DNA of 64,000 nucleotides from Candidatus Pullichristensenella stercorigallinarum (GTDB lineage: Bacteria > Bacillota > Clostridia > Christensenellales > Aristaeellaceae). Location of the stretch: assembly GCA_018712945.1 (NCBI GenBank), contig DVFZ01000033.1, forward strand, positions 43,795-107,794, written 5' to 3'. Positions within the stretch are counted from its first letter, which is position 1, and each line of letters begins with the position of its first letter. Positions 1 through 64,000 of the stretch are shown here, in pieces. A program made the translations under genes and the position numbers. Below the pieces are notes generated by a model. That model saw only the letters and a program-made list of their open reading frames with translations, ran no database searches and had not been told where the DNA came from.

Positions 1-2
1 CG

Positions 3-1748
3 GAGGGGCTTTCCGGGTATTTTGATACCCTCGAAGTCGCTTTTGTCCTCTCGCTTTTGCGTCTGGTGGACAGCGAGCTGCGCGATGTGGAGATGATCGG
101 CGCGCTGCGCTCCTGCATGGCGCAGCTCACACTGGAGGAGCTTTCGCAGATCCGCCTTGCGCACGCGGACATGTCCTTTGCCGGCGCCGCCCGCGCCCGG
201 GCAGAGGAAGGGGAGGACGCGCTTTCCCAAAAGCTGCGCGGCTTTTTCGCGCGGCTGGATTCCTGGCGGCTGCGCGCGGACACGCTGCCCCTGGGCGAGC
301 TGGTGCGCGCCGTATGCGTGGAAAGCGGCTTTTATACATACGCCGGAGCCCTGCCCGGCGGCGCGCAGCGGCAGGCCAATCTGGACGCGCTGGTAACGCG
401 GGCGGAGAATTTCGACGCGGAAATTTCCGGCTCGCTGACGCGCTTTCTGGGCTATGCGGAGCACATGCGCGCGCGCGGCGATGGAGACAGCGCCCATCTG
501 CTCGGCGAGGGCGACGACGTGGTGCGCCTGATGACCATCCACAAGAGCAAGGGCCTGGAATTCCCAGTGGTGTTCGGGGCGCTGACGGCGCGTTCCTTCT
601 GCGGCGCTGCCAGCGGGGAACTGTTCCGCGCCCATCGGGAGCTGGGGTTGGGCATACATTATGTCGATGAAAAGCTTGGCACCCGGCGCGAGCCGCTTTC
701 CTACCTCGCCATCGGCGAGCGCGACCGGCGCGAGGACGCCGCCGAGGAATTGCGCCTGCTGTACGTGCTTTTGACGCGCGCCCAACAGCGGCTGATCCTG
801 GTGGGCAGCCTGCGCAACGCCGCCGCCCGCTTGCCCATTTTCGAGGCTACGGGTGATTTCCCCAGCGCCGCCACGAGCCATTTGCAGCTCGTGCTCGGCG
901 CGCTGGCTGCGGCGCGGCGGGCCGGGGAAGCGCCGGTGGCGAGTGTGACGGTACATGCGCTGGACGAGCTTTCCGGTCCTCCGCCCGTCCCGGAAGCGGA
1001 GATGGGCGCGCAGGCGCTTTTGCGCGAAGCGCTGGGGCAGAAAGCGGAAGAACGGGAGGCGCTGGACGAGGCTATGGCCTGGGTCTACCCGCACATGCTG
1101 GACAGCGAGCGCCCGCTCAAGCTCACGGCTTCCGGGCTTTTGCGCGAGGCGGAAGGCCCGCGCGAGCTGCCTGCGCTGGCCGAGCGGCCGCAGTTTATGC
1201 AGGAGGGCGGCATGACCGGCGCGGAGCGGGGCAACGCCTATCACCGCGCCTTGCAGCTTCTGGAGCTTGCGCCCCTGCGGGGATTGTCCGCAGCGGAACT
1301 GGCCGCTGCCGTGCGCGCCCAGCTGGACGAAATGCGCGCCGCCAACCGCCTGTCCGCCGCAGAGCGGGAGGCCGTGCGGCCGGAACGCCTGGCCCGCTTC
1401 CTGGCCGGAAAAACGGGCGCGAGGCTTCTGCAAAGCGATACGGTGCGCCGTGAGTGGCCCTTCAACGTGCGCATGCGCGTGTCCGAAGCGCTGGACGATC
1501 CCGCACACGAGCGCTACGGCGGCGAAGAAGTGCTCGTACAGGGCACCGTGGACTGCTGCTTTATCGAAAACGGCGGCTGGGTGCTGCTCGATTACAAGAC
1601 GGACGCTGCGCGGGATCGCGAGGCCCTCGTGCGCCACTATACAAAGCAGCTCGCTATTTACGCCCTGGCGCTGGAACGCATCACCGGCCTGCCGGTGCGG
1701 GAAAGGCTTTTGTGCCTACTTTCGCTGGGCGAAGAAATTTCCCTGTGA
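3..1748 (+). CDS. addA: ATP-dependent helicase/nuclease subunit A (AddA), C-terminal part; 5' end truncated by the window edge
   Basis: Frame is open from base 3 (EGLSGYFDTLEVAFVLSLLRLVDSELRD...), UvrD/AddA-like motifs 'DVVRLMTIHKSKGLEFPVVF' and 'EELRLLYVLLTRAQQRLILVG', C-terminal nuclease 'VLLDYKTD'. Confidence 0.93.
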   Translation, partial: EGLSGYFDTLEVAFVLSLLRLVDSELRDVEMIGALRSCMAQLTLEELSQIRLAHADMSFAGAARARAEEGEDALSQKLRGFFARLDSWRLRADTLPLGELVRAVCVESGFYTYAGALPGGAQRQANLDALVTRAENFDAEISGSLTRFLGYAEHMRARGDGDSAHLLGEGDDVVRLMTIHKSKGLEFPVVFGALTARSFCGAASGELFRAHRELGLGIHYVDEKLGTRREPLSYLAIGERDRREDAAEELRLLYVLLTRAQQRLILVGSLRNAAARLPIFEATGDFPSAATSHLQLVLGALAAARRAGEAPVASVTVHALDELSGPPPVPEAEMGAQALLREALGQKAEEREALDEAMAWVYPHMLDSERPLKLTASGLLREAEGPRELPALAERPQFMQEGGMTGAERGNAYHRALQLLELAPLRGLSAAELAAAVRAQLDEMRAANRLSAAEREAVRPERLARFLAGKTGARLLQSDTVRREWPFNVRMRVSEALDDPAHERYGGEEVLVQGTVDCCFIENGGWVLLDYKTDAARDREALVRHYTKQLAIYALALERITGLPVRERLLCLLSLGEEISL

Positions 1749-1759
1749 GGTGAAGGATT

Positions 1760-2161
1760 ATGAAAATACTGATCGTGGACGGACAGGGCGGCGGCATCGG
1801 CCGCCAACTCGCCGAAGCGCTCAAAAGGGCGGGAGAGCAGGATGTCACCTGCGTGGGCACGAACGCCATCGCCACCGCCGCCATGCTCAAGGCCGGGGCG
1901 GCGCACGCGGCAACGGGGGAAAACGCCGTCGTGGTCGCCTGCCGGGAGGCCGATGTTGTCGCCGGACCTTTGGGCATCGTCATTGCCGACGCCCTGATGG
2001 GCGAAGTTACGCCCGCAATGGCCGCCGCCATCGCCCAAAGCCGCGCCCGCAAGGTGCTTATCCCCGTCAACCAATGCGGGAATTTTGTGGTGGGCGTCCC
2101 TGCGGGCGAAACCACGGCCAGCCTGGTAGCAAAGGCCGTTGAGGCGATTCTGCGCCCGTGA
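1760..2161 (+). CDS. DUF3842 family protein
   Basis: MKILIVDGQGGGIGRQLAEALKRAG... matches my memory of DUF3842; RBS 'ggtgaagg' upstream. Confidence 0.8.
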   Translation: MKILIVDGQGGGIGRQLAEALKRAGEQDVTCVGTNAIATAAMLKAGAAHAATGENAVVVACREADVVAGPLGIVIADALMGEVTPAMAAAIAQSRARKVLIPVNQCGNFVVGVPAGETTASLVAKAVEAILRP

Positions 2162-2177
2162 AACTGCAATATTTAAC

Positions 2178-2206
2178 TTGCGGGTTGAAACCCGGAATGC
2201 TATAAT
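2178..2206 (+). promoter_or_regulatory. Putative sigma-A promoter for the ECF S-component leader
   Basis: TTGCGG (2178-2183), 17-bp spacer, TATAAT (2201-2206). Confidence 0.6.
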
Positions 2207-2227
2207 AAATTCGATAACAACGGCAGA

Positions 2228-2268
2228 AGCCGGACACGGTTCCAGAAGGAACTGCGTCCGGCTTTTTT
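2228..2268 (+). terminator. Intrinsic terminator / leader attenuator upstream of the ECF S-component gene
   Basis: agccggacacggttcc-agaa-ggaactgcgtccggct followed by TTTTTT. Confidence 0.8.
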
Positions 2269-2296
2269 GGCGAAAGCCGCCGGAGAGGAGAACGAT

Positions 2297-2827
2297 ATGA
2301 GAAAGAGTATTCGGGAACTTGTCCTTGCCGCCGTGTGTCTGGCGTTGTGCCTTTACCTGCCATTTTTGACGGGGCAGATTCCCCAGTGGGGCAACATGCT
2401 TTCGCCGATGCACATTCCCGTGCTCCTGTGCGGATTGATGTGCGGCTGGCCTTACGCGATGACGGTCGGCCTGATCGCGCCGCCGCTGCGCTACGCGCTG
2501 TTCGGAATGCCGCCCATCATGCCCACTGGCGCGGCGATGATGGTGGAGCTGGCGGTCTACGGCCTGAGCGCGTCCCTTTTGCGCCGGGCGTTGCCCAAGC
2601 GCCCCGCCTATCTGTATGTCTCGTTGATCCTTGCCATGCTGCTGGGCCGGGTGGCTTGGGGCGCGGCGCGCCTGGCGCTGGCGGGGCTGAGCAACGGTGT
2701 GTTTACCTTTGCCGAATTCCTGGCCGGGGCGTTCACTACGGCGGTTCCGGGCATCATTTGCCACATCCTCATTATCCCGCCGGTCGTTATGGCGTTGGAA
2801 AAGGTGCGGGGCCGCGCAATGGCGTAG
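2297..2827 (+). CDS. ECF transporter S component
   Basis: Multi-TM protein MRKSIRELVLAAVCLALCLYLPFLTGQIPQWGNMLSPMHIPVLLCGLMCGWPYAMTVGL...; S-component-like fold; RBS gagaggag. Confidence 0.78.
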   Translation: MRKSIRELVLAAVCLALCLYLPFLTGQIPQWGNMLSPMHIPVLLCGLMCGWPYAMTVGLIAPPLRYALFGMPPIMPTGAAMMVELAVYGLSASLLRRALPKRPAYLYVSLILAMLLGRVAWGAARLALAGLSNGVFTFAEFLAGAFTTAVPGIICHILIIPPVVMALEKVRGRAMA

Positions 2828-2947
2828 AAGGAACGCAATTTGGCAGCGGCGGTGGCGACGCTTTTTCCACCGCCCGCCGTTGCCAAAATTCTGGGCAATC
2901 TCCAGCGCGCTTTTGCTTTTTATAGCTGCCGCTGCCCGAAAAAAACC

Positions 2948-2976
2948 TTGCGCCGGAAGCGATTTCGTGTTATGAT
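2948..2976 (+). promoter_or_regulatory. Putative sigma-A promoter
   Basis: TTGCGC, 17-bp spacer, TATGAT, upstream of the ORF at 3011. Confidence 0.5.
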
Positions 2977-3010
2977 ACAGGCGATGCTATTTTGAACGGA
3001 GGAATCGCAG

Positions 3011-3673
3011 TTGTCTGACACGATTGACCGCGAAAAGCTGGAAGATACGAACAACGAGTACAAAGACACCGCCCCGGAAGAATCCGAAGCCGCGGCGGCG
3101 GAGATGCCTGCTGATCCGCTTGAACCGGCGAAGCAGGAGGGGGTGGAGGAATCTGCGGCAGAAGAGCCGGAAACCGCGGAGCAGTTTCCCAGGATCGCCC
3201 CGGAGGATTTGCCTTCGCAGACAATTAAGGATATCCCCTACGTGGAGGATGACCTGCCTACGCTGGAGGACGACGCGCCTTTGGACAAAGGTAAGCTGTA
3301 TAATTATGTCTCCAGGATGGACGACAAGCAGTTCCGCCGCGCGCAGATCATTTTTGGCGTCGTGCTTGGCGCGTTGGCGGCTATTTGCATAATTGTTCCC
3401 TTCCCGGGGGAGGACGCCGCCAGCGCCAGCATGTGGAACTTTGTCATCGCCTTGCTTATTGTAACCTGGCTGCCGCGCTATATAGAACGCAAGATCGAAC
3501 AGCGCTTGCCGGTTGCTCAGAAATGGATGTTGATCGTATTTGCCGTTGGCATGGTCGCTTCCATCGGCATTGGGGCCCTGCAGGGCAATTTCTCGCAGAC
3601 GGTTTCGGCGTCTCCCAGCCCGTCGCCTGAGGTAAGCGCAACCCCGGCGCCGTCCGTAACCCCGGCGCCATAG
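3011..3673 (+). CDS. Hypothetical membrane protein with acidic N-terminus
   Basis: TTG start with RBS cggagga about 8 nt upstream; acidic N-terminal region followed by three hydrophobic segments and a P/S/T-rich tail. Confidence 0.7.
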   Translation: MSDTIDREKLEDTNNEYKDTAPEESEAAAAEMPADPLEPAKQEGVEESAAEEPETAEQFPRIAPEDLPSQTIKDIPYVEDDLPTLEDDAPLDKGKLYNYVSRMDDKQFRRAQIIFGVVLGALAAICIIVPFPGEDAASASMWNFVIALLIVTWLPRYIERKIEQRLPVAQKWMLIVFAVGMVASIGIGALQGNFSQTVSASPSPSPEVSATPAPSVTPAP

Positions 3674-3682
3674 CAGCAAAGC

Positions 3683-3711
3683 AAAACCGGGCTGCAAGGC
3701 CCGGTTTTTTT
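3683..3711 (+). terminator. Intrinsic terminator
   Basis: aaccgggc-tgcaag-gcccggttttttt directly after the 3011-3673 ORF. Confidence 0.85.
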
Positions 3712-3854
3712 GTGCGCGCGCAACATGGCCCTTGCCGTACTTTTGACACAGCTCTATTGCGAACCGCTGAAGTGTTTTACAGAATTCTGAATATACGGAT
3801 ACAAAAAGCACTGTTTTGTCATTTCTCACGGCTTGTTCATGTATAATACTGCAT

Positions 3855-5189
3855 ATGAAACACAGCAACGATCAATTTGACAAGAATATGTCGGGCAGGG
3901 CGGCTCGCGCGGCGCGCCGCCGCGCCGAACAGCGAGGTATGCGTCTGACGGCCGCGCTGTGCGCCGTGCTTAGCGTGGCGCTCGTCTGTATGCTAGCCGT
4001 GCTTTTCAACGGCGGGGGGAATAGCCCTGCCCCGGACAACACGGCCATACAGGCCGCCGCGACGCCTGTGGAAACGGCTTCCGTTTCCGCCGCTACCGCC
4101 GCGGTGACACAAGAAGCGTCTACCGCCGCCCCAACGCCGTTGCCTACGCCGCTGGATGGCGGCTTGGTTGCGCCCACACAGAGTGTGGAACCGGCCGATG
4201 CGGGGCGGCAGACGGGCGGCGAGGTGCCCGTTCTGGAAACCGAGGAGGAACTCACCCGCACGACAATCCTGATTTCCGCGGCGGGGGATTGTACGCTCGG
4301 CGGCGACGTCAATTCCAGCAGCGGCGGGCGCTTTTCGCAGTATGCGGATGAATATGGTCTGGATTACTTCTTTGAAAACGTGCGCGATATCTTTGCCGCG
4401 GACGATTTTACCGTCGTCAACCTCGAAGGGCCGCTGACCACGCAAACCTCCAAACGCTCCGGACGGCAGTTCAACTTCCGCGGCGACCCGGAATATGTAA
4501 AAATCCTTTCCGGCTCGAGCGTGGAGGTGTGCTCGCTGGCCAATAACCACGCCCTTGATTTCAAGAACGCCGGTCTGAGCGATACCGCCGCCAATCTGGA
4601 AAGTGTAGGCGTGGGCGCGGCAGGCTACGATAACGCCTGGTATGGCGAAAAGGATGGCGTGCGCGTCTGTTTTTTGAGCTTTACCGAGTGGGATTATAGC
4701 GCCGACGCCATTGCCGAGCGCGTTCGCCAGGAAAAGGAAAACAGCGATTTGGTCATCGTCTCCGTGCACTGGGGCGAGGAACTGCGCAACCGCGCTACTT
4801 CCACGCAGGAGCGCTATGGCCACGCCATTATCGACGCGGGCGCGGATTTGGTGCTCGGCCATCATCCGCACGTCCTGGGCGGCATCGAGCAGTATAAGGG
4901 CAAATACATCGTTTACAGCCTCGCCAATTTCTGCTTTGGCGGCAATTCCAATCCCAACGACAAGGATACGATGATCTTCCAACAGACCTTCGTTGTCGAT
5001 GGCGCGGGCAATGTTTCCGATGGCGGCATCAACATCATTCCCTGCTCCATCAGTTCAGTTTCCTCCACCAACAACTATCAGCCCACGCCCCTGACCGGCG
5101 ATGCGGCCGCGGCGGTCATCGACAAGGTTTCCTCCTATTCGACGGTTGAAGAAATTCTCTGGATGGACAGTTATACCGGCAGGCGCTGA
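3855..5189 (+). CDS. CapA family protein (poly-gamma-glutamate synthesis-type metallophosphatase)
   Basis: N-terminal TM then 'ILISAAGDCTLGGD', 'VNLEGPLT', 'SLANNHALDF', 'VSVHWGEE', 'LVLGHHPHVLGGIE' signatures of CapA. Confidence 0.9.
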   Translation: MKHSNDQFDKNMSGRAARAARRRAEQRGMRLTAALCAVLSVALVCMLAVLFNGGGNSPAPDNTAIQAAATPVETASVSAATAAVTQEASTAAPTPLPTPLDGGLVAPTQSVEPADAGRQTGGEVPVLETEEELTRTTILISAAGDCTLGGDVNSSSGGRFSQYADEYGLDYFFENVRDIFAADDFTVVNLEGPLTTQTSKRSGRQFNFRGDPEYVKILSGSSVEVCSLANNHALDFKNAGLSDTAANLESVGVGAAGYDNAWYGEKDGVRVCFLSFTEWDYSADAIAERVRQEKENSDLVIVSVHWGEELRNRATSTQERYGHAIIDAGADLVLGHHPHVLGGIEQYKGKYIVYSLANFCFGGNSNPNDKDTMIFQQTFVVDGAGNVSDGGINIIPCSISSVSSTNNYQPTPLTGDAAAAVIDKVSSYSTVEEILWMDSYTGRR

Positions 5190-5899
5190 GCGCGTGCGCC
5201 CATCCGCCGCCTGAGCAGGACGGCGCACAGCCCCGCGGCGATGCTCAGGATGCCCAGAAGCGGCAAAAGGCCTGTTCCGTCGCCTGTCAGCAGCGCATAT
5301 CCCCATGTGGCGGGAAAGAGCTTTCCCAGGGCGCGCAGCGCGTCCGGCAACAATGCGGTGGGAAACATGATGCCTGAAAGCAGGACCGAAGGCAAAAATG
5401 CCAGGATCGAAAACACAGACGACCGCGCCGGGTCTCTGGCAGCCAGCCCCAGCGCGCTGGAAAGGGCGAGCGAGGCCGCGAGGAATACGGCCAGCGCTCC
5501 AAAATGCCGCCAGAGATTGGCGGGAAGCGCCGCGTTAAAGATTGCGGGCGCGGCAACATAAAGAACCGCGCTCATGATGAGCAGATGGATAAAGGCGGAG
5601 AGATTGCACAAAACCAGCCCCAACCAGGAAGGCACGCCGTTTACCCGGTAGACCTTACATATATCGCCCCCATAAATTTCCACCAGCGTGGGCGGCAGGC
5701 CGATGAGCGCTCCCATTGTCGCCCCAAAGATGGTCATGGACTGTACGAGCGTCTGCCGGGCGTCCGGCAGGATGGATGTAAACACGCCGCCCATGACCGC
5801 GAAAAACGCCAGTGGCACGATGTAGCAGGCGATGAGCAGCGTCCGGCTGCGCAAATCCAGTTTCCATTGCAGAAACACGCCGTATAAAAAGGCCTTCAT
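5171..5899 (-). CDS. ABC transporter permease (ABC-2 type)
   Basis: MKAFLYGVFLQWKLDLRSRTLLIACYIVPLAFFAVMGG..., six-TM pattern; start overlaps the end of the ATPase gene. Confidence 0.85.
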   Translation of the reverse strand: MKAFLYGVFLQWKLDLRSRTLLIACYIVPLAFFAVMGGVFTSILPDARQTLVQSMTIFGATMGALIGLPPTLVEIYGGDICKVYRVNGVPSWLGLVLCNLSAFIHLLIMSAVLYVAAPAIFNAALPANLWRHFGALAVFLAASLALSSALGLAARDPARSSVFSILAFLPSVLLSGIMFPTALLPDALRALGKLFPATWGYALLTGDGTGLLPLLGILSIAAGLCAVLLRRRMGARAQRLPV

Positions 5900-6711
5900 A
5901 TGTTTTCCCCTCTCACGGTTTGCAAAAAGTGTTCTTCCAGCGAGCCACGGCCGACATGGATATCGACAATCGCTTCGCCCGCGTTGCGGCAGCGTTCCAG
6001 CAACGCGGGCAGTGCTTTTTCGATGTCGTCCGTGGCGATTTCCATGCTCCCGCGCGCGGTCTTGACGGAGATATTGTAGCGCTTTCCCAGCCTTGTTGAT
6101 AACTCCGCCACCGTGCCGAGAAAGGCGACGCTTCCCGCGCGCAAAATGGCGATGCGGTCGCACAAGCTTTCGACCTCGGCCATGTCGTGGCTGGCCAGCA
6201 CGATGGTTTTGCCGCGCGCGCGAAAATCGCGGATCAGCGCGTGCAGCGCGGCGCGGCCTTCTACATCCAGGCCTGCCGTCGGTTCGTCCAGAAAGAGGAT
6301 TTCCGGGCCGCCGAGCAGGGCCAAGGCCAGATGTAGCCGCCGCTTTTGTCCGGTGGACAACGCGCGGTACTGCTTGCGGGCGATTTCATCTATGCCAAGC
6401 GCCCTGAGCATTTCTTCATCCACCGAGGCCTTTTTCCAGCCCGAAAACAACCTGACCGCTTCCATTGCCCGGATGTGCTCCGGCAGGCAGGCGGATTGGA
6501 GCTGTACGCCTGCTTTCGCACGGACGGATATGCTGCCGCCGTCGCAAGGCCGCAGACCCTCCACACACTCCAAGGTCGTGGTCTTGCCCGCGCCGTTCGC
6601 GCCCAGCAGGGCGAAAATTTCACCCCGTTGCACGGAAAAACTGACGTCTTTGAGCACTGCTTGCTTGCCGTAGCGCTTTTGCAGGCGTTCAACCTGGATA
6701 ACCCCGCTCAT
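5896..6711 (-). CDS. ABC transporter ATP-binding protein
   Basis: Walker A 'GANGAGKTTT', signature 'LSTGQKRRLHLALALLG', Walker B 'ILFLDEPTAGLD'. Confidence 0.95.
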   Translation of the reverse strand: MSGVIQVERLQKRYGKQAVLKDVSFSVQRGEIFALLGANGAGKTTTLECVEGLRPCDGGSISVRAKAGVQLQSACLPEHIRAMEAVRLFSGWKKASVDEEMLRALGIDEIARKQYRALSTGQKRRLHLALALLGGPEILFLDEPTAGLDVEGRAALHALIRDFRARGKTIVLASHDMAEVESLCDRIAILRAGSVAFLGTVAELSTRLGKRYNISVKTARGSMEIATDDIEKALPALLERCRNAGEAIVDIHVGRGSLEEHFLQTVRGENI

Positions 6712-7508
6712 GTATCTTCCTCCAGAAAAGGGTTGATTCCCTGTTTGGCGAACCAGGCCTCCAGCGCCGGGCCGATAAAGGCGTTGGCCTGCGCCTGCCT
6801 TTCCCGCCAGGCGGAGTCCGCGCTTTCAAATTGACCGAGCTTGACAAGACGGGGGAGCATGGCCACGTTGCCTCCGGTAAATTCGTCAATCATTTTCCAG
6901 TATTCCTCCGCGAACGCCCGCCCCTGTTCACTCCCGGGAGCGACGCCCGTCGCCTGAAGGCGGATGGCTTCGTCCGTCAGGCGGGTAAAGGTTTCCATGA
7001 AAGCGGCGCCGCTGTTTTTGTCAAAGCGGAGGCGGATATGATCGAGCGTTTCCTCGTCAAAATACTTTATCAGCCAGTAAAAATCGTTGTTCATCTGCAA
7101 ATTGACGATGATATCGGCGTATTTTTTGAAATCGACCGTCTGCATTTGCATGACTTCGCCGCGCAGGGCTTCGATTTGCCGCAGCGATTCCGTCATGCGC
7201 GCGATTTGGGCGCGCAAGGCCCCGGCCTGCCCCGCCAGGACGCCCGCGACCGCGCCGGGGTCGTCCAGAGGAATCAGCCGGTTTTGTATATCGCTCAGCG
7301 AAAAGCCAAGCTGTTTCAGCGACAGAATCTGGTGGAGCTTGATGATGTCTTTGTCTGTGTACAGCCTGCGTCCGCCCTCGCTTACGGCCGAGGGGGAAAG
7401 CAGGCCTACGCGGTCGTAGTGCTGCAATGTCCGCACAGTGACGCCCATTTTCCGGGCCACCGCGCCGGTTCCCATATAACCGGGCGGCGCCGCTTTTTGT
7501 CTTCTCAT
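6708..7508 (-). CDS. MerR family transcriptional regulator with TipAS-like C-terminal domain
   Basis: N-terminal 'YMGTGAVARKMGVTVRTLQHYDRVGLLSPS...GRRLYTDKDIIKLHQILSLKQLGFSL' plus TipAS-like C-terminus. Confidence 0.88.
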   Translation of the reverse strand: MRRQKAAPPGYMGTGAVARKMGVTVRTLQHYDRVGLLSPSAVSEGGRRLYTDKDIIKLHQILSLKQLGFSLSDIQNRLIPLDDPGAVAGVLAGQAGALRAQIARMTESLRQIEALRGEVMQMQTVDFKKYADIIVNLQMNNDFYWLIKYFDEETLDHIRLRFDKNSGAAFMETFTRLTDEAIRLQATGVAPGSEQGRAFAEEYWKMIDEFTGGNVAMLPRLVKLGQFESADSAWRERQAQANAFIGPALEAWFAKQGINPFLEEDT

Positions 7509-7532
7509 GCGCGCATCTCCTTTCCTACAGAC

Positions 7533-7563
7533 AGTATAAAGCATGACGTTGCGTCACAAGCAA
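7533..7563 (-). promoter_or_regulatory. MerR-type autoregulated promoter with internal dyad operator
   Basis: On minus strand: TTGCTT (7563-7558), 19-bp spacer, TATACT (7538-7533); spacer contains the perfect dyad TGACG-TTG-CGTCA (7544-7556). Confidence 0.7.
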
Positions 7564-7583
7564 GCGTCATAAAAAATTTTACC

Positions 7584-7617
7584 CATTCCGGTGAAATAAG
7601 CATATTTTACCGGAATG
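7584..7617. repeat. Inverted repeat in the merR-glnS divergent intergenic region
   Basis: CATTCCGGTGAAAT-aagcat-ATTTTACCGGAATG; 14-bp arms, one G/T mismatch. Confidence 0.7.
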
Positions 7618-7694
7618 CAGCTGTTACTTTGTCCGCAACCGTGGTATAATGAACGTATAGTTTTTTCAAACAGGTACGCAAGGAGGTCGTGGGT

Positions 7695-9401
7695 ATGTCT
7701 GCTGAGGAGCGGCACGCCGCCAATTTTATCGAGGAATTTATCGACGAGGACCTCGCAAACGGGCGCTACGATCACGTTCGCACGCGCTTTCCGCCCGAGC
7801 CAAACGGCTTTTTGCATATCGGCCACGCCAAGGCCCTGTGCATTGATTTTGGCATTGCTGAAAAATATGGCGGCAAGTGCAACCTGCGCTTTGACGACAC
7901 CAACCCCACCAAGGAGGACGCGGTGTTTGTCGAAAACATCCAGAAGGACATCGAGTGGCTCGGCTTCCATTGGGACGAGCTGCACTTTGCCTCGGACTTT
8001 TTCGAGAAGCTCTACGAGATTGCCTGCGGCCTGATCCGCAAGGGCGTGGCCTATGTGGACGACCAGACCAGCGAGGAAATGCGCCAGAATCGCGGCACGC
8101 TCACCAAGCCCGGCGTCAATAGCCCCTACCGCGACCGCAGCGTCGAGGAAAACCTCGATCTGTTCGCCCGTATGCGTGCCGGGGAATTTCCGGATGGTTC
8201 GCGCGTTCTGCGCGCCAAGATCGACATGGCCTCCCCGAACGTGCTCATGCGCGATCCCACGCTCTACCGCATTCTGCGCTGCCATCACCACCGCACGGGC
8301 GACGCTTGGTGCATTTACCCGATGTATGATTTCCAGCACCCGTTGCAGGACGCCATCGAGGGCATCACGCACTCCCTGTGCTCTTTGGAATATGAGATTC
8401 ACCGCCCGCTGTACGACTGGGGGGTGCGCGAGGCTGGGTTTGCGCATCCGCCCCGCCAGATCGAGTTTGCCCGCCTGAACCTCACCCGCACGGTGATGTC
8501 CAAGCGCCATTTGCGCCGCTTTGTGGAAGAAGGCGTGGTGGCGGGCTGGGACGACCCGCGCATGCCCACGCTGGCGGCCATGCGCCGTCGCGGCTATACC
8601 GCTGCGGCCGTCAAGGATTTCCTCGGCCGCGTCGGCGTCGCTAAAGCCGATTCTACCGTTGATTTGGCGCTTTTGGAGCATTGCGTGCGCGAAAATCTCG
8701 GCGATACCGCCCCGCGCGCCATGGCTGTGCTGCGCCCGCTGAAGGTGACGCTCTCCAACTGGCCGGAGGGCTTTGTGGACGAAATTACCATGGAAAACCA
8801 TCCGGATCACCCGGAGATGGGCGAGCGCACGCTGCATATGGGCAATGTGATCTACATCGACCGCGAGGATTTCATGGAGGAGCCGCCCAAGAAGTTCTTC
8901 CGCCTCGCCCCGGGCCGCGAAGTGCGCCTCAAGGGGGCCTATATCATCCGCTGTGAGGAAGTCATCCACGATGCAAACGGCGAGGTCAGCGAACTTGTCT
9001 GCTCTGTGGATATGGACAGCCGCTCCGGCAGCGAGGGCGCGAACCGCAAGGTCAAGGGTACCTTGCACTGGCTGAGCGCGCAGGACGCCTTGCCCTGCGA
9101 AGTGCGCCTCTACGAGCCGATTCTGCTCGAAGATGTGGCTGAGCCGGAAGAGACGGCCGAGGAAGACGGCGAGGAGGCTGAGGCTTCCTCCGGCGACTTC
9201 ATGGAGCGCGTCAACCCCAACAGCCTGACGGTGCTGCGCGGCCTTTGCGAGCCGTGCGTCGCCGGCGCGGATGTGGGCGCGGTATTCCAGTTTTTGCGCA
9301 CGGGCTACTTCTGCAAGGATCCCGATTCCACGGCGGAACTGCCCGTTTATAACCGCACCGTTTCCCTCAAGGACAGCTGGGCCAAGGCAAAGGAGAAGTA
9401 G
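7695..9401 (+). CDS. glnS: Glutaminyl-tRNA synthetase
   Basis: Class I motif 'RFPPEPNGFLHIGHAKA', 'NLRFDDTNPTKED', 'VMSKRHLRRFVEEG' (KMSKS-equivalent); RBS aaggagg. Confidence 0.96.
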   Translation: MSAEERHAANFIEEFIDEDLANGRYDHVRTRFPPEPNGFLHIGHAKALCIDFGIAEKYGGKCNLRFDDTNPTKEDAVFVENIQKDIEWLGFHWDELHFASDFFEKLYEIACGLIRKGVAYVDDQTSEEMRQNRGTLTKPGVNSPYRDRSVEENLDLFARMRAGEFPDGSRVLRAKIDMASPNVLMRDPTLYRILRCHHHRTGDAWCIYPMYDFQHPLQDAIEGITHSLCSLEYEIHRPLYDWGVREAGFAHPPRQIEFARLNLTRTVMSKRHLRRFVEEGVVAGWDDPRMPTLAAMRRRGYTAAAVKDFLGRVGVAKADSTVDLALLEHCVRENLGDTAPRAMAVLRPLKVTLSNWPEGFVDEITMENHPDHPEMGERTLHMGNVIYIDREDFMEEPPKKFFRLAPGREVRLKGAYIIRCEEVIHDANGEVSELVCSVDMDSRSGSEGANRKVKGTLHWLSAQDALPCEVRLYEPILLEDVAEPEETAEEDGEEAEASSGDFMERVNPNSLTVLRGLCEPCVAGADVGAVFQFLRTGYFCKDPDSTAELPVYNRTVSLKDSWAKAKEK

Positions 9402-9403
9402 AC

Positions 9404-10480
9404 ATGGAATTTGTCAAAAAGCACCAGGAAAGGCTCGAACAGTTTTCCCGCATGTCCAAAACTTCCGGTGGCAGGGCAGACTACGTGCAGGGCGGCGGCG
9501 GCAACACCTCCGTCAAGCTGGATGATACGCTCATGGCCATCAAGGCCTCCGGTTTCTGCCTGAAGGACATTGAAATCGACAAGGCCTACGCGGTGCTTGA
9601 CTACGCCGCATTGCGCCGCTTCTATTACGGCAGCGAGCCGTCCGACTTTGAGGATGTGGAAAAGGCCGGTTCCGCCGAGGCGAAGGCCGCCACACAGCGC
9701 ATTGAGGGCATGGAATCGCTGCGCCCCTCGGTGGAAGCGGGCTTCCACTCCCTGCTGGATACCTATGTGTCGCATACCCACAGCGTCTATGCCAACTTCG
9801 CCGCCTGCGCCGAAAACGGCCGCGAGATTGTCGCCAAAGCGCTTGCGGGCGCGGATTACACATGGGGCTTCGTCGGCTATGTCAATCCCGGCAGCCGCCT
9901 GACCTTTTCCATCCGCGATGAGCTCAAGCGCGTGGAGCAGGAAACGGGCAAGCGCCCGGCCGTCATCTTCATGGAGAGCCACGGCCTGATTGTGCATGGC
10001 GATGACCCGGATACCGTGCTGGCCGTGCAGGACGACGTCAACGCCCGCATTGCCGCCGCCTTTGGCGTTACCGCCGCTTCTTTCCCGAAAGTGGCCGTGC
10101 GCGAGGAAGGGGATATATGCGTGGTGGACGCGCCGTATCTGGCCGAACAGCTCAAAACGGGCGACTTTACCGAACAACAGTTCATCTACGAGCCGCTTTA
10201 TCCCGACCAGCTCGTGTTCCTGGGCGACGGCTTTGCCATGGGCGAGGCCGAACCCGAGGCGGGCGAGTGCGTAGCCAACCCGCGGACGGGGGAAGTGCGC
10301 ATCCGCGCTGGCGCGGGCAAGGCGCTGGTGATTGCCGAAACGCTCACCGCCATCGTCTTTATCCGCCGCACGATTGAAAGCGCCGGATTCAAGGTGATTT
10401 CCCTGGGCGAGGCGGCGAAGGATTTCATCGCCAACTGGGAAAGCGAAAAGTACAGAAAGTCCCTGGCGGGCAAAAAGTAG
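9404..10480 (+). CDS. Class II aldolase/adducin family protein
   Basis: 'GGGGNTSVKLDDTLMAIKASG', 'SHTHSVYANFAACA', 'FMESHGLIVHGDD' typical of class II aldolases. Confidence 0.85.
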   Translation: MEFVKKHQERLEQFSRMSKTSGGRADYVQGGGGNTSVKLDDTLMAIKASGFCLKDIEIDKAYAVLDYAALRRFYYGSEPSDFEDVEKAGSAEAKAATQRIEGMESLRPSVEAGFHSLLDTYVSHTHSVYANFAACAENGREIVAKALAGADYTWGFVGYVNPGSRLTFSIRDELKRVEQETGKRPAVIFMESHGLIVHGDDPDTVLAVQDDVNARIAAAFGVTAASFPKVAVREEGDICVVDAPYLAEQLKTGDFTEQQFIYEPLYPDQLVFLGDGFAMGEAEPEAGECVANPRTGEVRIRAGAGKALVIAETLTAIVFIRRTIESAGFKVISLGEAAKDFIANWESEKYRKSLAGKK

Positions 10481-10484
10481 ACCA

Positions 10485-10530
10485 AAAGCAAAGCCCCGGA
10501 CGGTTCCTGCCGCCCGGGGCTTTGCTTTGT
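10485..10530. terminator. Bidirectional intrinsic terminator between convergent genes
   Basis: aaagcaaagccccgg...ccggggctttgctttg. Confidence 0.8.
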
Positions 10531-10543
10531 TTGCGTTTTGCGT

Positions 10544-11023
10544 TCAGTCTGCGATGATGACCGGCGTCCCGGCCACGTATTCTTCGTTCCAGGTCACATA
10601 ATCGCTGGATTCATAGCCGCTGCGGGCTTCTGCCCAATCGGTGCATTTGTAGCCTGAAAACGTCTCCCCGTCGTCGGAGCGCAGCATCAGTACCTCCACG
10701 GAATCCTTTTTCGGCTCTGTCACCGGCACAGCCAGGCACCAGTGGGAATCCTGCCAATAGGCCACGGAAACCTCCCGCTGCACGGTGCCGGAATCCAGCG
10801 TGGTAAAGCTCTCGGCAAACATTTCCCATTCCTCCGCGCTGGGGGCTGTGCCTGAAAACGGCAGAACCTCCGATACGCGCGCATACTCCCCGTACGATAG
10901 CAGGCTGAGCGCTTCTTTGGCGGCGGAAAACAGGCCGTCGGAGATGGATGGCACGCTCTCCGCACAGGCGCATGCGGACATCAGCAGCGCCGCGAACAGC
11001 AAAACCGACACAATTCTTTTCAT
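10544..11023 (-). CDS. Hypothetical secreted protein, possible lipoprotein
   Basis: MKRIVSVLLFAALLMSACACAESVPS...: signal peptide with lipobox-like LMSAC; start trimmed to MKRIV. Confidence 0.65.
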   Translation of the reverse strand: MKRIVSVLLFAALLMSACACAESVPSISDGLFSAAKEALSLLSYGEYARVSEVLPFSGTAPSAEEWEMFAESFTTLDSGTVQREVSVAYWQDSHWCLAVPVTEPKKDSVEVLMLRSDDGETFSGYKCTDWAEARSGYESSDYVTWNEEYVAGTPVIIAD

Positions 11024-11062
11024 AATTCCAAACCTCCAGACCTTCACGTATCTCTTAGACGT

Positions 11063-12103
11063 TCAACGCCCGCGCAAAGTTCCGCCTTTGCCGTGCATTT
11101 CGACAATTTTCAGCATCATAAATTGCAATGCCTCGCGGTCACGCAGCCTGCCGGATTTGATGGCGCAATCCATGTCCACGCATTGGCGATATAGGCGCAA
11201 AAGCGTCTCCACGTCCAACGTGCGCGCCTGCCGCGCGGCGCGTTTCGCGGCGTAGGGGTGCAATTTGAGCGCCTTTTCCACCGCCGCTGTATTGCCGCTT
11301 TCGCGCTGTGCCAGCGCCAGATGCGCGAGCATGCGCAGTTGGCGCACAACCATGGCAAACACGCCCACACAGGTCTGCCCGCCCATCAGCAGCGTGTTGA
11401 GACTGCGCTCGGCGCGCGCCAAATCACCCGCAAAGAGGAAATCCAGCATTTCAAACACGCTGAATTCCAGCGAGGGGGATACGATTTCCTCAATGTCCTC
11501 AATGGCAATCTCGCTGCGCTCGCCGATATAGTCGGCCAGCTTTTCGATTTCCCCGCGCAGGCGCGTCAGGTCGCGCCCGGCGGTGAAAGCCAGATGCGAC
11601 GCCGCCGGTTGAGAAATGGTTTTCCCCATGGGTTTGAGGCAGGCGTTCGCCCAACGGCAAAGCTCCGCGTCCGAAAGCGGATCAAAACGCACCTCAGCGC
11701 CGTACTTCTTGAGCGCCGTCGTCAGTTTCTTGCGGCCGTCCGGCTCACCGCGCATCAGAAAGACCAACACGCAAGAGGCGGGTGGGTTTTTCAGCCACTC
11801 GAGCATGCGCGCGGCCTCGTCCTCCTCGCTCCGCGATTTGCCGCCCAGCAGCGGCGCCCAGTCGCGGACAACCACCATGCGGCGCTCGCACATGAACGGC
11901 AGCGTCTCCGCCGCGTCGATGATTTCCAAGGCGGAAGCGCCCTCCAGCGCCGTCTCGTTGAGCTGTTCCAGGCCCGGCGGCAAAAGCGATTTTGCAAGCG
12001 CCCCCAGCGCTTCGCGCTTGAGATATTCCTCCGGGCCGGAAAACAGATAGACGCTCTGCAAATCGCCCGTCTTGATTTGCGCATAGAATTCCTTCCAGGT
12101 CAT
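11063..12103 (-). CDS. holA: DNA polymerase III subunit delta
   Basis: 'YLFSGPEEYLKREALGALAKSLL' and the C-terminal HolA pattern 'HPYAAKRAARQARTLDVETLLRLYRQCVDMDCAIKSGRL'; adjacent to comEC. Confidence 0.94.
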   Translation of the reverse strand: MTWKEFYAQIKTGDLQSVYLFSGPEEYLKREALGALAKSLLPPGLEQLNETALEGASALEIIDAAETLPFMCERRMVVVRDWAPLLGGKSRSEEDEAARMLEWLKNPPASCVLVFLMRGEPDGRKKLTTALKKYGAEVRFDPLSDAELCRWANACLKPMGKTISQPAASHLAFTAGRDLTRLRGEIEKLADYIGERSEIAIEDIEEIVSPSLEFSVFEMLDFLFAGDLARAERSLNTLLMGGQTCVGVFAMVVRQLRMLAHLALAQRESGNTAAVEKALKLHPYAAKRAARQARTLDVETLLRLYRQCVDMDCAIKSGRLRDREALQFMMLKIVEMHGKGGTLRGR

Positions 12104-14475
12104 GGATTGTCCTCCTGGGTGAGATAGGTACGCACGGAAACCGTGCCGTCCGCATGGAGGTTCACGGTTATCGCTCCGTGGCGGTCTGTGCGGTAGACGC
12201 GCGCCCCGGCGTCCTCCAACCGATCAAGCAGCGCCGCGGCGGGGTGGCCGTAGGGATTGTCCGCGCCTACGGAGATGACCGCCGCCGAAGGCGAGGCGGA
12301 ATGCAGCATCATCAGGCTGGAGGCATTGTCCGAGCCGTGATGCGCCACTTTGAGCACGTCCACATCCGGCATCGGCCCCGGTTCGTATGTCATTTCCAAA
12401 TCGCCGGTAAACAGCGCTGACGCTTCGCCGTAGTCAATCTGCAAGAGCATGGAAACGGCGTTGGCGTCGCCGCTAATCTCAGCGTTTCGCTCGGGATAGA
12501 GCACCGTAGCTGAGATCTGCTCCGAAAGCCGCACCACGTCGCCCGCCGCCAGTTCGACAATTTCCACGCCCAACCCTTCGGCCTGCGCCATGGCCTGGGC
12601 GATGCCGTCGTCGGCCTCCACATCGTACCAGCCCGCTGGGATGTAGATGGTTTCGGGAACATAGTCCTCCAAAAGCGCACTCAAACCGCCGGCATGGTCG
12701 GCATGCGGATGCGAGAGAAATACCGCCTTTGGCGCACGGCCGATGTGCGAAAGGTAAGCGCTTACCGGGCTGTTTTCCAGCCCGACGTCCACGACGTAGG
12801 CTTCGCCTTCCGCCAGCACCACCGCCGCGTCTGCCTGTTCCGCGTCCAGAAAGGTAATTTGCAATCCCTGAGGCCCCGGAATTAGCGCCGCCACACAGGC
12901 CAGGGCCGGCAAAGCGAGCAACAGCGCGTGCCGCAATCCCCTGCGCAGGCGGGTCAGCGGCGAAACGGCGATGACGGCGATAGCAAACAGCGCCGTGAGC
13001 CAGATTGGAAAGGCCGGGAGCGCCAGGGCGTTGAACGGCAATCGCGCACAGAACTGCGTCATCGCTGTGGAGCAGAGCAGCGCAAAATCAGCCGCCCAGG
13101 CAATAAACGCCGCCAGCGGCATCCACAAAAGCGAAACAAGCAGCGCCGCCACCGCCAAATACATGCCCGCCAGAATCAGCGGCACCACCACAAGGTTGGC
13201 AAGCGTGGCCAGCAGCGGCAATTCGCCGTAGTAGGCGATTACGGCGGGCAACGTGGAAAGCTGCGCCGCCAGGGTAGCGCACAAAAGTGAGGCAGAATAC
13301 CGCGCGGCACGCCGCAGAAGCGCGACGGGCCTGAATGACCACTCCGGTACGCGCAGACGGTCGATATGCAGGGCGGTGGAGAGCGGCTTCGTCAGGCAGA
13401 GCATGCCCGCCGAGGCCGTAAAGGAAAGCACGAACCCCGCGTCCGCAAGGAAAAGCGGGTTCCAGGCCAGCAAAACGACGAACGCCAGAGAAAGCCGCGT
13501 AAAGGCATCCGCCGGCCTGCCCGTGGCTTGCCCCGCCCCAAGTACCGCATACATGATGATAGAGCGCAATACCGATGCGGCCATGCCCACCAGCAGCCCG
13601 TAAAACACCACCAGTATGAGCGAGATCCAAAACGCCCAACGCCGGGGCAGGAACAGGGAAAGAAGCGACATCATGGCCATCGCCAGCATCGTGATGTGCA
13701 ATCCGGAAATGGACAGCACATGCGCTACGCCAGCACGGTTGAAGCTGTCGCGCAAATCCTCGTCCATGTCGCCGCGGTCGCCGAGTACCAGCGCGCGCAC
13801 CACTTGGGCGCTGCGTGGAAAAAGCACGTCGATGCGCTCTCCCATGGCATTGCGCAACGTATGCAACCACGCCTGCAATCCAACGGGTTCGCCTGTGACC
13901 TGCGCGTCAGAGAGATTGGCCGTGGCATAGGCGGCCATCCCATTGCGCCACAGGTAGGCGGAAAAGTCAAACTCCCCGGGATTGGTGGCGGCGTCCGGCG
14001 ACCACAAATGGCCGGTCGCTTCCACGCGCTGTCCCGGGGCAATGGCACGCAGCGCCGCCACGTCGCCGCGCAGATAGAGACGGATATCATAGTCAAGCGC
14101 CTCTCCCTCCGCGCGCACATCCGTCAGACGGCAGGTGAGCCGCATAAGTTCCGTATCCACAATGGGCGAATCCGCCACCGTGCCGGAAAGGGCGATGGAA
14201 AAACGGTCCTGAACCTGCGGTTGCACGGAAACGGCCTGCGTCATGCGCGCCGCGCCCAGGAACAGGCCGCAGGCAGCCAACAACGCGGCACAGCGCCGCC
14301 CGCTCATACGCAGGGCAATCCATGCAAAGAGCAGCGCAACCGCGCAGGCGAGCAAAACGCCCAGCGGCAGCCTGCCGTCCTGCGCCGCAATCGCGCCCAG
14401 GCCAAAGAGCGCCGCAAACAGCATCAGCGGCCGCGTGTACAGCGCCCGCATGGGCAGAAAGCTCCCGCGCTTCAC
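12100..14475 (-). CDS. comEC: DNA internalization-related competence protein ComEC/Rec2
   Basis: 'FNRAGVAHVLSISGLHITMLAMAMMSLLSL', multi-TM core and C-terminal MBL domain 'VFLSHPHADHAGGL'. Confidence 0.94.
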   Translation of the reverse strand: MKRGSFLPMRALYTRPLMLFAALFGLGAIAAQDGRLPLGVLLACAVALLFAWIALRMSGRRCAALLAACGLFLGAARMTQAVSVQPQVQDRFSIALSGTVADSPIVDTELMRLTCRLTDVRAEGEALDYDIRLYLRGDVAALRAIAPGQRVEATGHLWSPDAATNPGEFDFSAYLWRNGMAAYATANLSDAQVTGEPVGLQAWLHTLRNAMGERIDVLFPRSAQVVRALVLGDRGDMDEDLRDSFNRAGVAHVLSISGLHITMLAMAMMSLLSLFLPRRWAFWISLILVVFYGLLVGMAASVLRSIIMYAVLGAGQATGRPADAFTRLSLAFVVLLAWNPLFLADAGFVLSFTASAGMLCLTKPLSTALHIDRLRVPEWSFRPVALLRRAARYSASLLCATLAAQLSTLPAVIAYYGELPLLATLANLVVVPLILAGMYLAVAALLVSLLWMPLAAFIAWAADFALLCSTAMTQFCARLPFNALALPAFPIWLTALFAIAVIAVSPLTRLRRGLRHALLLALPALACVAALIPGPQGLQITFLDAEQADAAVVLAEGEAYVVDVGLENSPVSAYLSHIGRAPKAVFLSHPHADHAGGLSALLEDYVPETIYIPAGWYDVEADDGIAQAMAQAEGLGVEIVELAAGDVVRLSEQISATVLYPERNAEISGDANAVSMLLQIDYGEASALFTGDLEMTYEPGPMPDVDVLKVAHHGSDNASSLMMLHSASPSAAVISVGADNPYGHPAAALLDRLEDAGARVYRTDRHGAITVNLHADGTVSVRTYLTQEDNP

Positions 14476-14477
14476 CG

Positions 14478-15197
14478 CTATACCCGGTAGCGCGCTCCGG
14501 CAACGGCAAGTTCCGCGGCGGGGTAGGCCTCGCGCGCCTCCGCAAGCAATGCCTGCGGGTCATAGAGAGGATTCAGGTGCGTCAAAAGCAATGTCCCCGC
14601 GCGCACATCCCGGGCCAGCGCCCCGCACAGGGCGGCGGAAAGATGCGGCTTTTTGTCCGTCCAGTCCGCGCTTGCAAGCCCGGCGTCGGCCAACAGCAGG
14701 TTGCAGCCGTCCGCAAACAGTTCCAGCGCCGGGTTGACGTTCGTATCGCCCGTAAATACCAAGCGCGCCCCGTCGCATTCCACGCGCACGCAGGAACCCT
14801 CCACCGGGTGTATGGCGGGGATGTAACTCAGGCGCATTTCCCCCAGGGTTAGATCCTCATGGCCGAAAAGGTCGTAATACGGGCATTCCAACAGCGCCCG
14901 TACACGCTCGGGACGCGGCGGTACGAACACGGGCAAGGGCCGCTCGCGCCCGGAAAACTGTATGGCATACTGCATGGGCAGAAGGTCGGACATGTGGTCA
15001 AAGTGCATATGCGAAACAACCACGCCCGCAAGCTCCTCCATGCGCGCGATTTCCAGAAGCCGCGAAAGCGAGCCGGGTCCCAAATCCATGAGGATCTTCG
15101 TTTCGCCGCTGTCGCTCTCCAGAAAATAGCCGGAGCAGGCGCCGTTGGGGGAAGGAAAGGGGCCGTTGTTGCCCAATATGGTCAAATACATGCGCAT
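14478..15197 (-). CDS. MBL fold metallo-hydrolase
   Basis: 'VVVSHMHFDHMSDLLPMQYA', 'LVFTGDTNVNPAL', 'LLLTHLNP': ribonuclease Z-like MBL motifs. Confidence 0.88.
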   Translation of the reverse strand: MRMYLTILGNNGPFPSPNGACSGYFLESDSGETKILMDLGPGSLSRLLEIARMEELAGVVVSHMHFDHMSDLLPMQYAIQFSGRERPLPVFVPPRPERVRALLECPYYDLFGHEDLTLGEMRLSYIPAIHPVEGSCVRVECDGARLVFTGDTNVNPALELFADGCNLLLADAGLASADWTDKKPHLSAALCGALARDVRAGTLLLTHLNPLYDPQALLAEAREAYPAAELAVAGARYRV

Positions 15198-15345
15198 CCC
15201 TCGCTTTGGAAAAATTATACCATGTTCCTACATTTCCGGCAAGCATGAAGCGGCGGCGAAAAAAGGCGCTTCAAATGCCGAAACGCCTCCGGGCAGGGCA
15301 GGACGAGCCGCTCCCATCCATGGCGCAGAACCCTGCGGACGCCTT

Positions 15346-17823
15346 TTACAAAAACCGCCCGGTGCGGCTCTCCGGCGAGCGCCGTATGTCCTCCGGCGTG
15401 CCGGCGGCGACGATGCGCCCTCCGGCCTCGCCGCCGCCGGGCCCCATGTCGATGATATAGTCGGCGCTGCGGATGACGTCCAGGTCGTGCTCAATGACCA
15501 CCACCGTTGCGCCGTGGTCAATCAGCGTCTGGAACACGCGCAAAAGCGTGCGCACATCCAACGGATGCAAGCCGATGGTCGGCTCGTCGAACACAAACAC
15601 CGAATCCGTCTGCGCCCGGCCCATCTCGCTGGCGAGCTTCAACCGCTGCGCCTCGCCGCCGGAAAGGCTGGGCGTTTCTTCGCCCAACGTCAGATAACCA
15701 AGCCCGAGGTCGTCCAGCACATGCAACCGCTGGCTAACGAGGTTCAAATCCCGACAAGCCTCCAGCGCGGCGTGCACATCCATGGCCATCAATTCGGGCA
15801 GCGTATAGTTGCGCCCGGCTTTGTTTTGCCAGCGCACACGCTGCGCGTCCCTGGCATAGCGCGCGCCGCGGCATTCGGGGCAGGGGATATCCACGTCAGG
15901 CAAAAACTGCACGTCCAGGCTGATGACGCCGGTGCCGTCGCACACGGGACAGCGCAAACGGCCTGTGTTGTATGAAAAATCTCCTGCCTTGTAGCCCAGC
16001 GCCTTGGCCTCGGCGGTGCGGGCGAAGATTTTGCGCAGTTCGTCATGCACGTTGGCATAGGTGGCGACGGTGGAGCGCACGTTGATGCCGATGGGGGTGG
16101 CGTCGATCAGCTTGACCTGACGGATGCCCGCCGCCTCCACGGCGCGCACATGCCCGGGCAGCGTCCGCCCCTGAATGGCCGCTTCCAGCCCGGGAATCAG
16201 GCTTTCCAGAATCAGCGTGGTCTTGCCGGAGCCGGATACGCCGGTGACGGCGGTGAGACGTCTCTTGGGCAATTCAACTTCCAGAGGCTTGACCGTATGG
16301 ATTGGCCCCGTGGACAGGCGCAGACGCCCTTCGGCGAACAGTTCCCCGGCGGGAAGCTGGGCGCGCAGGCTGCCCTTCTCCGCGCCGGTCAGGAATGGGC
16401 CGATTTTCGATTGCGGGTTTTCGGCCAACGCGCCGACGGTCCCCTGCGCGATGACATGTCCGCCGTCCGCGCCCGCGCCCGGGCCCATTTCGATAATCCA
16501 GTCGGCCTCGGAGAGAATCTGCGCGTCGTGGTCGACCAGCACCACGGAATTGCCGTCGGCCACCAAATCGCGCATCACGCCGGTCAGGCCGACGATGTTG
16601 GCGGGGTGCAGGCCGATGGAAGGCTCGTCCAGCACATAAAGCACGCCGGTGGTGCGGTTGCGCACGGCGCGGGCAAGCTGCATGCGCTGCCGTTCGCCGG
16701 TGGAGAGCGTGGCGGCGGCGCGGTCGAGCGTCAAATAACCCAGCCCCAAATCCATCAGCCGCTTGGCCACGCCCTGGAAGGATTCGCAGATGCTCAACGC
16801 CATCGGGCGCATTTCCGCGCTCAGCGTCTCCGGCACGCCTTTGACCCATTCCACCAGCGCTTCCAGCGTCATCTTGCAGGCCTCGTCCAGGGAGATGCCG
16901 CGGATTTTTGGCTGACGCGCCGCTTCGCACAGGCGGGTGCCGCCGCAGTCCGGGCAAACATCCTGTTTCAAGAATTTTTCTACGCGCTTCATGCCCTTTT
17001 CATCCTTGACCTTGGCAAGGGCGTTTTCCACGGTGTAGACGGCGTTGAAGTAGGTAAAATCCAGCTCCCCGGCCTGGTTGGAATTCTTGGCCTGGTAGAG
17101 AATGTGCTTTTTCACGGCCGGGCCGTTGTAGACGATGTCTTTTTCCGCGTCGGTCAGGTCGCGGAAGGGCACGTCCGTGCGCACGCCCATGGCCCGGCAC
17201 ACGTCGGTCATCAGCGACCACATCAGCGAGTTCCACGGCGCCACCGCGCCCTCGTCGATGGTCAGGCTTTCGTCCGGCACCAGCGTCGAGCGGTCCACCG
17301 TGCGCACCACGCCCGTGCCGCCGCAAGTGCGGCAGGCGCCTTGGCTGTTAAAAGCCAGTTCTTCGGCGGATGGGGCATAGAAAACCGCGCCGCATTGCGG
17401 GCAGGTCAGCTCCTGCCCGGCGGCGACGGCCAGCGCCGGCGGCAGGTAGTGCCCGTTGGGACAACGATGGCTGGCCAGGCGCGAATACATCAGCCGCAGG
17501 CTGTTGAGCAGTTCCGTGCCGGTGCCAAAGGTGCTGCGGATGCCCGGTACGCCGGGGCGCTGATGCAGCGCCAGCGCCGCCGGTACGTACAAAACTTCGT
17601 CCACCTGCGCTTTGGCGGCCTGCGTCATGCGCCGCCGCGTGTAGGTGGAAAGCGCTTCCAGATAGCGGCGCGAACCTTCAGCATAGAGCACGCCCAGCGC
17701 CAACGAGGATTTGCCCGATCCGGATACTCCGGCAATGCCGACGATTTTGTTGAGCGGTACGTCTACATCTACATTTTTCAGGTTATGTACCCGCGCGCCG
17801 CGGATTTCGATATGGTCGATCAT
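15346..17823 (-). CDS. UvrA-like excinuclease ABC subunit A (short, UvrA2-type)
   Basis: Two ABC ATPase halves: 'GVSGSGKSSLALGVLYAEGSRRYLE' and 'GVSGSGKTTLILESLIPGLE'; 'LSTGERQRMQLARA', 'LSGGEAQRLKLASEM'; CxxC zinc pairs; 825 aa, shorter than canonical UvrA. Confidence 0.9.
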   Translation of the reverse strand: MIDHIEIRGARVHNLKNVDVDVPLNKIVGIAGVSGSGKSSLALGVLYAEGSRRYLEALSTYTRRRMTQAAKAQVDEVLYVPAALALHQRPGVPGIRSTFGTGTELLNSLRLMYSRLASHRCPNGHYLPPALAVAAGQELTCPQCGAVFYAPSAEELAFNSQGACRTCGGTGVVRTVDRSTLVPDESLTIDEGAVAPWNSLMWSLMTDVCRAMGVRTDVPFRDLTDAEKDIVYNGPAVKKHILYQAKNSNQAGELDFTYFNAVYTVENALAKVKDEKGMKRVEKFLKQDVCPDCGGTRLCEAARQPKIRGISLDEACKMTLEALVEWVKGVPETLSAEMRPMALSICESFQGVAKRLMDLGLGYLTLDRAAATLSTGERQRMQLARAVRNRTTGVLYVLDEPSIGLHPANIVGLTGVMRDLVADGNSVVLVDHDAQILSEADWIIEMGPGAGADGGHVIAQGTVGALAENPQSKIGPFLTGAEKGSLRAQLPAGELFAEGRLRLSTGPIHTVKPLEVELPKRRLTAVTGVSGSGKTTLILESLIPGLEAAIQGRTLPGHVRAVEAAGIRQVKLIDATPIGINVRSTVATYANVHDELRKIFARTAEAKALGYKAGDFSYNTGRLRCPVCDGTGVISLDVQFLPDVDIPCPECRGARYARDAQRVRWQNKAGRNYTLPELMAMDVHAALEACRDLNLVSQRLHVLDDLGLGYLTLGEETPSLSGGEAQRLKLASEMGRAQTDSVFVFDEPTIGLHPLDVRTLLRVFQTLIDHGATVVVIEHDLDVIRSADYIIDMGPGGGEAGGRIVAAGTPEDIRRSPESRTGRFL

Positions 17824-17847
17824 ATGTGTTCCCTTTCGGCCAATGGC

Positions 17848-18711
17848 TTATTCCAGAACGAATTTCAGACTGATATCCAGCGCCCGGACGCTGTGGGTCA
17901 GCGCCCCGATGCTGATGAAGTCCACGCCCGTTTCCGCTACGGCGCGAAGCTGTTCCGGCGTCTTATCGCCCATATTGCCGGAAGCCTCGGTGAGCGCGCG
18001 GCCGTTGACGGTTTCCACGGCCCGGCGCATGTCCTCAATCGTCATATTGTCCAGCATAATGATGTCCGCCCCGGCCGAGAGCGCTTCGTCAAGCTGGGCA
18101 AAGTTTTCCACTTCCACTTCGATTTTCAAGACGTGCGGCGCGTTTTCGCGTGCCGCGCGTACCGCGTTGGCAATGCCGCCCGCCGCCACGATGTGGTTGT
18201 CCTTGATGAGTATGCCGTCTGCCAGGTTAAAGCGGTGGTTGCCGCCGCCGCCCGCGCGCACGGCGTATTTATCCAGGATGCGCAGGCCGGGCGTGGCTTT
18301 GCGGGTATCGACAATTTTCGCTTTCGTGCCCACGACGGCGGCGACGGCACGCGCCGTCTGCGTAGCCACGCCGGACATGTGCTGCAAAAGGTTCAGGCCC
18401 ACCCGCTCGCCGGTGAGCACGTTCCGGGCGTTTCCGCGAACAATGGCGACAATATCGCCCTTCTGAACGGCGCCGCCATCCTGTATACGGGCTTCCAGAA
18501 CGATGGAAGGATCGAGCAGCGCGAATACGCGCCGCACGACGTCCAAGCCGCAAATCACGCCGCTTTCCTTGGCAATGTATTTTCCTGTAACCGTCCGGTC
18601 CGGGCTGATGGTGGAAAGCGTGGTGATATCGCCCGTGCCGACGTCCTCGCGCAAGGCGTTTTCAAGAATACCGTCCAGGGCAAAGGGAGATAGAGAACAG
18701 AACATGAGCAT
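17848..18711 (-). CDS. nadC: Carboxylating nicotinate-nucleotide diphosphorylase
   Basis: 'EDVGTGDITTLSTI', 'GERVGLNLLQHMSGVATQTA', 'DTRKATPGLRILDKYAVRAGGGGNHRFNLADGILIKDNHI'. Confidence 0.96.
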   Translation of the reverse strand: MLMFCSLSPFALDGILENALREDVGTGDITTLSTISPDRTVTGKYIAKESGVICGLDVVRRVFALLDPSIVLEARIQDGGAVQKGDIVAIVRGNARNVLTGERVGLNLLQHMSGVATQTARAVAAVVGTKAKIVDTRKATPGLRILDKYAVRAGGGGNHRFNLADGILIKDNHIVAAGGIANAVRAARENAPHVLKIEVEVENFAQLDEALSAGADIIMLDNMTIEDMRRAVETVNGRALTEASGNMGDKTPEQLRAVAETGVDFISIGALTHSVRALDISLKFVLE

Positions 18712-18844
18712 TTCCTCTTTTCATTATTTGACTTGACGCTATCATTATATCACCCTGGAAACGGGAAGGGAAGCCGTTTTTCCGTCAAAATGCGGCGGTG
18801 CGAAAAGCTCCTGCGGAAGCGACGCTTCGCCGGAGCTGAACATG

Positions 18845-18883
18845 AAAACAGCCCAGGCCCCGCAAGGAACCTGAGCTGTTTTC
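18845..18883 (-). terminator. Intrinsic terminator downstream of rpsT
   Basis: Minus strand AAAACAGCTCAGG...CCTGGGCTGTTTT hairpin with U-rich 3' arm. Confidence 0.7.
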
Positions 18884-18920
18884 ACAATCAAACCGAATGC
18901 CGGTTCTTCTTTCCGCAAAT

Positions 18921-19175
18921 TTACGCCTTCGCGGCGGCTTTGGCCAGACGGGCCTTTTTCCGATTGGCAGCGTTCTTATGGATAACGCCCTTCGTGACAG
19001 CCTTGTCAATCGCGCCCTGCGTCGCGCTGAGCAGCTTGCCATCGACCTCGCCAGCGGCAAGGGCGGTTTCGAACTTTTTGACCTGGGTTTTCATCGCAGA
19101 CTTGATCATGCGATTGCGCAGATTCTTTTTCTCGTTCACCTTTACGCGCTTGATAGCGGACTTAATATTCGGCAA
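18921..19175 (-). CDS. rpsT: 30S ribosomal protein S20 (TTG start)
   Basis: (L)[35 protein letters not shown]...; RBS GGGGGAGGTG precedes TTG at 19175. Confidence 0.94.
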
Positions 19176-19312
19176 AGTGTTCACCTCCCCCGAGAAAATC
19201 AGCATCATCTATTTTAGCACGTGCGCGGCCAAAAAGCAAGGGGGATCGTACATTTTGATGAAAAACTTGGGTAAACTAATGACAAAATCTGCAGCAAACG
19301 AGGTGTTTTTGA

Positions 19313-20227
19313 ATGCGTCAGATCCGCACCGACCTGGCGATGGAGTCCTTTCAGTCCTCAGGTGGCGAGGGCATGCCAGGCGTCCGCGTGAGCCATTGGG
19401 AGACGATGGGGGTCAATATGACAGAAGTCGTCGTCGAGCAGGAGAGCGCGGCGCGCGCGTTGGGCAAGGCCGTGGGTACCTACATGACGCTGGAGTGCCA
19501 GGCGGTGCGCCAGCGCGATCTGGACGCGCGATTGGCGATGGCAAACCTGCTCGGGGAGGAGATTGCGCGTATGTTTCACCGCGAGGGAGACGCCCCCGTG
19601 CTGGTAGTGGGGTTGGGCAATCGCCGCATCACGCCGGACTCGCTCGGCCCGCAGACCATCGACCGCACGCTGGTCACCCGCCATATGTTTCAGGAACTTC
19701 CCGAGTATGCCGACCCGCGCATGCGCAGCGTCTGCGCCCTCGCGCCGGGTGTGCTGGGCATCACCGGCATCGAGACCATGGAGATGGTAGAGGCGCTTTG
19801 CGCTTCGCTGCATCCACAGGCCATCATCTGCGTAGATAGCCTTTCCGCCCGTTCCGCCAGCCGTATCGGCGCGGCTGTGCAGCTCACCGACGCCGGCATT
19901 CAGCCCGGCTCCGGCGTGGGCAACCACCGCAAGAGCCTGACGCGGGAAACATTGGGCGTGCCGGTGATCGCCGTGGGCATGCCTACGGTAATTTACGCGG
20001 CTACGCTTGCCCGCGACGCGATGGAGTCCCTTTCCGCGAATGTCTCCGGTGAGGCGCTAGACAGCGTCGAGCAAGAGATGCTCAAGGGCGATGCCGGGGA
20101 AATGATCGTCACCCCGCGCGAAATCGACGATTTGATCTGCGACGCGGCCGGCATTATCGCATCCGCCATCAACCGCGCCCTGCAGCCAGACTTGAGCGAG
20201 GAAGAGATCATGGCGCTGATGGACTAA
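19313..20227 (+). CDS. gpr: GPR endopeptidase (spore germination protease)
   Basis: 'RTDLAMESFQ', 'VLVVGLGNRRITPDSLGPQTIDRTLVTRHMF', 'VCALAPGVLGITGIETMEMV', 'IICVDSLSARSASRIG'. Confidence 0.96.
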   Translation: MRQIRTDLAMESFQSSGGEGMPGVRVSHWETMGVNMTEVVVEQESAARALGKAVGTYMTLECQAVRQRDLDARLAMANLLGEEIARMFHREGDAPVLVVGLGNRRITPDSLGPQTIDRTLVTRHMFQELPEYADPRMRSVCALAPGVLGITGIETMEMVEALCASLHPQAIICVDSLSARSASRIGAAVQLTDAGIQPGSGVGNHRKSLTRETLGVPVIAVGMPTVIYAATLARDAMESLSANVSGEALDSVEQEMLKGDAGEMIVTPREIDDLICDAAGIIASAINRALQPDLSEEEIMALMD

Positions 20228-20229
20228 AA

Positions 20230-20267
20230 CCCGGCGGCGGCTTTCCATGCGAGGCCGCCGCTTTTGC
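20230..20267 (+). terminator. Intrinsic terminator after gpr
   Basis: ggcggcggc-tttccatgcga-ggccgccgc-tttt. Confidence 0.6.
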
Positions 20268-20287
20268 GTGGAAACCGGAAACTATCC

Positions 20288-20317
20288 TTGTCAAACGCCG
20301 CCGCCCTGTGTTAGAAT
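20288..20317 (+). promoter_or_regulatory. Putative sigma-A promoter of the Fe-S protein/ABC transporter operon
   Basis: TTGTCA, 18-bp spacer, TAGAAT. Confidence 0.5.
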
Positions 20318-20365
20318 AGAATTATCTGCGGCCCCTTGACCGCGTTACAAAGGAGCATGATATAT

Positions 20366-21304
20366 ATGGCGATACCCAGTCAGCAGGAAATCACCCGCGT
20401 CAAGGCTCTCGGCTTTTTGCACAACCGGGGGACGGATACCTTTTCCGCACGCGCCGTCAGCAAAAATGGCACCATGACCGCCCAGCAGCTCAAAAGCCTC
20501 GCCGAATGCGCCGAAAAGTATGGCAACGGCCGCGTGGCCATCACTTCGCGTTTACAGGTGGAAATGCCTGGCATCCATCTGGAGGACGTGGAAAACGTGC
20601 GCCAGTTTGCGCTCGACGCCGGCCTCGTCATCGGCGGCACCGGCGCGAAAATCCGTCCTTTGACCGCCTGCAAGGGCACTACCTGCGTCTATGGAAACGC
20701 CGATACGCAGGGCATCTGCGCCCAGCTTTACGACCGCTTTTTTGTCGGCTGGGGCAACGTGGCCCTGCCGCATAAGTTCAAGATCGCCGTGGGCGGCTGC
20801 CCCAACAGCTGCATGAAGCCCTCGCTGAACGATTTCGGCATCGAGGCCCATCGCTTGCCGGTATACGACCTGGAAAAATGCCGGGGTTGCAAAAAGTGCT
20901 TTATTGCCCAGAAATGCCCCATGCGCGCCATCGAAGTTGTGGAAGGCAAGATGCGCGTGGAAGAAAACCTGTGCACAAAGTGCGGCGTCTGCATCGAAAA
21001 GTGCCCCTTTGGCGTGACGCCGCCGGTGACAAAGCCCGCATTCGCCATCTTTGTGGGCGGCACATGGGGAAAGCACACACGCATGGGTACGCGCTTAAAC
21101 CGCTTCTATGAGCGCGAGGAGCTGGAAACCGTGCTGGAAAAGACGCTTTTGTGGTTCAAGGAAAACGCCTATGTCAAGGAGCGCCTCGGCGCGGCCATTG
21201 ACCGCGTCGGCGTGGACGCCTTTGAACAGGCCATTGCTTCGGACGACCTGCTGACCCGCAAGGAAGCCATACTCGCCGCGCCGGTTCGGGAGCGCGCCGT
21301 ATGA
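20366..21304 (+). CDS. Nitrite/sulfite reductase-like hemoprotein-family protein with 2x[4Fe-4S] ferredoxin domain (AsrC-like)
   Basis: 'TSRLQVEMPGI', 'RPLTACKGTTCVYGNADT', 'KIAVGGCPNSCMKP' (siroheme/Fe-S type Cys motif), plus CxxCxxC...C ferredoxin clusters. Confidence 0.82.
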   Translation: MAIPSQQEITRVKALGFLHNRGTDTFSARAVSKNGTMTAQQLKSLAECAEKYGNGRVAITSRLQVEMPGIHLEDVENVRQFALDAGLVIGGTGAKIRPLTACKGTTCVYGNADTQGICAQLYDRFFVGWGNVALPHKFKIAVGGCPNSCMKPSLNDFGIEAHRLPVYDLEKCRGCKKCFIAQKCPMRAIEVVEGKMRVEENLCTKCGVCIEKCPFGVTPPVTKPAFAIFVGGTWGKHTRMGTRLNRFYEREELETVLEKTLLWFKENAYVKERLGAAIDRVGVDAFEQAIASDDLLTRKEAILAAPVRERAV

Positions 21305-22203
21305 TCCGGAGGATTTGTGCCTCTATTTTGTGCGCGCTGCTGCTTGTTCCGGCGCTGGCGGGGGCGGAGAGCGCGCCGTTGGTGGACGACCGCGGCGTTG
21401 CCATCGCCAATCAGACGCCGCAGCGCGTGGTCAGCCTCTACGGCTCCTACGCCGAAGCCTGGACGCAGGCTGGCGGCGCGCTCGTGGGGGCCACGGAGGA
21501 CGCAGTCAGCGAACGCGGCATGGATTTGGGAAAGGCGCAGATCATCGGCACCACCAAGGAGCCGAATCTGGAGCTGGTGCTGGCGCTCGATCCCGACCTG
21601 GTGATTCTCTCCCTCGATATCGCCGCGCAGGTGGGCGCGGCGGAGGTGCTGGAGGCGGCGGGCGTGCCCTGCGCCGCCTTTCGCGTGGACGCCTGGCAGG
21701 ACTACGCGCGCATGATGGACGTGTTTACCACCCTCACCGGACGGCGCGACCTCTACGATGGCCTGATCCCGCCCATGCAAAGCGCCATTGAAGAGATTAT
21801 TGCAAACGCCCAGGCGCAGGAAGCGCCAAGCGTGCTGTTGTTGCGCGCCTATTCCACCGGCGTGAAGGCCAAGGGCGCGGACAATCTCGCCGGCGTGATG
21901 CTGCGCGACCTGGGCTGCGTAAACATTGCCGACCGCCAGAACTCGCTTCTGGAGGAGCTGACGCTGGAGGCGATTGTCGCCGGGGACCCGGACTTTGTGC
22001 TCATCAGCGTCATGGGCGGCGATGAGGAAGCGGCGCTGGCCGTGGTGGAGGATACGCTGGGTCAGAATCCCGCCTGGCAGGGCCTGCGCGCCGTTCAGGC
22101 GGGGCATGTGTACGTGCTGGACCGGGAACTGTTCCACTATAAGCCCAACGCGCGCTGGGCGGAAAGCTATGCCTGTCTTTATGAATTGCTCTTTGCGGCG
22201 TAA
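21301..22203 (+). CDS. ABC transporter substrate-binding protein (FecB/BtuF type)
   Basis: 'PQRVVSLYGSYAEAWTQAGGALVGATEDAV...LVLALDPDLVILS' periplasmic-binding-protein signature; start overlaps the upstream stop. Confidence 0.88.
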   Translation: MIRRICASILCALLLVPALAGAESAPLVDDRGVAIANQTPQRVVSLYGSYAEAWTQAGGALVGATEDAVSERGMDLGKAQIIGTTKEPNLELVLALDPDLVILSLDIAAQVGAAEVLEAAGVPCAAFRVDAWQDYARMMDVFTTLTGRRDLYDGLIPPMQSAIEEIIANAQAQEAPSVLLLRAYSTGVKAKGADNLAGVMLRDLGCVNIADRQNSLLEELTLEAIVAGDPDFVLISVMGGDEEAALAVVEDTLGQNPAWQGLRAVQAGHVYVLDRELFHYKPNARWAESYACLYELLFAA

Positions 22204-23182
22204 GGTACGCCTGTGCGCCGCCGCGCTGACGCTTTTGCTTGCCGGCGCGGCGGCTTGTTCGCTGTGCCTGGGCGCGAGCGGTGTGCCGGTTTGGGAAGCC
22301 GTGCGCGACGCCTGCTCGGGCGTGGATTCGCCCGCCGCGCGCATCCTTTTGCATATCCGCCTGCCGCGCGCGCTGGCGGCGATGCTCTCCGGCGCGGCGC
22401 TGTCCGCCGCCGGGGTCATTTTGCAGGGTGTGCTGCTCAATCCGCTGGCCAGCGCCAACATCATCGGCGTAAACGCGGGCGCAGGCCTGACCACGCTGTT
22501 GTTTGCCTGCCTGTTCCCCACGGCGGCGGGCCTTTTGCCGGCGGCGGCGTTTGCGGGGGCCATGGCGGCGGCGCTTTTGATTTTGCTCTTGGCCGGGCGC
22601 ATGGGCGCTTCGCGCCTGACGGTGGTGCTGGCGGGCGTGGCGGTCAACGCCATCCTCTCGGCGGGGACAGACCTCATCACTACATTGGAGCCGGAAGCCA
22701 CGCTGGGCATGAGTGCGTTTATGATCGGCGGCTTTTCCGGCGTTTCCGCCGCGCGCGTCTATACGGCGGCGGCCTACATACTGCCCGCGCTGGCGCTGGC
22801 GCTGCTGACGGCGGGGCGGCTGGACGTGCTGGGGCTGGGCGACGAGGTGGCGCAGTCCGTGGGCCTGCGGGTGCGCCGCGCGCGGGTGGGGCAGCTGATG
22901 CTGGCCTCAGTGCTCGCGGGCGCGGCCATCAGCTTTTCCGGCTTGCTCGGGTTTGTGGGATTGATCGTGCCGCACGCCCTGCGGCCGCTGACGGGCGGGG
23001 AAAACCGCGCCCTTTTGCCCCTGTCCATGCTGGGCGGGGCGCTGTTTGTGCTCGTGTGCGACACGGTGGCGCGCACGGCGTTCGCCCCCTACGAGGTGCC
23101 GGTGGGCATACTGCTGGCGCTGGTCGGCGGGCCATTTTTCCTTTGGCTGCTGCTGCACCAACGCAAGGGAGGCCGCGCATGA
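22181..23182 (+). CDS. FecCD family ABC transporter permease
   Basis: 'LHIRLPRALAAMLSGAALSAAGVILQGVLLNPLASANIIGVNAGAGL', 'SFSGLLGFVGLIVPHALRPLTG'. Confidence 0.92.
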   Translation: MNCSLRRKVRLCAAALTLLLAGAAACSLCLGASGVPVWEAVRDACSGVDSPAARILLHIRLPRALAAMLSGAALSAAGVILQGVLLNPLASANIIGVNAGAGLTTLLFACLFPTAAGLLPAAAFAGAMAAALLILLLAGRMGASRLTVVLAGVAVNAILSAGTDLITTLEPEATLGMSAFMIGGFSGVSAARVYTAAAYILPALALALLTAGRLDVLGLGDEVAQSVGLRVRRARVGQLMLASVLAGAAISFSGLLGFVGLIVPHALRPLTGGENRALLPLSMLGGALFVLVCDTVARTAFAPYEVPVGILLALVGGPFFLWLLLHQRKGGRA

Positions 23183-23925
23183 TCTCTTTGCAAAATGTGC
23201 GTTTCGGCTACGATGGGAAGGCGCTGTTTCAGAACCTCAGCTGCGCCTTTCCCGACCGCGCGCTGACATGCGTGATCGGCCCGAACGGTTCGGGCAAATC
23301 CACCTGCCTGAAGCTGTGCGCGCGGCTGCTCAGGCCGCAGAGCGGCGAAATCCTGGTGGACGGCCAGCCTGCTTCCGGTTATGACGCCCGCGCCTTTGCC
23401 CGCGCCCTGGCTTTTTTGCCGCAGAGCCGGCCCCTGCCGTCCATCACCGTTTCCTCGCTGGTGAGCCACGGGCGCTTTGCCTATCTCGGCCTTTCCCACA
23501 AACTGCGGCCAGAGGATGAAGCGGCGGTGGAAGGCGCCCTGCGCGTTACGGGCATGCTGGAACACGCCGGGCGGGAACTGCGCACGCTCTCCGGCGGCCA
23601 ACGTCAGAAGGCGTATCTGGCCATGCTCATCGCCCAGGGCGCGCAAAACCTGCTGCTGGACGAGCCGATGACCTATCTGGACGTGCGCTGCCAACTTGAA
23701 CTGTTGGAATTGCTCGCTACCCTGCGGGACGAGGGGCGGTGCGTCGTAATGATTCTGCACGACCTGGCGCTGGCGCGCGAGGCGGGCGACCGGGCGCTGC
23801 TTTTGCATAACGGCGTGCCTATTTACGACGGCGCGACGGAGGGCCTTTTCTCCTCGGGATGTGTAGAGGAGGCGTTTGGCGTGCATCCGCTGCCGGGTGC
23901 GGGGGTGCGTTTTGAGCGGGTTTGA
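23179..23925 (+). CDS. ABC transporter ATP-binding protein (FecE/BtuD-like)
   Basis: Walker A 'GPNGSGKSTCLK', signature 'LSGGQRQKAYLAMLIAQG', Walker B 'LLLDEPMTYLD'. Confidence 0.93.
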   Translation: MISLQNVRFGYDGKALFQNLSCAFPDRALTCVIGPNGSGKSTCLKLCARLLRPQSGEILVDGQPASGYDARAFARALAFLPQSRPLPSITVSSLVSHGRFAYLGLSHKLRPEDEAAVEGALRVTGMLEHAGRELRTLSGGQRQKAYLAMLIAQGAQNLLLDEPMTYLDVRCQLELLELLATLRDEGRCVVMILHDLALAREAGDRALLLHNGVPIYDGATEGLFSSGCVEEAFGVHPLPGAGVRFERV

Positions 23926-23941
23926 TATCTGTATAAACCTG

Positions 23942-23978
23942 TGGAGGGGCGGCGTTGGCCGTCCTTCCATTTTTTATT
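23942..23978 (+). terminator. Intrinsic terminator
   Basis: ggaggggcgg-cgttgg-ccgtccttcc (G.U pairs) followed by A/T-rich attttttatt. Confidence 0.6.
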
Positions 23979-24025
23979 TGCCTATCTATTCATTTTGGCT
24001 ATGGCCGTTCATAAATTATAAGCAT

Positions 24026-24054
24026 TTGCGGTTTTTGCCGTTTGCGCGTATACT
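24026..24054 (+). promoter_or_regulatory. Putative sigma-A promoter of the aldo/keto reductase gene
   Basis: TTGCGG, 17-bp spacer, TATACT. Confidence 0.6.
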
Positions 24055-24112
24055 GAACGTGTAGCGGTATAAAGGCGTAGGTTCGCGCTGGAGCCGAATA
24101 GGAGGTACAAGC

Positions 24113-25246
24113 ATGGTTTACAGGGATTTTCAGGATTTGAAGCTGTCCGCGCTCGGCATGGGCGCGATGCGCCTGCCCGTTCTGGACGGCGACGACGCGA
24201 AAATTGATCAGCAGGCGACGCAGGAAATGGTGGACTACGCCATGGAGCATGGCGTGAATTACTATGATACCGCCTGGGACTATCACGGCGGCAACTCTGA
24301 AATCGCCATGGGTAAGGCGCTTTCCCGCCATCCGCGCGAGCGCTATTTCCTGGCCACCAAATTCCCGGGCTACGACCTTGCCAACATGGACAAGGTGGAG
24401 GCTATCTTTGAACAGCAGCTCAAAAAGTGCGGCGTTTCTTACTTTGACTTCTATCTGTTCCACAACGTCTGCGAGATGAACATCGACGCCTATCTCGACC
24501 CGAAGTACGGCATCTTCGATTATCTCGTCAAGCAGAAAAAGGCTGGCCGCATCCGCCATCTCGGCTTTTCAGCGCACGGCAGCTATGATGTGATGAAGCG
24601 TTTCCTGGACGCATACGGCCAGGAAATGGAATTCTGCCAGATTCAGCTTAACTATCTGGATTGGAGCTTCCAGGACGCGAAGGCCAAGGTGGAGCTTTTG
24701 CGCGAACACAACCTGCCGGTGTGGGTGATGGAGCCCTTGCGTGGCGGCCGTCTGGCACGCCTTGCGCCCGCGGACGAGGCGCGGCTGAAGGCGCTGCGCC
24801 CGCAGGAGGAAATCCCGGCCTGGGCGTTTCGCTTTTTGCAGAGCATTCCCGGCGTGACGGTGACACTTTCGGGCATGTCGGATATGGCGCAGATGCAGGC
24901 GAACATCCGCACCTTCGAGGAAGACAAGCCGCTTGACGGCGCGGAAATGCAGGCGCTGCTGGAAATCGCCGCGGATATGGTTGGCAAGATTGCCTTGCCC
25001 TGCACGGGCTGCCATTATTGCGTCAGCCATTGCCCGCAGGGGTTGGACATTCCCGGATTGTTGGCCCTGTACAATGAGCATTGCTTTACGGAGGGCGGAT
25101 TCATCGCGCCGATGGCGATGATGGCCATTCCCGAGGACAAGCGCCCCTCGGCCTGCCTTGGCTGCCGCAGCTGCGAGGCGGTCTGCCCGCAGCAGATCAA
25201 GATTTCCGAAGCGATGGCGGATTTCGCGCAAAAGCTCAATGGATAA
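24113..25246 (+). CDS. Aldo/keto reductase with C-terminal 4Fe-4S ferredoxin domain
   Basis: 'LGMGAMRLPVLDGD', 'GVNYYDTAWDYHGGNSE', C-terminal 'CTGCHYCVSHCPQGLDIP...CLGCRSCEAVCPQQIKI'. Confidence 0.93.
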   Translation: MVYRDFQDLKLSALGMGAMRLPVLDGDDAKIDQQATQEMVDYAMEHGVNYYDTAWDYHGGNSEIAMGKALSRHPRERYFLATKFPGYDLANMDKVEAIFEQQLKKCGVSYFDFYLFHNVCEMNIDAYLDPKYGIFDYLVKQKKAGRIRHLGFSAHGSYDVMKRFLDAYGQEMEFCQIQLNYLDWSFQDAKAKVELLREHNLPVWVMEPLRGGRLARLAPADEARLKALRPQEEIPAWAFRFLQSIPGVTVTLSGMSDMAQMQANIRTFEEDKPLDGAEMQALLEIAADMVGKIALPCTGCHYCVSHCPQGLDIPGLLALYNEHCFTEGGFIAPMAMMAIPEDKRPSACLGCRSCEAVCPQQIKISEAMADFAQKLNG

Positions 25247-25262
25247 AGCGTTTTAATCGCTC

Positions 25263-25299
25263 AAAGCGGCCTGTGTTGCCAAAACGCAGGCCGCTTTTT
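25263..25299 (+). terminator. Intrinsic terminator
   Basis: aaagcggcctgtgttgccaaaacgcaggccgcttttta. Confidence 0.85.
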
Positions 25300-25340
25300 A
25301 ATGATGGCGAATGCTAGTGGGCATGGATGCCGCCGGGGGA

Positions 25341-25369
25341 TTGTGCAAAACACGCCTTTTTGCTATAAT
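25341..25369 (+). promoter_or_regulatory. Putative sigma-A promoter
   Basis: TTGTGC, 17-bp spacer, TATAAT. Confidence 0.6.
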
Positions 25370-25408
25370 AGCTGTGCCTGAACAAAGGGACGAAAGGCGG
25401 TGAAGGCG

Positions 25409-25909
25409 ATGAAAAGCCTGTATCTCATTTGCGGGCCGATGGGCGTGGGCAAAACCACCACCGGCCTGGCCCTGCGCGACAAGCTGCCCGATTGCGCCTT
25501 TTTGGATGGCGACTGGTGCTGGGATATGCACCCCTTCCGGGTGACGGAGGTCACAAAGCGCGTGGTATTGGACAACATCTGCCATGCCCTCAACAATTTC
25601 CTCACCTGCGGGGCGTTTGAAAACGTAGTATTCTGCTGGGTGATGCACCAGAAAGAGATATTGGCAGAAATCCTCGGCCGGCTGCGGACGGAGGGGTGGG
25701 AAGTGCTCGCCGTGGCGCTGACCTGTTCGCCCGAGGCACTGAAAGAACGGCACGCAAGGGATGTGGCGGCGGGGCGCAGGGATGAGGAGTCAATTCATCG
25801 CGCGCTTGATTATCTGCCGCTATATGGCGCGCTGGGCGTGCCCTGCGTGGATGTATCGTTGCTTACGCCTGACGAGGTGGCCGAACGCATACGCGCCATG
25901 GGGAAATAA
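25409..25909 (+). CDS. P-loop ATP-binding protein / putative nucleotide or shikimate-type kinase
   Basis: 'LICGPMGVGKTTTGLALRD' Walker A; about 167 aa kinase-like fold. Confidence 0.75.
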   Translation: MKSLYLICGPMGVGKTTTGLALRDKLPDCAFLDGDWCWDMHPFRVTEVTKRVVLDNICHALNNFLTCGAFENVVFCWVMHQKEILAEILGRLRTEGWEVLAVALTCSPEALKERHARDVAAGRRDEESIHRALDYLPLYGALGVPCVDVSLLTPDEVAERIRAMGK

Positions 25910-25931
25910 ATGCCCTGCGGCCGCACATGGG

Positions 25932-25972
25932 AAAGGCCCTGCCGGGAGAATGCGCTCCCGACAGGGCCTTTT
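25932..25972. terminator. Bidirectional intrinsic terminator
   Basis: aaaggccctgccgggag...ctcccgacagggcctttt. Confidence 0.8.
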
Positions 25973-25990
25973 GTCATGGTTTCGGGCGGA

Positions 25991-28393
25991 TTAACCGCAC
26001 TGCGTGCAATATCCGATGCCCGGTTCTTCCTCGCTGGTCGAAGCGCCCATGAAGTACTGGCGCACAACCGTCATATCGTCTGCCATACGCAGCGGATGCC
26101 CGGCCGGAATGTAGATCACGCCGCGCACGATGGTAGAGGAGCAGGCGCTGGTGGCGCGCATGCGGCTGCGGCGGCAGAAGGTCAGGGAGCGATGCATGTT
26201 GCAGGGCGTATCCGGCTCTGTACCGGCCAGATAGTAATCGGTATTGACCCCGTAGCCGTTGGCGTCGTTTTCACAAGCCGAAGTCGGCAGCATGCCGGAT
26301 ACGGCGCAACATGTCGCCTGCACAAGCCCAACAGCCGTGGCGGATTTGGTGAGGATGGAACGGTTCTCCGTGCAGCCGGTCACGGAATGTACCGCTTCCA
26401 TCAGGGCCGACCACAGGGGCGCGGCTGCCGTGCTGCCCGTGGCGTTGCTTTCCAGAGGCCGGTAGTTGTCCGAACCAATCCATACAGCGGCGGAATAATA
26501 GCCGCTCATGCCCGCGAACGTCACGCCGGTGTTGTCGGAATGCGTGCCGGTCTTGCCGGCGATTTCCATGCCGCGGAAGTTGGCGCGCGAGCCGGTGCCC
26601 ACGCCGGAGGTGACGCAGCCCTTGAGCACGTCCACCAGCATCCAGGCCGTGGATTCCTTGAACACCTGGCGGGTGATCTGCACCTGCGAAATGTCGATAT
26701 AGATGGAGCCGTCCGAATTCTCGATGCGCGTAAAGGCATAAGGCTCCAGATATTCGCCCTGGTTGCCGATGGCGCCGTAACCCGCCGCCAGCTCGATCAC
26801 CGACAGGGAGGAACTGCCCAGCGCCAGGCCGGCGCCGTTGGCGTTGATGTGGTCGGCGTCCACGCCCAGCCGCAGCAGATAGGCGACGGAATTCTCAATG
26901 CCCACATAGGTCATCAGCGCCTGCGCCGCCGCCGTGTTGTGCGAGCGGTTCATCGCGTAGCGCATGGATTCGGTGCCGGTAAAGTCGCCGCCGCCATAGT
27001 TGTTGGGGTAGCCGTTCTCGCTCTGCCAGTTGAGTATGGGAATTGGCAGGTTGAGCACCGGCGTGCCGGGCGAATTGCCCAAGTCGAACGCCGGCCCATA
27101 GACGGACAGGGGCTTGATGGAGGAGCCGACCGGCATGTTGTTCTGATAGGCGCGGTTGAACTGCAAACGCTGCACAGGTTCTTCGCGCCCACCGACAATG
27201 GCGACAAGCTCGCCGGTGTGGTAGTCCATCACCGCCGCCGCGGCCTGCGGCTGTACGACGGTCAGATATTCGCCGCCGCCCAGGGAGGAGCGGATGCTGC
27301 TGTCGTTGGAATAGCGCATGTCGGGATAGTCGTCCCATTCGGTAATGACCTGCTGGGCGGCTTCCTGCACCGCCGGGTCGAGCGACGTATAAACGCGGTA
27401 GCCGCCGGTGCGCAACTGGCGCTGCATGGCGGCGCGGTTGGTGGAATTGTCCTCCAAATCGCCCTCTACGCGCAGCATCTTGGTCACCACGTCGTAAATG
27501 GCGTATTCCACATAGTAGGCGTGGTCGTACATCTCGCTGGAGGTGGCGCTGCTGCTTTCCTGCACGACCAGTTGCTCGTTCATGGCCTGCTGGTATTCCT
27601 CATCGGTGATGTAGCCCTGCTCGTGCATCAGTTCCAGCACGTAATCGGCGCGGTCGTCGGTCACCTCGGGGGTATTGCGGGTGTAGTAGTTGCTGCGGGG
27701 GTTATAGCGCGAGGGGTTGCGGATCATGCCCGCCAGCGTGGCGCACTCGCGCAGCGTCAATTCGTCCAAATCCTTGCCAAAGTAGTCCAGCGCGGCGATA
27801 CACACGCCGTAGCTGGAGCCGCCCAGATAGATGACGTTCAGATATTCCTCCAGAATTTCTTCTTTGGAAATGGCGTCCTCGAGCTGCAAGGCGAGATAAG
27901 CCTCCTGCACCTTGCGCTTGAAGTTCTGGTCGCTGGTGAGCAGCGTCAGCTTGATCAGCTGGCAGGTGATGGTAGAGCCGCCCTGGGTGTTGCCGCGGAA
28001 AAACGTGGATATGAGCGCGCCGCCAATGCGCTTGATATCTACGCCGTTGTGCTCCCAGAAGCGCGCGTCCTCAATGGATACCACCGCGTCGATGAGGTTT
28101 TGCGGCACTTCCTCCAGTTCCACATAAATGCGGTTTTCCGAGCCCTTGTATTCGGTAATCAGCTCGCCGTATTTATCGTAGATAAACGACGTCTGCGACT
28201 GGGAATGCAGCACCTCCAAATCGAGCATGGGCGAAGTATCAATCCATGCCTTCGCCACGCCGATGCCAAGGCCCAGCGCGGCCACGCCGATGAGCAGCAC
28301 CACGAAAAACACCATTTTCACGGTGGTCATGGCGACGGAGAGGATGAAGTTGTTTTCCCGGTCGCGGGGACGAAAGAGCGAGTAATTTCCCAT
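25991..28393 (-). CDS. Class A penicillin-binding protein (PBP1A family transglycosylase/transpeptidase)
   Basis: Glycosyltransferase 'SIEDARFWEHNGVDIKRIGGALIS', 'GGSTITCQLIKLTLL'; transpeptidase SxxK 'PVGSSIKPLSVYGP', 'NRSHNTAAAQALM', KTG 'IAGKTGTHSDN'. Confidence 0.95.
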   Translation of the reverse strand: MGNYSLFRPRDRENNFILSVAMTTVKMVFFVVLLIGVAALGLGIGVAKAWIDTSPMLDLEVLHSQSQTSFIYDKYGELITEYKGSENRIYVELEEVPQNLIDAVVSIEDARFWEHNGVDIKRIGGALISTFFRGNTQGGSTITCQLIKLTLLTSDQNFKRKVQEAYLALQLEDAISKEEILEEYLNVIYLGGSSYGVCIAALDYFGKDLDELTLRECATLAGMIRNPSRYNPRSNYYTRNTPEVTDDRADYVLELMHEQGYITDEEYQQAMNEQLVVQESSSATSSEMYDHAYYVEYAIYDVVTKMLRVEGDLEDNSTNRAAMQRQLRTGGYRVYTSLDPAVQEAAQQVITEWDDYPDMRYSNDSSIRSSLGGGEYLTVVQPQAAAAVMDYHTGELVAIVGGREEPVQRLQFNRAYQNNMPVGSSIKPLSVYGPAFDLGNSPGTPVLNLPIPILNWQSENGYPNNYGGGDFTGTESMRYAMNRSHNTAAAQALMTYVGIENSVAYLLRLGVDADHINANGAGLALGSSSLSVIELAAGYGAIGNQGEYLEPYAFTRIENSDGSIYIDISQVQITRQVFKESTAWMLVDVLKGCVTSGVGTGSRANFRGMEIAGKTGTHSDNTGVTFAGMSGYYSAAVWIGSDNYRPLESNATGSTAAAPLWSALMEAVHSVTGCTENRSILTKSATAVGLVQATCCAVSGMLPTSACENDANGYGVNTDYYLAGTEPDTPCNMHRSLTFCRRSRMRATSACSSTIVRGVIYIPAGHPLRMADDMTVVRQYFMGASTSEEEPGIGYCTQCG

Positions 28394-28508
28394 CGTGTCC
28401 TCCCAATATGTATGGCAGTCAAAACATATCCAATGGTATTATAGCACATAAATGCGTTTTGCGCACTGCTTTTCCGTGTCAATTTCGTGAACCGGGAACG
28501 GCGCTGGC

Positions 28509-28537
28509 GCGTAGTATGCGGCAAAGGGGCATACAAC
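28509..28537 (+). promoter_or_regulatory. Candidate sigma-E (mother-cell sporulation) promoter of yunB
   Basis: -10-like CATACAAC at 28530-28537 against CATACAHT; -35-like GCGTAGT 14 nt upstream (5/7 to KMATATW). Confidence 0.4.
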
Positions 28538-28569
28538 CTTAGACGCAAAAAGGGGCGGGGTGGTTTCAT

Positions 28570-29220
28570 ATGGCAAAAATGCGCTGCAAAAAGCGGCTGA
28601 TTGTGGGGGTTCTGGCCGGCGCGGCGCTGGCGCTTGCAATCGTCGGCGCGTTTTCCAACCTGAACCGGGCGCTGATTTCCCTGGCCGAAGCACGCGCCGA
28701 GCAGCGCGCCCTGCAACAAATCAGCCTGGCTCTGGACGATGTGATGCACAAATCGCTGGATTATGAGGACCTTGTGGACGTACACTATGACGAAAATGGC
28801 GGGGCGAGCATGCTCTCGGCCAATACCATCCTGATGAACCGGATTGCCGCCGACGCCGCCATTGCCGCCCAGGAAAACATTGATTTGCTCGCCGACGAAG
28901 GCATCGTTTTGCCCCTCGGCTCGGCGTTGGGATCAGGCATTTTTTCCGGCAAGGGGCCGCGGGTGCGCTTTGAGATTTTGCCCGTTGGCACGGTAAAAAC
29001 CACCTTTGTCACTGAATTTGAATCCGCAGGCATCAACCAGACGCGCCACAAAATCAGCCTGGAAGCCACGGCTTCGGTGCGTATCGTCCTGCCCTCCGGG
29101 GCGCGGACGGTGAGCGTGCAGGCTTCGGCGTTGATGGCGGAGAGCATACTCATTGGCGAAGTGCCGCAATCTTATATCCAGGTGCCCGAAACCGGCGACG
29201 CGCTCAACTTCCTGGCCTGA
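28570..29220 (+). CDS. yunB: Sporulation protein YunB
   Basis: 'ALQQISLALDDVMHKSLDYEDLVDVHYDENG...MNRIAADAAIAAQ', 'LGSALGSGIFSGKGPRVRFEILPVG' characteristic of YunB. Confidence 0.9.
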   Translation: MAKMRCKKRLIVGVLAGAALALAIVGAFSNLNRALISLAEARAEQRALQQISLALDDVMHKSLDYEDLVDVHYDENGGASMLSANTILMNRIAADAAIAAQENIDLLADEGIVLPLGSALGSGIFSGKGPRVRFEILPVGTVKTTFVTEFESAGINQTRHKISLEATASVRIVLPSGARTVSVQASALMAESILIGEVPQSYIQVPETGDALNFLA

Positions 29221-29292
29221 AGATGCTTTCCTGTGTTGATTTTTCGTTGGGAATGTGTTATGATGGTAACCGGGGAAGGAAGGCGGGCTGCA

Positions 29293-30072
29293 ATGCGGGC
29301 GGAAACGTTTTTGAGTATGTACCGCGTGCTGGAAGGCATGCTGGACAGGAAATACGCGGGCCGGGAAAACGGCTCCTCCAGCATGGTCATGCGCTACCTT
29401 TCCGATCCGGAATCGGAACCCGTGCGCACCCAGCTCGATTTGTGCCGCGAGCTTCGCAACCTGCTCACGCACAATGCCGACGCGGACGGCCAGCCTGTGG
29501 CTGAGCCGTCCAAAGCAATGCTGGATACGCTTTACAAGATCATCGACTATGTGGAAAGCCCCAAGCCGGCGCTCTGGTACGCCACGTCTGGCGAGCGCAT
29601 TTTACAGGCCCATTTGGGAGACCCGGCGCTCGAAGTGATGCGCCGCATGGACAAACACGGTTTTTCCCACGTGCCGGTGATAGAAAAAAATGCCCTGACG
29701 GGTGTTTTCAGCATGCGCAGCGTGTTTTCCTATGTGCTCAAAAACGGCGGCATAGGGGAGGATACGCGCGTGCGCGATTTTGGAGAGCTTCTAAAGATGG
29801 ACCGCCCGGGCGGGGGCGAAAAATTCCTGCTTTTGCCCATGCAGGCCACGTATCACGATGCGCGCGCCGCCTTTGAGCGCGCAAGCGAGCGCAATAGCCG
29901 CCTGGCAGCGGTGTTTATCACCGAAAATGGCAGAAAGGACGAGCCGCTTCTGGGCATGCTCACCCCGTGGGACGTGCTCGGAGAAAAAGCAACACCGGAG
30001 GAACGCGACAATGGACGACAACCTGATGCTTATCAAGCAATTCCAGATGCAGGACGGCAAAAAGGGCGCTGA
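29293..30072 (+). CDS. CBS domain-containing protein
   Basis: 'ALEVMRRMDKHGFSHVPVIEKNALTGVFSMRSVFSYVLKNG' CBS motif with a second CBS-like half. Confidence 0.82.
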   Translation: MRAETFLSMYRVLEGMLDRKYAGRENGSSSMVMRYLSDPESEPVRTQLDLCRELRNLLTHNADADGQPVAEPSKAMLDTLYKIIDYVESPKPALWYATSGERILQAHLGDPALEVMRRMDKHGFSHVPVIEKNALTGVFSMRSVFSYVLKNGGIGEDTRVRDFGELLKMDRPGGGEKFLLLPMQATYHDARAAFERASERNSRLAAVFITENGRKDEPLLGMLTPWDVLGEKATPEERDNGRQPDAYQAIPDAGRQKGR

Positions 30073-30730
30073 AGCGGCCTTTGCCGAGGAGTACCGCAAC
30101 TACCAGCAGATTCAAAACGTCTACATGGGCGCCATCCGCGAAATCCGCGCCCGCCTGGAAACGCTGGATATGGAGTTCCAGTACCGCCACAAGCATAACC
30201 CCATCCACCACATCCAAAGCCGGGTAAAGACCCTGCCGAGCATCATGAAAAAGCTCAGCGATATGGGCCAGCCCATGACCATTACCAGCGCCAAGAAGCA
30301 CTTGCACGATATTGCTGGCGTGCGCGTGGTCTGCTGTTATGTGGACGACATTTACCTGATTGCCGACCTGCTGCTTTCGCAGGACGACATTTCCCTCATT
30401 TTTGAGAAGGATTACATAAAGCAGCCCAAGCCCAACGGCTACCGCAGCCTGCACATCGTTGTGGATGTGCCGGTATACCTTTCGCAGGGGAAGCTCTTTA
30501 TTCCCGTGGAAATACAGATTCGTACCGTGGCCATGGACTTCTGGGCCACGCTGGAACACGGCATCCGCTATAAATCCTCGGACGAGGTGCCGGCCTTCAT
30601 CGTCGACGAACTGCGCAACTGCGCAGACGTCATTACCAAGACGGACGCAAAAATGCAGGAAATTTTCAAGGCATTGCAACTCCTCAACGACAAGGAGGAC
30701 GACTTCCGTTGGCACGGGAGCGAGGAATGA
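30011..30730 (+). CDS. GTP pyrophosphokinase family protein (small alarmone synthetase, RelA/SpoT synthetase-like)
   Basis: 'IHHIQSRVKTLPSIMKKL', 'HDIAGVRVVCCYVDDIYLIADLL', 'YIKQPKPNGYRSLHIVV', 'VEIQIRTVAMDFWATLEHGIRYK'. Confidence 0.93.
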   Translation: MDDNLMLIKQFQMQDGKKGAEAAFAEEYRNYQQIQNVYMGAIREIRARLETLDMEFQYRHKHNPIHHIQSRVKTLPSIMKKLSDMGQPMTITSAKKHLHDIAGVRVVCCYVDDIYLIADLLLSQDDISLIFEKDYIKQPKPNGYRSLHIVVDVPVYLSQGKLFIPVEIQIRTVAMDFWATLEHGIRYKSSDEVPAFIVDELRNCADVITKTDAKMQEIFKALQLLNDKEDDFRWHGSEE

Positions 30731-30790
30731 CACGATACAAAAGCCGGCGGGCGCAGATGTCGGGCGCGTCAGAACACAGGACGCGGTAAT

Positions 30791-30825
30791 GAAAATCCCT
30801 TCCATAAATACGGAAGGGATTTTTT
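30791..30825. terminator. Bidirectional intrinsic terminator
   Basis: gaaaatcccttcc-ataaatac-ggaagggatttttt between convergent genes. Confidence 0.85.
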
Positions 30826-30830
30826 GACGC

Positions 30831-32102
30831 CTAGGCGCTTTGCGCGTCCGTGGCGTTGCGCTCGTTCAAGCGGGCGTTGGCCAGCATCAGCTTTAAGCGG
30901 TTGACCTGGTTGACGCGCGTCGCCCCGGCATCGTAGTCGATGGCGACGATGTTGATGTCCGGATGGATATCTTTGATGGGCTTCATCATGCCCTTGCCGC
31001 AGATGTGGTTGGGCAGGCAGCCAAACGGCTGGGTGCAGACGATATTGTGAACACCCTTTTCGTACAATTCCAGCATTTCCGCCGTCAACAGCCAGCCTTC
31101 GCCCATCTTCACGCCCAGGCCAATTACGCCTTTTGTCAGGGAGACGGTGTGATCAAAGGGTGTGGGCGGGTCGAACGTACCCTCCTCGCGCATCAGGCGG
31201 ATGAGCATATCCTGCTTGCTGCGCAAAAGCCGGTAAGCCAGGCCGTTAAAGTGGGAGAGAAACCAGCGCATGCTAAACCGGCGCGGTCGAGAGACGCTGT
31301 AAACCGAATACATGCAGAAGTCCAGAAGCCCGGGAATGACGACTTCCGCGCCTTCGCCAAGCAGGAATTCCTCCAGATTGTTGTTGCCCAGTGGCGAATA
31401 CTTGACATAAATTTCCCCGACCACGCCCACCTTCAGGCGCTTTTCATCGCGGCGGCGGATGCGGGCGAAATCCATGAGAATCATGGCGATATTGCGCTGT
31501 GCCCGACGGCCCTGCGCGCCATGCTTCTGCACCAGCTCGTCGGTCAGGCGGATCGTCCAGCGCTCGGCCAGCTCCTCGCTTTCGCCTTTGTTTACCTCAT
31601 AGGGGCGCACCTGGTTGACCAACGACATCAGCAAATCGCCGTAGATGACCGCGTAGAGCATGCGGTAAATCATCGGGATGGACAGCTTGAAGCCGGAGTG
31701 CTTCTCGATGCCCGCGAAGCTGAAGGAAATGACCGGCACATAGCCGTAGCCCGCCTTTTCCAGCGCTTTGCGCAGAAGCGAAATATAGTTGGAAGCGCGG
31801 CAGCCGCCGCCGGTCTGGAACAGCATCAGCGCCACCTTGTGAGGGTCGTATTTGCCGCTCTGTATGGCATGGATAAACTGGCCGATGACCAGTATGGCCG
31901 GGTAGCAGGTATCGTTGTGCACATATTTCAGGCCCGTCTCGCTGATCTCCGGCCCGGAGGAGGTCAAAAGCTCCATGTTGTAGCCGTAGTGCTCGAATAT
32001 ACGGATCAGCAGCCGGAAGTGCGTGGGCAACATGTTGGGAATGAGGATGGTGTACCCCGCGGCCTTCATTTCGGCGGTAAAGGGCTGGTAGGTCTTTTGC
32101 AT
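30831..32102 (-). CDS. 2-hydroxyacyl-CoA dehydratase/activase-associated protein (COG3580-like)
   Basis: 'GYTILIPNMLPTHFRLLIRIFEHYGYNMELL', 'CYPAILVIGQFIHAIQSGKYDPHKVALMLFQTGGGCRASNY', 'PFGCLPNHICGKGMMKPIKDIHPDINIVAIDYDAGATRVNQ'. Confidence 0.85.
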   Translation of the reverse strand: MQKTYQPFTAEMKAAGYTILIPNMLPTHFRLLIRIFEHYGYNMELLTSSGPEISETGLKYVHNDTCYPAILVIGQFIHAIQSGKYDPHKVALMLFQTGGGCRASNYISLLRKALEKAGYGYVPVISFSFAGIEKHSGFKLSIPMIYRMLYAVIYGDLLMSLVNQVRPYEVNKGESEELAERWTIRLTDELVQKHGAQGRRAQRNIAMILMDFARIRRRDEKRLKVGVVGEIYVKYSPLGNNNLEEFLLGEGAEVVIPGLLDFCMYSVYSVSRPRRFSMRWFLSHFNGLAYRLLRSKQDMLIRLMREEGTFDPPTPFDHTVSLTKGVIGLGVKMGEGWLLTAEMLELYEKGVHNIVCTQPFGCLPNHICGKGMMKPIKDIHPDINIVAIDYDAGATRVNQVNRLKLMLANARLNERNATDAQSA

Positions 32103-32107
32103 AATCC

Positions 32108-35044
32108 TTATTTCATCTCCAGGGCGCCAAGCAGGCTGCGCAGGCGGATTTTCACCGCGCCCAGGTTGGCGATCTCATCGATTTTGATTTGCGTGTAATA
32201 CTTGCCCGCCCGTTCGAGGATGGAGCGCGCTTCGTCCGTGGTGATGGCGTCCACGCCGCAACCGAAGGAGACGAGCTGTACAAATTCCACGTCCGGCTGC
32301 GTAGCGACAAAGGCCGCGGCGCGATAGAGGCGGGCATGGTACGTCCATTGGTTGAGCACATGCACGGCGGGTGTTTTGGCGAGGTGGTACACGCTGTCCT
32401 CGCTGGCCACCACAAAGCCCAGGGACGTGGCAAGCTGGTCAATGCCATGGCCAATCTCCGCGTCGATGTGGTAGGGGCGGCCGGCCAGCACCATCACACG
32501 CTTGCCGTGCTCGCGCGCCCAGGCAAGCGCCCTTTCGCCTTCCGCGCGCACCGAAGCCATATAGGCCTGGTAATCGGCCATGCCCTTGCGCACGGCGGCG
32601 CGCATTTCGCGCCCGGGAATGGGGCCGAAGCGTTTGCCAAGCGCCGCGCCCAGGCCACTGGCGAGGGTTTTTTCGTCGCAGATATCCAGATGCGGGTAGA
32701 GGAAGTTTTCATCCGTCAATTCCGGCATGTTGCCGCGCAGCAGTTCGGAATAGTAGGCCACCACCGGGCAGTTGAAGTGGTTGTCCGCGCCGCCCTCGTC
32801 AAAGTTTTGCGTCAGGCACGGGTAGAACACCGCGTCCACGCCCTTTTCCAGCAGGTGCGCCACATGCCCGTGCATAATCTTTGCCGGGTAGCAGGCCGTA
32901 TCCGAAGGAATCGAGAACTGTCCGGCCTCATAGGTGGCGCGGTCGGACATGCCGGAAAGCACCACTTCAAAGCCGAGAGCGCGGAAAATGCCGGCCCACA
33001 GCGGCAAAAGCTCGTACATGCCCAGCGCCAGGGGCAGGCCGATGCGCCCGCGCTTTGCCTCGCCGCCACCCATCTTCAAAAGCGCCTCGCGCTTGAACTT
33101 ATATAGATTGGGAAGCTCCTCTGCCGCAGCGCCCCTGCCCGCGCCGCGCTCGCAGCGGTTGCCGGAGACATATTTGCCACCGTCGGCGAAGGTGTTGATG
33201 GTCAGTTTGCAATGGTTTTCACAGCCCTTGCACACCGCCGGACGGGAGGTGTGGGAAAAGGCCGCCAATTCCTGCGGGGAAAGAATCGTGGACTCTTTGA
33301 GCCGCATGGCGCACAGCGCCGCGCCGTAAGCGCCCATCAGCCCGGCAATGTCCGGCCGCACCACGTCGCGCCCCAGCTCGCGCTCGAAGGCGCGCAAAAT
33401 GGCGTCGTTGTGGAAGGTGCCGCCCTGCACGACCACGTTTTGCCCCAGTTCGTCCGCCGAACCGGCGCGGATGACCTTGTACACGGCGTTTTTGACCACG
33501 CTGACCGACAGGCCCGCGGAGATATCCTCCACCGTCGCGCCGTCACGCTGGGCCTGCTTGACAGAGGAATTCATAAACACTGTGCAGCGGCTGCCGAGGT
33601 TGACCGGCGCGTGCGCGAACAGGCCCTTGCGGGCAAATTCCGCCACGCCCATGTTCATCGAGCGCGCGAAGGTTTCGATAAACGAGCCGCAGCCAGAGGA
33701 ACAGGCTTCGTTGAGCATGATGCCGTCGATAGCGCCGTTGCGGATGCGGAAGCACTTAATGTCCTGCCCGCCGATATCGAGGATGAAATCCACATCCGGG
33801 CAGAAGTGGCGCGCGGCGGTGAAGTGGGCGATGGTTTCGACAATGCCGATATCCACATGGAAGGCATGGCGAATCAGTTCCTCGCCATAGCCGGTGACGG
33901 CGCTGCCGAGGATGCGCACGCGTCCGTCCGTGCGGCGATAGATTTCGCCCAGCTCGCGACGCACGATATCCACCGGGTCGCCGTTGTTGGAGGCATAATA
34001 GGTGTAAAGCAGCTCCTTGTTTTCCGAAACCAGCGCCAGCTTGGTGGTGGTGCTGCCGCAGTCGATGCCCAGATAAGCGCCGCCGCGGTAGCTTTCCAAA
34101 TCGCCGCGGGGCACGGAAGCGCGCGCGTGCCGCGCCGCGAACTGTTTGTACTCCGCCTCGTTTTCAAACAGGGGCGGTAGCGTCTGCGCGCCAGAGGCCA
34201 CCTTCGCGGTGGCAAGGCGTTCTTTGAGGGCGGAAAGCGTGAAAGTTTCCTCCGTGCGGGCGGCGTACATGGCCGCGCCGCGCGCCACGGCAAACCGGCC
34301 CCATTCGGGGAATATGGCATTTTCATCCGAGAGCTTCAGCGTTTCCCGGAAGCGTATGCGCAAGCCCTGGCAGTAGTAGAGCGGCCCGCCCAGGAACAGC
34401 ACTTTGCCTTCGATCTTGCGCCCCTGCGCGAGCCCGGCGATGGTTTGGTTGACAATGGCCTGAAAGATGCTCATGGCCACGTCTTCCTTGCGCGCGCCCT
34501 GGTTGAGTAGCGGCTGTATGTCCGTCTTGGCAAACACGCCGCAGCGCGAAGCGATGGGGTAAATGCGCGTCGATTGCAGGCTGAGCCGGTCCAGCTCGGC
34601 CACATCCACGTCCAAAAGCGTCGCCATCTGGTCGATGAACGCGCCCGTGCCGCCAGCGCAGCTTCCGTTCATGCGCTCGTCCATGCCGCCGTCGAAGAAG
34701 ATGATCTTCGCATCCTCGCCGCCCAGCTCCACGACCACGCGCGTGTCCGGCTCCATGGCCCGCACCAGCTCGCCGACCACGAATACCTCCTGCTGGAAGG
34801 GCAGGTTCGCCGCTTCCGCCAGGCCGATGCCCGCCGAGCCGGAAACCGCCGCGCGCAAAAGGCTGTCGCCGGCGATTCCATCAAGCTCCGTTAACAATTC
34901 CAGTATTTTTTGCCGCGCCTGCGAATAATGGCGCTCATAGCGTTCATAAAGGACACGGTCGCCCTCCATGAGCGCAATCTTCACGGTCGTGGAGCCGATA
35001 TCGATTCCCAGAGACCGTATGCTTTGCTGCCGTGTTTGTTCCAT
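32108..35044 (-). CDS. Acyl-CoA dehydratase activase, double ASKHA (BadF/HgdC-type) plus DUF2229-like region
   Basis: Two ATPase halves 'SLGIDIGSTTVKIALMEGD' and 'YLGIDCGSTTTKLALVSENKE', cluster motifs 'NGSCAGGTGAFIDQMA' and 'EACSSGCGSFIETFA'. Confidence 0.93.
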   Translation of the reverse strand: MEQTRQQSIRSLGIDIGSTTVKIALMEGDRVLYERYERHYSQARQKILELLTELDGIAGDSLLRAAVSGSAGIGLAEAANLPFQQEVFVVGELVRAMEPDTRVVVELGGEDAKIIFFDGGMDERMNGSCAGGTGAFIDQMATLLDVDVAELDRLSLQSTRIYPIASRCGVFAKTDIQPLLNQGARKEDVAMSIFQAIVNQTIAGLAQGRKIEGKVLFLGGPLYYCQGLRIRFRETLKLSDENAIFPEWGRFAVARGAAMYAARTEETFTLSALKERLATAKVASGAQTLPPLFENEAEYKQFAARHARASVPRGDLESYRGGAYLGIDCGSTTTKLALVSENKELLYTYYASNNGDPVDIVRRELGEIYRRTDGRVRILGSAVTGYGEELIRHAFHVDIGIVETIAHFTAARHFCPDVDFILDIGGQDIKCFRIRNGAIDGIMLNEACSSGCGSFIETFARSMNMGVAEFARKGLFAHAPVNLGSRCTVFMNSSVKQAQRDGATVEDISAGLSVSVVKNAVYKVIRAGSADELGQNVVVQGGTFHNDAILRAFERELGRDVVRPDIAGLMGAYGAALCAMRLKESTILSPQELAAFSHTSRPAVCKGCENHCKLTINTFADGGKYVSGNRCERGAGRGAAAEELPNLYKFKREALLKMGGGEAKRGRIGLPLALGMYELLPLWAGIFRALGFEVVLSGMSDRATYEAGQFSIPSDTACYPAKIMHGHVAHLLEKGVDAVFYPCLTQNFDEGGADNHFNCPVVAYYSELLRGNMPELTDENFLYPHLDICDEKTLASGLGAALGKRFGPIPGREMRAAVRKGMADYQAYMASVRAEGERALAWAREHGKRVMVLAGRPYHIDAEIGHGIDQLATSLGFVVASEDSVYHLAKTPAVHVLNQWTYHARLYRAAAFVATQPDVEFVQLVSFGCGVDAITTDEARSILERAGKYYTQIKIDEIANLGAVKIRLRSLLGALEMK

Positions 35045-35270
35045 TCAAATCTCGCTTTCAGGCTCCGCACCGCCCGCGGCAACGCCGGAATGCTTCCGGC
35101 CCCATTCCGGGACGGTGATATAATTATATTTATATCAAAGTATAACACACAAATGTTGCCCGTTTGTTAATGCATGCGGGCAAGCTACAATTTAAAGAAG
35201 TGGGCGAAACGGTAAAATCCCAACTTATGTATAATCTCGAAATTCCCGCCGATACTTTGCGCAGGGAGGG

Positions 35271-35963
35271 ATGATGATGAAATCGTTGATTCAACGCATT
35301 TGGGCGGGCGTGCGCCGCTGTGCGCAAGCACTCGTGCAGCGCCTGAAAACGCTGGCGCCGAAATTGCGCGTATTTTGGGACCGCTTTGGCTACGCCGCTT
35401 CGATGGTGGTGCTGCTGGCGCTTGTAGGCACGGCGGCCAGCATCTATCGCAGCCGCGCGGCAAATCCGGCCGTGCCTGAACCTACGCCCACGGCCACGCC
35501 CGAACCGGCGCTGCTTTCCAGCGTCAACATGGACGCGGAAGCCGCAGAGGAGGAAGAAATCACTTTTCTACAACCTGTAGACGGAGAACTCGCCGGCGAA
35601 TACCGCAGCGACGAATTGATCTGGTCGGACACATTGATGCTGTGGCAGACGCACGCGGCCATTGACATCGCCGCGCCGCTGGGTACGGCGGTCTCCGCCA
35701 GCGCGGACGGAACCGTGATCGAAGCATATAAAGACCCGCTGCTTGGCTATACCGTGCGGCTTTCGCACGCAGACGGTTATGAAAGCCTTTACGCGGGCCT
35801 GCAAAGCGCGGAAATAGCCACGGTAGGCGCGGAAGTGAGCGCTGGCGAGGTCATCGGCGCGGTGGGCGAGAGCGCCGATACGGAATCCAGCCTCGGCGCA
35901 CACCTGCATTTCGCCCTTTACCTGCATGGGGAGGCGATCGAGCCGCCATTCATTATAGAATAA
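35271..35963 (+). CDS. spoIIQ: M23/LytM family protein, SpoIIQ-like
   Basis: One N-terminal TM segment; LytM-like 'QTHAAIDIAAPLGTAVSASADGTVI' and 'LGAHLHFALYLHGEAIEP'. Confidence 0.65.
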   Translation: MMMKSLIQRIWAGVRRCAQALVQRLKTLAPKLRVFWDRFGYAASMVVLLALVGTAASIYRSRAANPAVPEPTPTATPEPALLSSVNMDAEAAEEEEITFLQPVDGELAGEYRSDELIWSDTLMLWQTHAAIDIAAPLGTAVSASADGTVIEAYKDPLLGYTVRLSHADGYESLYAGLQSAEIATVGAEVSAGEVIGAVGESADTESSLGAHLHFALYLHGEAIEPPFIIE

Positions 35964-35968
35964 CCGGC

Positions 35969-36532
35969 TTACTGGACGTATTCCGACCGCAGCGCCGCGT
36001 ATAAGGCCACATCCACAAAGCGCCCCTTGTTGTAAAGGCGCTGCCGCAGTATGCCCTCATGGGCCATGCCTGCCTTGCGCATGACTGCGCCAGAGGCGGG
36101 GTTGTCCACCTCATGCTGCGCCTCAATGCGGTTGAGCTTCAATTTATAAAAGCCAAAATCCAGCACCAGCCGCAGCGCTTCGGTCATAATGCCCTGATTC
36201 CAGTATGAGCGGCTGAGGGAATAACCTACTTCTGCGGAGGCGTTTTCCTCCTGAATCCACATAAAGCCGATGGTGCCTACCACGCGGTTTTCGCTCTTTA
36301 AGACGATGCCCCAGCTCGAAGGCTCGCCCAGGCGGTAGCGCCTGAGCATATAGCGGATATAGGAACGGCTTTCCGCAGGCGAGGTATGCGCGCTCCAGAG
36401 CACGTGGCGGGCCACTTCGGGGTCGCGGCTGTAATCGTATAGATCTGCCGCGTCGCGCATGCACAGGCGGCGCAGAAGCAGCCGCTCCGATTCCAGGGGC
36501 GGCAGGTTTGTCAGCGGGGCCAGGGAGATCAT
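35969..36532 (-). CDS. GNAT family N-acetyltransferase (RimJ/RimL-like)
   Basis: 'LESERLLLRRLCMRDAADLYDYSRDPEVARHVLW', 'AEVGYSLSRSYWNQGIMTEALRLVLDFGF', 'NRIEAQHEVDNPASGAVMRKAGM'. Confidence 0.92.
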   Translation of the reverse strand: MISLAPLTNLPPLESERLLLRRLCMRDAADLYDYSRDPEVARHVLWSAHTSPAESRSYIRYMLRRYRLGEPSSWGIVLKSENRVVGTIGFMWIQEENASAEVGYSLSRSYWNQGIMTEALRLVLDFGFYKLKLNRIEAQHEVDNPASGAVMRKAGMAHEGILRQRLYNKGRFVDVALYAALRSEYVQ

Positions 36533-37101
36533 AAGCCGCTGCGCATGCGCTCGGCGGCGAGCAGCAGCGCGCAAATGGTCTTGGCGTCGGCAAGTTCGCC
36601 GCGCACGGCGGCGGCGACGGCCTCTGCAAACGGCATGCGCACCAGGTTCAAAAACTCGTCCTCATCCGGCGCGGCCTCGCCCCGGCGCAGGTCGCGGGCC
36701 AGGTAGAGGGAGATCTTTTCATTGGAAAAGCCCGGCGTGGTCACAATGTCGGTCAGGTGGTCCCAGCGGTTGGCAACCAGCCCCGTCTCCTCGTGCAGTT
36801 CGCGCTTGGCAGCCAACAGCCTGTCCTCGTCCGGCGCGTCCAGCTTGCCAGCGGGAATCTCCAACAGCACCTGCTCGATGGGGGCGCGGAACTGGCGCAC
36901 CAGGTAGACATAACCCTCCGCGTCCACGGGAACGACGGCGCTTGCGCCTACGTGCATGGCGACCTCTCGCTTGGCGAGTTTGCCGTTGGGCAGTTTCGCG
37001 GTCAGATGGTCAATGTGCAAGATCAACCCGTCAAACACATGTTCGCGCCCGACGATGGTTTCCAGAATACGTTCGTCGCCTCGATTGTCCATGACACTCA
37101 T
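36529..37101 (-). CDS. NUDIX hydrolase (ADP-ribose pyrophosphatase type)
   Basis: Nudix box 'GKLDAPDEDRLLAAKRELHEETGLVA'. Confidence 0.93.
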   Translation of the reverse strand: MSVMDNRGDERILETIVGREHVFDGLILHIDHLTAKLPNGKLAKREVAMHVGASAVVPVDAEGYVYLVRQFRAPIEQVLLEIPAGKLDAPDEDRLLAAKRELHEETGLVANRWDHLTDIVTTPGFSNEKISLYLARDLRRGEAAPDEDEFLNLVRMPFAEAVAAAVRGELADAKTICALLLAAERMRSGL

Positions 37102-37255
37102 CTCCAGAACATGAAATTACCATGAAATATTCGCGCTTTCGGAAACAATTCCTGCTCAAAACCCCTAGCCAGCGCCGGGAAAATGTTGTATAATAAAAAA
37201 AAGACCCACGGTATCGCCGTTTTCCCGCAAAATTAAAGAAAAAGGAGTGGTTATC

Positions 37256-37678
37256 ATGATACAGATCATCTCCGGCGTCAAGGGCAGCGGAAAGACCAAG
37301 CGCATTCTCGACATGACCAACGACGCGCTCAAGGTTGAGCACGGCGTCATTGTGTTTATCGACGACGACAAGCGTTACATGTACGACCTGCGCCATGAAA
37401 TCCGTTTTGTGGATGCCAGCGCCTATCCGATCGCGCGCGGCTGCTCGCCGGATGCGTTCCTCGCCTTTATCAGCGGCATGCTCGCCGTGAACTACGACAT
37501 CACCTTGATCAGCATTGACGCTTTCCTCAAGCTCGTGCATATCGACGACCCCGCGGAGCTGACGCCGTTTTTCAAGGCGCTGGAGAAGCTCTCGGAGGAA
37601 CACAGCTGCAATTTCCTGGTGTCGGTGAGCATGGAGCAGGAAAAACTGCCCCAGGAGCTTCATGCCTACGCGCAATAA
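37256..37678 (+). CDS. P-loop ATPase-like protein of unknown function
   Basis: 'MIQIISGVKGSGKTKRILDMTN' Walker A-like; 'ITLISIDAFLKL' Walker B-like strand; RBS aaaggag. Confidence 0.75.
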   Translation: MIQIISGVKGSGKTKRILDMTNDALKVEHGVIVFIDDDKRYMYDLRHEIRFVDASAYPIARGCSPDAFLAFISGMLAVNYDITLISIDAFLKLVHIDDPAELTPFFKALEKLSEEHSCNFLVSVSMEQEKLPQELHAYAQ

Positions 37679-37901
37679 AATGCGGTTTTGGCCAAAGCTG
37701 ATCCTTCTTGTGGTGGTAATTGCGCTGCTGGCGTTTGTGGGCGTGCGCCTGTTTCAGATGGTGCTGGGGCTGCTGGATATCTTTTCCACAGGCGGCACAG
37801 TTACGGTTGATCCGCAGTTTGCCGTCACGGAGCCAACGCCAACGCCGCGCGTGTATACCGACCAGGACTATGACGACATACAGGGCGTGCGCGAGTATTA
37901 G
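37662..37901 (+). CDS. Hypothetical small single-TM protein
   Basis: 79 aa, TM '[26 protein letters not shown]'; 17-bp overlap with the preceding gene. Confidence 0.55.
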
Positions 37902-38019
37902 GCATGCCCGCACGAAAGCTTTTTATCGCGCGCCAGCGCCGGGAAATACGGCCTGGCGCGCCTGTGCGTCCAAACGGTTTAATTTGACATTAAATTTTGT
38001 TTCCTGCGCAAAACGGACG

Positions 38020-38048
38020 TTGACTGGATGGGTAAAATGCGGTATAAT
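38020..38048 (+). promoter_or_regulatory. Promoter of rplM-rpsI operon
   Basis: TTGACT, 17-bp spacer, TATAAT. Confidence 0.75.
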
Positions 38049-38055
38049 ACATTTT

Positions 38056-38122
38056 GTGTCAGTCCGCTCACTAGCCCCGAGCGCGATTGATGTTTGCGCC
38101 GTACTGACCACACGCGCGCGGA
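38056..38122 (+). promoter_or_regulatory. Candidate structured L13 leader of rplM-rpsI
   Basis: Stem GTG(T)CAGT...ACTGAC(C)AC closes a GC-rich internal region in the 5'UTR of rplM. Confidence 0.4.
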
Positions 38123-38151
38123 TTGATCGTTATATTTGGGAGGAATTGTCT

Positions 38152-38580
38152 GTGAGTACGTATATGGCGAATCCTCAGAACGTCGAACGTACCTGGTACG
38201 TGATCGACGCCGAGGGTCAAGTGCTGGGCCGTCTTGCCTCGCAGGTCGCGTCCATGCTTCGCGGCAAGCATAAGCCCACGTTCACGCCTCACGTGGACTG
38301 CGGCGACTACATCATCGTCGTCAACTGCGATAAGCTGGTTCTCACCGGCCGCAAGCTCGACCAGAAGCTCTACCGCTATCACACTGGCTATCCGGGCGGA
38401 TTGAAAGAAATCAAGTACCGCAAGCTGATGCAGACTAAGAGCACGTTTGCCTTCAAAGAGGCTGTGCGCCGCATGCTGCCCAAGGGCCCCTTGGGTTACG
38501 CGATGCTCAAGAAGCTGCACGCTTATGCCGGCCCTGAGCATATGCATCAGGCTCAGAAGCCCGTGGAATACAAGCTGTAA
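38152..38580 (+). CDS. rplM: 50S ribosomal protein L13 (GTG start)
   Basis: [57 protein letters not shown]... Confidence 0.97.
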
Positions 38581-38598
38581 TAGGGAGGAGGACGGAAA

Positions 38599-38991
38599 AT
38601 GTCTGAGGTTTGCTTCCATGCCGTAGGCAGGAGAAAAAAGGCGATCGCTCGCGTTCGTCTGATTCCCGGCGAGGGAAATATCATCATCAATAAGCGTTCC
38701 ATCGACGATTATTTCGGCTATGAGACGCTCAAGACCGTCGTTCGTCAGCCGCTGGTGCTCACGGAAACGAATGGCCGCTTCGATGTCATCGTCAACTGCA
38801 AGGGCGGCGGCTTCACCGGCCAGGCCGGCGCGATCCGCCATGGCATCGCCCGCGCGTTGGTGAAGGCCAATGAGGAATATAAGCCCGCCATCAAGAAGGC
38901 CGGCTACCTCACCCGCGACCCGCGCATGAAGGAGCGCAAGAAGTACGGTCTCAAGGCAGCACGTCGTGCACCTCAGTTCAGCAAGAGATAA
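38599..38991 (+). CDS. rpsI: 30S ribosomal protein S9
   Basis: '[32 protein letters not shown]', C-terminal '[24 protein letters not shown]'. Confidence 0.97.
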
Positions 38992-39021
38992 TCTGCTGTT
39001 CAAACCGTATCAAAATGGTTC

Positions 39022-39057
39022 AAAAACCCCGGAAAATCAAGGTTTTCCGGGGTTTTA
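39022..39057 (+). terminator. Intrinsic terminator of the rplM-rpsI operon
   Basis: aaaaaccccggaaaa-tcaagg-ttttccggggtttt. Confidence 0.85.
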
Positions 39058-39124
39058 CTGTATCTAAACGGGCTGATATGGTTTGACCAAATTTGGCAAA
39101 TCAAGAGCCGTTTTCACCCAATTT

Positions 39125-39200
39125 TTAGTGGTTAAATATAGGACAACCGGCAAAAATGGGGGTAAAAAAAGGGGTTAGTGGTTAAATTATAGGACAACCG
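39125..39200. repeat. Pair of ~25-bp direct repeats at the ICE left end
   Basis: TTAGTGGTTAAATATAGGACAACCG (39125-39149) and TTAGTGGTTAAATTATAGGACAACCG (39175-39200), differing by a 1-bp insertion. Confidence 0.85.
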
Positions 39201-39306
39201 AGAGCCGATTTTGGGGGTGTTTTTCGTCCCTCCTTTCCCTCGTTTTGGGCTGTGGCAGTTTGACATAGTTTGACCTAATTTGAATAATTGAATATGAATT
39301 TGATAT

Positions 39307-39338
39307 AGCACTCAGTATAAAATGACTGGGTGCTTTTT
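39307..39338 (+). terminator. Intrinsic terminator 1 upstream of ICE parA
   Basis: agcactcagt-ataaaatg-actgggtgct-ttttt. Confidence 0.75.
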
Positions 39339-39369
39339 TCATTTCAGGAACTCGTATTCCGGCGATAGA

Positions 39370-39414
39370 AAGAGCCGTCACTTCACTTTTTATTTTGGAG
39401 TGGCGGCTTTTTCT
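39370..39414 (+). terminator. Intrinsic terminator 2 upstream of ICE parA
   Basis: aagagccgtcacttc-actttttatttt-ggagtggcggctttttct with wobble pairs. Confidence 0.65.
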
Positions 39415-39457
39415 ATTTCCAGAAGCAACAGCAACAATTAGAAATGAGGTGAAGTCA

Positions 39458-40279
39458 ATGAACACGCAAATCATTGCCATTGCCAACCAGAAGGGCGGCG
39501 TTGGCAAAACCACTACCTGTGCCAATCTTGGAATCGGTTTGGCGCAGGCTGGAAAGAAAGTCCTGCTGATCGACGGAGACCCGCAAGGTAGCCTGACGAT
39601 CAGCCTGGGCAATCCTCAGCCGGACAAGCTGCCCTTTACGCTGTCGGACGCTATGGGGCGTATCTTGATGGATGAGCCGCTTCGTCCCGGCGAGGGTATC
39701 CTGCACCACCCAGAGGGTGTAGACCTGATGCCTGCGGACATCCAGTTATCCGGTATGGAGGTATCCCTGGTAAATGCCATGAGCCGTGAGACTATCTTGC
39801 GGCAATATCTGGACACGCTGAAGGGGCAATACTCCCATATTCTCATCGACTGCCAGCCCTCCCTGGGGATGCTCACAGTCAATGCGCTGGCCGCTGCGAA
39901 CAGGATCATAATTCCCGTTCAGGCGGAGTATCTGTCCGCCAAAGGGCTGGAACAGCTGCTCTCCACGGTAAACAAGGTAAAGCGGCAGATCAACCCCAAG
40001 CTCCAGATAGACGGTATCCTGCTGACGATGGTTGACAGCCGAACCAACTTTGCCAAAGAGATCTCCGCACTTTTGCGAGAGACCTATGGCAGCAAGATCA
40101 AAGTATTCGGCACAGAGATTCCCCATTCTGTCCGGGCAAAGGAAATCAGCGCAGAGGGAAAAAGCATTTTTGCCCATGACCCCGGCGGCAAGGTGGCAGA
40201 GGGCTACAAAAATCTGACGAAGGAGGTGTTGAAACTTGAAAAGCAGCGCGAAAAAAATAGAGCTGGCCTCGGTAGATGA
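39458..40279 (+). CDS. parA: ParA/Soj family ATPase
   Basis: 'IIAIANQKGGVGKTTTCANLGIGLAQAGKKVLLIDGDPQGSLT'. Confidence 0.95.
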   Translation: MNTQIIAIANQKGGVGKTTTCANLGIGLAQAGKKVLLIDGDPQGSLTISLGNPQPDKLPFTLSDAMGRILMDEPLRPGEGILHHPEGVDLMPADIQLSGMEVSLVNAMSRETILRQYLDTLKGQYSHILIDCQPSLGMLTVNALAAANRIIIPVQAEYLSAKGLEQLLSTVNKVKRQINPKLQIDGILLTMVDSRTNFAKEISALLRETYGSKIKVFGTEIPHSVRAKEISAEGKSIFAHDPGGKVAEGYKNLTKEVLKLEKQREKNRAGLGR

Positions 40280-41162
40280 TCTGTTCTCCACCGAAGAAGG
40301 CCGCCAGGATGCAAAGCTGGAAAAGATTCAGGAAATTCCGTTGTCTGAACTGCATCCGTTCAAGAACCACCCATTCAAAGTCAAGGATGACGAAGCAATG
40401 ATGGAGACCGCTGACAGTATCAAGCAGTATGGCGTTCTGGTTCCGGCCATTGCCCGACCGGACCCGGAGGGTGGCTATGAGCTGGTAGCCGGACACAGGC
40501 GGCACAGAGCCAGTGAGCTGGCAGAAAAGGAGACTATGCCGGTCATTGTTCGGGATTTGGATGATGATGCCGCCACGATTATTATGGTTGACAGCAACTT
40601 GCAGCGAGAAAGCCTTCTTCCAAGCGAAAGAGCATTTGCTTATAAAATGAAGCTAGATGCCATTAAGCACCAAGGAGCCAGGACGGATTTAACTTCGGCC
40701 CAAGTTGGGCCGAAGTTGACTGCGGCAGAAAAAATCGCGGAGAACAGTCCAGATAGCAAATCACAGATTAAGAGATTTATCCGTCTGACAGAGCTGATTC
40801 CTGAATTGATGGATATGGTGGATGAAAAGAAGATCGCCCTGAACCCTGCCTATGAGCTGTCCTTTCTTAAAAAAGAGGAACAGGTAGACCTGCTGGACGC
40901 GATGGACAGCGAACAGGCTACCCCTTCCCTTTCCCAAGCCCAGCGGCTCAAGAAATACAGTCAGGAGGGGCATCTGACCCTCGATATGATGCGCGTCATC
41001 ATGGGTGAGGAAAAGAAAAGCGATCTGGATCGAGTGACATTTACCTCTGACACCTTGCGGAAGTATTTCCCCAAAAGCTATACGCCCCAGCGGATGCAGG
41101 AAACCATCATCAAGCTACTGGAGGCATGGCAGAAAAAGCGTCAGAGAGACCAGGAACGATGA
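40236..41162 (+). CDS. parB: ParB/RepB/Spo0J family partition protein
   Basis: 'IPLSELHPFKNHPFKV', 'GYELVAGHRRHRASELAEKETMPVIVRDLDD', 'MVDSNLQRESLLPSERAFAYKMKLDA'; TTG start after RBS aaggaggtg. Confidence 0.93.
   Translation: MKSSAKKIELASVDDLFSTEEGRQDAKLEKIQEIPLSELHPFKNHPFKVKDDEAMMETADSIKQYGVLVPAIARPDPEGGYELVAGHRRHRASELAEKETMPVIVRDLDDDAATIIMVDSNLQRESLLPSERAFAYKMKLDAIKHQGARTDLTSAQVGPKLTAAEKIAENSPDSKSQIKRFIRLTELIPELMDMVDEKKIALNPAYELSFLKKEEQVDLLDAMDSEQATPSLSQAQRLKKYSQEGHLTLDMMRVIMGEEKKSDLDRVTFTSDTLRKYFPKSYTPQRMQETIIKLLEAWQKKRQRDQER
40691..40717. repeat. 27-nt perfect inverted repeat inside parB
   Basis: AACTTCGGCCCAA-G-TTGGGCCGAAGTT (13-1-13). Confidence 0.9.
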
Positions 41163-41174
41163 AAGGAGCCGCCT

Positions 41175-41450
41175 ATGAGGGATATTTCAGCCCGTGAGCT
41201 GAAAGGACACAACATTCTCGCCGTAGAGAGGTTTTGGGATAATACCCGCTGGATGATCGAGTTTTCCGTCCTGCGTCCCAGCACTGCTTACGGCAGCCCC
41301 GGAGATGAAATGCGGTTGTTTTTGACTGAGGACGGGTATCAGGCCGCCCTGCAAAGCCAGCAGCGCCGGGAGATCAAGATCAAGCGTTACGCTCGTGTGA
41401 TTGAGGGACATATCCTCGATTTCAAACCGGGAAAACGCCGCCGCTCATAA
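41175..41450 (+). CDS. Conserved ICE protein of unknown function, paralogous to the ORF at 43420
   Basis: 'NTRWMIEFSVLRP...DEMRLFLTEDGYQAALQSQQRREIKIKRYARVIEGHILDF'; RBS aaaggag. Confidence 0.75.
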   Translation: MRDISARELKGHNILAVERFWDNTRWMIEFSVLRPSTAYGSPGDEMRLFLTEDGYQAALQSQQRREIKIKRYARVIEGHILDFKPGKRRRS

Positions 41451-41473
41451 ACCCATACAACGAAAGGAAAGGA

Positions 41474-41665
41474 ATGACTATGTGTACGGTAAAGGAAATT
41501 CAAGAAGCAATCCGGGAAGATTGCAAATCTCAGCATGACATGGATTCAACGGATATTGACCGCGTGATGCAAACACTTCCTTTCGCCCAGGAGGAGCCAT
41601 TTACAGAGGCGCGTCCCCAAAAGCCGCTGTTTTGGTTCTATGCAAGAAAATTTGAAAAGCGTTGA
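41474..41665 (+). CDS. Small ICE hypothetical protein
   Basis: 63 aa ORF with RBS gaaaggaaagga, collinear with flanking genes. Confidence 0.55.
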   Translation: MTMCTVKEIQEAIREDCKSQHDMDSTDIDRVMQTLPFAQEEPFTEARPQKPLFWFYARKFEKR

Positions 41666-41731
41666 ACACCGCAATTCTTTGAAATGAGGATTGCGGTTTT
41701 TTGTACCCAAAATTCGGAAGGAGTGAGGTCG

Positions 41732-42616
41732 ATGGCCGTTTTTCGCATTGAACGGACCCGTGATTATACCGTGATGAGCAATCATCATTTACGAAATGCA
41801 AACCTGTCGTTAAAAGCCAAGGGGCTGCTTTCCATGATGCTGTCGCTGCCGGAGGATTGGAATTACACCACCCGTGGCCTTGCAAAGATCTGTAAGGAGG
41901 GCGTGGATGCCATAGGTGCTGCCCTGCGTGAACTGGAAGGAGCCGGATATATCGTGCGCCATCAGAGACGCGATAAAAGTGGGCGGATCACAGATACCGA
42001 GTATGTCATCTATGAACAGCCCCAGCCAGATATGTCCCAGCCGGATACGGCTTCACCAGATACGGAAAACCCGGATATGGTAAAACCGGATATGGTAAAA
42101 CCGGATACGGAAAAGCCCGCAGAATTAAATATAGAGAAATCAAATACAGAAAAATCAATTACTTATGGATCAAGTACCGATTCCATTCCCTTCCGGGAAA
42201 CAGCGGCGGCAAGACCGCCGGAACGGAAAGGAAGGGATGCGATGTCTGTCACAGAGATAGAAAATTATCGGGAGTTGATTTTGGAGAATATCGAGTATGA
42301 CTGCTTGAAGCAGCGTTATCCTCTCTACCTGGATGACCTGAATGAGATCGTAGAGCTGTTGGTTGAAACGGTCTGTGCCAAACGAAAGACTACCCGGATC
42401 TCTGGGGCAGACTTCCCTCACGAGATCGTGCGTTCCCGTTTTTTGAAACTGGACAGCTCCCACATCGAGTTTGTCATGGACTGTCTGCAAAAGAATACCA
42501 CCCAGGTACGCAACATGAAGCAGTACCTGCTTGCAGTGCTGTTCAATGCGCCTACCACCATGAACAATCACTTCACTTCATTGGTCAACCACGATATGCA
42601 CGCAGGCGGCTGGTAA
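41732..42616 (+). CDS. Helix-turn-helix replication protein-like, DUF6017-type C-terminus
   Basis: wHTH 'LSLKAKGLLSMMLSLPEDWNYTTRGLAKICKEGVDAIGAALRELEGAGYI' and C-terminal 'ENYRELILENIEYDCLKQRYPLYLDDLNEIVELLVETV'. Confidence 0.82.
   Translation: MAVFRIERTRDYTVMSNHHLRNANLSLKAKGLLSMMLSLPEDWNYTTRGLAKICKEGVDAIGAALRELEGAGYIVRHQRRDKSGRITDTEYVIYEQPQPDMSQPDTASPDTENPDMVKPDMVKPDTEKPAELNIEKSNTEKSITYGSSTDSIPFRETAAARPPERKGRDAMSVTEIENYRELILENIEYDCLKQRYPLYLDDLNEIVELLVETVCAKRKTTRISGADFPHEIVRSRFLKLDSSHIEFVMDCLQKNTTQVRNMKQYLLAVLFNAPTTMNNHFTSLVNHDMHAGGW
42025..42117 (+). repeat. 15-bp tandem repeats (CCGGATAYGGWAAAR-like) within the replication-protein gene
   Basis: ...CCAGATACGGAAAAC CCGGATATGGTAAAA CCGGATATGGTAAAA CCGGATACGGAAAAG...; encodes PDxxx-type pentapeptides. 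Confidence 0.85.
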
Positions 42617-42650
42617 AGGCCGCCTTTTATCATGCCAAAGGAGGCACGAC

Positions 42651-43397
42651 ATGAACCAGATGGAAATTTTCAAAAACCCGGAGTTTGGCAGTATCCGGGT
42701 CATCGAAGAAAACGGCAAATACCTGTTCTGCGGAACGGATGTGGCTGGCGCTTTGGGGTACAGCAATCCCCGCGATGCAATTATCCGCCATTGTAGGTAT
42801 GTCGTGAAACGCGACGCACCTCACCCACAAAGCCCTGACCGCAAAATCAGTATGACTTTTATCCCCGAAGGAGATTTGTACCGCCTAATCGTTCACAGCA
42901 AATTGCCATCGGCAGAACGGTTTGAACGGTGGGTGTTCGATGAGGTCCTGCCTACCATTCGTAAGCACGGGGCCTATCTCACAAAAGAGAAGCTGTGGGA
43001 GGTAGCTACTTCCCCGGAGGCTCTGATGAAGCTCTGCTCAGACTTGTTGGCTGAGCGTGAAGCGAATATTTCTCTGCGTAAGGAAAATGCACAGCTGGAG
43101 GGCAAAGCCGCTTTCTATGACCTGTTCATCGACTTAAAACACAGCACCAATCTCAGGACTACCGCCAAAGAGTTGGATGTTCCGGAGCGCCGGTTTGTCC
43201 GGTTTCTGATAGAACGGCGGTTTGTGTACCGCACGGCATCCGGCAATGTGCTGCCTTATGCCAATGTGAAAAATGCGGGGCTGTTTTGCGTCAAAGACTA
43301 CTGCAATCACGGTCATACCGGTTCTTACACGCTGGTTACGCCCCAGGGCAAGCTCTACTTTGCCCAGCTGCGGGAGATGATCTTGCTGGTCTCATAA
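42651..43397 (+). CDS. Phage antirepressor-type protein (BRO-N plus KilAC-like)
   Basis: 'IRVIEENGKYLFCGTDVAGALGYSNPRDAIIRHC', 'RLIVHSKLPSAERFERWVFDEVLPTIRKHGAYL'; C-terminal KilAC-like 'LRTTAKELDVPERRFVRFLIERRFVYR'. Confidence 0.92.
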   Translation: MNQMEIFKNPEFGSIRVIEENGKYLFCGTDVAGALGYSNPRDAIIRHCRYVVKRDAPHPQSPDRKISMTFIPEGDLYRLIVHSKLPSAERFERWVFDEVLPTIRKHGAYLTKEKLWEVATSPEALMKLCSDLLAEREANISLRKENAQLEGKAAFYDLFIDLKHSTNLRTTAKELDVPERRFVRFLIERRFVYRTASGNVLPYANVKNAGLFCVKDYCNHGHTGSYTLVTPQGKLYFAQLREMILLVS

Positions 43398-43419
43398 GAA
43401 CGGAAAGGAAGTGGGTTTT

Positions 43420-43731
43420 ATGCAGGAAAGCAAAACAATCGGTCAGCTGATGGAGGAAATGCGCCAGAAAGCCGGGGCGCAGAACTACCACGGCCATGAC
43501 TACATGGATCTCCAGCGATTTGCGGAGAACACACGGCACATGATTATTTTTGATGTGCTGACGCATGATTCCCCGGTGGGCTGGAAAGGAGAACGGACCC
43601 GCCTGTTTTTGTCAGATATAGGCTATGAAAAAGCTCTGGACAGTCAGGCAAAGGGGCAGATCAAGATTCTCAGCCATGCAAAGGTCAGAAATGGAGATTT
43701 GTTTTATGACCACAAAGAACAGATACGATAG
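43420..43731 (+). CDS. Conserved ICE protein of unknown function, paralogous to the ORF at 41175
   Basis: 'NTRHMIIFDVLTHDS...ERTRLFLSDIGYEKALDSQAKGQIKILSHAKVRNGDLFYD'. Confidence 0.72.
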   Translation: MQESKTIGQLMEEMRQKAGAQNYHGHDYMDLQRFAENTRHMIIFDVLTHDSPVGWKGERTRLFLSDIGYEKALDSQAKGQIKILSHAKVRNGDLFYDHKEQIR

Positions 43732-43743
43732 GAGGAATCTGAT

Positions 43744-44163
43744 ATGAATGAGGAAAAGAAAGTACCCTTCAAGTGGGAATATGGGGAAGAAACCATATCA
43801 CTGCAACTTGGGATGTATGCGAATAATCAGCGGCTTTATATCGGCATGATTACCCATACAGAAGATGGAGCGGAGCCGTTTGCAGATATGACGGTGAACC
43901 TTCCGGGGTATTCCCTGGACCCCGGAGAGGCGTTTATTTCCGGTGACATCAGCAAGGACTTGCTGCGATTCATCAAAGAGAACAAATTGGGGAAAGTGCT
44001 TCCCTACCAGGTGCAATCCGGTTATGGGAAATATTCTGCCGTTGCCTTTGATTTGGAGAAATTGAAGGCATTTGATCCCAAAGGTGTGGCGGAGTTTCGG
44101 AAAGAGTGGAATCTGCCGGATAAGAAGCCGGTAAAGAAAAAGAGCCGCGGGATGGAGCGATGA
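43744..44163 (+). CDS. DUF4313-like protein
   Basis: 'EPFADMTVNLPGYSLDPGEAFISGDISKDLLRFIKENKLGKVLP'. Confidence 0.75.
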   Translation: MNEEKKVPFKWEYGEETISLQLGMYANNQRLYIGMITHTEDGAEPFADMTVNLPGYSLDPGEAFISGDISKDLLRFIKENKLGKVLPYQVQSGYGKYSAVAFDLEKLKAFDPKGVAEFRKEWNLPDKKPVKKKSRGMER

Positions 44164-44243
44164 AGAAATATCTTCTCCGGCGGCTGGTGGTCCCGCCTTA
44201 GAAAGAAATGCACCACCCCTGCACATTTTGTGGAAAGGAGGCG

Positions 44244-44750
44244 ATGAAAATGCAGGAAGAAGTGGAAAACAGGACTTTAACGCTGGTTGTCAGCGGAACA
44301 AAGTTCACCGGTCGGTTGCTTAAAGCCGCCATCAGCAAGTACCTTGCCCACTGCAAGGAAAAGAAGCTGCAAAAGCAGAGAAGCCGTGACGCTCCTGTGA
44401 CACCCCACGGCAAACAGACCGTCAAGCAGCTCATTGGTCAAAATCAGGGGATCTCCAATATCGAGATCACAGACCCCTCCATCAAGGAATTTGAGAAGAT
44501 CGCCCGGAAATATGGTGTGGATTATGCGGTGAAGAAAGACCGCAGCAGCTCCCCGCCCAAGTACCTGATCTTTTTCAAAGGCCGTGACGCCGATGCGCTG
44601 ACCGCTGCATTTACCGAGTACACCAGCAAAAAGGTCAAGAAGGCCGAGAAAACGGAACGCCCGTCTGTGCTGGCAAAACTCAGTCAGTTCAAAGAGATGG
44701 TCAAAAATGCCGTGGTGGACCGCACCAAGCGAAAGGAGCTGGAACGATGA
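44244..44750 (+). CDS. pcfB: PcfB family protein (DUF3801)
   Basis: 'FTGRLLKAAISKYLAHCKEK', 'FEKIARKYGVDYAVKKDRSSSPPKYLIFFKGRDADALTAAFTEY' upstream of the coupling protein. Confidence 0.88.
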   Translation: MKMQEEVENRTLTLVVSGTKFTGRLLKAAISKYLAHCKEKKLQKQRSRDAPVTPHGKQTVKQLIGQNQGISNIEITDPSIKEFEKIARKYGVDYAVKKDRSSSPPKYLIFFKGRDADALTAAFTEYTSKKVKKAEKTERPSVLAKLSQFKEMVKNAVVDRTKRKELER

Positions 44751-46576
44751 AAAAGCAGTTTGACATCAAAAAGCTCGTTTTGCTGAACCTGCCTTATCTT
44801 TTGATGGGGCTGTTTGCCACGAACTTCGGGGAAGCGTGGCGGCTGGCTCAGGGGGCAAATGCTTCGGAGAAATTCCTTTCCCTGTTTGCTGTCCTGCCTG
44901 GGGCGCTGCAAAGTTTCTGGCCCAGCTTGCACCCGTTGGATCTTTTGGTGGGGCTATGCTGCGGAGCTGGCCTGCGTCTGGCGGTGTACCTCAAAAGTAA
45001 AAACGCCAAGAAGTATCGGCATGGACTGGAGTATGGCTCTGCCCGTTGGGGAACCCGTGAGGATATTGCTCCCTACATCGACCCGGTATTTCAGAACAAT
45101 GTGATTCTGACGAAAACCGAGAGCCTGACCATGAATAGCCGCCCCAAGGACCCCAAGACCGCCAGAAACAAAAATGTGCTGGTGATCGGCGGCTCCGGTT
45201 CCGGTAAGACCCGCTTCTGGCTCAAACCGAATCTGATGCAGATGCACAGTTCTTATGTGGTCACAGACCCCAAGGGCACCATCCTGGTGGAGTGCGGAAA
45301 AATGCTCCAAAGGGGCGCACCCAAGCTGAGGAAGGACGGAAAGCCCATGAAGGATAAGCACGGCAAGGTCATTTATGAGCCTTACCGCATCAAGGTCCTC
45401 AATACCATCAACTTCAAGAAGTCCATGCACTATAACCCCTTTGCCTACATCCACTCCGAAAAGGACATCCTGAAGCTGGTCACGACGCTGATCGCCAATA
45501 CCAAAGGCGAAGGCAAAGCCGGAGACGATTTCTGGGTCAAGGCAGAAACCTTGCTGTACTGCGCGTTGATTGGGTATATCCACTATGAAGCTCCGGTGGA
45601 GGAGCAGAACTTTTCCACCCTTATCGAGATGATAAACAGTATGGAAGTTCGGGAGGATGACGAGGAATACAAAAACGCCGTTGACTTGATGTTCGATGAG
45701 CTGGAATCCCGTGATCCTCGCCACTTTGCCGTCCGGCAGTATAAGAAATATAAGCTGGCCGCCGGAAAAACAGCCAAGTCGATCCTGATTTCCTGTGGTG
45801 CGCGTCTTGCCGTGTTCGACATTGCAGAGCTGCGTGAGGTCACGGCTTATGATGAGCTGGAGCTGGACACTCTGGGAGACAGGAAAACTGCCCTGTTCCT
45901 CATCATGAGTGACACTGATGACAGCTTTAATTTCCTTATATCCATGTGTTATACCCAACTTTTCAACCTGCTCTGTGAAAAAGCCGACGATGTGTATGGC
46001 GGCAGGCTCCCGGTCCATGTGCGCTGTCTCATTGACGAGTGCGCCAACATCGGCCAGATCCCCAAGCTGGAAAAGCTGGTAGCAACCATCCGAAGCCGTG
46101 AGATCTCCGCCTGTCTGGTGTTGCAGGCGCAGAGTCAGCTCAAGGCAATCTATAAGGATAACGCAGATACCATCATCGGCAACATGGATACTTCCATCTT
46201 CCTGGGCGGTAAGGAGCCAACCACCCTCAAGGAGCTGGCTGCCGTGCTGGGCAAGGAAACCATCGACACCTACAACACCGGAGAGAGCCGTGGGCGTGAA
46301 ACTTCCCACTCTCTCAACTATCAAAAATTGGGGAAAGAGCTGATGAGCCAGGATGAGCTTGCTGTTATGGATGGCGGCAAGTGTATCCTCCAACTGCGCG
46401 GTGTGCGTCCTTTCCTTTCGGATAAGTACGACATCACCAAGCACCCCAATTTCAAATACACAGCCGACGCAGACGAAAAGAACGCTTTTGACATTGAAGC
46501 GTTCCTGTCCGCAAGGTTGAAACTCAAGCCCAATGAGGTCTGCGATGTATATGAAGTAGACACAAAGGGCGCTTAA
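44747..46576 (+). CDS. virD4: VirD4-like type IV coupling protein, CD1115 family
   Basis: 'NVLVIGGSGSGKTRFWLKPNLMQMHSSYVVTDPKGTI' Walker A region; 'VRCLIDECANIGQIPKLEKLVATIRSREISACLVLQAQSQLKAIY' Walker B region. Confidence 0.95.
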   Translation: MKKQFDIKKLVLLNLPYLLMGLFATNFGEAWRLAQGANASEKFLSLFAVLPGALQSFWPSLHPLDLLVGLCCGAGLRLAVYLKSKNAKKYRHGLEYGSARWGTREDIAPYIDPVFQNNVILTKTESLTMNSRPKDPKTARNKNVLVIGGSGSGKTRFWLKPNLMQMHSSYVVTDPKGTILVECGKMLQRGAPKLRKDGKPMKDKHGKVIYEPYRIKVLNTINFKKSMHYNPFAYIHSEKDILKLVTTLIANTKGEGKAGDDFWVKAETLLYCALIGYIHYEAPVEEQNFSTLIEMINSMEVREDDEEYKNAVDLMFDELESRDPRHFAVRQYKKYKLAAGKTAKSILISCGARLAVFDIAELREVTAYDELELDTLGDRKTALFLIMSDTDDSFNFLISMCYTQLFNLLCEKADDVYGGRLPVHVRCLIDECANIGQIPKLEKLVATIRSREISACLVLQAQSQLKAIYKDNADTIIGNMDTSIFLGGKEPTTLKELAAVLGKETIDTYNTGESRGRETSHSLNYQKLGKELMSQDELAVMDGGKCILQLRGVRPFLSDKYDITKHPNFKYTADADEKNAFDIEAFLSARLKLKPNEVCDVYEVDTKGA

Positions 46577-46688
46577 ATCTGTTCCGCTTTTGAAAGGAGT
46601 GATCGTATCTACCCGCCTCAACCGCCCTTTTTGGGCCATTGGCGTACAAAGCGGACAATCGCAAGAAAAAATAATGAAAAAGGAGGAC

Positions 46689-46737
46689 AGCCGGAATCAT
46701 GCCCCCGGAAACCGGGCGGCAGATTGTTCCGGCTTTT
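46689..46737 (+). terminator. Hairpin/terminator-like structure between virD4 and Maff2 gene
   Basis: agccggaa-tcatg-cccccgg-aaa-ccgggcgg-cagattg-ttccggcttttg nested stems. Confidence 0.55.
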
Positions 46738-46795
46738 GTATGCCTATGAAACATGACAAACCTATTTTTTAATCAGATTCCGGCTAACAAACTAT

Positions 46796-47014
46796 ATGGC
46801 ATTTTTTGAACAGGCAATCACCGTTCTTCAGACCCTCGTTATCGCGCTCGGTGCCGGTCTCGGTATCTGGGGCGTTATCAACCTGCTGGAAGGTTACGGC
46901 AACGACAACCCTGGTGCAAAGTCCCAGGGCATGAAGCAGCTCATGGCCGGCGCTGGTGTAGCCGTGGTCGGCATGGTCCTTGTACCTCTGCTCTCCGGGC
47001 TGTTCTCTGTCTAA
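46796..47014 (+). CDS. Maff2 family small membrane protein
   Basis: 'MAFFEQAITVLQTLVIALGAGLGIWGVINLLEGYGNDNPGAKSQGMKQLMAGAGV'. Confidence 0.9.
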   Translation: MAFFEQAITVLQTLVIALGAGLGIWGVINLLEGYGNDNPGAKSQGMKQLMAGAGVAVVGMVLVPLLSGLFSV

Positions 47015-47083
47015 GCGTCCCTGCATGAAATCCTTGCCGCTCCCGCAGCTTTGCGGGGGCGGCGGAAAGGAGGTTGACACCGT

Positions 47084-47953
47084 ATGGATTTCTTACTTGA
47101 AGCCCTGACAAATTGGCTGAAAGAAATGCTGGTGGGCGGTATTATGAGCAACCTTTCGGGGATGTTTGACAGCGTAAACCAACAGGTCGCGGATATATCC
47201 GTACAGGTAGGACAGACCCCACAGGGATGGAATGGCAGTATTTTCAGTATGATTGAGAATCTGTCAAACTCCATCATGGTGCCGATTGCAGGCGTAATCC
47301 TGGCTATCGTGATGACCGTAGACCTGATCCAGATGATCGCAGACAAGAACAACCTGCATGATGTGGACACCTGGATGATTTTTAAGTGGGTGTTCAAATC
47401 AGCCGCCGCCATCCTCATTGTCACAAACACATGGAATATTGTGATGGGCGTCTTTGATATGGCGCAGAGCGTGGTGGCACAGGCGGCAGGGATCATTGGT
47501 TCGGATGCGTCCATTGACATTTCCTCAGTTATGACCGATTTGGAACCGAGACTTATGGAAATGGATCTGGGACCGCTGTTCGGGCTGTGGTTCCAATCCC
47601 TCTTTATCGGCATTACCATGTGGGCGCTGTATATCTGTATCTTTATCGTCATTTATGGCCGTATGATCGAGATTTACCTTGTGACTTCGGTGGCTCCCGT
47701 TCCAATGGCTGCCATGATGGGCAAGGAATGGGGCGGTATGGGACAGAACTACCTCCGCTCCCTGCTGGCGCTGGGCTTTCAGGCGTTTCTCATCATCGTC
47801 TGCGTGGCAATTTATGCTGTGCTGGTGCAGAACATCGCTTTGGAAGATGACATCATCATGGCAATCTGGAGCTGCGTGGGCTACACCGTACTGCTGTGCT
47901 TTACGCTGTTCAAAACCGGCAGCCTCGCAAAATCAGTCTTTCAGGCGCATTAA
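47084..47953 (+). CDS. TrbL/VirB6-like conjugal transfer membrane protein
   Basis: Multi-TM 'NLSNSIMVPIAGVILAIVMTVDLIQMIADKNN'; position between Maff2 and PrgI genes. Confidence 0.88.
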   Translation: MDFLLEALTNWLKEMLVGGIMSNLSGMFDSVNQQVADISVQVGQTPQGWNGSIFSMIENLSNSIMVPIAGVILAIVMTVDLIQMIADKNNLHDVDTWMIFKWVFKSAAAILIVTNTWNIVMGVFDMAQSVVAQAAGIIGSDASIDISSVMTDLEPRLMEMDLGPLFGLWFQSLFIGITMWALYICIFIVIYGRMIEIYLVTSVAPVPMAAMMGKEWGGMGQNYLRSLLALGFQAFLIIVCVAIYAVLVQNIALEDDIIMAIWSCVGYTVLLCFTLFKTGSLAKSVFQAH

Positions 47954-47966
47954 AGGAGGGTTCTGT

Positions 47967-48512
47967 ATGAAAAAATATCAAATCATTTATGCAGATCCGC
48001 CATGGAGTTACAAAGTATATTCCAAGAAAGGATTGGGACGCAGTGCAGAAAGTCACTATCCGACTATGTGTATTGAGGATATTTGTGCGCTGCCGGTAGG
48101 TGACCTGGCAGATAAAGATTGTGCTTTGTTCTTATGGGTCACGATTCCATGTTTACTGGAAGGGCTTTCTGTTCTGAGAGCATGGGGATTTACCTATAAG
48201 ACAATCGGATTTGTCTGGGTAAAGCAGAATAAAAAGTCTGATAGTCTATTTTGGGGTATGGGATATTGGACGCGCTCCAATGTGGAGCTTTGTATCCTCG
48301 CAACGAAAGGGCATCCCAAGCGAGTGAACGCAGCTGTTCATCAGGTTATTGTCTCTCACATTGAAGAACATTCAAAAAAACCGCAGGAAGCCAGAGAACG
48401 CATTGTCTCATTGATGGGTGATCTCCCACGCATTGAACTGTTTGCTCGTCAATCCACACCCGGTTGGGATGTGTGGGGCAATGAGGTGGACAGCTCTATT
48501 TCATTCCCATAA
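47967..48512 (+). CDS. MT-A70 family DNA adenine methyltransferase
   Basis: 'YQIIYADPPWSYKVYS' (DPPW), 'WTRSNVELCILATKGHPKR', 'RIELFARQSTPGWDVWGNEV'. Confidence 0.93.
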   Translation: MKKYQIIYADPPWSYKVYSKKGLGRSAESHYPTMCIEDICALPVGDLADKDCALFLWVTIPCLLEGLSVLRAWGFTYKTIGFVWVKQNKKSDSLFWGMGYWTRSNVELCILATKGHPKRVNAAVHQVIVSHIEEHSKKPQEARERIVSLMGDLPRIELFARQSTPGWDVWGNEVDSSISFP

Positions 48513-48526
48513 AGGAGGTGGATAAT

Positions 48527-48982
48527 ATGGCTTATGTACCCGTACCCAAAGATTTAACCAAAGTCAAAACCAAGGTCATGTTCAATCTGACCCGAAGGCA
48601 GCTGGTCTGCTTTACCGCCGGGGCGCTTGTAGGCGTACCGCTGTTCTTTTTGCTCCGTGAGCCTGCGGGAAACAGCATGGCCGCCATGTGTATGATGCTG
48701 GTCATGATGCCCTTCTTCCTGCTGGCAATGTATGAAAAGCATGGACAGCCCCTGGAAAAGATCGTCGGCAACATTCTCAAAGTAGCTATGATCCGTCCCA
48801 AGCAGCGTCCCTACCAGACCAATAACTTTTATGCCGTATTAAAGCGGCAGGAAATGCTCGATAAGGAGGTGTATGACATTGTTCACCGCAATGAAAAGCT
48901 GGCTGCGCCGTCTGCTGGGAAAACCGGAAGAAAAGACCGTGCAGCCGGTAAAGATAAAGAAAAAGCTGTCCCGCGCCGATAA
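48527..48982 (+). CDS. prgI: PrgI family protein
   Basis: 'VPVPKDLTKVKTKVMFNLTRRQLVCFTAGALVGVPLFFLLRE'. Confidence 0.9.
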   Translation: MAYVPVPKDLTKVKTKVMFNLTRRQLVCFTAGALVGVPLFFLLREPAGNSMAAMCMMLVMMPFFLLAMYEKHGQPLEKIVGNILKVAMIRPKQRPYQTNNFYAVLKRQEMLDKEVYDIVHRNEKLAAPSAGKTGRKDRAAGKDKEKAVPRR

Positions 48983-51340
48983 GAAGCAGATCGAAGCGGC
49001 CATTGCCCGCGCCAACCGCACGGACAAAAAAGGAAAATCAGCACAGGACAGTATCCCCTATGAACGGATGTGGCCGGACGGGATCTGCCGTGTATCGGAC
49101 AGCCACTACACAAAGACCATTCAGTTTCAGGACATCAACTATCAGCTCTCCCAAAATGAAGATAAGACCGCGATCTTTGAGGGCTGGTGTGATTTCCTCA
49201 ATTATTTCGACAGCTCGATTCACTTCCAGCTGTCTTTTTTGAACCTTGCGGCATCGGAGGAGACCTTTGCAAACTCCATTTCCATCCCTCCCCAGGGGGA
49301 TGCCTTTGACAGTATCCGTGAGGAATACACCACGATGCTGCAAAATCAGCTGGCCAGAGGAAACAACGGTCTTATCAAGACCAAATACCTGACTTTTGGT
49401 ATCGACGCGGACAGTATCAAAGCCGCCAAGCCCCGCCTGGAGCGTATTGAGACCGATATACTCAATAACTTCAAGCGTCTTGGTGTAGCCGCCAGAACAC
49501 TGGACGGTAAGGAAAGGCTTTCCCAACTTCATGCGGTATTCCACATGGATGAACAGCTCCCGTTTCAGTTTGAATGGGACTGGCTGGCTCCTTCCGGTCT
49601 GTCCACGAAAGATTTTATTGCACCAAGCTCCTTTGAGTTCCGCACCGGCAAGCAGTTCCGTATGGGCAAGAAATACGGGGCTGTTTCTTTTTTGCAGATC
49701 CTTGCACCGGAGCTGAATGACCGTCTGTTGGCTGATTTTCTGGATATGGAAAGCTCGCTCATTGTGAGTATGCACATTCAGTCGGTGGATCAGGTGAAAG
49801 CCATTAAGACGGTAAAGCGCAAGATTACCGACCTGGACCGCAGTAAGATCGAGGAACAGAAAAAAGCAGTCCGCGCAGGGTACGACATGGATATCATTCC
49901 CTCTGACCTTGCCACCTACGGTAGCGAGGCGAAAAAGCTGTTGCAGGATTTGCAGAGCCGAAACGAGAGAATGTTCCTGGTCTCCTTTTTGGTGCTGAAC
50001 ACAGCGGACAATCCCCGTCAGCTGGGTAACAACATCTTTCAGGCAGGTTCCATTGCCCAGAAGTATAACTGCCAGCTGACCAGACTGGACTTTCAGCAGG
50101 AAGAAGGGCTGATGAGCTGTCTGCCTCTGGGACTCAATCAGATCGAGATCCAGCGAGGGCTGACCACCAGTTCTACGGCTATCTTTGTACCGTTCACCAC
50201 ACAGGAATTATTCCAGAACGGCAAAGAGGCGCTGTACTACGGCATCAACGCCCTGTCCAACAACCTCATCATGGTAGACAGAAAGCTGCTGAAAAACCCC
50301 AACGGCTTGATTTTGGGTACGCCGGGTTCCGGTAAGTCCTTCAGCGCCAAGCGTGAGATTGCCAACTGCTTTTTGCTTACCAATGATGATGTCATCATCT
50401 GTGACCCGGAAGCGGAGTACGCACCTCTGGTGGAGCGTCTGCATGGGCAGGTCATCAAGATCTCGCCTACCTCAACCAACTACATCAATCCGATGGATCT
50501 GAACCTGGACTATTCGGATGATGAAAGCCCGCTGTCCCTCAAGTCTGACTTTATCCTCAGCTTGTGTGAGCTGATCGTGGGCGGTAAGGACGGATTGCAG
50601 CCGGTGCAGAAAACCATCATCGACCGTTGTGTGCGTCTGGTCTATCAGACCTACCTCAATGACCCGCGCCCGGAGAATATGCCCATACTGGAGGACCTAT
50701 ATAACCTGCTCCGTTCACAGGAGGAAAAGGAAGCCCAGTATATTGCCACGGCCCTTGAAATCTATGTAACCGGCTCCCTCAATGTGTTCAACCACCAGAG
50801 CAATGTGGACATCAATAACCGCATTGTCTGCTATGACATCAAGGAGCTGGGAAGCAGCTCAAGAAAATCGGTATGTTGGTGGTCCAGGATCAGGTGTGGA
50901 ACCGCGTTACCATTAACCGCGCTGCCCACAAGTCCACCCGCTACTATATCGACGAGATGCACCTGCTTTTGAAGGAGGAGCAAACCGCTGCCTACACAGT
51001 AGAAATTTGGAAGCGATTCAGAAAATGGGGCGGAATCCCCACCGGCATCACGCAGAATGTCAAAGACCTGCTTTCCAGCCGTGAAGTGGAGAACATATTT
51101 GAAAACTCCGACTTCGTGTATATGCTCAACCAGGCAGGCGGAGACCGACAGATTCTCGCCAAGCAGCTGGGCATTTCCACGCATCAGCTTAGCTATGTGA
51201 CCCACTCCGGTGAGGGCGAGGGTCTGCTGTTCTATGGCTCCACGATCTTGCCGTTTGTGGATCACTTCCCGAAGAATACCGAGCTTTACCGCATTATGAC
51301 CACCAAACCCCAGGAACTGAAAAAGAAGGAGGATGAATGA
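48873..51340 (+). pseudogene. virB4: VirB4-like conjugal transfer ATPase, interrupted by an apparent -1 frameshift near 50849-50856
   Basis: ORF 48873-50972 has VirB4 N-terminus and Walker A 'GTPGSGKSFSAKRE' but ends in an out-of-frame tail; ORF 50873-51340 continues VirB4 with 'MLVVQDQVWNRVTINRAAHKSTRYYIDEMHLLLKEEQ' (Walker B). Restoring one A in 'ctgggaagcagctc' gives in-frame 'KELGKQLKKIGMLVVQDQ'. Confidence 0.85.
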
Positions 51341-51720
51341 TGATGAACCCCAACATTTTGAATCAAAACCCGCTGATGTTTTTTGACAGGGCGGTAAATG
51401 CCCAGCGCAGCCAGCTGCTTACGGTCATGGCCGATGCGGTAAGTGAGTGCCGCACGGCGGCAGATCAGGCAGCAGAACTGAATGAGACCGGTCAGGTGGG
51501 GCTTCTCCGTCTGGCAGAGGTCTGGAGCGCCATCCGTGCTAAGGAAGGCATGGGCGGTCTGGTTCTGGAAGGAACCGAAGCGAAGATCCTGTCCGATGTG
51601 GTGGCACAGTTTTATGCCTACCTGTCCGGCTGTATGTTCAACGATCCTGTGGGGATGGCCATTTATGCAGAGCTGCACTACATGATGTCCTCCCTCATGC
51701 TGGGAGAATGGTTTGAATAA
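51337..51720 (+). CDS. Small ICE hypothetical protein
   Basis: 127 aa ORF translationally linked to flanking ICE genes. Confidence 0.65.
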   Translation: MMMNPNILNQNPLMFFDRAVNAQRSQLLTVMADAVSECRTAADQAAELNETGQVGLLRLAEVWSAIRAKEGMGGLVLEGTEAKILSDVVAQFYAYLSGCMFNDPVGMAIYAELHYMMSSLMLGEWFE

Positions 51721-53449
51721 GGAACCGCGCCTGCGCTTTACTGATGAGGAACGGTCTGACCCAGCACTGGAAAAGCCAATCCGTAAAGCGGAGAAAGCTG
51801 CGGCCAGAGCAGATAAGGCGCAGGCCAATATCCCAAAGAAAAAGGTCAGGCAGACGGTCATTGACCCGGATACCGGAAAAAAGGCCTCGAAGCTGACCTT
51901 TGAGGACAAGAAAAAGCCACCCTCCAAAGTTTCTCAAGGGGTCAAGGAAGCTCCTGTCCATCTGGTCGCGGGCAAGCTCCACAAAGAAATCCGGGAAACA
52001 GAACAGGACAATGTGGGCGTGGAAAGCGCCCACAAGTCCGAGGAGGCGGTGGAGACCGGCGTTTATCTGGTGCGGGAGGGCTACCGCAGCCACAAGCTGA
52101 AGCCCTACCGCAAAGCAGCCCAGGCAGAGCGCCAACTGGAAAAGGCAAATGTAAATGTCCTGTACCAGAAATCCTTGCAGGAAAATCCTCAGTTTTCCAG
52201 CAATCCTCTTTCCCGGTGGCAGCAAAAGCAGGCCATCAAAAAGCAGTATGCTGCCGCCAAGCGCACTGGTCAGACTGCCGGAAACACCGCCCAGGCTGCG
52301 TCCAAAACCGGAAAAGCCGCAAGGACGGTAAAAGAAAAGGCACAGCAGGCAGGGGCATTCGTTATGCGCCACAAGAAAGGCTTCCTGATCGCAGGGGTTT
52401 TGTTCCTCATCGCCTGTATGCTGATGAATACCATGTCCTCTTGTTCCATGATGGCGCAGAGCATCGGTTCCGTTCTCTCCGGCACCACCTATCCGTCGGA
52501 TGACCCGGAAATGCTGGCAGTGGAAGCAGATTATGCAGCCAGAGAAGCCCAGTTGCAGGAGGAAATTGACAACATCGAAAGCAGCCATCCAGGGTATGAC
52601 GAGTATCGCTATGACCTTGGCATGATCGGCCATGACCCTCATGAGCTGGCGGCATTTCTCTCTGCTGTCTTGCAGGGCTATACCCGGCAAAGCGCCCAGG
52701 CAGAGCTGGCGCGTGTGTTTGCAGCACAGTATCAGCTGACGCTTACCGAGGAAGTGGAAATCCGCTACCGCACGGAGACCTCCACCGATCCGGAGACCGG
52801 CGAGACCACCTCAGAAGAAGTCCCCTATGAGTATTACATTCTGAATGTGAAACTCACCAGCAAGCCCATTTCCGCTGTGGCGTCGGAGCTATTGACCCCG
52901 GAGCAGATGGAAATGTATCAGGTCTACCGACAGACCATGGGCAATAAGCCGCTGTTGTTTGGCGGCGGTTCCCCTGATACCAGCGGCTCTGAAGATCTGT
53001 CCGGTGTGCAGTTCATTAACGGCACCCGCCCCGGCAATCCGCAGCTGGTGGAACTGGCGAAAAGTCAGGTGGGCAATGTGGGCGGTTATCCCTACTGGAG
53101 CTGGTATGGCTTTGACAGCCGCGTGGAATGGTGTGCCTGCTTTGTATCCTGGTGCTATAACCAGGCAGGAAAAAGTGAGCCGCGCTTTGCAGGCTGTGAG
53201 TGGCAGGGTGTTCCGTGGTTCCAGTCTCATGGACAATGGGGCGCAAGAGGATATGAAAACATCGCTCCCGGCGATGCCATTTTCTTCGATTGGGATCTGG
53301 ACGGTACTGCTGACCATGTGGGAATCGTCATCGGCACCGATGGCAGCCGTGTTTATACCGTGGAGGGAAATTCCGGCGATGCCTGCAAGATCAAAAGTTA
53401 TGACCTGAATTATCAAAGCATTAAGGGCTACGGTCTGATGAACTGGTAA
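51713..53449 (+). CDS. CD1108-type mobile element protein with CHAP/NlpC-like peptidoglycan hydrolase domain
   Basis: C-terminal 'EWCACFVSWCYNQAGKSEPRFAGCEWQGVPWFQSHGQW...PGDAIFFDWDLDGTADHVGIVIGTDG' CHAP motif; internal TM. Confidence 0.92.
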   Translation: MNKEPRLRFTDEERSDPALEKPIRKAEKAAARADKAQANIPKKKVRQTVIDPDTGKKASKLTFEDKKKPPSKVSQGVKEAPVHLVAGKLHKEIRETEQDNVGVESAHKSEEAVETGVYLVREGYRSHKLKPYRKAAQAERQLEKANVNVLYQKSLQENPQFSSNPLSRWQQKQAIKKQYAAAKRTGQTAGNTAQAASKTGKAARTVKEKAQQAGAFVMRHKKGFLIAGVLFLIACMLMNTMSSCSMMAQSIGSVLSGTTYPSDDPEMLAVEADYAAREAQLQEEIDNIESSHPGYDEYRYDLGMIGHDPHELAAFLSAVLQGYTRQSAQAELARVFAAQYQLTLTEEVEIRYRTETSTDPETGETTSEEVPYEYYILNVKLTSKPISAVASELLTPEQMEMYQVYRQTMGNKPLLFGGGSPDTSGSEDLSGVQFINGTRPGNPQLVELAKSQVGNVGGYPYWSWYGFDSRVEWCACFVSWCYNQAGKSEPRFAGCEWQGVPWFQSHGQWGARGYENIAPGDAIFFDWDLDGTADHVGIVIGTDGSRVYTVEGNSGDACKIKSYDLNYQSIKGYGLMNW

Positions 53450-53478
53450 CAGAGATTTTTTAGAAGGAGTGATAGACG

Positions 53479-53730
53479 ATGGCAAAGAACAAAATTGAAC
53501 GCATTGACCAGGAGATTACCAAGGTCCGCGAGAAGATTGCGGAATATCAGGAAAAGCTCAAGGTGCTGGAGGCACAGAAAACCGAGGCGGAAAATCTGGA
53601 GATCGTCCAGATGGTGCGCGCACTGCGTATGACCCCGGCTCAGCTAAGCGCCATGCTGTCCGGAGGCATAGTTCCCGGCAGTATGGTGGATGACAACAAC
53701 GAACAGGAGGAAAACAGCTATGAGGAATAA
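53479..53730 (+). CDS. DUF4315 family protein
   Basis: Coiled-coil '[54 protein letters not shown]'. Confidence 0.85.
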
Positions 53731-54475
53731 ACGATTGCTCCGAACACTTTCCGCCCTTTGCCTGACGCTGGTTCTGGCATCGGGCTTTACCGTTCACGCT
53801 TTTGCCCAGGGCGCAGCGCCGCCCCCGGCAGAGGATACCACTAATGACAGCAATGTGGTGGTGGAAGAACCCGAAAAAGCACCTCCGCTGACCCCGGATG
53901 GCAATGCTGCTCTGGTGGATGATTTTGGTGGCAACAAGCAGCTCATTACCGTTACCACCAAGGCAGGCAACTATTTTTATATCCTGATCGACAGGGCCAA
54001 TGAGGATAAAAAGACTGCTGTTCACTTTCTGAACCAGGTGGATGAAGCGGACCTGATGGCGCTGATGGAAGATGGAAATGCCAAAGAGGAGCCGCCTGCG
54101 GTGTGCAGCTGCACGAAGAAATGTGAAGCAGGGGCAGTCAATACGGCCTGTCCGGTCTGTGTAACGGATAAGAGTAAATGTACGGGAAAAGCACCGGAAC
54201 CTCCGGCAGAAACACCGAAGCCAGAAAAAGAGAAGCCTGCCGGACTGAACCCGGCTGCGCTGATCCTGCTGCTGGCTCTGCTTGGTGGAGGTGGTGTATT
54301 TGCCTACTTGAAGCTCGTTAAGAACAAGCCTAAGACCAAGGGCAATGACAGTCTGGACGATTATGATTATGGCGAGGAAGATTCCGAGGAATGGGAAACC
54401 GAGGATGAGGAGTCGGACGAGCCTGACGCTGACGGGGGCAGCGCAGAAAATGATGACGAGGACAGCATGAAATGA
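53720..54475 (+). CDS. DUF4366-type surface/membrane protein
   Basis: Signal peptide, '[46 protein letters not shown]', Cys-rich segment, C-terminal TM and acidic tail. Confidence 0.88.
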
Positions 54476-54666
54476 CCCGTTTCACAGACAGTCCCTATGA
54501 ACGCATGATGACACGCAGGCCGGAGGGCGGGAAGAAAACTTCCCGTCCTCCTTCTTTACCCCCAAGCCACCCCTGTTATGGCTGCGGGAATTATGGAAGT
54601 CCCTGCGTAGGCGTCTGCCACCGGGAAATGGAACGATGGCTCAAAGAAAGGAAACGAAAAAAATGA
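54472..54666 (+). CDS. Small Cys-rich (zinc-ribbon-like) ICE protein
   Basis: '[22 protein letters not shown]'; 4-bp overlaps with both neighbours. Confidence 0.6.
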
Positions 54667-55355
54667 GTGTTCTGATTATATTTATCAAGCTGATTGTTGT
54701 TTTTGACCTGCTGGTGATCGCCGTGTATTTTGGCGGAGACATTCTTTCTACCATGTTAAACAAACTTCGGAGAAAAGCAAAACAGGAAGATTCCTTTGAC
54801 TTTTCTCAGGATGCCGTGATGGTTTCATTATCCATAGATTCTGTCCGTCAGCTTTATTCCGGTGACGCGGCAGATTTTGTGGAAGATAAGATTCTGCCAA
54901 ATGCGGAGAAAACGATGGCTGTTTTGACGGACCAGGAACAGGCAGCAGCCCGTCTGCTCTTATCTGCCCTGATCGGTTTTCTTGCAGCAGAAGCTCCTAT
55001 GGATGAACAGAGCTTTCCTATGGTAATGGAACTTCTGAACTGTATGGAGGGTGAAAAAGAGGATGGTTGTCAGGATGCAGTAGAAAGTTTGCTTGAAGAT
55101 GCTGTCCGCAATACCCACCGCCATGAAGAATATTACAGCAATTATCAACGCTACCAGCTGATGCAGGTGGATAAAACTCGTGTCATTTTGGCTTGCCGCA
55201 TCATCATCAATGACCTGCTGGGGAAACTGTACCGCTATGACTACCGGTTTGGTTATAACCTGCTTCTGGATGAGGAAAACAGCATTGAGAAAAAACTGCA
55301 CACGCCTGTGCGGGAAGAATGGGAGGTTGAAGAATATGAAGCTGGTGATTGCTGA
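54663..55355 (+). CDS. Membrane-anchored ICE protein resembling the helical region of VirD4-type coupling proteins
   Basis: N-terminal TM; 'ARLLLSALIGFLAAEAPMDEQSFPMVMELLNCME' aligns with VirD4 'ETLLYCALIGYIHYEAPVEEQNFSTLIEMINSME' of the same element. Confidence 0.7.
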   Translation: MSVLIIFIKLIVVFDLLVIAVYFGGDILSTMLNKLRRKAKQEDSFDFSQDAVMVSLSIDSVRQLYSGDAADFVEDKILPNAEKTMAVLTDQEQAAARLLLSALIGFLAAEAPMDEQSFPMVMELLNCMEGEKEDGCQDAVESLLEDAVRNTHRHEEYYSNYQRYQLMQVDKTRVILACRIIINDLLGKLYRYDYRFGYNLLLDEENSIEKKLHTPVREEWEVEEYEAGDC

Positions 55356-57435
55356 AAAACCATCAGTTGCCCAGAGTTTGGCGGCGGTGATCGGTGCAAC
55401 TGCCCGTAAGGACGGGTATCTGGAAGGCGGTGGCTGGCGTGTCAGCTGGTGTGTGGGCCATCTGGCCGGTCTTGCGGACGCAGACAGCTATGACCCCAAG
55501 TACGCAAAGTGGCGATATGATGACCTGCCTATTCTGCCGGAGCATTGGCAGATGGTGGTGGGAAAGGATAAGAAAAAGCAGTTTGATATTCTCAAAAAGC
55601 TGATGAACGCCCCGGATGTGACGGAGGTGGTAAATGCCTGTGATGCCGGACGCGAGGGCGAGCTGATCTTCCGAAGTGTCTATGAGCTGGCAGGCTGCCA
55701 AAAGCCGATGAAAAGGCTCTGGATTTCTTCGATGGAGGACTCCGCCATAAGGGAGGGCTTTGCAAACCTGCGCCCCGGTGCGGACTATGACGGGCTTCGG
55801 GATGCTGCTCTTTGCCGCGCTAAGGCCGACTGGCTGGTGGGAATCAATGCCACAAGGCTGTTTTCCGTGCTGTACCACCGCACCCTCAATATCGGGCGCG
55901 TGATGTCCCCAACGCTGGCGCTCATTGTCCAGCGAGAAGCTGAGATCGACACCTTTAAGCCGGTTCCCTTTTATACCGTGGCGCTGGAGCTGCCCGGTCT
56001 TACCGTATCCGGGGAGCGCATGAGTGACCGAGCAAGCGCAGAGCAGCTGAAAGAAGCCTGTCAGGGTGCAGCTGTCACAATCAAAAAGGTGGAGTGCAAG
56101 GAAAAGTCCGAAAAGCCGCCTGCCCTCTATGACCTGACTACTCTGCAAAGAGATGCCAACCGCCTGCTTGGATTTACAGCTCAGCAGACCCTGGACTATC
56201 TGCAAAGCCTGTATGAAAAGAAGCTCTGCACCTATCCCCGTACTGACAGCCGCTATCTGACCGGTGATATGGCAGACAGCCTGCCGGTGCTGGTCAATCT
56301 GGTTGCCAATGCTATGCCGTTTCGCAAAGGGATCGCCATTACCTGTGATCCGCAGACAGTCATCAACGATAAGAAAGTAACCGACCACCACGCAGTAATC
56401 CCTACCAGAAATCTCAAGGATGCAGACCTTTCTGCCCTTCCTGCGGGAGAAAAAGCGGTGCTGGAGCTGGTGGCCCTGCGTCTGCTGTGTGCCGTAGCCC
56501 AGCCCCATATCTATTCGGAAACCGTTGTGATTGCAGCGTGTGCCGGTGGGGAGTTTACCGCCAAAGGAAAAACAGTGAAGCACCCCGGATGGAAAGCGCT
56601 GGAGGACGCTTACCGTGCCAAAATGAAGGATGCAGAGCCGAAAAAAGAGGGTGCAGAGAAAGCCCTGCCGGAGCTGACCGAAGGACAGACCCTTTCGGTT
56701 TCTGCGGCAATCGTCAAAGAAGGCAAAAGCAGTCCGCCTCAGCACTTTACGGAGGACACCCTATTGTCCGCGATGGAGACTGCCGGAAAAGAGGATATGC
56801 CGGAGGATGCCGAACGAAAAGGTCTGGGGACACCGGCCACTCGTGCCGGTATTTTGGAAAAGCTGGTATCTGCCGGTTTTCTGGAACGAAAAAAGAGCAG
56901 GAAAACGGTGCAGCTTCTCCCTTCCCACGATGCAGTCTCCCTGATAACAGTCTTGCCGGAACAGCTGCAATCGCCGCTTCTGACTGCCGAGTGGGAGTAC
57001 CGCCTGGGAGAGATCGAGCGCGGGCAGCTTGCCCCGGAGGAGTTTCTGGACGGGATCAGCACCATGCTGAAAGATCTGGTGGGAACTTATCAGGTCATCA
57101 AGGGAACCGAGTACCTGTTCACTCCGCCCCGTGAGGTGGTGGGCAAATGCCCCCGCTGCGGCGGTGAAGTTGCAGAATTGCAAAAAGGCTTCTTCTGTCA
57201 GAATGATTCTTGCAAATTTGCAATCTGGAAAAATAACAAATGGTGGGCTGCCAAGAAAAAACAGCCCACCAAGGCTGTGGTGTCTGCACTGCTGAAAGAT
57301 GGCCGTGTCCGTGTAACGGGCCTATATTCGGAGAAAACCGGAAAGACCTACGATGCCGCTGTGGTTTTGGAGGATGATGGACAGTACGCTAACTTCAAGC
57401 TGGAATTTGACCAGCGGAAAGGAGGCAGCCGATGA
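55336..57435 (+). CDS. topB: DNA topoisomerase III
   Basis: 'KLVIAEKPSVAQSLAAVIG', 'VNACDAGREGELIFR', 'RLWISSMEDSAIREGF', 'CTYPRTDSRYLTGDM'; C-terminal zinc finger. Confidence 0.95.
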   Translation: MKLVIAEKPSVAQSLAAVIGATARKDGYLEGGGWRVSWCVGHLAGLADADSYDPKYAKWRYDDLPILPEHWQMVVGKDKKKQFDILKKLMNAPDVTEVVNACDAGREGELIFRSVYELAGCQKPMKRLWISSMEDSAIREGFANLRPGADYDGLRDAALCRAKADWLVGINATRLFSVLYHRTLNIGRVMSPTLALIVQREAEIDTFKPVPFYTVALELPGLTVSGERMSDRASAEQLKEACQGAAVTIKKVECKEKSEKPPALYDLTTLQRDANRLLGFTAQQTLDYLQSLYEKKLCTYPRTDSRYLTGDMADSLPVLVNLVANAMPFRKGIAITCDPQTVINDKKVTDHHAVIPTRNLKDADLSALPAGEKAVLELVALRLLCAVAQPHIYSETVVIAACAGGEFTAKGKTVKHPGWKALEDAYRAKMKDAEPKKEGAEKALPELTEGQTLSVSAAIVKEGKSSPPQHFTEDTLLSAMETAGKEDMPEDAERKGLGTPATRAGILEKLVSAGFLERKKSRKTVQLLPSHDAVSLITVLPEQLQSPLLTAEWEYRLGEIERGQLAPEEFLDGISTMLKDLVGTYQVIKGTEYLFTPPREVVGKCPRCGGEVAELQKGFFCQNDSCKFAIWKNNKWWAAKKKQPTKAVVSALLKDGRVRVTGLYSEKTGKTYDAAVVLEDDGQYANFKLEFDQRKGGSR

Positions 57436-57710
57436 AGCTCTCTTTAGCGGAACGAGAAACCATTCTCCTCTATAACCAGGCAGAACCAATGGCTGAGGTC
57501 TACACCCATGATCCCCGTCTGATGGAGAAGCTGGAACTGCTGGCAAAAAAGCACCCCGACCAGATTACCCGAAAGGATGCCCATAACTTTACCGTCCCCA
57601 AGCGGTGTGTATCAGTCAGGGAGCCATACAGCGCAGAACGCCGCAAAGCTGCCAGTGAGCGTGCGAAAGCTGCCGGATACCAGCCCCCTGTGAGAAAGGC
57701 CGGCAGTTAA
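57432..57710 (+). CDS. Conserved small ICE hypothetical protein
   Basis: 92 aa, 4-bp overlap with topB. Confidence 0.65.
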   Translation: MKLSLAERETILLYNQAEPMAEVYTHDPRLMEKLELLAKKHPDQITRKDAHNFTVPKRCVSVREPYSAERRKAASERAKAAGYQPPVRKAGS

Positions 57711-57716
57711 AGGCAC

Positions 57717-60700
57717 ATGGCAGAGAATGTATTTGAAGCAGTCAAGCAGTCGGTCAGCACCAGAGAAGCGGCAGAGTTTTACGGGATAAAAGTCAGTCGA
57801 ACTGGCATGGCCTGCTGTCCATTTCACGATGATAAGAACCCCAGTATGAAGGTAGACCAGCGTTACCACTGCTTTGGATGCGGTGCAGATGGGGATGTGA
57901 TCGACTTTACCGCAAAACTCTTTGACCTCTCCCCAAAAGAAGCGGCGGAGAAACTGGCACAGGACTTTGGCCTGATCTATGACAGTCAGGCCCCTCCCCG
58001 CAGGAGGTATGTCCGGCAGAAAACCGAGGCACAGCAGTTTCGGGAGGACCGGCAGAGGTGTTATCGCATACTGTCCGATTACTACTATCTGCTGAAAAAA
58101 TGGGAGGCCGACAATTCTCCCCAGACACCGGAGGAAGAACCGCACACCCGCTTTGTGGAAGCAATCCATAAGAAAACCTATGTGGAGTACCTGCTGGATC
58201 TTTTTCTTTATGAAAGTGAAGAAGAACAAAAGGCATGGATTGCAGAACACACAGCAGAAATCACACACTTGGAAAGGAGATTGAAAATCATGGCTGAGAA
58301 CAAACCCACCAACCGAGAACGACTAAGGGAAATCACAGACGGCATCGAGCAGGGCATCAAGGAACTGTTTGAGAGTGAAAAGTATATGCGCTATCTGTCC
58401 GTTATGTCCCGCTTCCACCGCTATTCGGTAAACAACACCATGCTCATCTATATGCAGAAGCCGGACGCCACTTTGGTAGCCGGATACAATAAGTGGAAAG
58501 ACCAGTTTGAGCGTCATGTTAAAAAGGGAGAGCATGGCATTACCATCATCGCCCCCACACCGTACAAGAAGAAAATCGAGGAGCAGAAACTGGACCCGGA
58601 TACCAAGGCTCCGATTCTGGATAAAGACGGAAAGATCATCACAGAGGAAAAAGAAATCGAAATCCCCATGTTCCGCCCGGTCAAGGTCTTTGATGTGAGC
58701 CAGACTGATGGGAAACCTTTGCCGGAGCTTGCTTCCTCCCTTTCCGGCAATGTACCAAATTATGAGGCATTCATGGAGGCCCTGCGCCGCAGCGTGCCGG
58801 TGCCGATCACTTTTGAAGCAATGGCCGCCGATACGGACGGTTATTTTTCTGCCGATCATCAGAAAATCGCCATTCGTCAGGGCATGAGTGAGGTGCAGAC
58901 GGTTTCAGCCACAGTACACGAGATTGCCCACAGCAAGCTCCACAATCAGAAAAAGATTCAGATTGCCAATGACGAGCAATATCAGGAGATCGAGATGTTT
59001 GATAAACCCGGTCTGTTCTCCAACGGGCGGATTGCCCGTGATGATTTGCCGGAGGGCGTTTATTGCTATGACCTGCGCGGTTCTGACTACGACCCCGGAG
59101 AGCCGGTCTGTGTAGAAGAACGAGTGGTTGTAAACCATGCAGGTTCCGTTCTGCTGACAGAGCCGCTGGAGCTGGCGGAAGATGGACGCCTGATGCTGAC
59201 CGAGGAAGAAGGGCTGAATTTTGTTGGCGGCTTTTCTACCCTCGCCCAGTTTTTGCAAGAACAGAGGAAAGACCGCCACACGGAGGAAGTGGAGGCTGAA
59301 AGCATCTCCTATGCAGTCTGCAAGTATTTTGGCATCGAGACCGGAGAAAACAGCTTCGGCTATATTGCAAGCTGGAGTCGGGGCAAGGAACTGAAAGAGC
59401 TGAGAGCCAGTTTGGAGACCATCAATAAGACCTCCGGCACTTTGATCTCTGACATTGAGCGCCACTATAAGGAAATCTGCAAAGAGCGTGGAATTGACCC
59501 CAATGCAAAGGCAGAGCCGGAAACCGCCCCGATAGAGCAGCCGACCGGCAATCTAACCTACTATGTAGCAGAGTGCATGGAGTTTCCAAACCTCGGAGAA
59601 TACCACGATAACCTGTCTTTGGAGGAAGCGGTCCGCATTTATCAGGAAATTCCGGCAGAGCGAATGAACGGGATCAAGGGCATTGGTTTTGAGCTGAAAG
59701 ACGGAAGCGACTATGAAGGACCTTTTCCGATTTTGACCGGGCAGACCATTGACCTGGATACCATCCAGGCAATCGACTATTACCGTGACAATCCGCTGGT
59801 GCAGAAAGCGGTAAAGGAACTGGCGGCGGCCATACCGGAAATGGAGGTGCTGGGGGCGGACGCCAACCAGCAGGAGGCTTTGTTTCTGATCGACGATGCC
59901 ACCTATCTTCATATCCAGCCCTGTGACAGCGGCTGGGATTATACCCTTTATGATGCTGCGTCCATGAAAGAGATGGATGGCGGTCAGATGGATATGCCGG
60001 AGCTTTCCCGCATGAAGGCAGTTCTTCAGATTTGTGATGACAACGATTTGGGCAGAGACTCGGTAAAATACGCACCGTTGTCCATGATTGAGACCTTGCA
60101 GGAAGCTGCCTATCAGCAGATGCAGGCAGAGGTCGGTCAGATGGCCGCTTCTTCCCAGCTGCCGGAGGCACAGGAGCAGGCACTGGATGAATACCCCATG
60201 CCCGATGAGCAGGTCTCCACACCGGATATGCAGGAATACGGCTACTCCTATGATGGGATGCTTCCTGTTACCAGAGAACGGGCGCTGGAACTGGATGCCG
60301 CCGATTTGACCGTCTATGTGCTGCATGAGGATAATACGGAGAGCATGGTGTTTGACCCGCAGGAAATCATGGATCATGGCGGTCTTTTTGGCGTGGATCG
60401 TGAGGAATGGGAGAAAAGCCCTCAGTTCCACGAAAAGGTCATGGAGCGTCAGGAACATCAGCAGGAACGAGAACAGGCATTTCTCTCCCAGAACAGAGAT
60501 TGCTTTGCCATCTATCAGGTAAGCCGTGACGATCCGCAGAATGTGCGCTTTATGAATCTGGACTGGTTAAAGTCCCATGGCATTTCCATAGACCGCAGCA
60601 ATTATGACCTAATCTACACCGCTCCGCTGAGTGAGTCTGGCACTGTGCCGGAGCAGCTGGAAAAACTCTATCAGCAATTCAATCTGGAAAAACCTGTGGA

Positions 60701-61085
60701 CTATCACAGCCCCTCCATGAGCGTCAGCGACATCGTTGCGATCAAGCAGGACGGTAAGGTATCCTGTCATTACTGTGACAGCGTTGGTTTTACCCAGATA
60801 CCCGGATTCTTGCCGCAAAATCCGCTGAAAAATGCGGAGATGGCCGTGGAGGACGATTACGGCATGATCGACGGCATCATCAACAATGGCACAAAAGAGC
60901 CTACGGTGGCAGAGCTGGAACAGCAGGCCCGAAGCGGTCAGCCCATTTCCCTGATGGACTTGGCTGACGCCGTTCATAGGGAGGAACGGGAAAAGAAAAA
61001 ATCCGTTGTGGATCAGCTGAAAAGCCAGCCCAAAGCAGAACACAAAAAGACAGCACCCAAAAAGAGTGCGGAAAGGGAGATTTAA
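57717..61085 (+). CDS. CHC2 zinc-finger primase-like domain fused to ArdC-N/LtrC-like polyvalent protein
   Basis: N-term 'GMACCPFHDDKNPSMKVDQRYHCFGCGADGDVIDF' (CHC2); then 'YLSVMSRFHRYSVNNTMLIYMQKPDATLVAGYNKWKDQFERHVKKGEHGI' (ArdC-N-like), 'ATVHEIAHSKLHN' (HExxH). Confidence 0.88.
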   Translation: MAENVFEAVKQSVSTREAAEFYGIKVSRTGMACCPFHDDKNPSMKVDQRYHCFGCGADGDVIDFTAKLFDLSPKEAAEKLAQDFGLIYDSQAPPRRRYVRQKTEAQQFREDRQRCYRILSDYYYLLKKWEADNSPQTPEEEPHTRFVEAIHKKTYVEYLLDLFLYESEEEQKAWIAEHTAEITHLERRLKIMAENKPTNRERLREITDGIEQGIKELFESEKYMRYLSVMSRFHRYSVNNTMLIYMQKPDATLVAGYNKWKDQFERHVKKGEHGITIIAPTPYKKKIEEQKLDPDTKAPILDKDGKIITEEKEIEIPMFRPVKVFDVSQTDGKPLPELASSLSGNVPNYEAFMEALRRSVPVPITFEAMAADTDGYFSADHQKIAIRQGMSEVQTVSATVHEIAHSKLHNQKKIQIANDEQYQEIEMFDKPGLFSNGRIARDDLPEGVYCYDLRGSDYDPGEPVCVEERVVVNHAGSVLLTEPLELAEDGRLMLTEEEGLNFVGGFSTLAQFLQEQRKDRHTEEVEAESISYAVCKYFGIETGENSFGYIASWSRGKELKELRASLETINKTSGTLISDIERHYKEICKERGIDPNAKAEPETAPIEQPTGNLTYYVAECMEFPNLGEYHDNLSLEEAVRIYQEIPAERMNGIKGIGFELKDGSDYEGPFPILTGQTIDLDTIQAIDYYRDNPLVQKAVKELAAAIPEMEVLGADANQQEALFLIDDATYLHIQPCDSGWDYTLYDAASMKEMDGGQMDMPELSRMKAVLQICDDNDLGRDSVKYAPLSMIETLQEAAYQQMQAEVGQMAASSQLPEAQEQALDEYPMPDEQVSTPDMQEYGYSYDGMLPVTRERALELDAADLTVYVLHEDNTESMVFDPQEIMDHGGLFGVDREEWEKSPQFHEKVMERQEHQQEREQAFLSQNRDCFAIYQVSRDDPQNVRFMNLDWLKSHGISIDRSNYDLIYTAPLSESGTVPEQLEKLYQQFNLEKPVDYHSPSMSVSDIVAIKQDGKVSCHYCDSVGFTQIPGFLPQNPLKNAEMAVEDDYGMIDGIINNGTKEPTVAELEQQARSGQPISLMDLADAVHREEREKKKSVVDQLKSQPKAEHKKTAPKKSAEREI

Positions 61086-61086
61086 T

Positions 61087-61302
61087 ATGGGAAACTTTAC
61101 TTTTGAGGAAATGAACCTGATGTGCATTTACAATACCGGCAGCCGCACCGGATTGATCGACAGCCTGCGTGAGATGCGCGGCGAGCTTTCGCCGGAGGAA
61201 ACGGAACTGAGGGAACTGACCGACAGCACCCTTACGAAGCTCTGTGCGATGACCGATGAGGACTTTGCCCAGCTGGAGCTGTACCCGGATTTTGACCAGT
61301 AA
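61087..61302 (+). CDS. Transposon-transfer assisting (TTRAP) family protein
   Basis: 'FTFEEMNLMCIYNTGSRTGLIDSLREMRGELSPEETELRELTDSTLTKLCAMTDEDFAQLELYPDFDQ'. Confidence 0.82.
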   Translation: MGNFTFEEMNLMCIYNTGSRTGLIDSLREMRGELSPEETELRELTDSTLTKLCAMTDEDFAQLELYPDFDQ

Positions 61303-61379
61303 ACACCATAACCGCAGGGATGGGGTGGCAATTTGCCACCCCACCTTTTACCCCAAAACCGAAAGGAGGACAGAACACC

Positions 61380-64000
61380 ATGCCAACCAAAGCTGAACTA
61401 TATGCACAGATGGCGGACAAGGTGGCAACACAGCTCACGGGGAGCTGGCAGGAATGGGCGGGATTTCTCACCACTGCTTCCCGTCTTTACAAGTACCCGT
61501 TCCATGAGCAGCTGATGATCTACGCCCAGCGACCGGACGCCACCGCCTGTGCAGAGTACGATTTGTGGAATGAAAAGATGGGCCGGTATGTAAGACGCGG
61601 CTCCAAGGGGATCGCTCTGGTGGACGATTCCGGGGACAGACCGCGCCTGCGCTATGTCTTTGACATTTCCGACACCGGAACCCGTGAACATTCCCGCACT
61701 CCCTGGCTGTGGCAGCTGGAGGAGCGCCATCTGGATTCGGTGCAGGCCATGCTGGAGCGCACCTACGATGTTTCCGGTGAATACCTTGCCGGACAGCTCA
61801 CCGAGGTAGCCGGAAAACTGGCTGAGGAATACTGGACAGAGCATCAGCAGGACTTTTTCTATATCGTTGACGGTTCCTTTTTGGAGGAATATGATGAGTA
61901 TAACATCGGAGTGCAGTTTAAGGCAGCCGCCACCGTCAGCATCACTTATGCTTTGATGTCCCGCTGCGGACTGGAGCCGGAACGCTACTTCGACCACGAA
62001 GATTTCATGGCGATCTTTGATTTCAACACCCCGTCCACCATCGGGGCGCTGGGAACAGCGGTCAGCCAGATCAACCAGCAGGTGCTGCGGCAGATCGGCG
62101 TTACCGTCCGAAATGCAGAGCGCGAAGCCAACCAAGAAAGGAGCAAGCAAGATGAACAATCCCATGACCTACATCCAGAACGGAGACTATCTGATTCCCG
62201 ACCTGAAGCTGAGCCAGCAGCCGGAGAAACCCCTGGGCAAGTACGGAAGGATGAGGAAAACCTATCTGAAGGAACACCGTCCCATCCTCTACAACCAGAT
62301 GTTGCTGAGCGAGAAGCTGTACCCGCACCTTCTGGAGATCGACGAGACCGCCCAGAACAGACTGGAGCAGATGATACCCCAGCTGGCGAAGGAAGCGGAA
62401 GCCACCGAGGAACTGAAAGCCAGCAATCCCATGAAGTGGGTGGGGCTGATGAACACCTGCAAAGCCCAGGCCGAGGAAATCCTGATGGCGGAGCTTATCA
62501 ACAGCTGACCCTAAACCTGTTCCTCTCCGAAGCGGAACAGATCCAATCCATAGATGAAGCAGAGAATGTAGCGCATACATCCTCTGCTTTTTCTTTTGCT
62601 CAAAATGACATCGACCATGTGCTGCGTTTGGGCGGCAATACAGACCGCCAGAGGGAGCGTGTGGTTGCAGCCTTTGAAAAGCAGAAAACCACCGCAGAAA
62701 TTGCCGAGATACTGAAAACGCTGTACCACGGCGGCAACGGCCTTGGCAGTGTGAGCGCATGGTATGCCGAGGATGGTATCCATCTTTCCCATGGGAAGTC
62801 TGTCCGTTATGACAGGTCTGCCCAGGTCATTTCCTGGGAGAGCGCCGCAGAGCGTATCGGAGAGCTTTTGGAGAGCGGCCAGTTTGCCTCCAATGTAGAA
62901 CTTACAGAAGCGGCAGGCTATGAACGATCCCTCCTTTCAGAAAAGCTCTGGCATCTGTACCACGATTTCAGCGAGGAAGCCAGAGAAGCCGGATATTTGT
63001 CCTGCCTGTCAGAGATCAAAGGAAATGGGTTCCCGGAGGAGACCCGCCGCCTGACGGAGCAGCTGAGTGACCCGGCTTTCCGCCAGACACTCAAGGAAGA
63101 ATACGCTGCCTTCTGGACTGCCTATCAGCAGGACCGTGACCTGTTGCGTTTTCATTACCATAGACCAAGGGAGATCTGGGAGAACCTGAAGGACCTTGAC
63201 CTGCCACGCAGGACCTTTTCTTCAGACCTTTCCCAAGTGCCAACCGTTCAGCGCTTCATTACCGAGGATGAGATTGACGCCGCCATAACCGGCGGCAGCA
63301 GTTTTGCCGGAGGAAAAGGTCGTATCTATGCCTTCTTCATGGAAAACCACACAGACAAAGAAAAAGTGAGATTCCTCAAAGACGAGTATGGCATTGGCGG
63401 ACGCTCTCATGCACTGTCCGGCGCAACACACAGCGGTGAAGATCATGACGGGAAAGGGCTGCACTATAAAAAGCAGGACTGCCCGGATGTTCACTTGAAC
63501 TGGGAAAATGTTGCCAAGCGCATTACCTCTCTTGTCCAGAAGGGCCGCTATCTTACCGAACAGGAACAGGCGCAGTATGACAAAATCCAGGCTGAAAAGG
63601 AACTGGCCGAAGAAGATGCCATCCAAGCCCAGCAGCCGGAGGTGGAGGAAGAAACTCCAAAGCCCACCCTTCGGGAGCAGTTTGAACAGTATAAGCCTGT
63701 GGTAACTGCCGCTATTTCCGAGGATGCCGCATACCGCAATGCCTGCGGTCATTCTGACCGTGAAAATGCTGTCATCGAGGGCAATGCTGCTGTGCGCCGT
63801 GCGGTCCTTGGTTCTAAGGATATGGAGCTGATCCGCCTTTATTCTGATATACCGGAGTTCCGCCAGCGTCTGCACCGGGAAGTGATCGACGAGACCTATC
63901 CAAAGCTCCATGAGCTTCTGCGCCCTCTTTCTCAGGAAGATATTGATACTGCCCTTTGTGCATGGAACGGCAATATCGAGAGTAAACACGCTGTTGTCCG
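61380..64000 (+). CDS. Giant ICE protein with N-terminal ArdC-N-like domain (helicase/methylase-type polyvalent protein), 3' truncated by the window
   Basis: ATG at 61380; frame stays open to 64000: 'FLTTASRLYKYPFHEQLMIYAQRPDATACAEYDLWNEKMGRYVRRGSKGIALV...HDGKGLHYKKQDCPDVHLNWENVAKRITSLVQKGRYL...'. Not in the ORF track because no stop lies in the window. Confidence 0.85.
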   Translation, partial: MPTKAELYAQMADKVATQLTGSWQEWAGFLTTASRLYKYPFHEQLMIYAQRPDATACAEYDLWNEKMGRYVRRGSKGIALVDDSGDRPRLRYVFDISDTGTREHSRTPWLWQLEERHLDSVQAMLERTYDVSGEYLAGQLTEVAGKLAEEYWTEHQQDFFYIVDGSFLEEYDEYNIGVQFKAAATVSITYALMSRCGLEPERYFDHEDFMAIFDFNTPSTIGALGTAVSQINQQVLRQIGVTVRNAEREANQERSKQDEQSHDLHPERRLSDSRPEAEPAAGETPGQVRKDEENLSEGTPSHPLQPDVAEREAVPAPSGDRRDRPEQTGADDTPAGEGSGSHRGTESQQSHEVGGADEHLQSPGRGNPDGGAYQQLTLNLFLSEAEQIQSIDEAENVAHTSSAFSFAQNDIDHVLRLGGNTDRQRERVVAAFEKQKTTAEIAEILKTLYHGGNGLGSVSAWYAEDGIHLSHGKSVRYDRSAQVISWESAAERIGELLESGQFASNVELTEAAGYERSLLSEKLWHLYHDFSEEAREAGYLSCLSEIKGNGFPEETRRLTEQLSDPAFRQTLKEEYAAFWTAYQQDRDLLRFHYHRPREIWENLKDLDLPRRTFSSDLSQVPTVQRFITEDEIDAAITGGSSFAGGKGRIYAFFMENHTDKEKVRFLKDEYGIGGRSHALSGATHSGEDHDGKGLHYKKQDCPDVHLNWENVAKRITSLVQKGRYLTEQEQAQYDKIQAEKELAEEDAIQAQQPEVEEETPKPTLREQFEQYKPVVTAAISEDAAYRNACGHSDRENAVIEGNAAVRRAVLGSKDMELIRLYSDIPEFRQRLHREVIDETYPKLHELLRPLSQEDIDTALCAWNGNIESKHAVV
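62152..62508 (+). CDS. tnpV: TnpV-like protein, nested out of frame (+1) within the giant ORF
   Basis: MNNPMTYIQNGDYLIPDLKLSQQPEKPLGKYGRMRKTYLKEHRPILYNQMLLSEKLYPHLLEIDETAQNRLEQMIPQLAKEAEATEELKASNPMKWVGLMNTCKAQAEEILMAELINS; RBS aaggagc before ATG. Confidence 0.85.
   Translation: MNNPMTYIQNGDYLIPDLKLSQQPEKPLGKYGRMRKTYLKEHRPILYNQMLLSEKLYPHLLEIDETAQNRLEQMIPQLAKEAEATEELKASNPMKWVGLMNTCKAQAEEILMAELINS

Follow-up and report, generated by a model that had tools for sequence, protein, structure and literature searches.

A tnpV gene nested out of frame in the giant methylase-helicase gene of Tn1549-like elements

Members of the TnpV family (PF14198) are known from Tn4451, Tn4453 and related elements and have been described as separate genes, and for the TnpV protein of Tn4451 an Xis-like role in excision has been postulated (PMC3158075). 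The Tn1549-like polyvalent proteins described by Iyer et al. 2017 (PMC5512222) provide a second point of reference because there, as here, a giant methylase-SNF2 protein is found beside a polyvalent protein with LPD16, LPD28, ArdcN and YodL domains; neither TnpV nor the word "overlapping" occurs in the main text of that paper (PMC5512222). In the window, i.e. the whole stretch of 64,000 nucleotides analyzed here, the two meet in one gene: a TnpV that aligns over its whole length with the products of free-standing transposon tnpV genes is encoded out of frame inside a giant gene, and the same nesting is found in all tnpV-containing relatives that carry the N-terminal domain (ND) of the giant protein, unlike the separate genes described before. 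To our knowledge, conserved and fully nested out-of-frame gene pairs have rarely been documented in bacteria, and in the open-access literature searched no report of the tnpV/giant gene overlap was found.

We suggest that the locus is very probably an ancient and conserved dual-coding region in the giant methylase-helicase gene carried by Tn1549-like conjugative elements and by plasmids related to them, and that TnpV is made from it by internal initiation. The sequence comparisons on which this proposal is built establish the nesting itself, the relation between the two frames, selection on TnpV, the avoidance of stop codons in the giant frame, the conservation of the ribosome-binding site and the non-monophyly of the free copies.

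The locus and its relatives

The giant gene begins with an ATG at position 61380 and its frame is open to the end of the contig (61380-64000, + strand, incomplete), which coincides with the end of the window and, in an assembly of 130 contigs, cuts the gene in its own genome. In complete relatives the giant protein has a length of 2,740-3,160 aa (about 2,900 aa) and contains Eco57I-like N6-methylase and SNF2 helicase domains, before both of which the copy in the window is cut. In one relative, L008, the methylase is found near residue 1,500 and the helicase near residues 2,060-2,650, with SNF2-rel_dom scoring above its profile cut-off and the Eco57I-like domain just below it. Judged by the methylase-SNF2 dyad and by its mobile-element neighbors, the giant protein is a polyvalent protein of Tn1549-like elements. 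These neighbors lie upstream on the same strand and in the same cluster and include a second polyvalent protein with a CHC2 zinc finger and ArdcN, LPD28, LPD16, YodL and DUF4316 domains (57717-61085) and a gene of the TTRAP family, coding for a putative transposon-transfer assisting protein (61087-61302, + strand); a topoisomerase gene is a further neighbor. The ND of the giant protein is encoded at 61380-62150 (+ strand). In RefSeq plasmids the ND of relatives carries the name ArdC-like, and a Pfam search gave no match for the ND of the window or for seven distant NDs.

The tnpV gene (62152-62508, + strand) lies in the +1 frame of the giant gene, starts with ATG, ends with a TGA at 62506-62508 and codes for 118 aa. 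It matches PF14198 over profile positions 1-111 of 111 with 148.8 bits (E 6.9e-44; curated cut-off 27). The claim of the preliminary description that a TnpV-like open reading frame lies wholly within the giant frame is confirmed, and the coordinates given there are right within a few bases. In the giant frame the bases of tnpV are read as a linker (62151-62507, + strand) that comprises residues 258-376. Three copies of tnpV were detected in the genome of the window and all three are nested.

Among 195 unique tnpV loci, tnpV is nested in all 118 that have the ND upstream and free-standing in all 77 that lack it. Because the presence of the ND is a criterion separate from nesting, the definition is not circular, and the ND predicts nesting perfectly. 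Both frames are open over the whole overlap in 118 of the 118 ND-linked loci, and the relation between the frames of ND and tnpV is the same directly in 117 and, once a broken ND frame is allowed for, also in the remaining copy from Listeria. In this copy (L246, on a Listeria plasmid, 3464-4517) a frame change interrupts the ND, with the frames of tnpV and linker still in their usual relation. A further set of loci, which partly overlaps the first, comprises 20 nested genes with the ND and 35 free genes without it, and each of the best 80 loci of a genome scan (80/80) has tnpV nested in the giant gene with the same frame relation and an uninterrupted giant frame.

The arrangement is identical in 60 unique close relatives, drawn from many assemblies, and recurs in giants in which the ND is only ~25% identical to that of the window. 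Nested tnpV genes are found in Clostridia, in Bacilli (Cohnella, Virgibacillus, Enterococcus, Listeria and Streptococcus), in Tissierellia (Anaerococcus) and in Selenomonas, including distant plasmids; in an element of Streptococcus agalactiae the TnpV reading scores weakly against the profile (15.7 bits), yet it has the expected frame and place. An artefact of assembly, in particular an indel that joined the frames wrongly as the preliminary description had considered, is ruled out by the identical arrangement in many independent assemblies. Three ND-bearing giants (L196, L231 and L199), few and distant, are without tnpV and have an unrelated linker in its place. Given L196 and the more distant L231 and L199, TnpV is not indispensable to the giant protein.

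Amino-acid constraint and predicted products

To estimate selection, sites of 60 unique close relatives were classed by their effect in both frames. With this home-made version of an overlapping-gene method, in which near-copies make the pairs non-independent, dNN/dSN in the overlap is 0.21 (bootstrap interval 0.15-0.33) for the TnpV frame, indicating purifying selection, and dNN/dNS is 1.48 (0.95-2.35) for the giant frame, indicating no detectable amino-acid constraint. Outside the overlap the pattern is reversed, with values of 0.11 in the ND and 0.13 downstream for the giant frame and ~0.7 for the frame in the phase of TnpV. Along 31 whole giants dS is ~0.45 and is lower at codons 241-420, with an about ten-fold drop to 0.046 at codons 301-360, and codons 232-375 form the only stretch of at least 60 codons over which all 31 giants have an alternative sense frame open.

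The predicted products agree with the contrast drawn in the preliminary description between an ordered, helical TnpV and a hydrophilic linker. The AlphaFold2 model of TnpV has a mean pLDDT of 88.9 and consists of a short hairpin followed by helices. Across relatives the linker is devoid of Cys and hydrophobic residues make up 12% of it, and residues 259-420 of the giant frame were modelled at pLDDT ~30, i.e. are predicted to be disordered, in a model that was built on a shallow alignment of 17 sequences and in which parts of the ND are also poor. Foldseek searches with the TnpV model returned no significant match in the PDB or among viral models (best viral E 0.81, TM 0.56), and a PDB sequence search with TnpV gave nothing meaningful. 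The weak fold matches, none with a significant E-value, were an uncharacterised protein of a siphovirus (TM 0.56) and a segment within a phage protein chunk of 1,093 residues.

At the end of the linker the giant frame reads QLTLNLF (62502-62522, + strand), which straddles the tnpV stop codon. In 8 of 56 diverse relatives QL[SD]LF occurs within 60 residues after the linker, with QLSLF at the site of QLTLNLF or slightly downstream. QLTLNLF and QLSLF resemble the known sliding-clamp-binding motif and, by this likeness, the giant protein of the mobile element may bind the sliding clamp of the host.

Origin and history of the nest

ND identity is correlated with the identity of the nested TnpV (Mantel 0.80, 0 of 2000 permutations), arguing that the nest has been inherited together with the giant gene. 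Based on these comparisons, the nest is ancient, going back to an ancestor shared by most giants of this type. In the TnpV tree, which has few columns and many weak forks and is weakly resolved at depth, free copies are scattered inside the nested diversity (13-14 changes, of which at least 5 are forced), and a single clade of free tnpV genes is rejected (p-AU 0.0001). The deep TnpV branches found are all nested in this unrooted tree, as read by midpoint rooting only. We suggest that probably at least some of the free tnpV genes of transposons are copies escaped from the nest, a history for which the support is no weaker than for simple capture. The scattered free copies would be accounted for most simply by repeated copying out of the nest, the alternative being exchange between free and nested genes by gene conversion. 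In one genome a free copy (L118) and a nested copy (L115) have exactly tnpV and 40 upstream bases in common, at 86% identity, as if this piece had been copied out alone.

Extending this to the family as a whole, the nested position may have been the ancestral home of TnpV since early Bacillota, with free tnpV genes as repeated escapes and the linker as a translated spacer under stop avoidance alone; we put forward this scenario tentatively and rate it slightly below an even chance. For the first formation of the nest, a single ancient capture or read-through fusion has to be considered, in which genes in the order ND-tnpV-methylase/helicase lost the stop codon of the first gene, whose frame then continued across tnpV into the following gene, fixing tnpV as an out-of-frame linker. 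This event, for which we regard the chances as balanced, concerns the first origin and is compatible with an ancient dual-coding region for the later history. TnpV is folded and constrained and the linker is disordered and unconstrained, as expected were the tnpV reading the older of the two, and the distant giants without tnpV (L196 and L231) have a different linker. However, none of the relatives found has the three genes separate and unfused, and L196 and L231, which form long branches inside the nested diversity in the ND tree, may be losses of tnpV. A giant without tnpV was also considered as the ancestral state and set aside given that only the distant L196, L231 and L199-type giants were found and that the trees are too long-branched to polarise the change. 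The idea of the preliminary description that an older tnpV was captured as an interdomain linker is upheld in one respect, in that the linker is a read-through of tnpV with no amino-acid constraint and no stops, and is not supported in another, namely capture from a free-standing gene: the nest is ancient and was inherited with the giant protein, and the free copies that lie at several places inside the nested diversity fit repeated escape.

Alternatively, TnpV would have been born de novo, as an overprint within the giant gene, and the free tnpV genes would be later exports. The nested state of all deep TnpV branches found (midpoint rooting only) and the failure of the free copies to form one clade are in line with such a birth, but we consider it unlikely. 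Proteins that arose de novo by overprinting are, as a rule, the disordered and less constrained partner, and TnpV, on the contrary, is the folded and constrained one; moreover, the tree is unrooted, with weak resolution in its deep part, and the Foldseek searches were without significant relatives either way. Given that TnpV is folded and constrained, we favor read-through of an older tnpV over birth inside the giant gene.

Proposed translation of both frames and comparison with known systems

In 56 diverse nested tnpV genes, 0 giant-frame stops are seen in the overlap, compared to ~127 expected from synonymous shuffling within genes. Such a stop would arise where a TnpV codon with T at its third position is followed by AA, AG or GA. 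In the nested genes T at the third position was used before these dinucleotides in 0 of 660 C/T choices and before other dinucleotides in 542 of 1549, compared to 286 of 997 before AA, AG or GA in free tnpV genes; because of kinship among the sequences, the P values of these tests are not to be taken literally. The ND, used as a control, has no such avoidance of T (0.407 vs 0.394). Together, the shuffling and the third-position test rule out that the giant frame is open by chance. The mildly lower use of T before these dinucleotides in free tnpV genes (0.287 vs 0.401) was considered as a fossil of nesting and this was rejected, as other open reading frames at the same loci avoid T to nearly the same degree (0.330 vs 0.410).

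The same data bear on the possibility that only TnpV matters, that the giant frame is open by an accident of codon use and that the giant is in fact two proteins. The lack of amino-acid constraint on the giant frame in the overlap would fit with this possibility, which nevertheless is highly improbable in view of the missing stops, the avoidance of risky T (0/660 vs 35% elsewhere), the mean of 4.5 stops that free tnpV genes hold in the frame corresponding to that of the giant, and the finding that ND and downstream homologous sequence are in one frame in every relative in which both were detected. We suggest that the amino acids of the giant frame in the overlap appear unconstrained and that its sole detectable requirement is to be free of stop codons. 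Amino-acid sequences under purifying selection in both frames are often taken as a sign of an overlapping pair and are not strictly required for one; here such selection was found in one frame. The preliminary description had held selection in a single frame against the overlap; for amino acids selection is indeed confined in this way, and the overlap stands since the giant frame avoids stops.

The tnpV gene has its own ribosome-binding site, as first proposed in that description: GAAAGGAG is located at 62136-62143 (+ strand), inside the giant coding frame. The corresponding positions -16 to -9 are 98-100% conserved in 60 relatives, with neighboring positions often near 50%, and the Arg codon within the site is AGG in 59 of the 60, AGG making up 11% of the Arg codons in the ND. 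Synthesis of TnpV as an ND-TnpV fusion by ribosomal frameshifting would be compatible with the close clade, in which the TnpV frame is open for ~26 codons upstream of the ATG; but the ribosome-binding site and the ATG are invariant in this clade, and in distant nested genes the TnpV frame often has a stop 0-10 codons before the ATG, these stops being no rarer there than in free genes, which makes such a fusion very unlikely.

From the conserved ribosome-binding site and the kept openness we infer that both frames are translated and that TnpV is a separate product arising by internal initiation. In this model, ribosomes from the giant start codon would cross the bases of tnpV in the -1 frame relative to tnpV, and this read-through would yield a disordered inter-domain spacer for which the only detectable requirement is the absence of stops. 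Other ribosomes would enter at the internal site GAAAGGAG, with the small helical protein TnpV as their product, and the giant protein and TnpV would be produced from one mRNA. The least certain step, and at present a doubtful one, is that TnpV might act jointly with the giant protein or its element in transfer or excision, a joint action in transfer being what the nested arrangement hints at.

Annotation pipelines tend to lose one gene of the pair, with the consequence that TnpV or the start of the giant gene is absent from public records. Plasmid records from Anaerococcus, Virgibacillus, Enterococcus and Ruminococcus have the SNF2 protein only, and in those from Cohnella, Monoglobus and Selenomonas TnpV is present and the giant is missing or broken, although the PLSDB gene table is incomplete and some of these absences may be those of the table rather than of the original record. 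In L236, L237, L238, L239, L245, L247, L248 and L249 the plasmid annotation drops or truncates one of the overlapping genes, and in the Cohnella record a "hypothetical protein" on the minus strand is annotated over the giant gene. That only the giant gene is real, with TnpV as an incidental reading or the frames misjoined by an assembly indel, has annotation alone in its favor, as RefSeq often lists just the SNF2 protein, and is refuted at the sequence level to the point of being virtually impossible by the constraint in the overlap (0.21 for the TnpV frame vs 1.48 for the giant frame), the full-length match to a curated family and the identical arrangement in many independent assemblies.

The nest is old and common in mobile elements of gut bacteria and its constraint is cleanly split, with a folded protein in one frame and mere openness in the other. 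It provides a natural test bed for the origin and persistence of overprinting and for the export of small mobile-element genes from larger ones. Compared to known systems, it is paralleled by comS, which lies in a distinct frame within the giant srfAB gene of one operon in Bacillus subtilis (PMC12915044); however, ComS is a small competence protein encoded in a surfactin-synthetase gene, whereas the tnpV pair is mobile and Bacillota-wide and tnpV also occurs free. The rpmH gene of Thermus is likewise fully nested, in rnpA, and both genes are translated (PMC9841429), but the two starts share one initiation site there, whereas the site of tnpV is separate and lies ~770 bases into the giant gene. 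Finally, Cas11 and RpnS are small proteins made by internal initiation in the gene of a large partner (PMC11899642, PMC10327210), as would be the case for TnpV; both are in frame with the large protein, whereas TnpV is out of frame and has no residues in common with the giant protein within which it is encoded.
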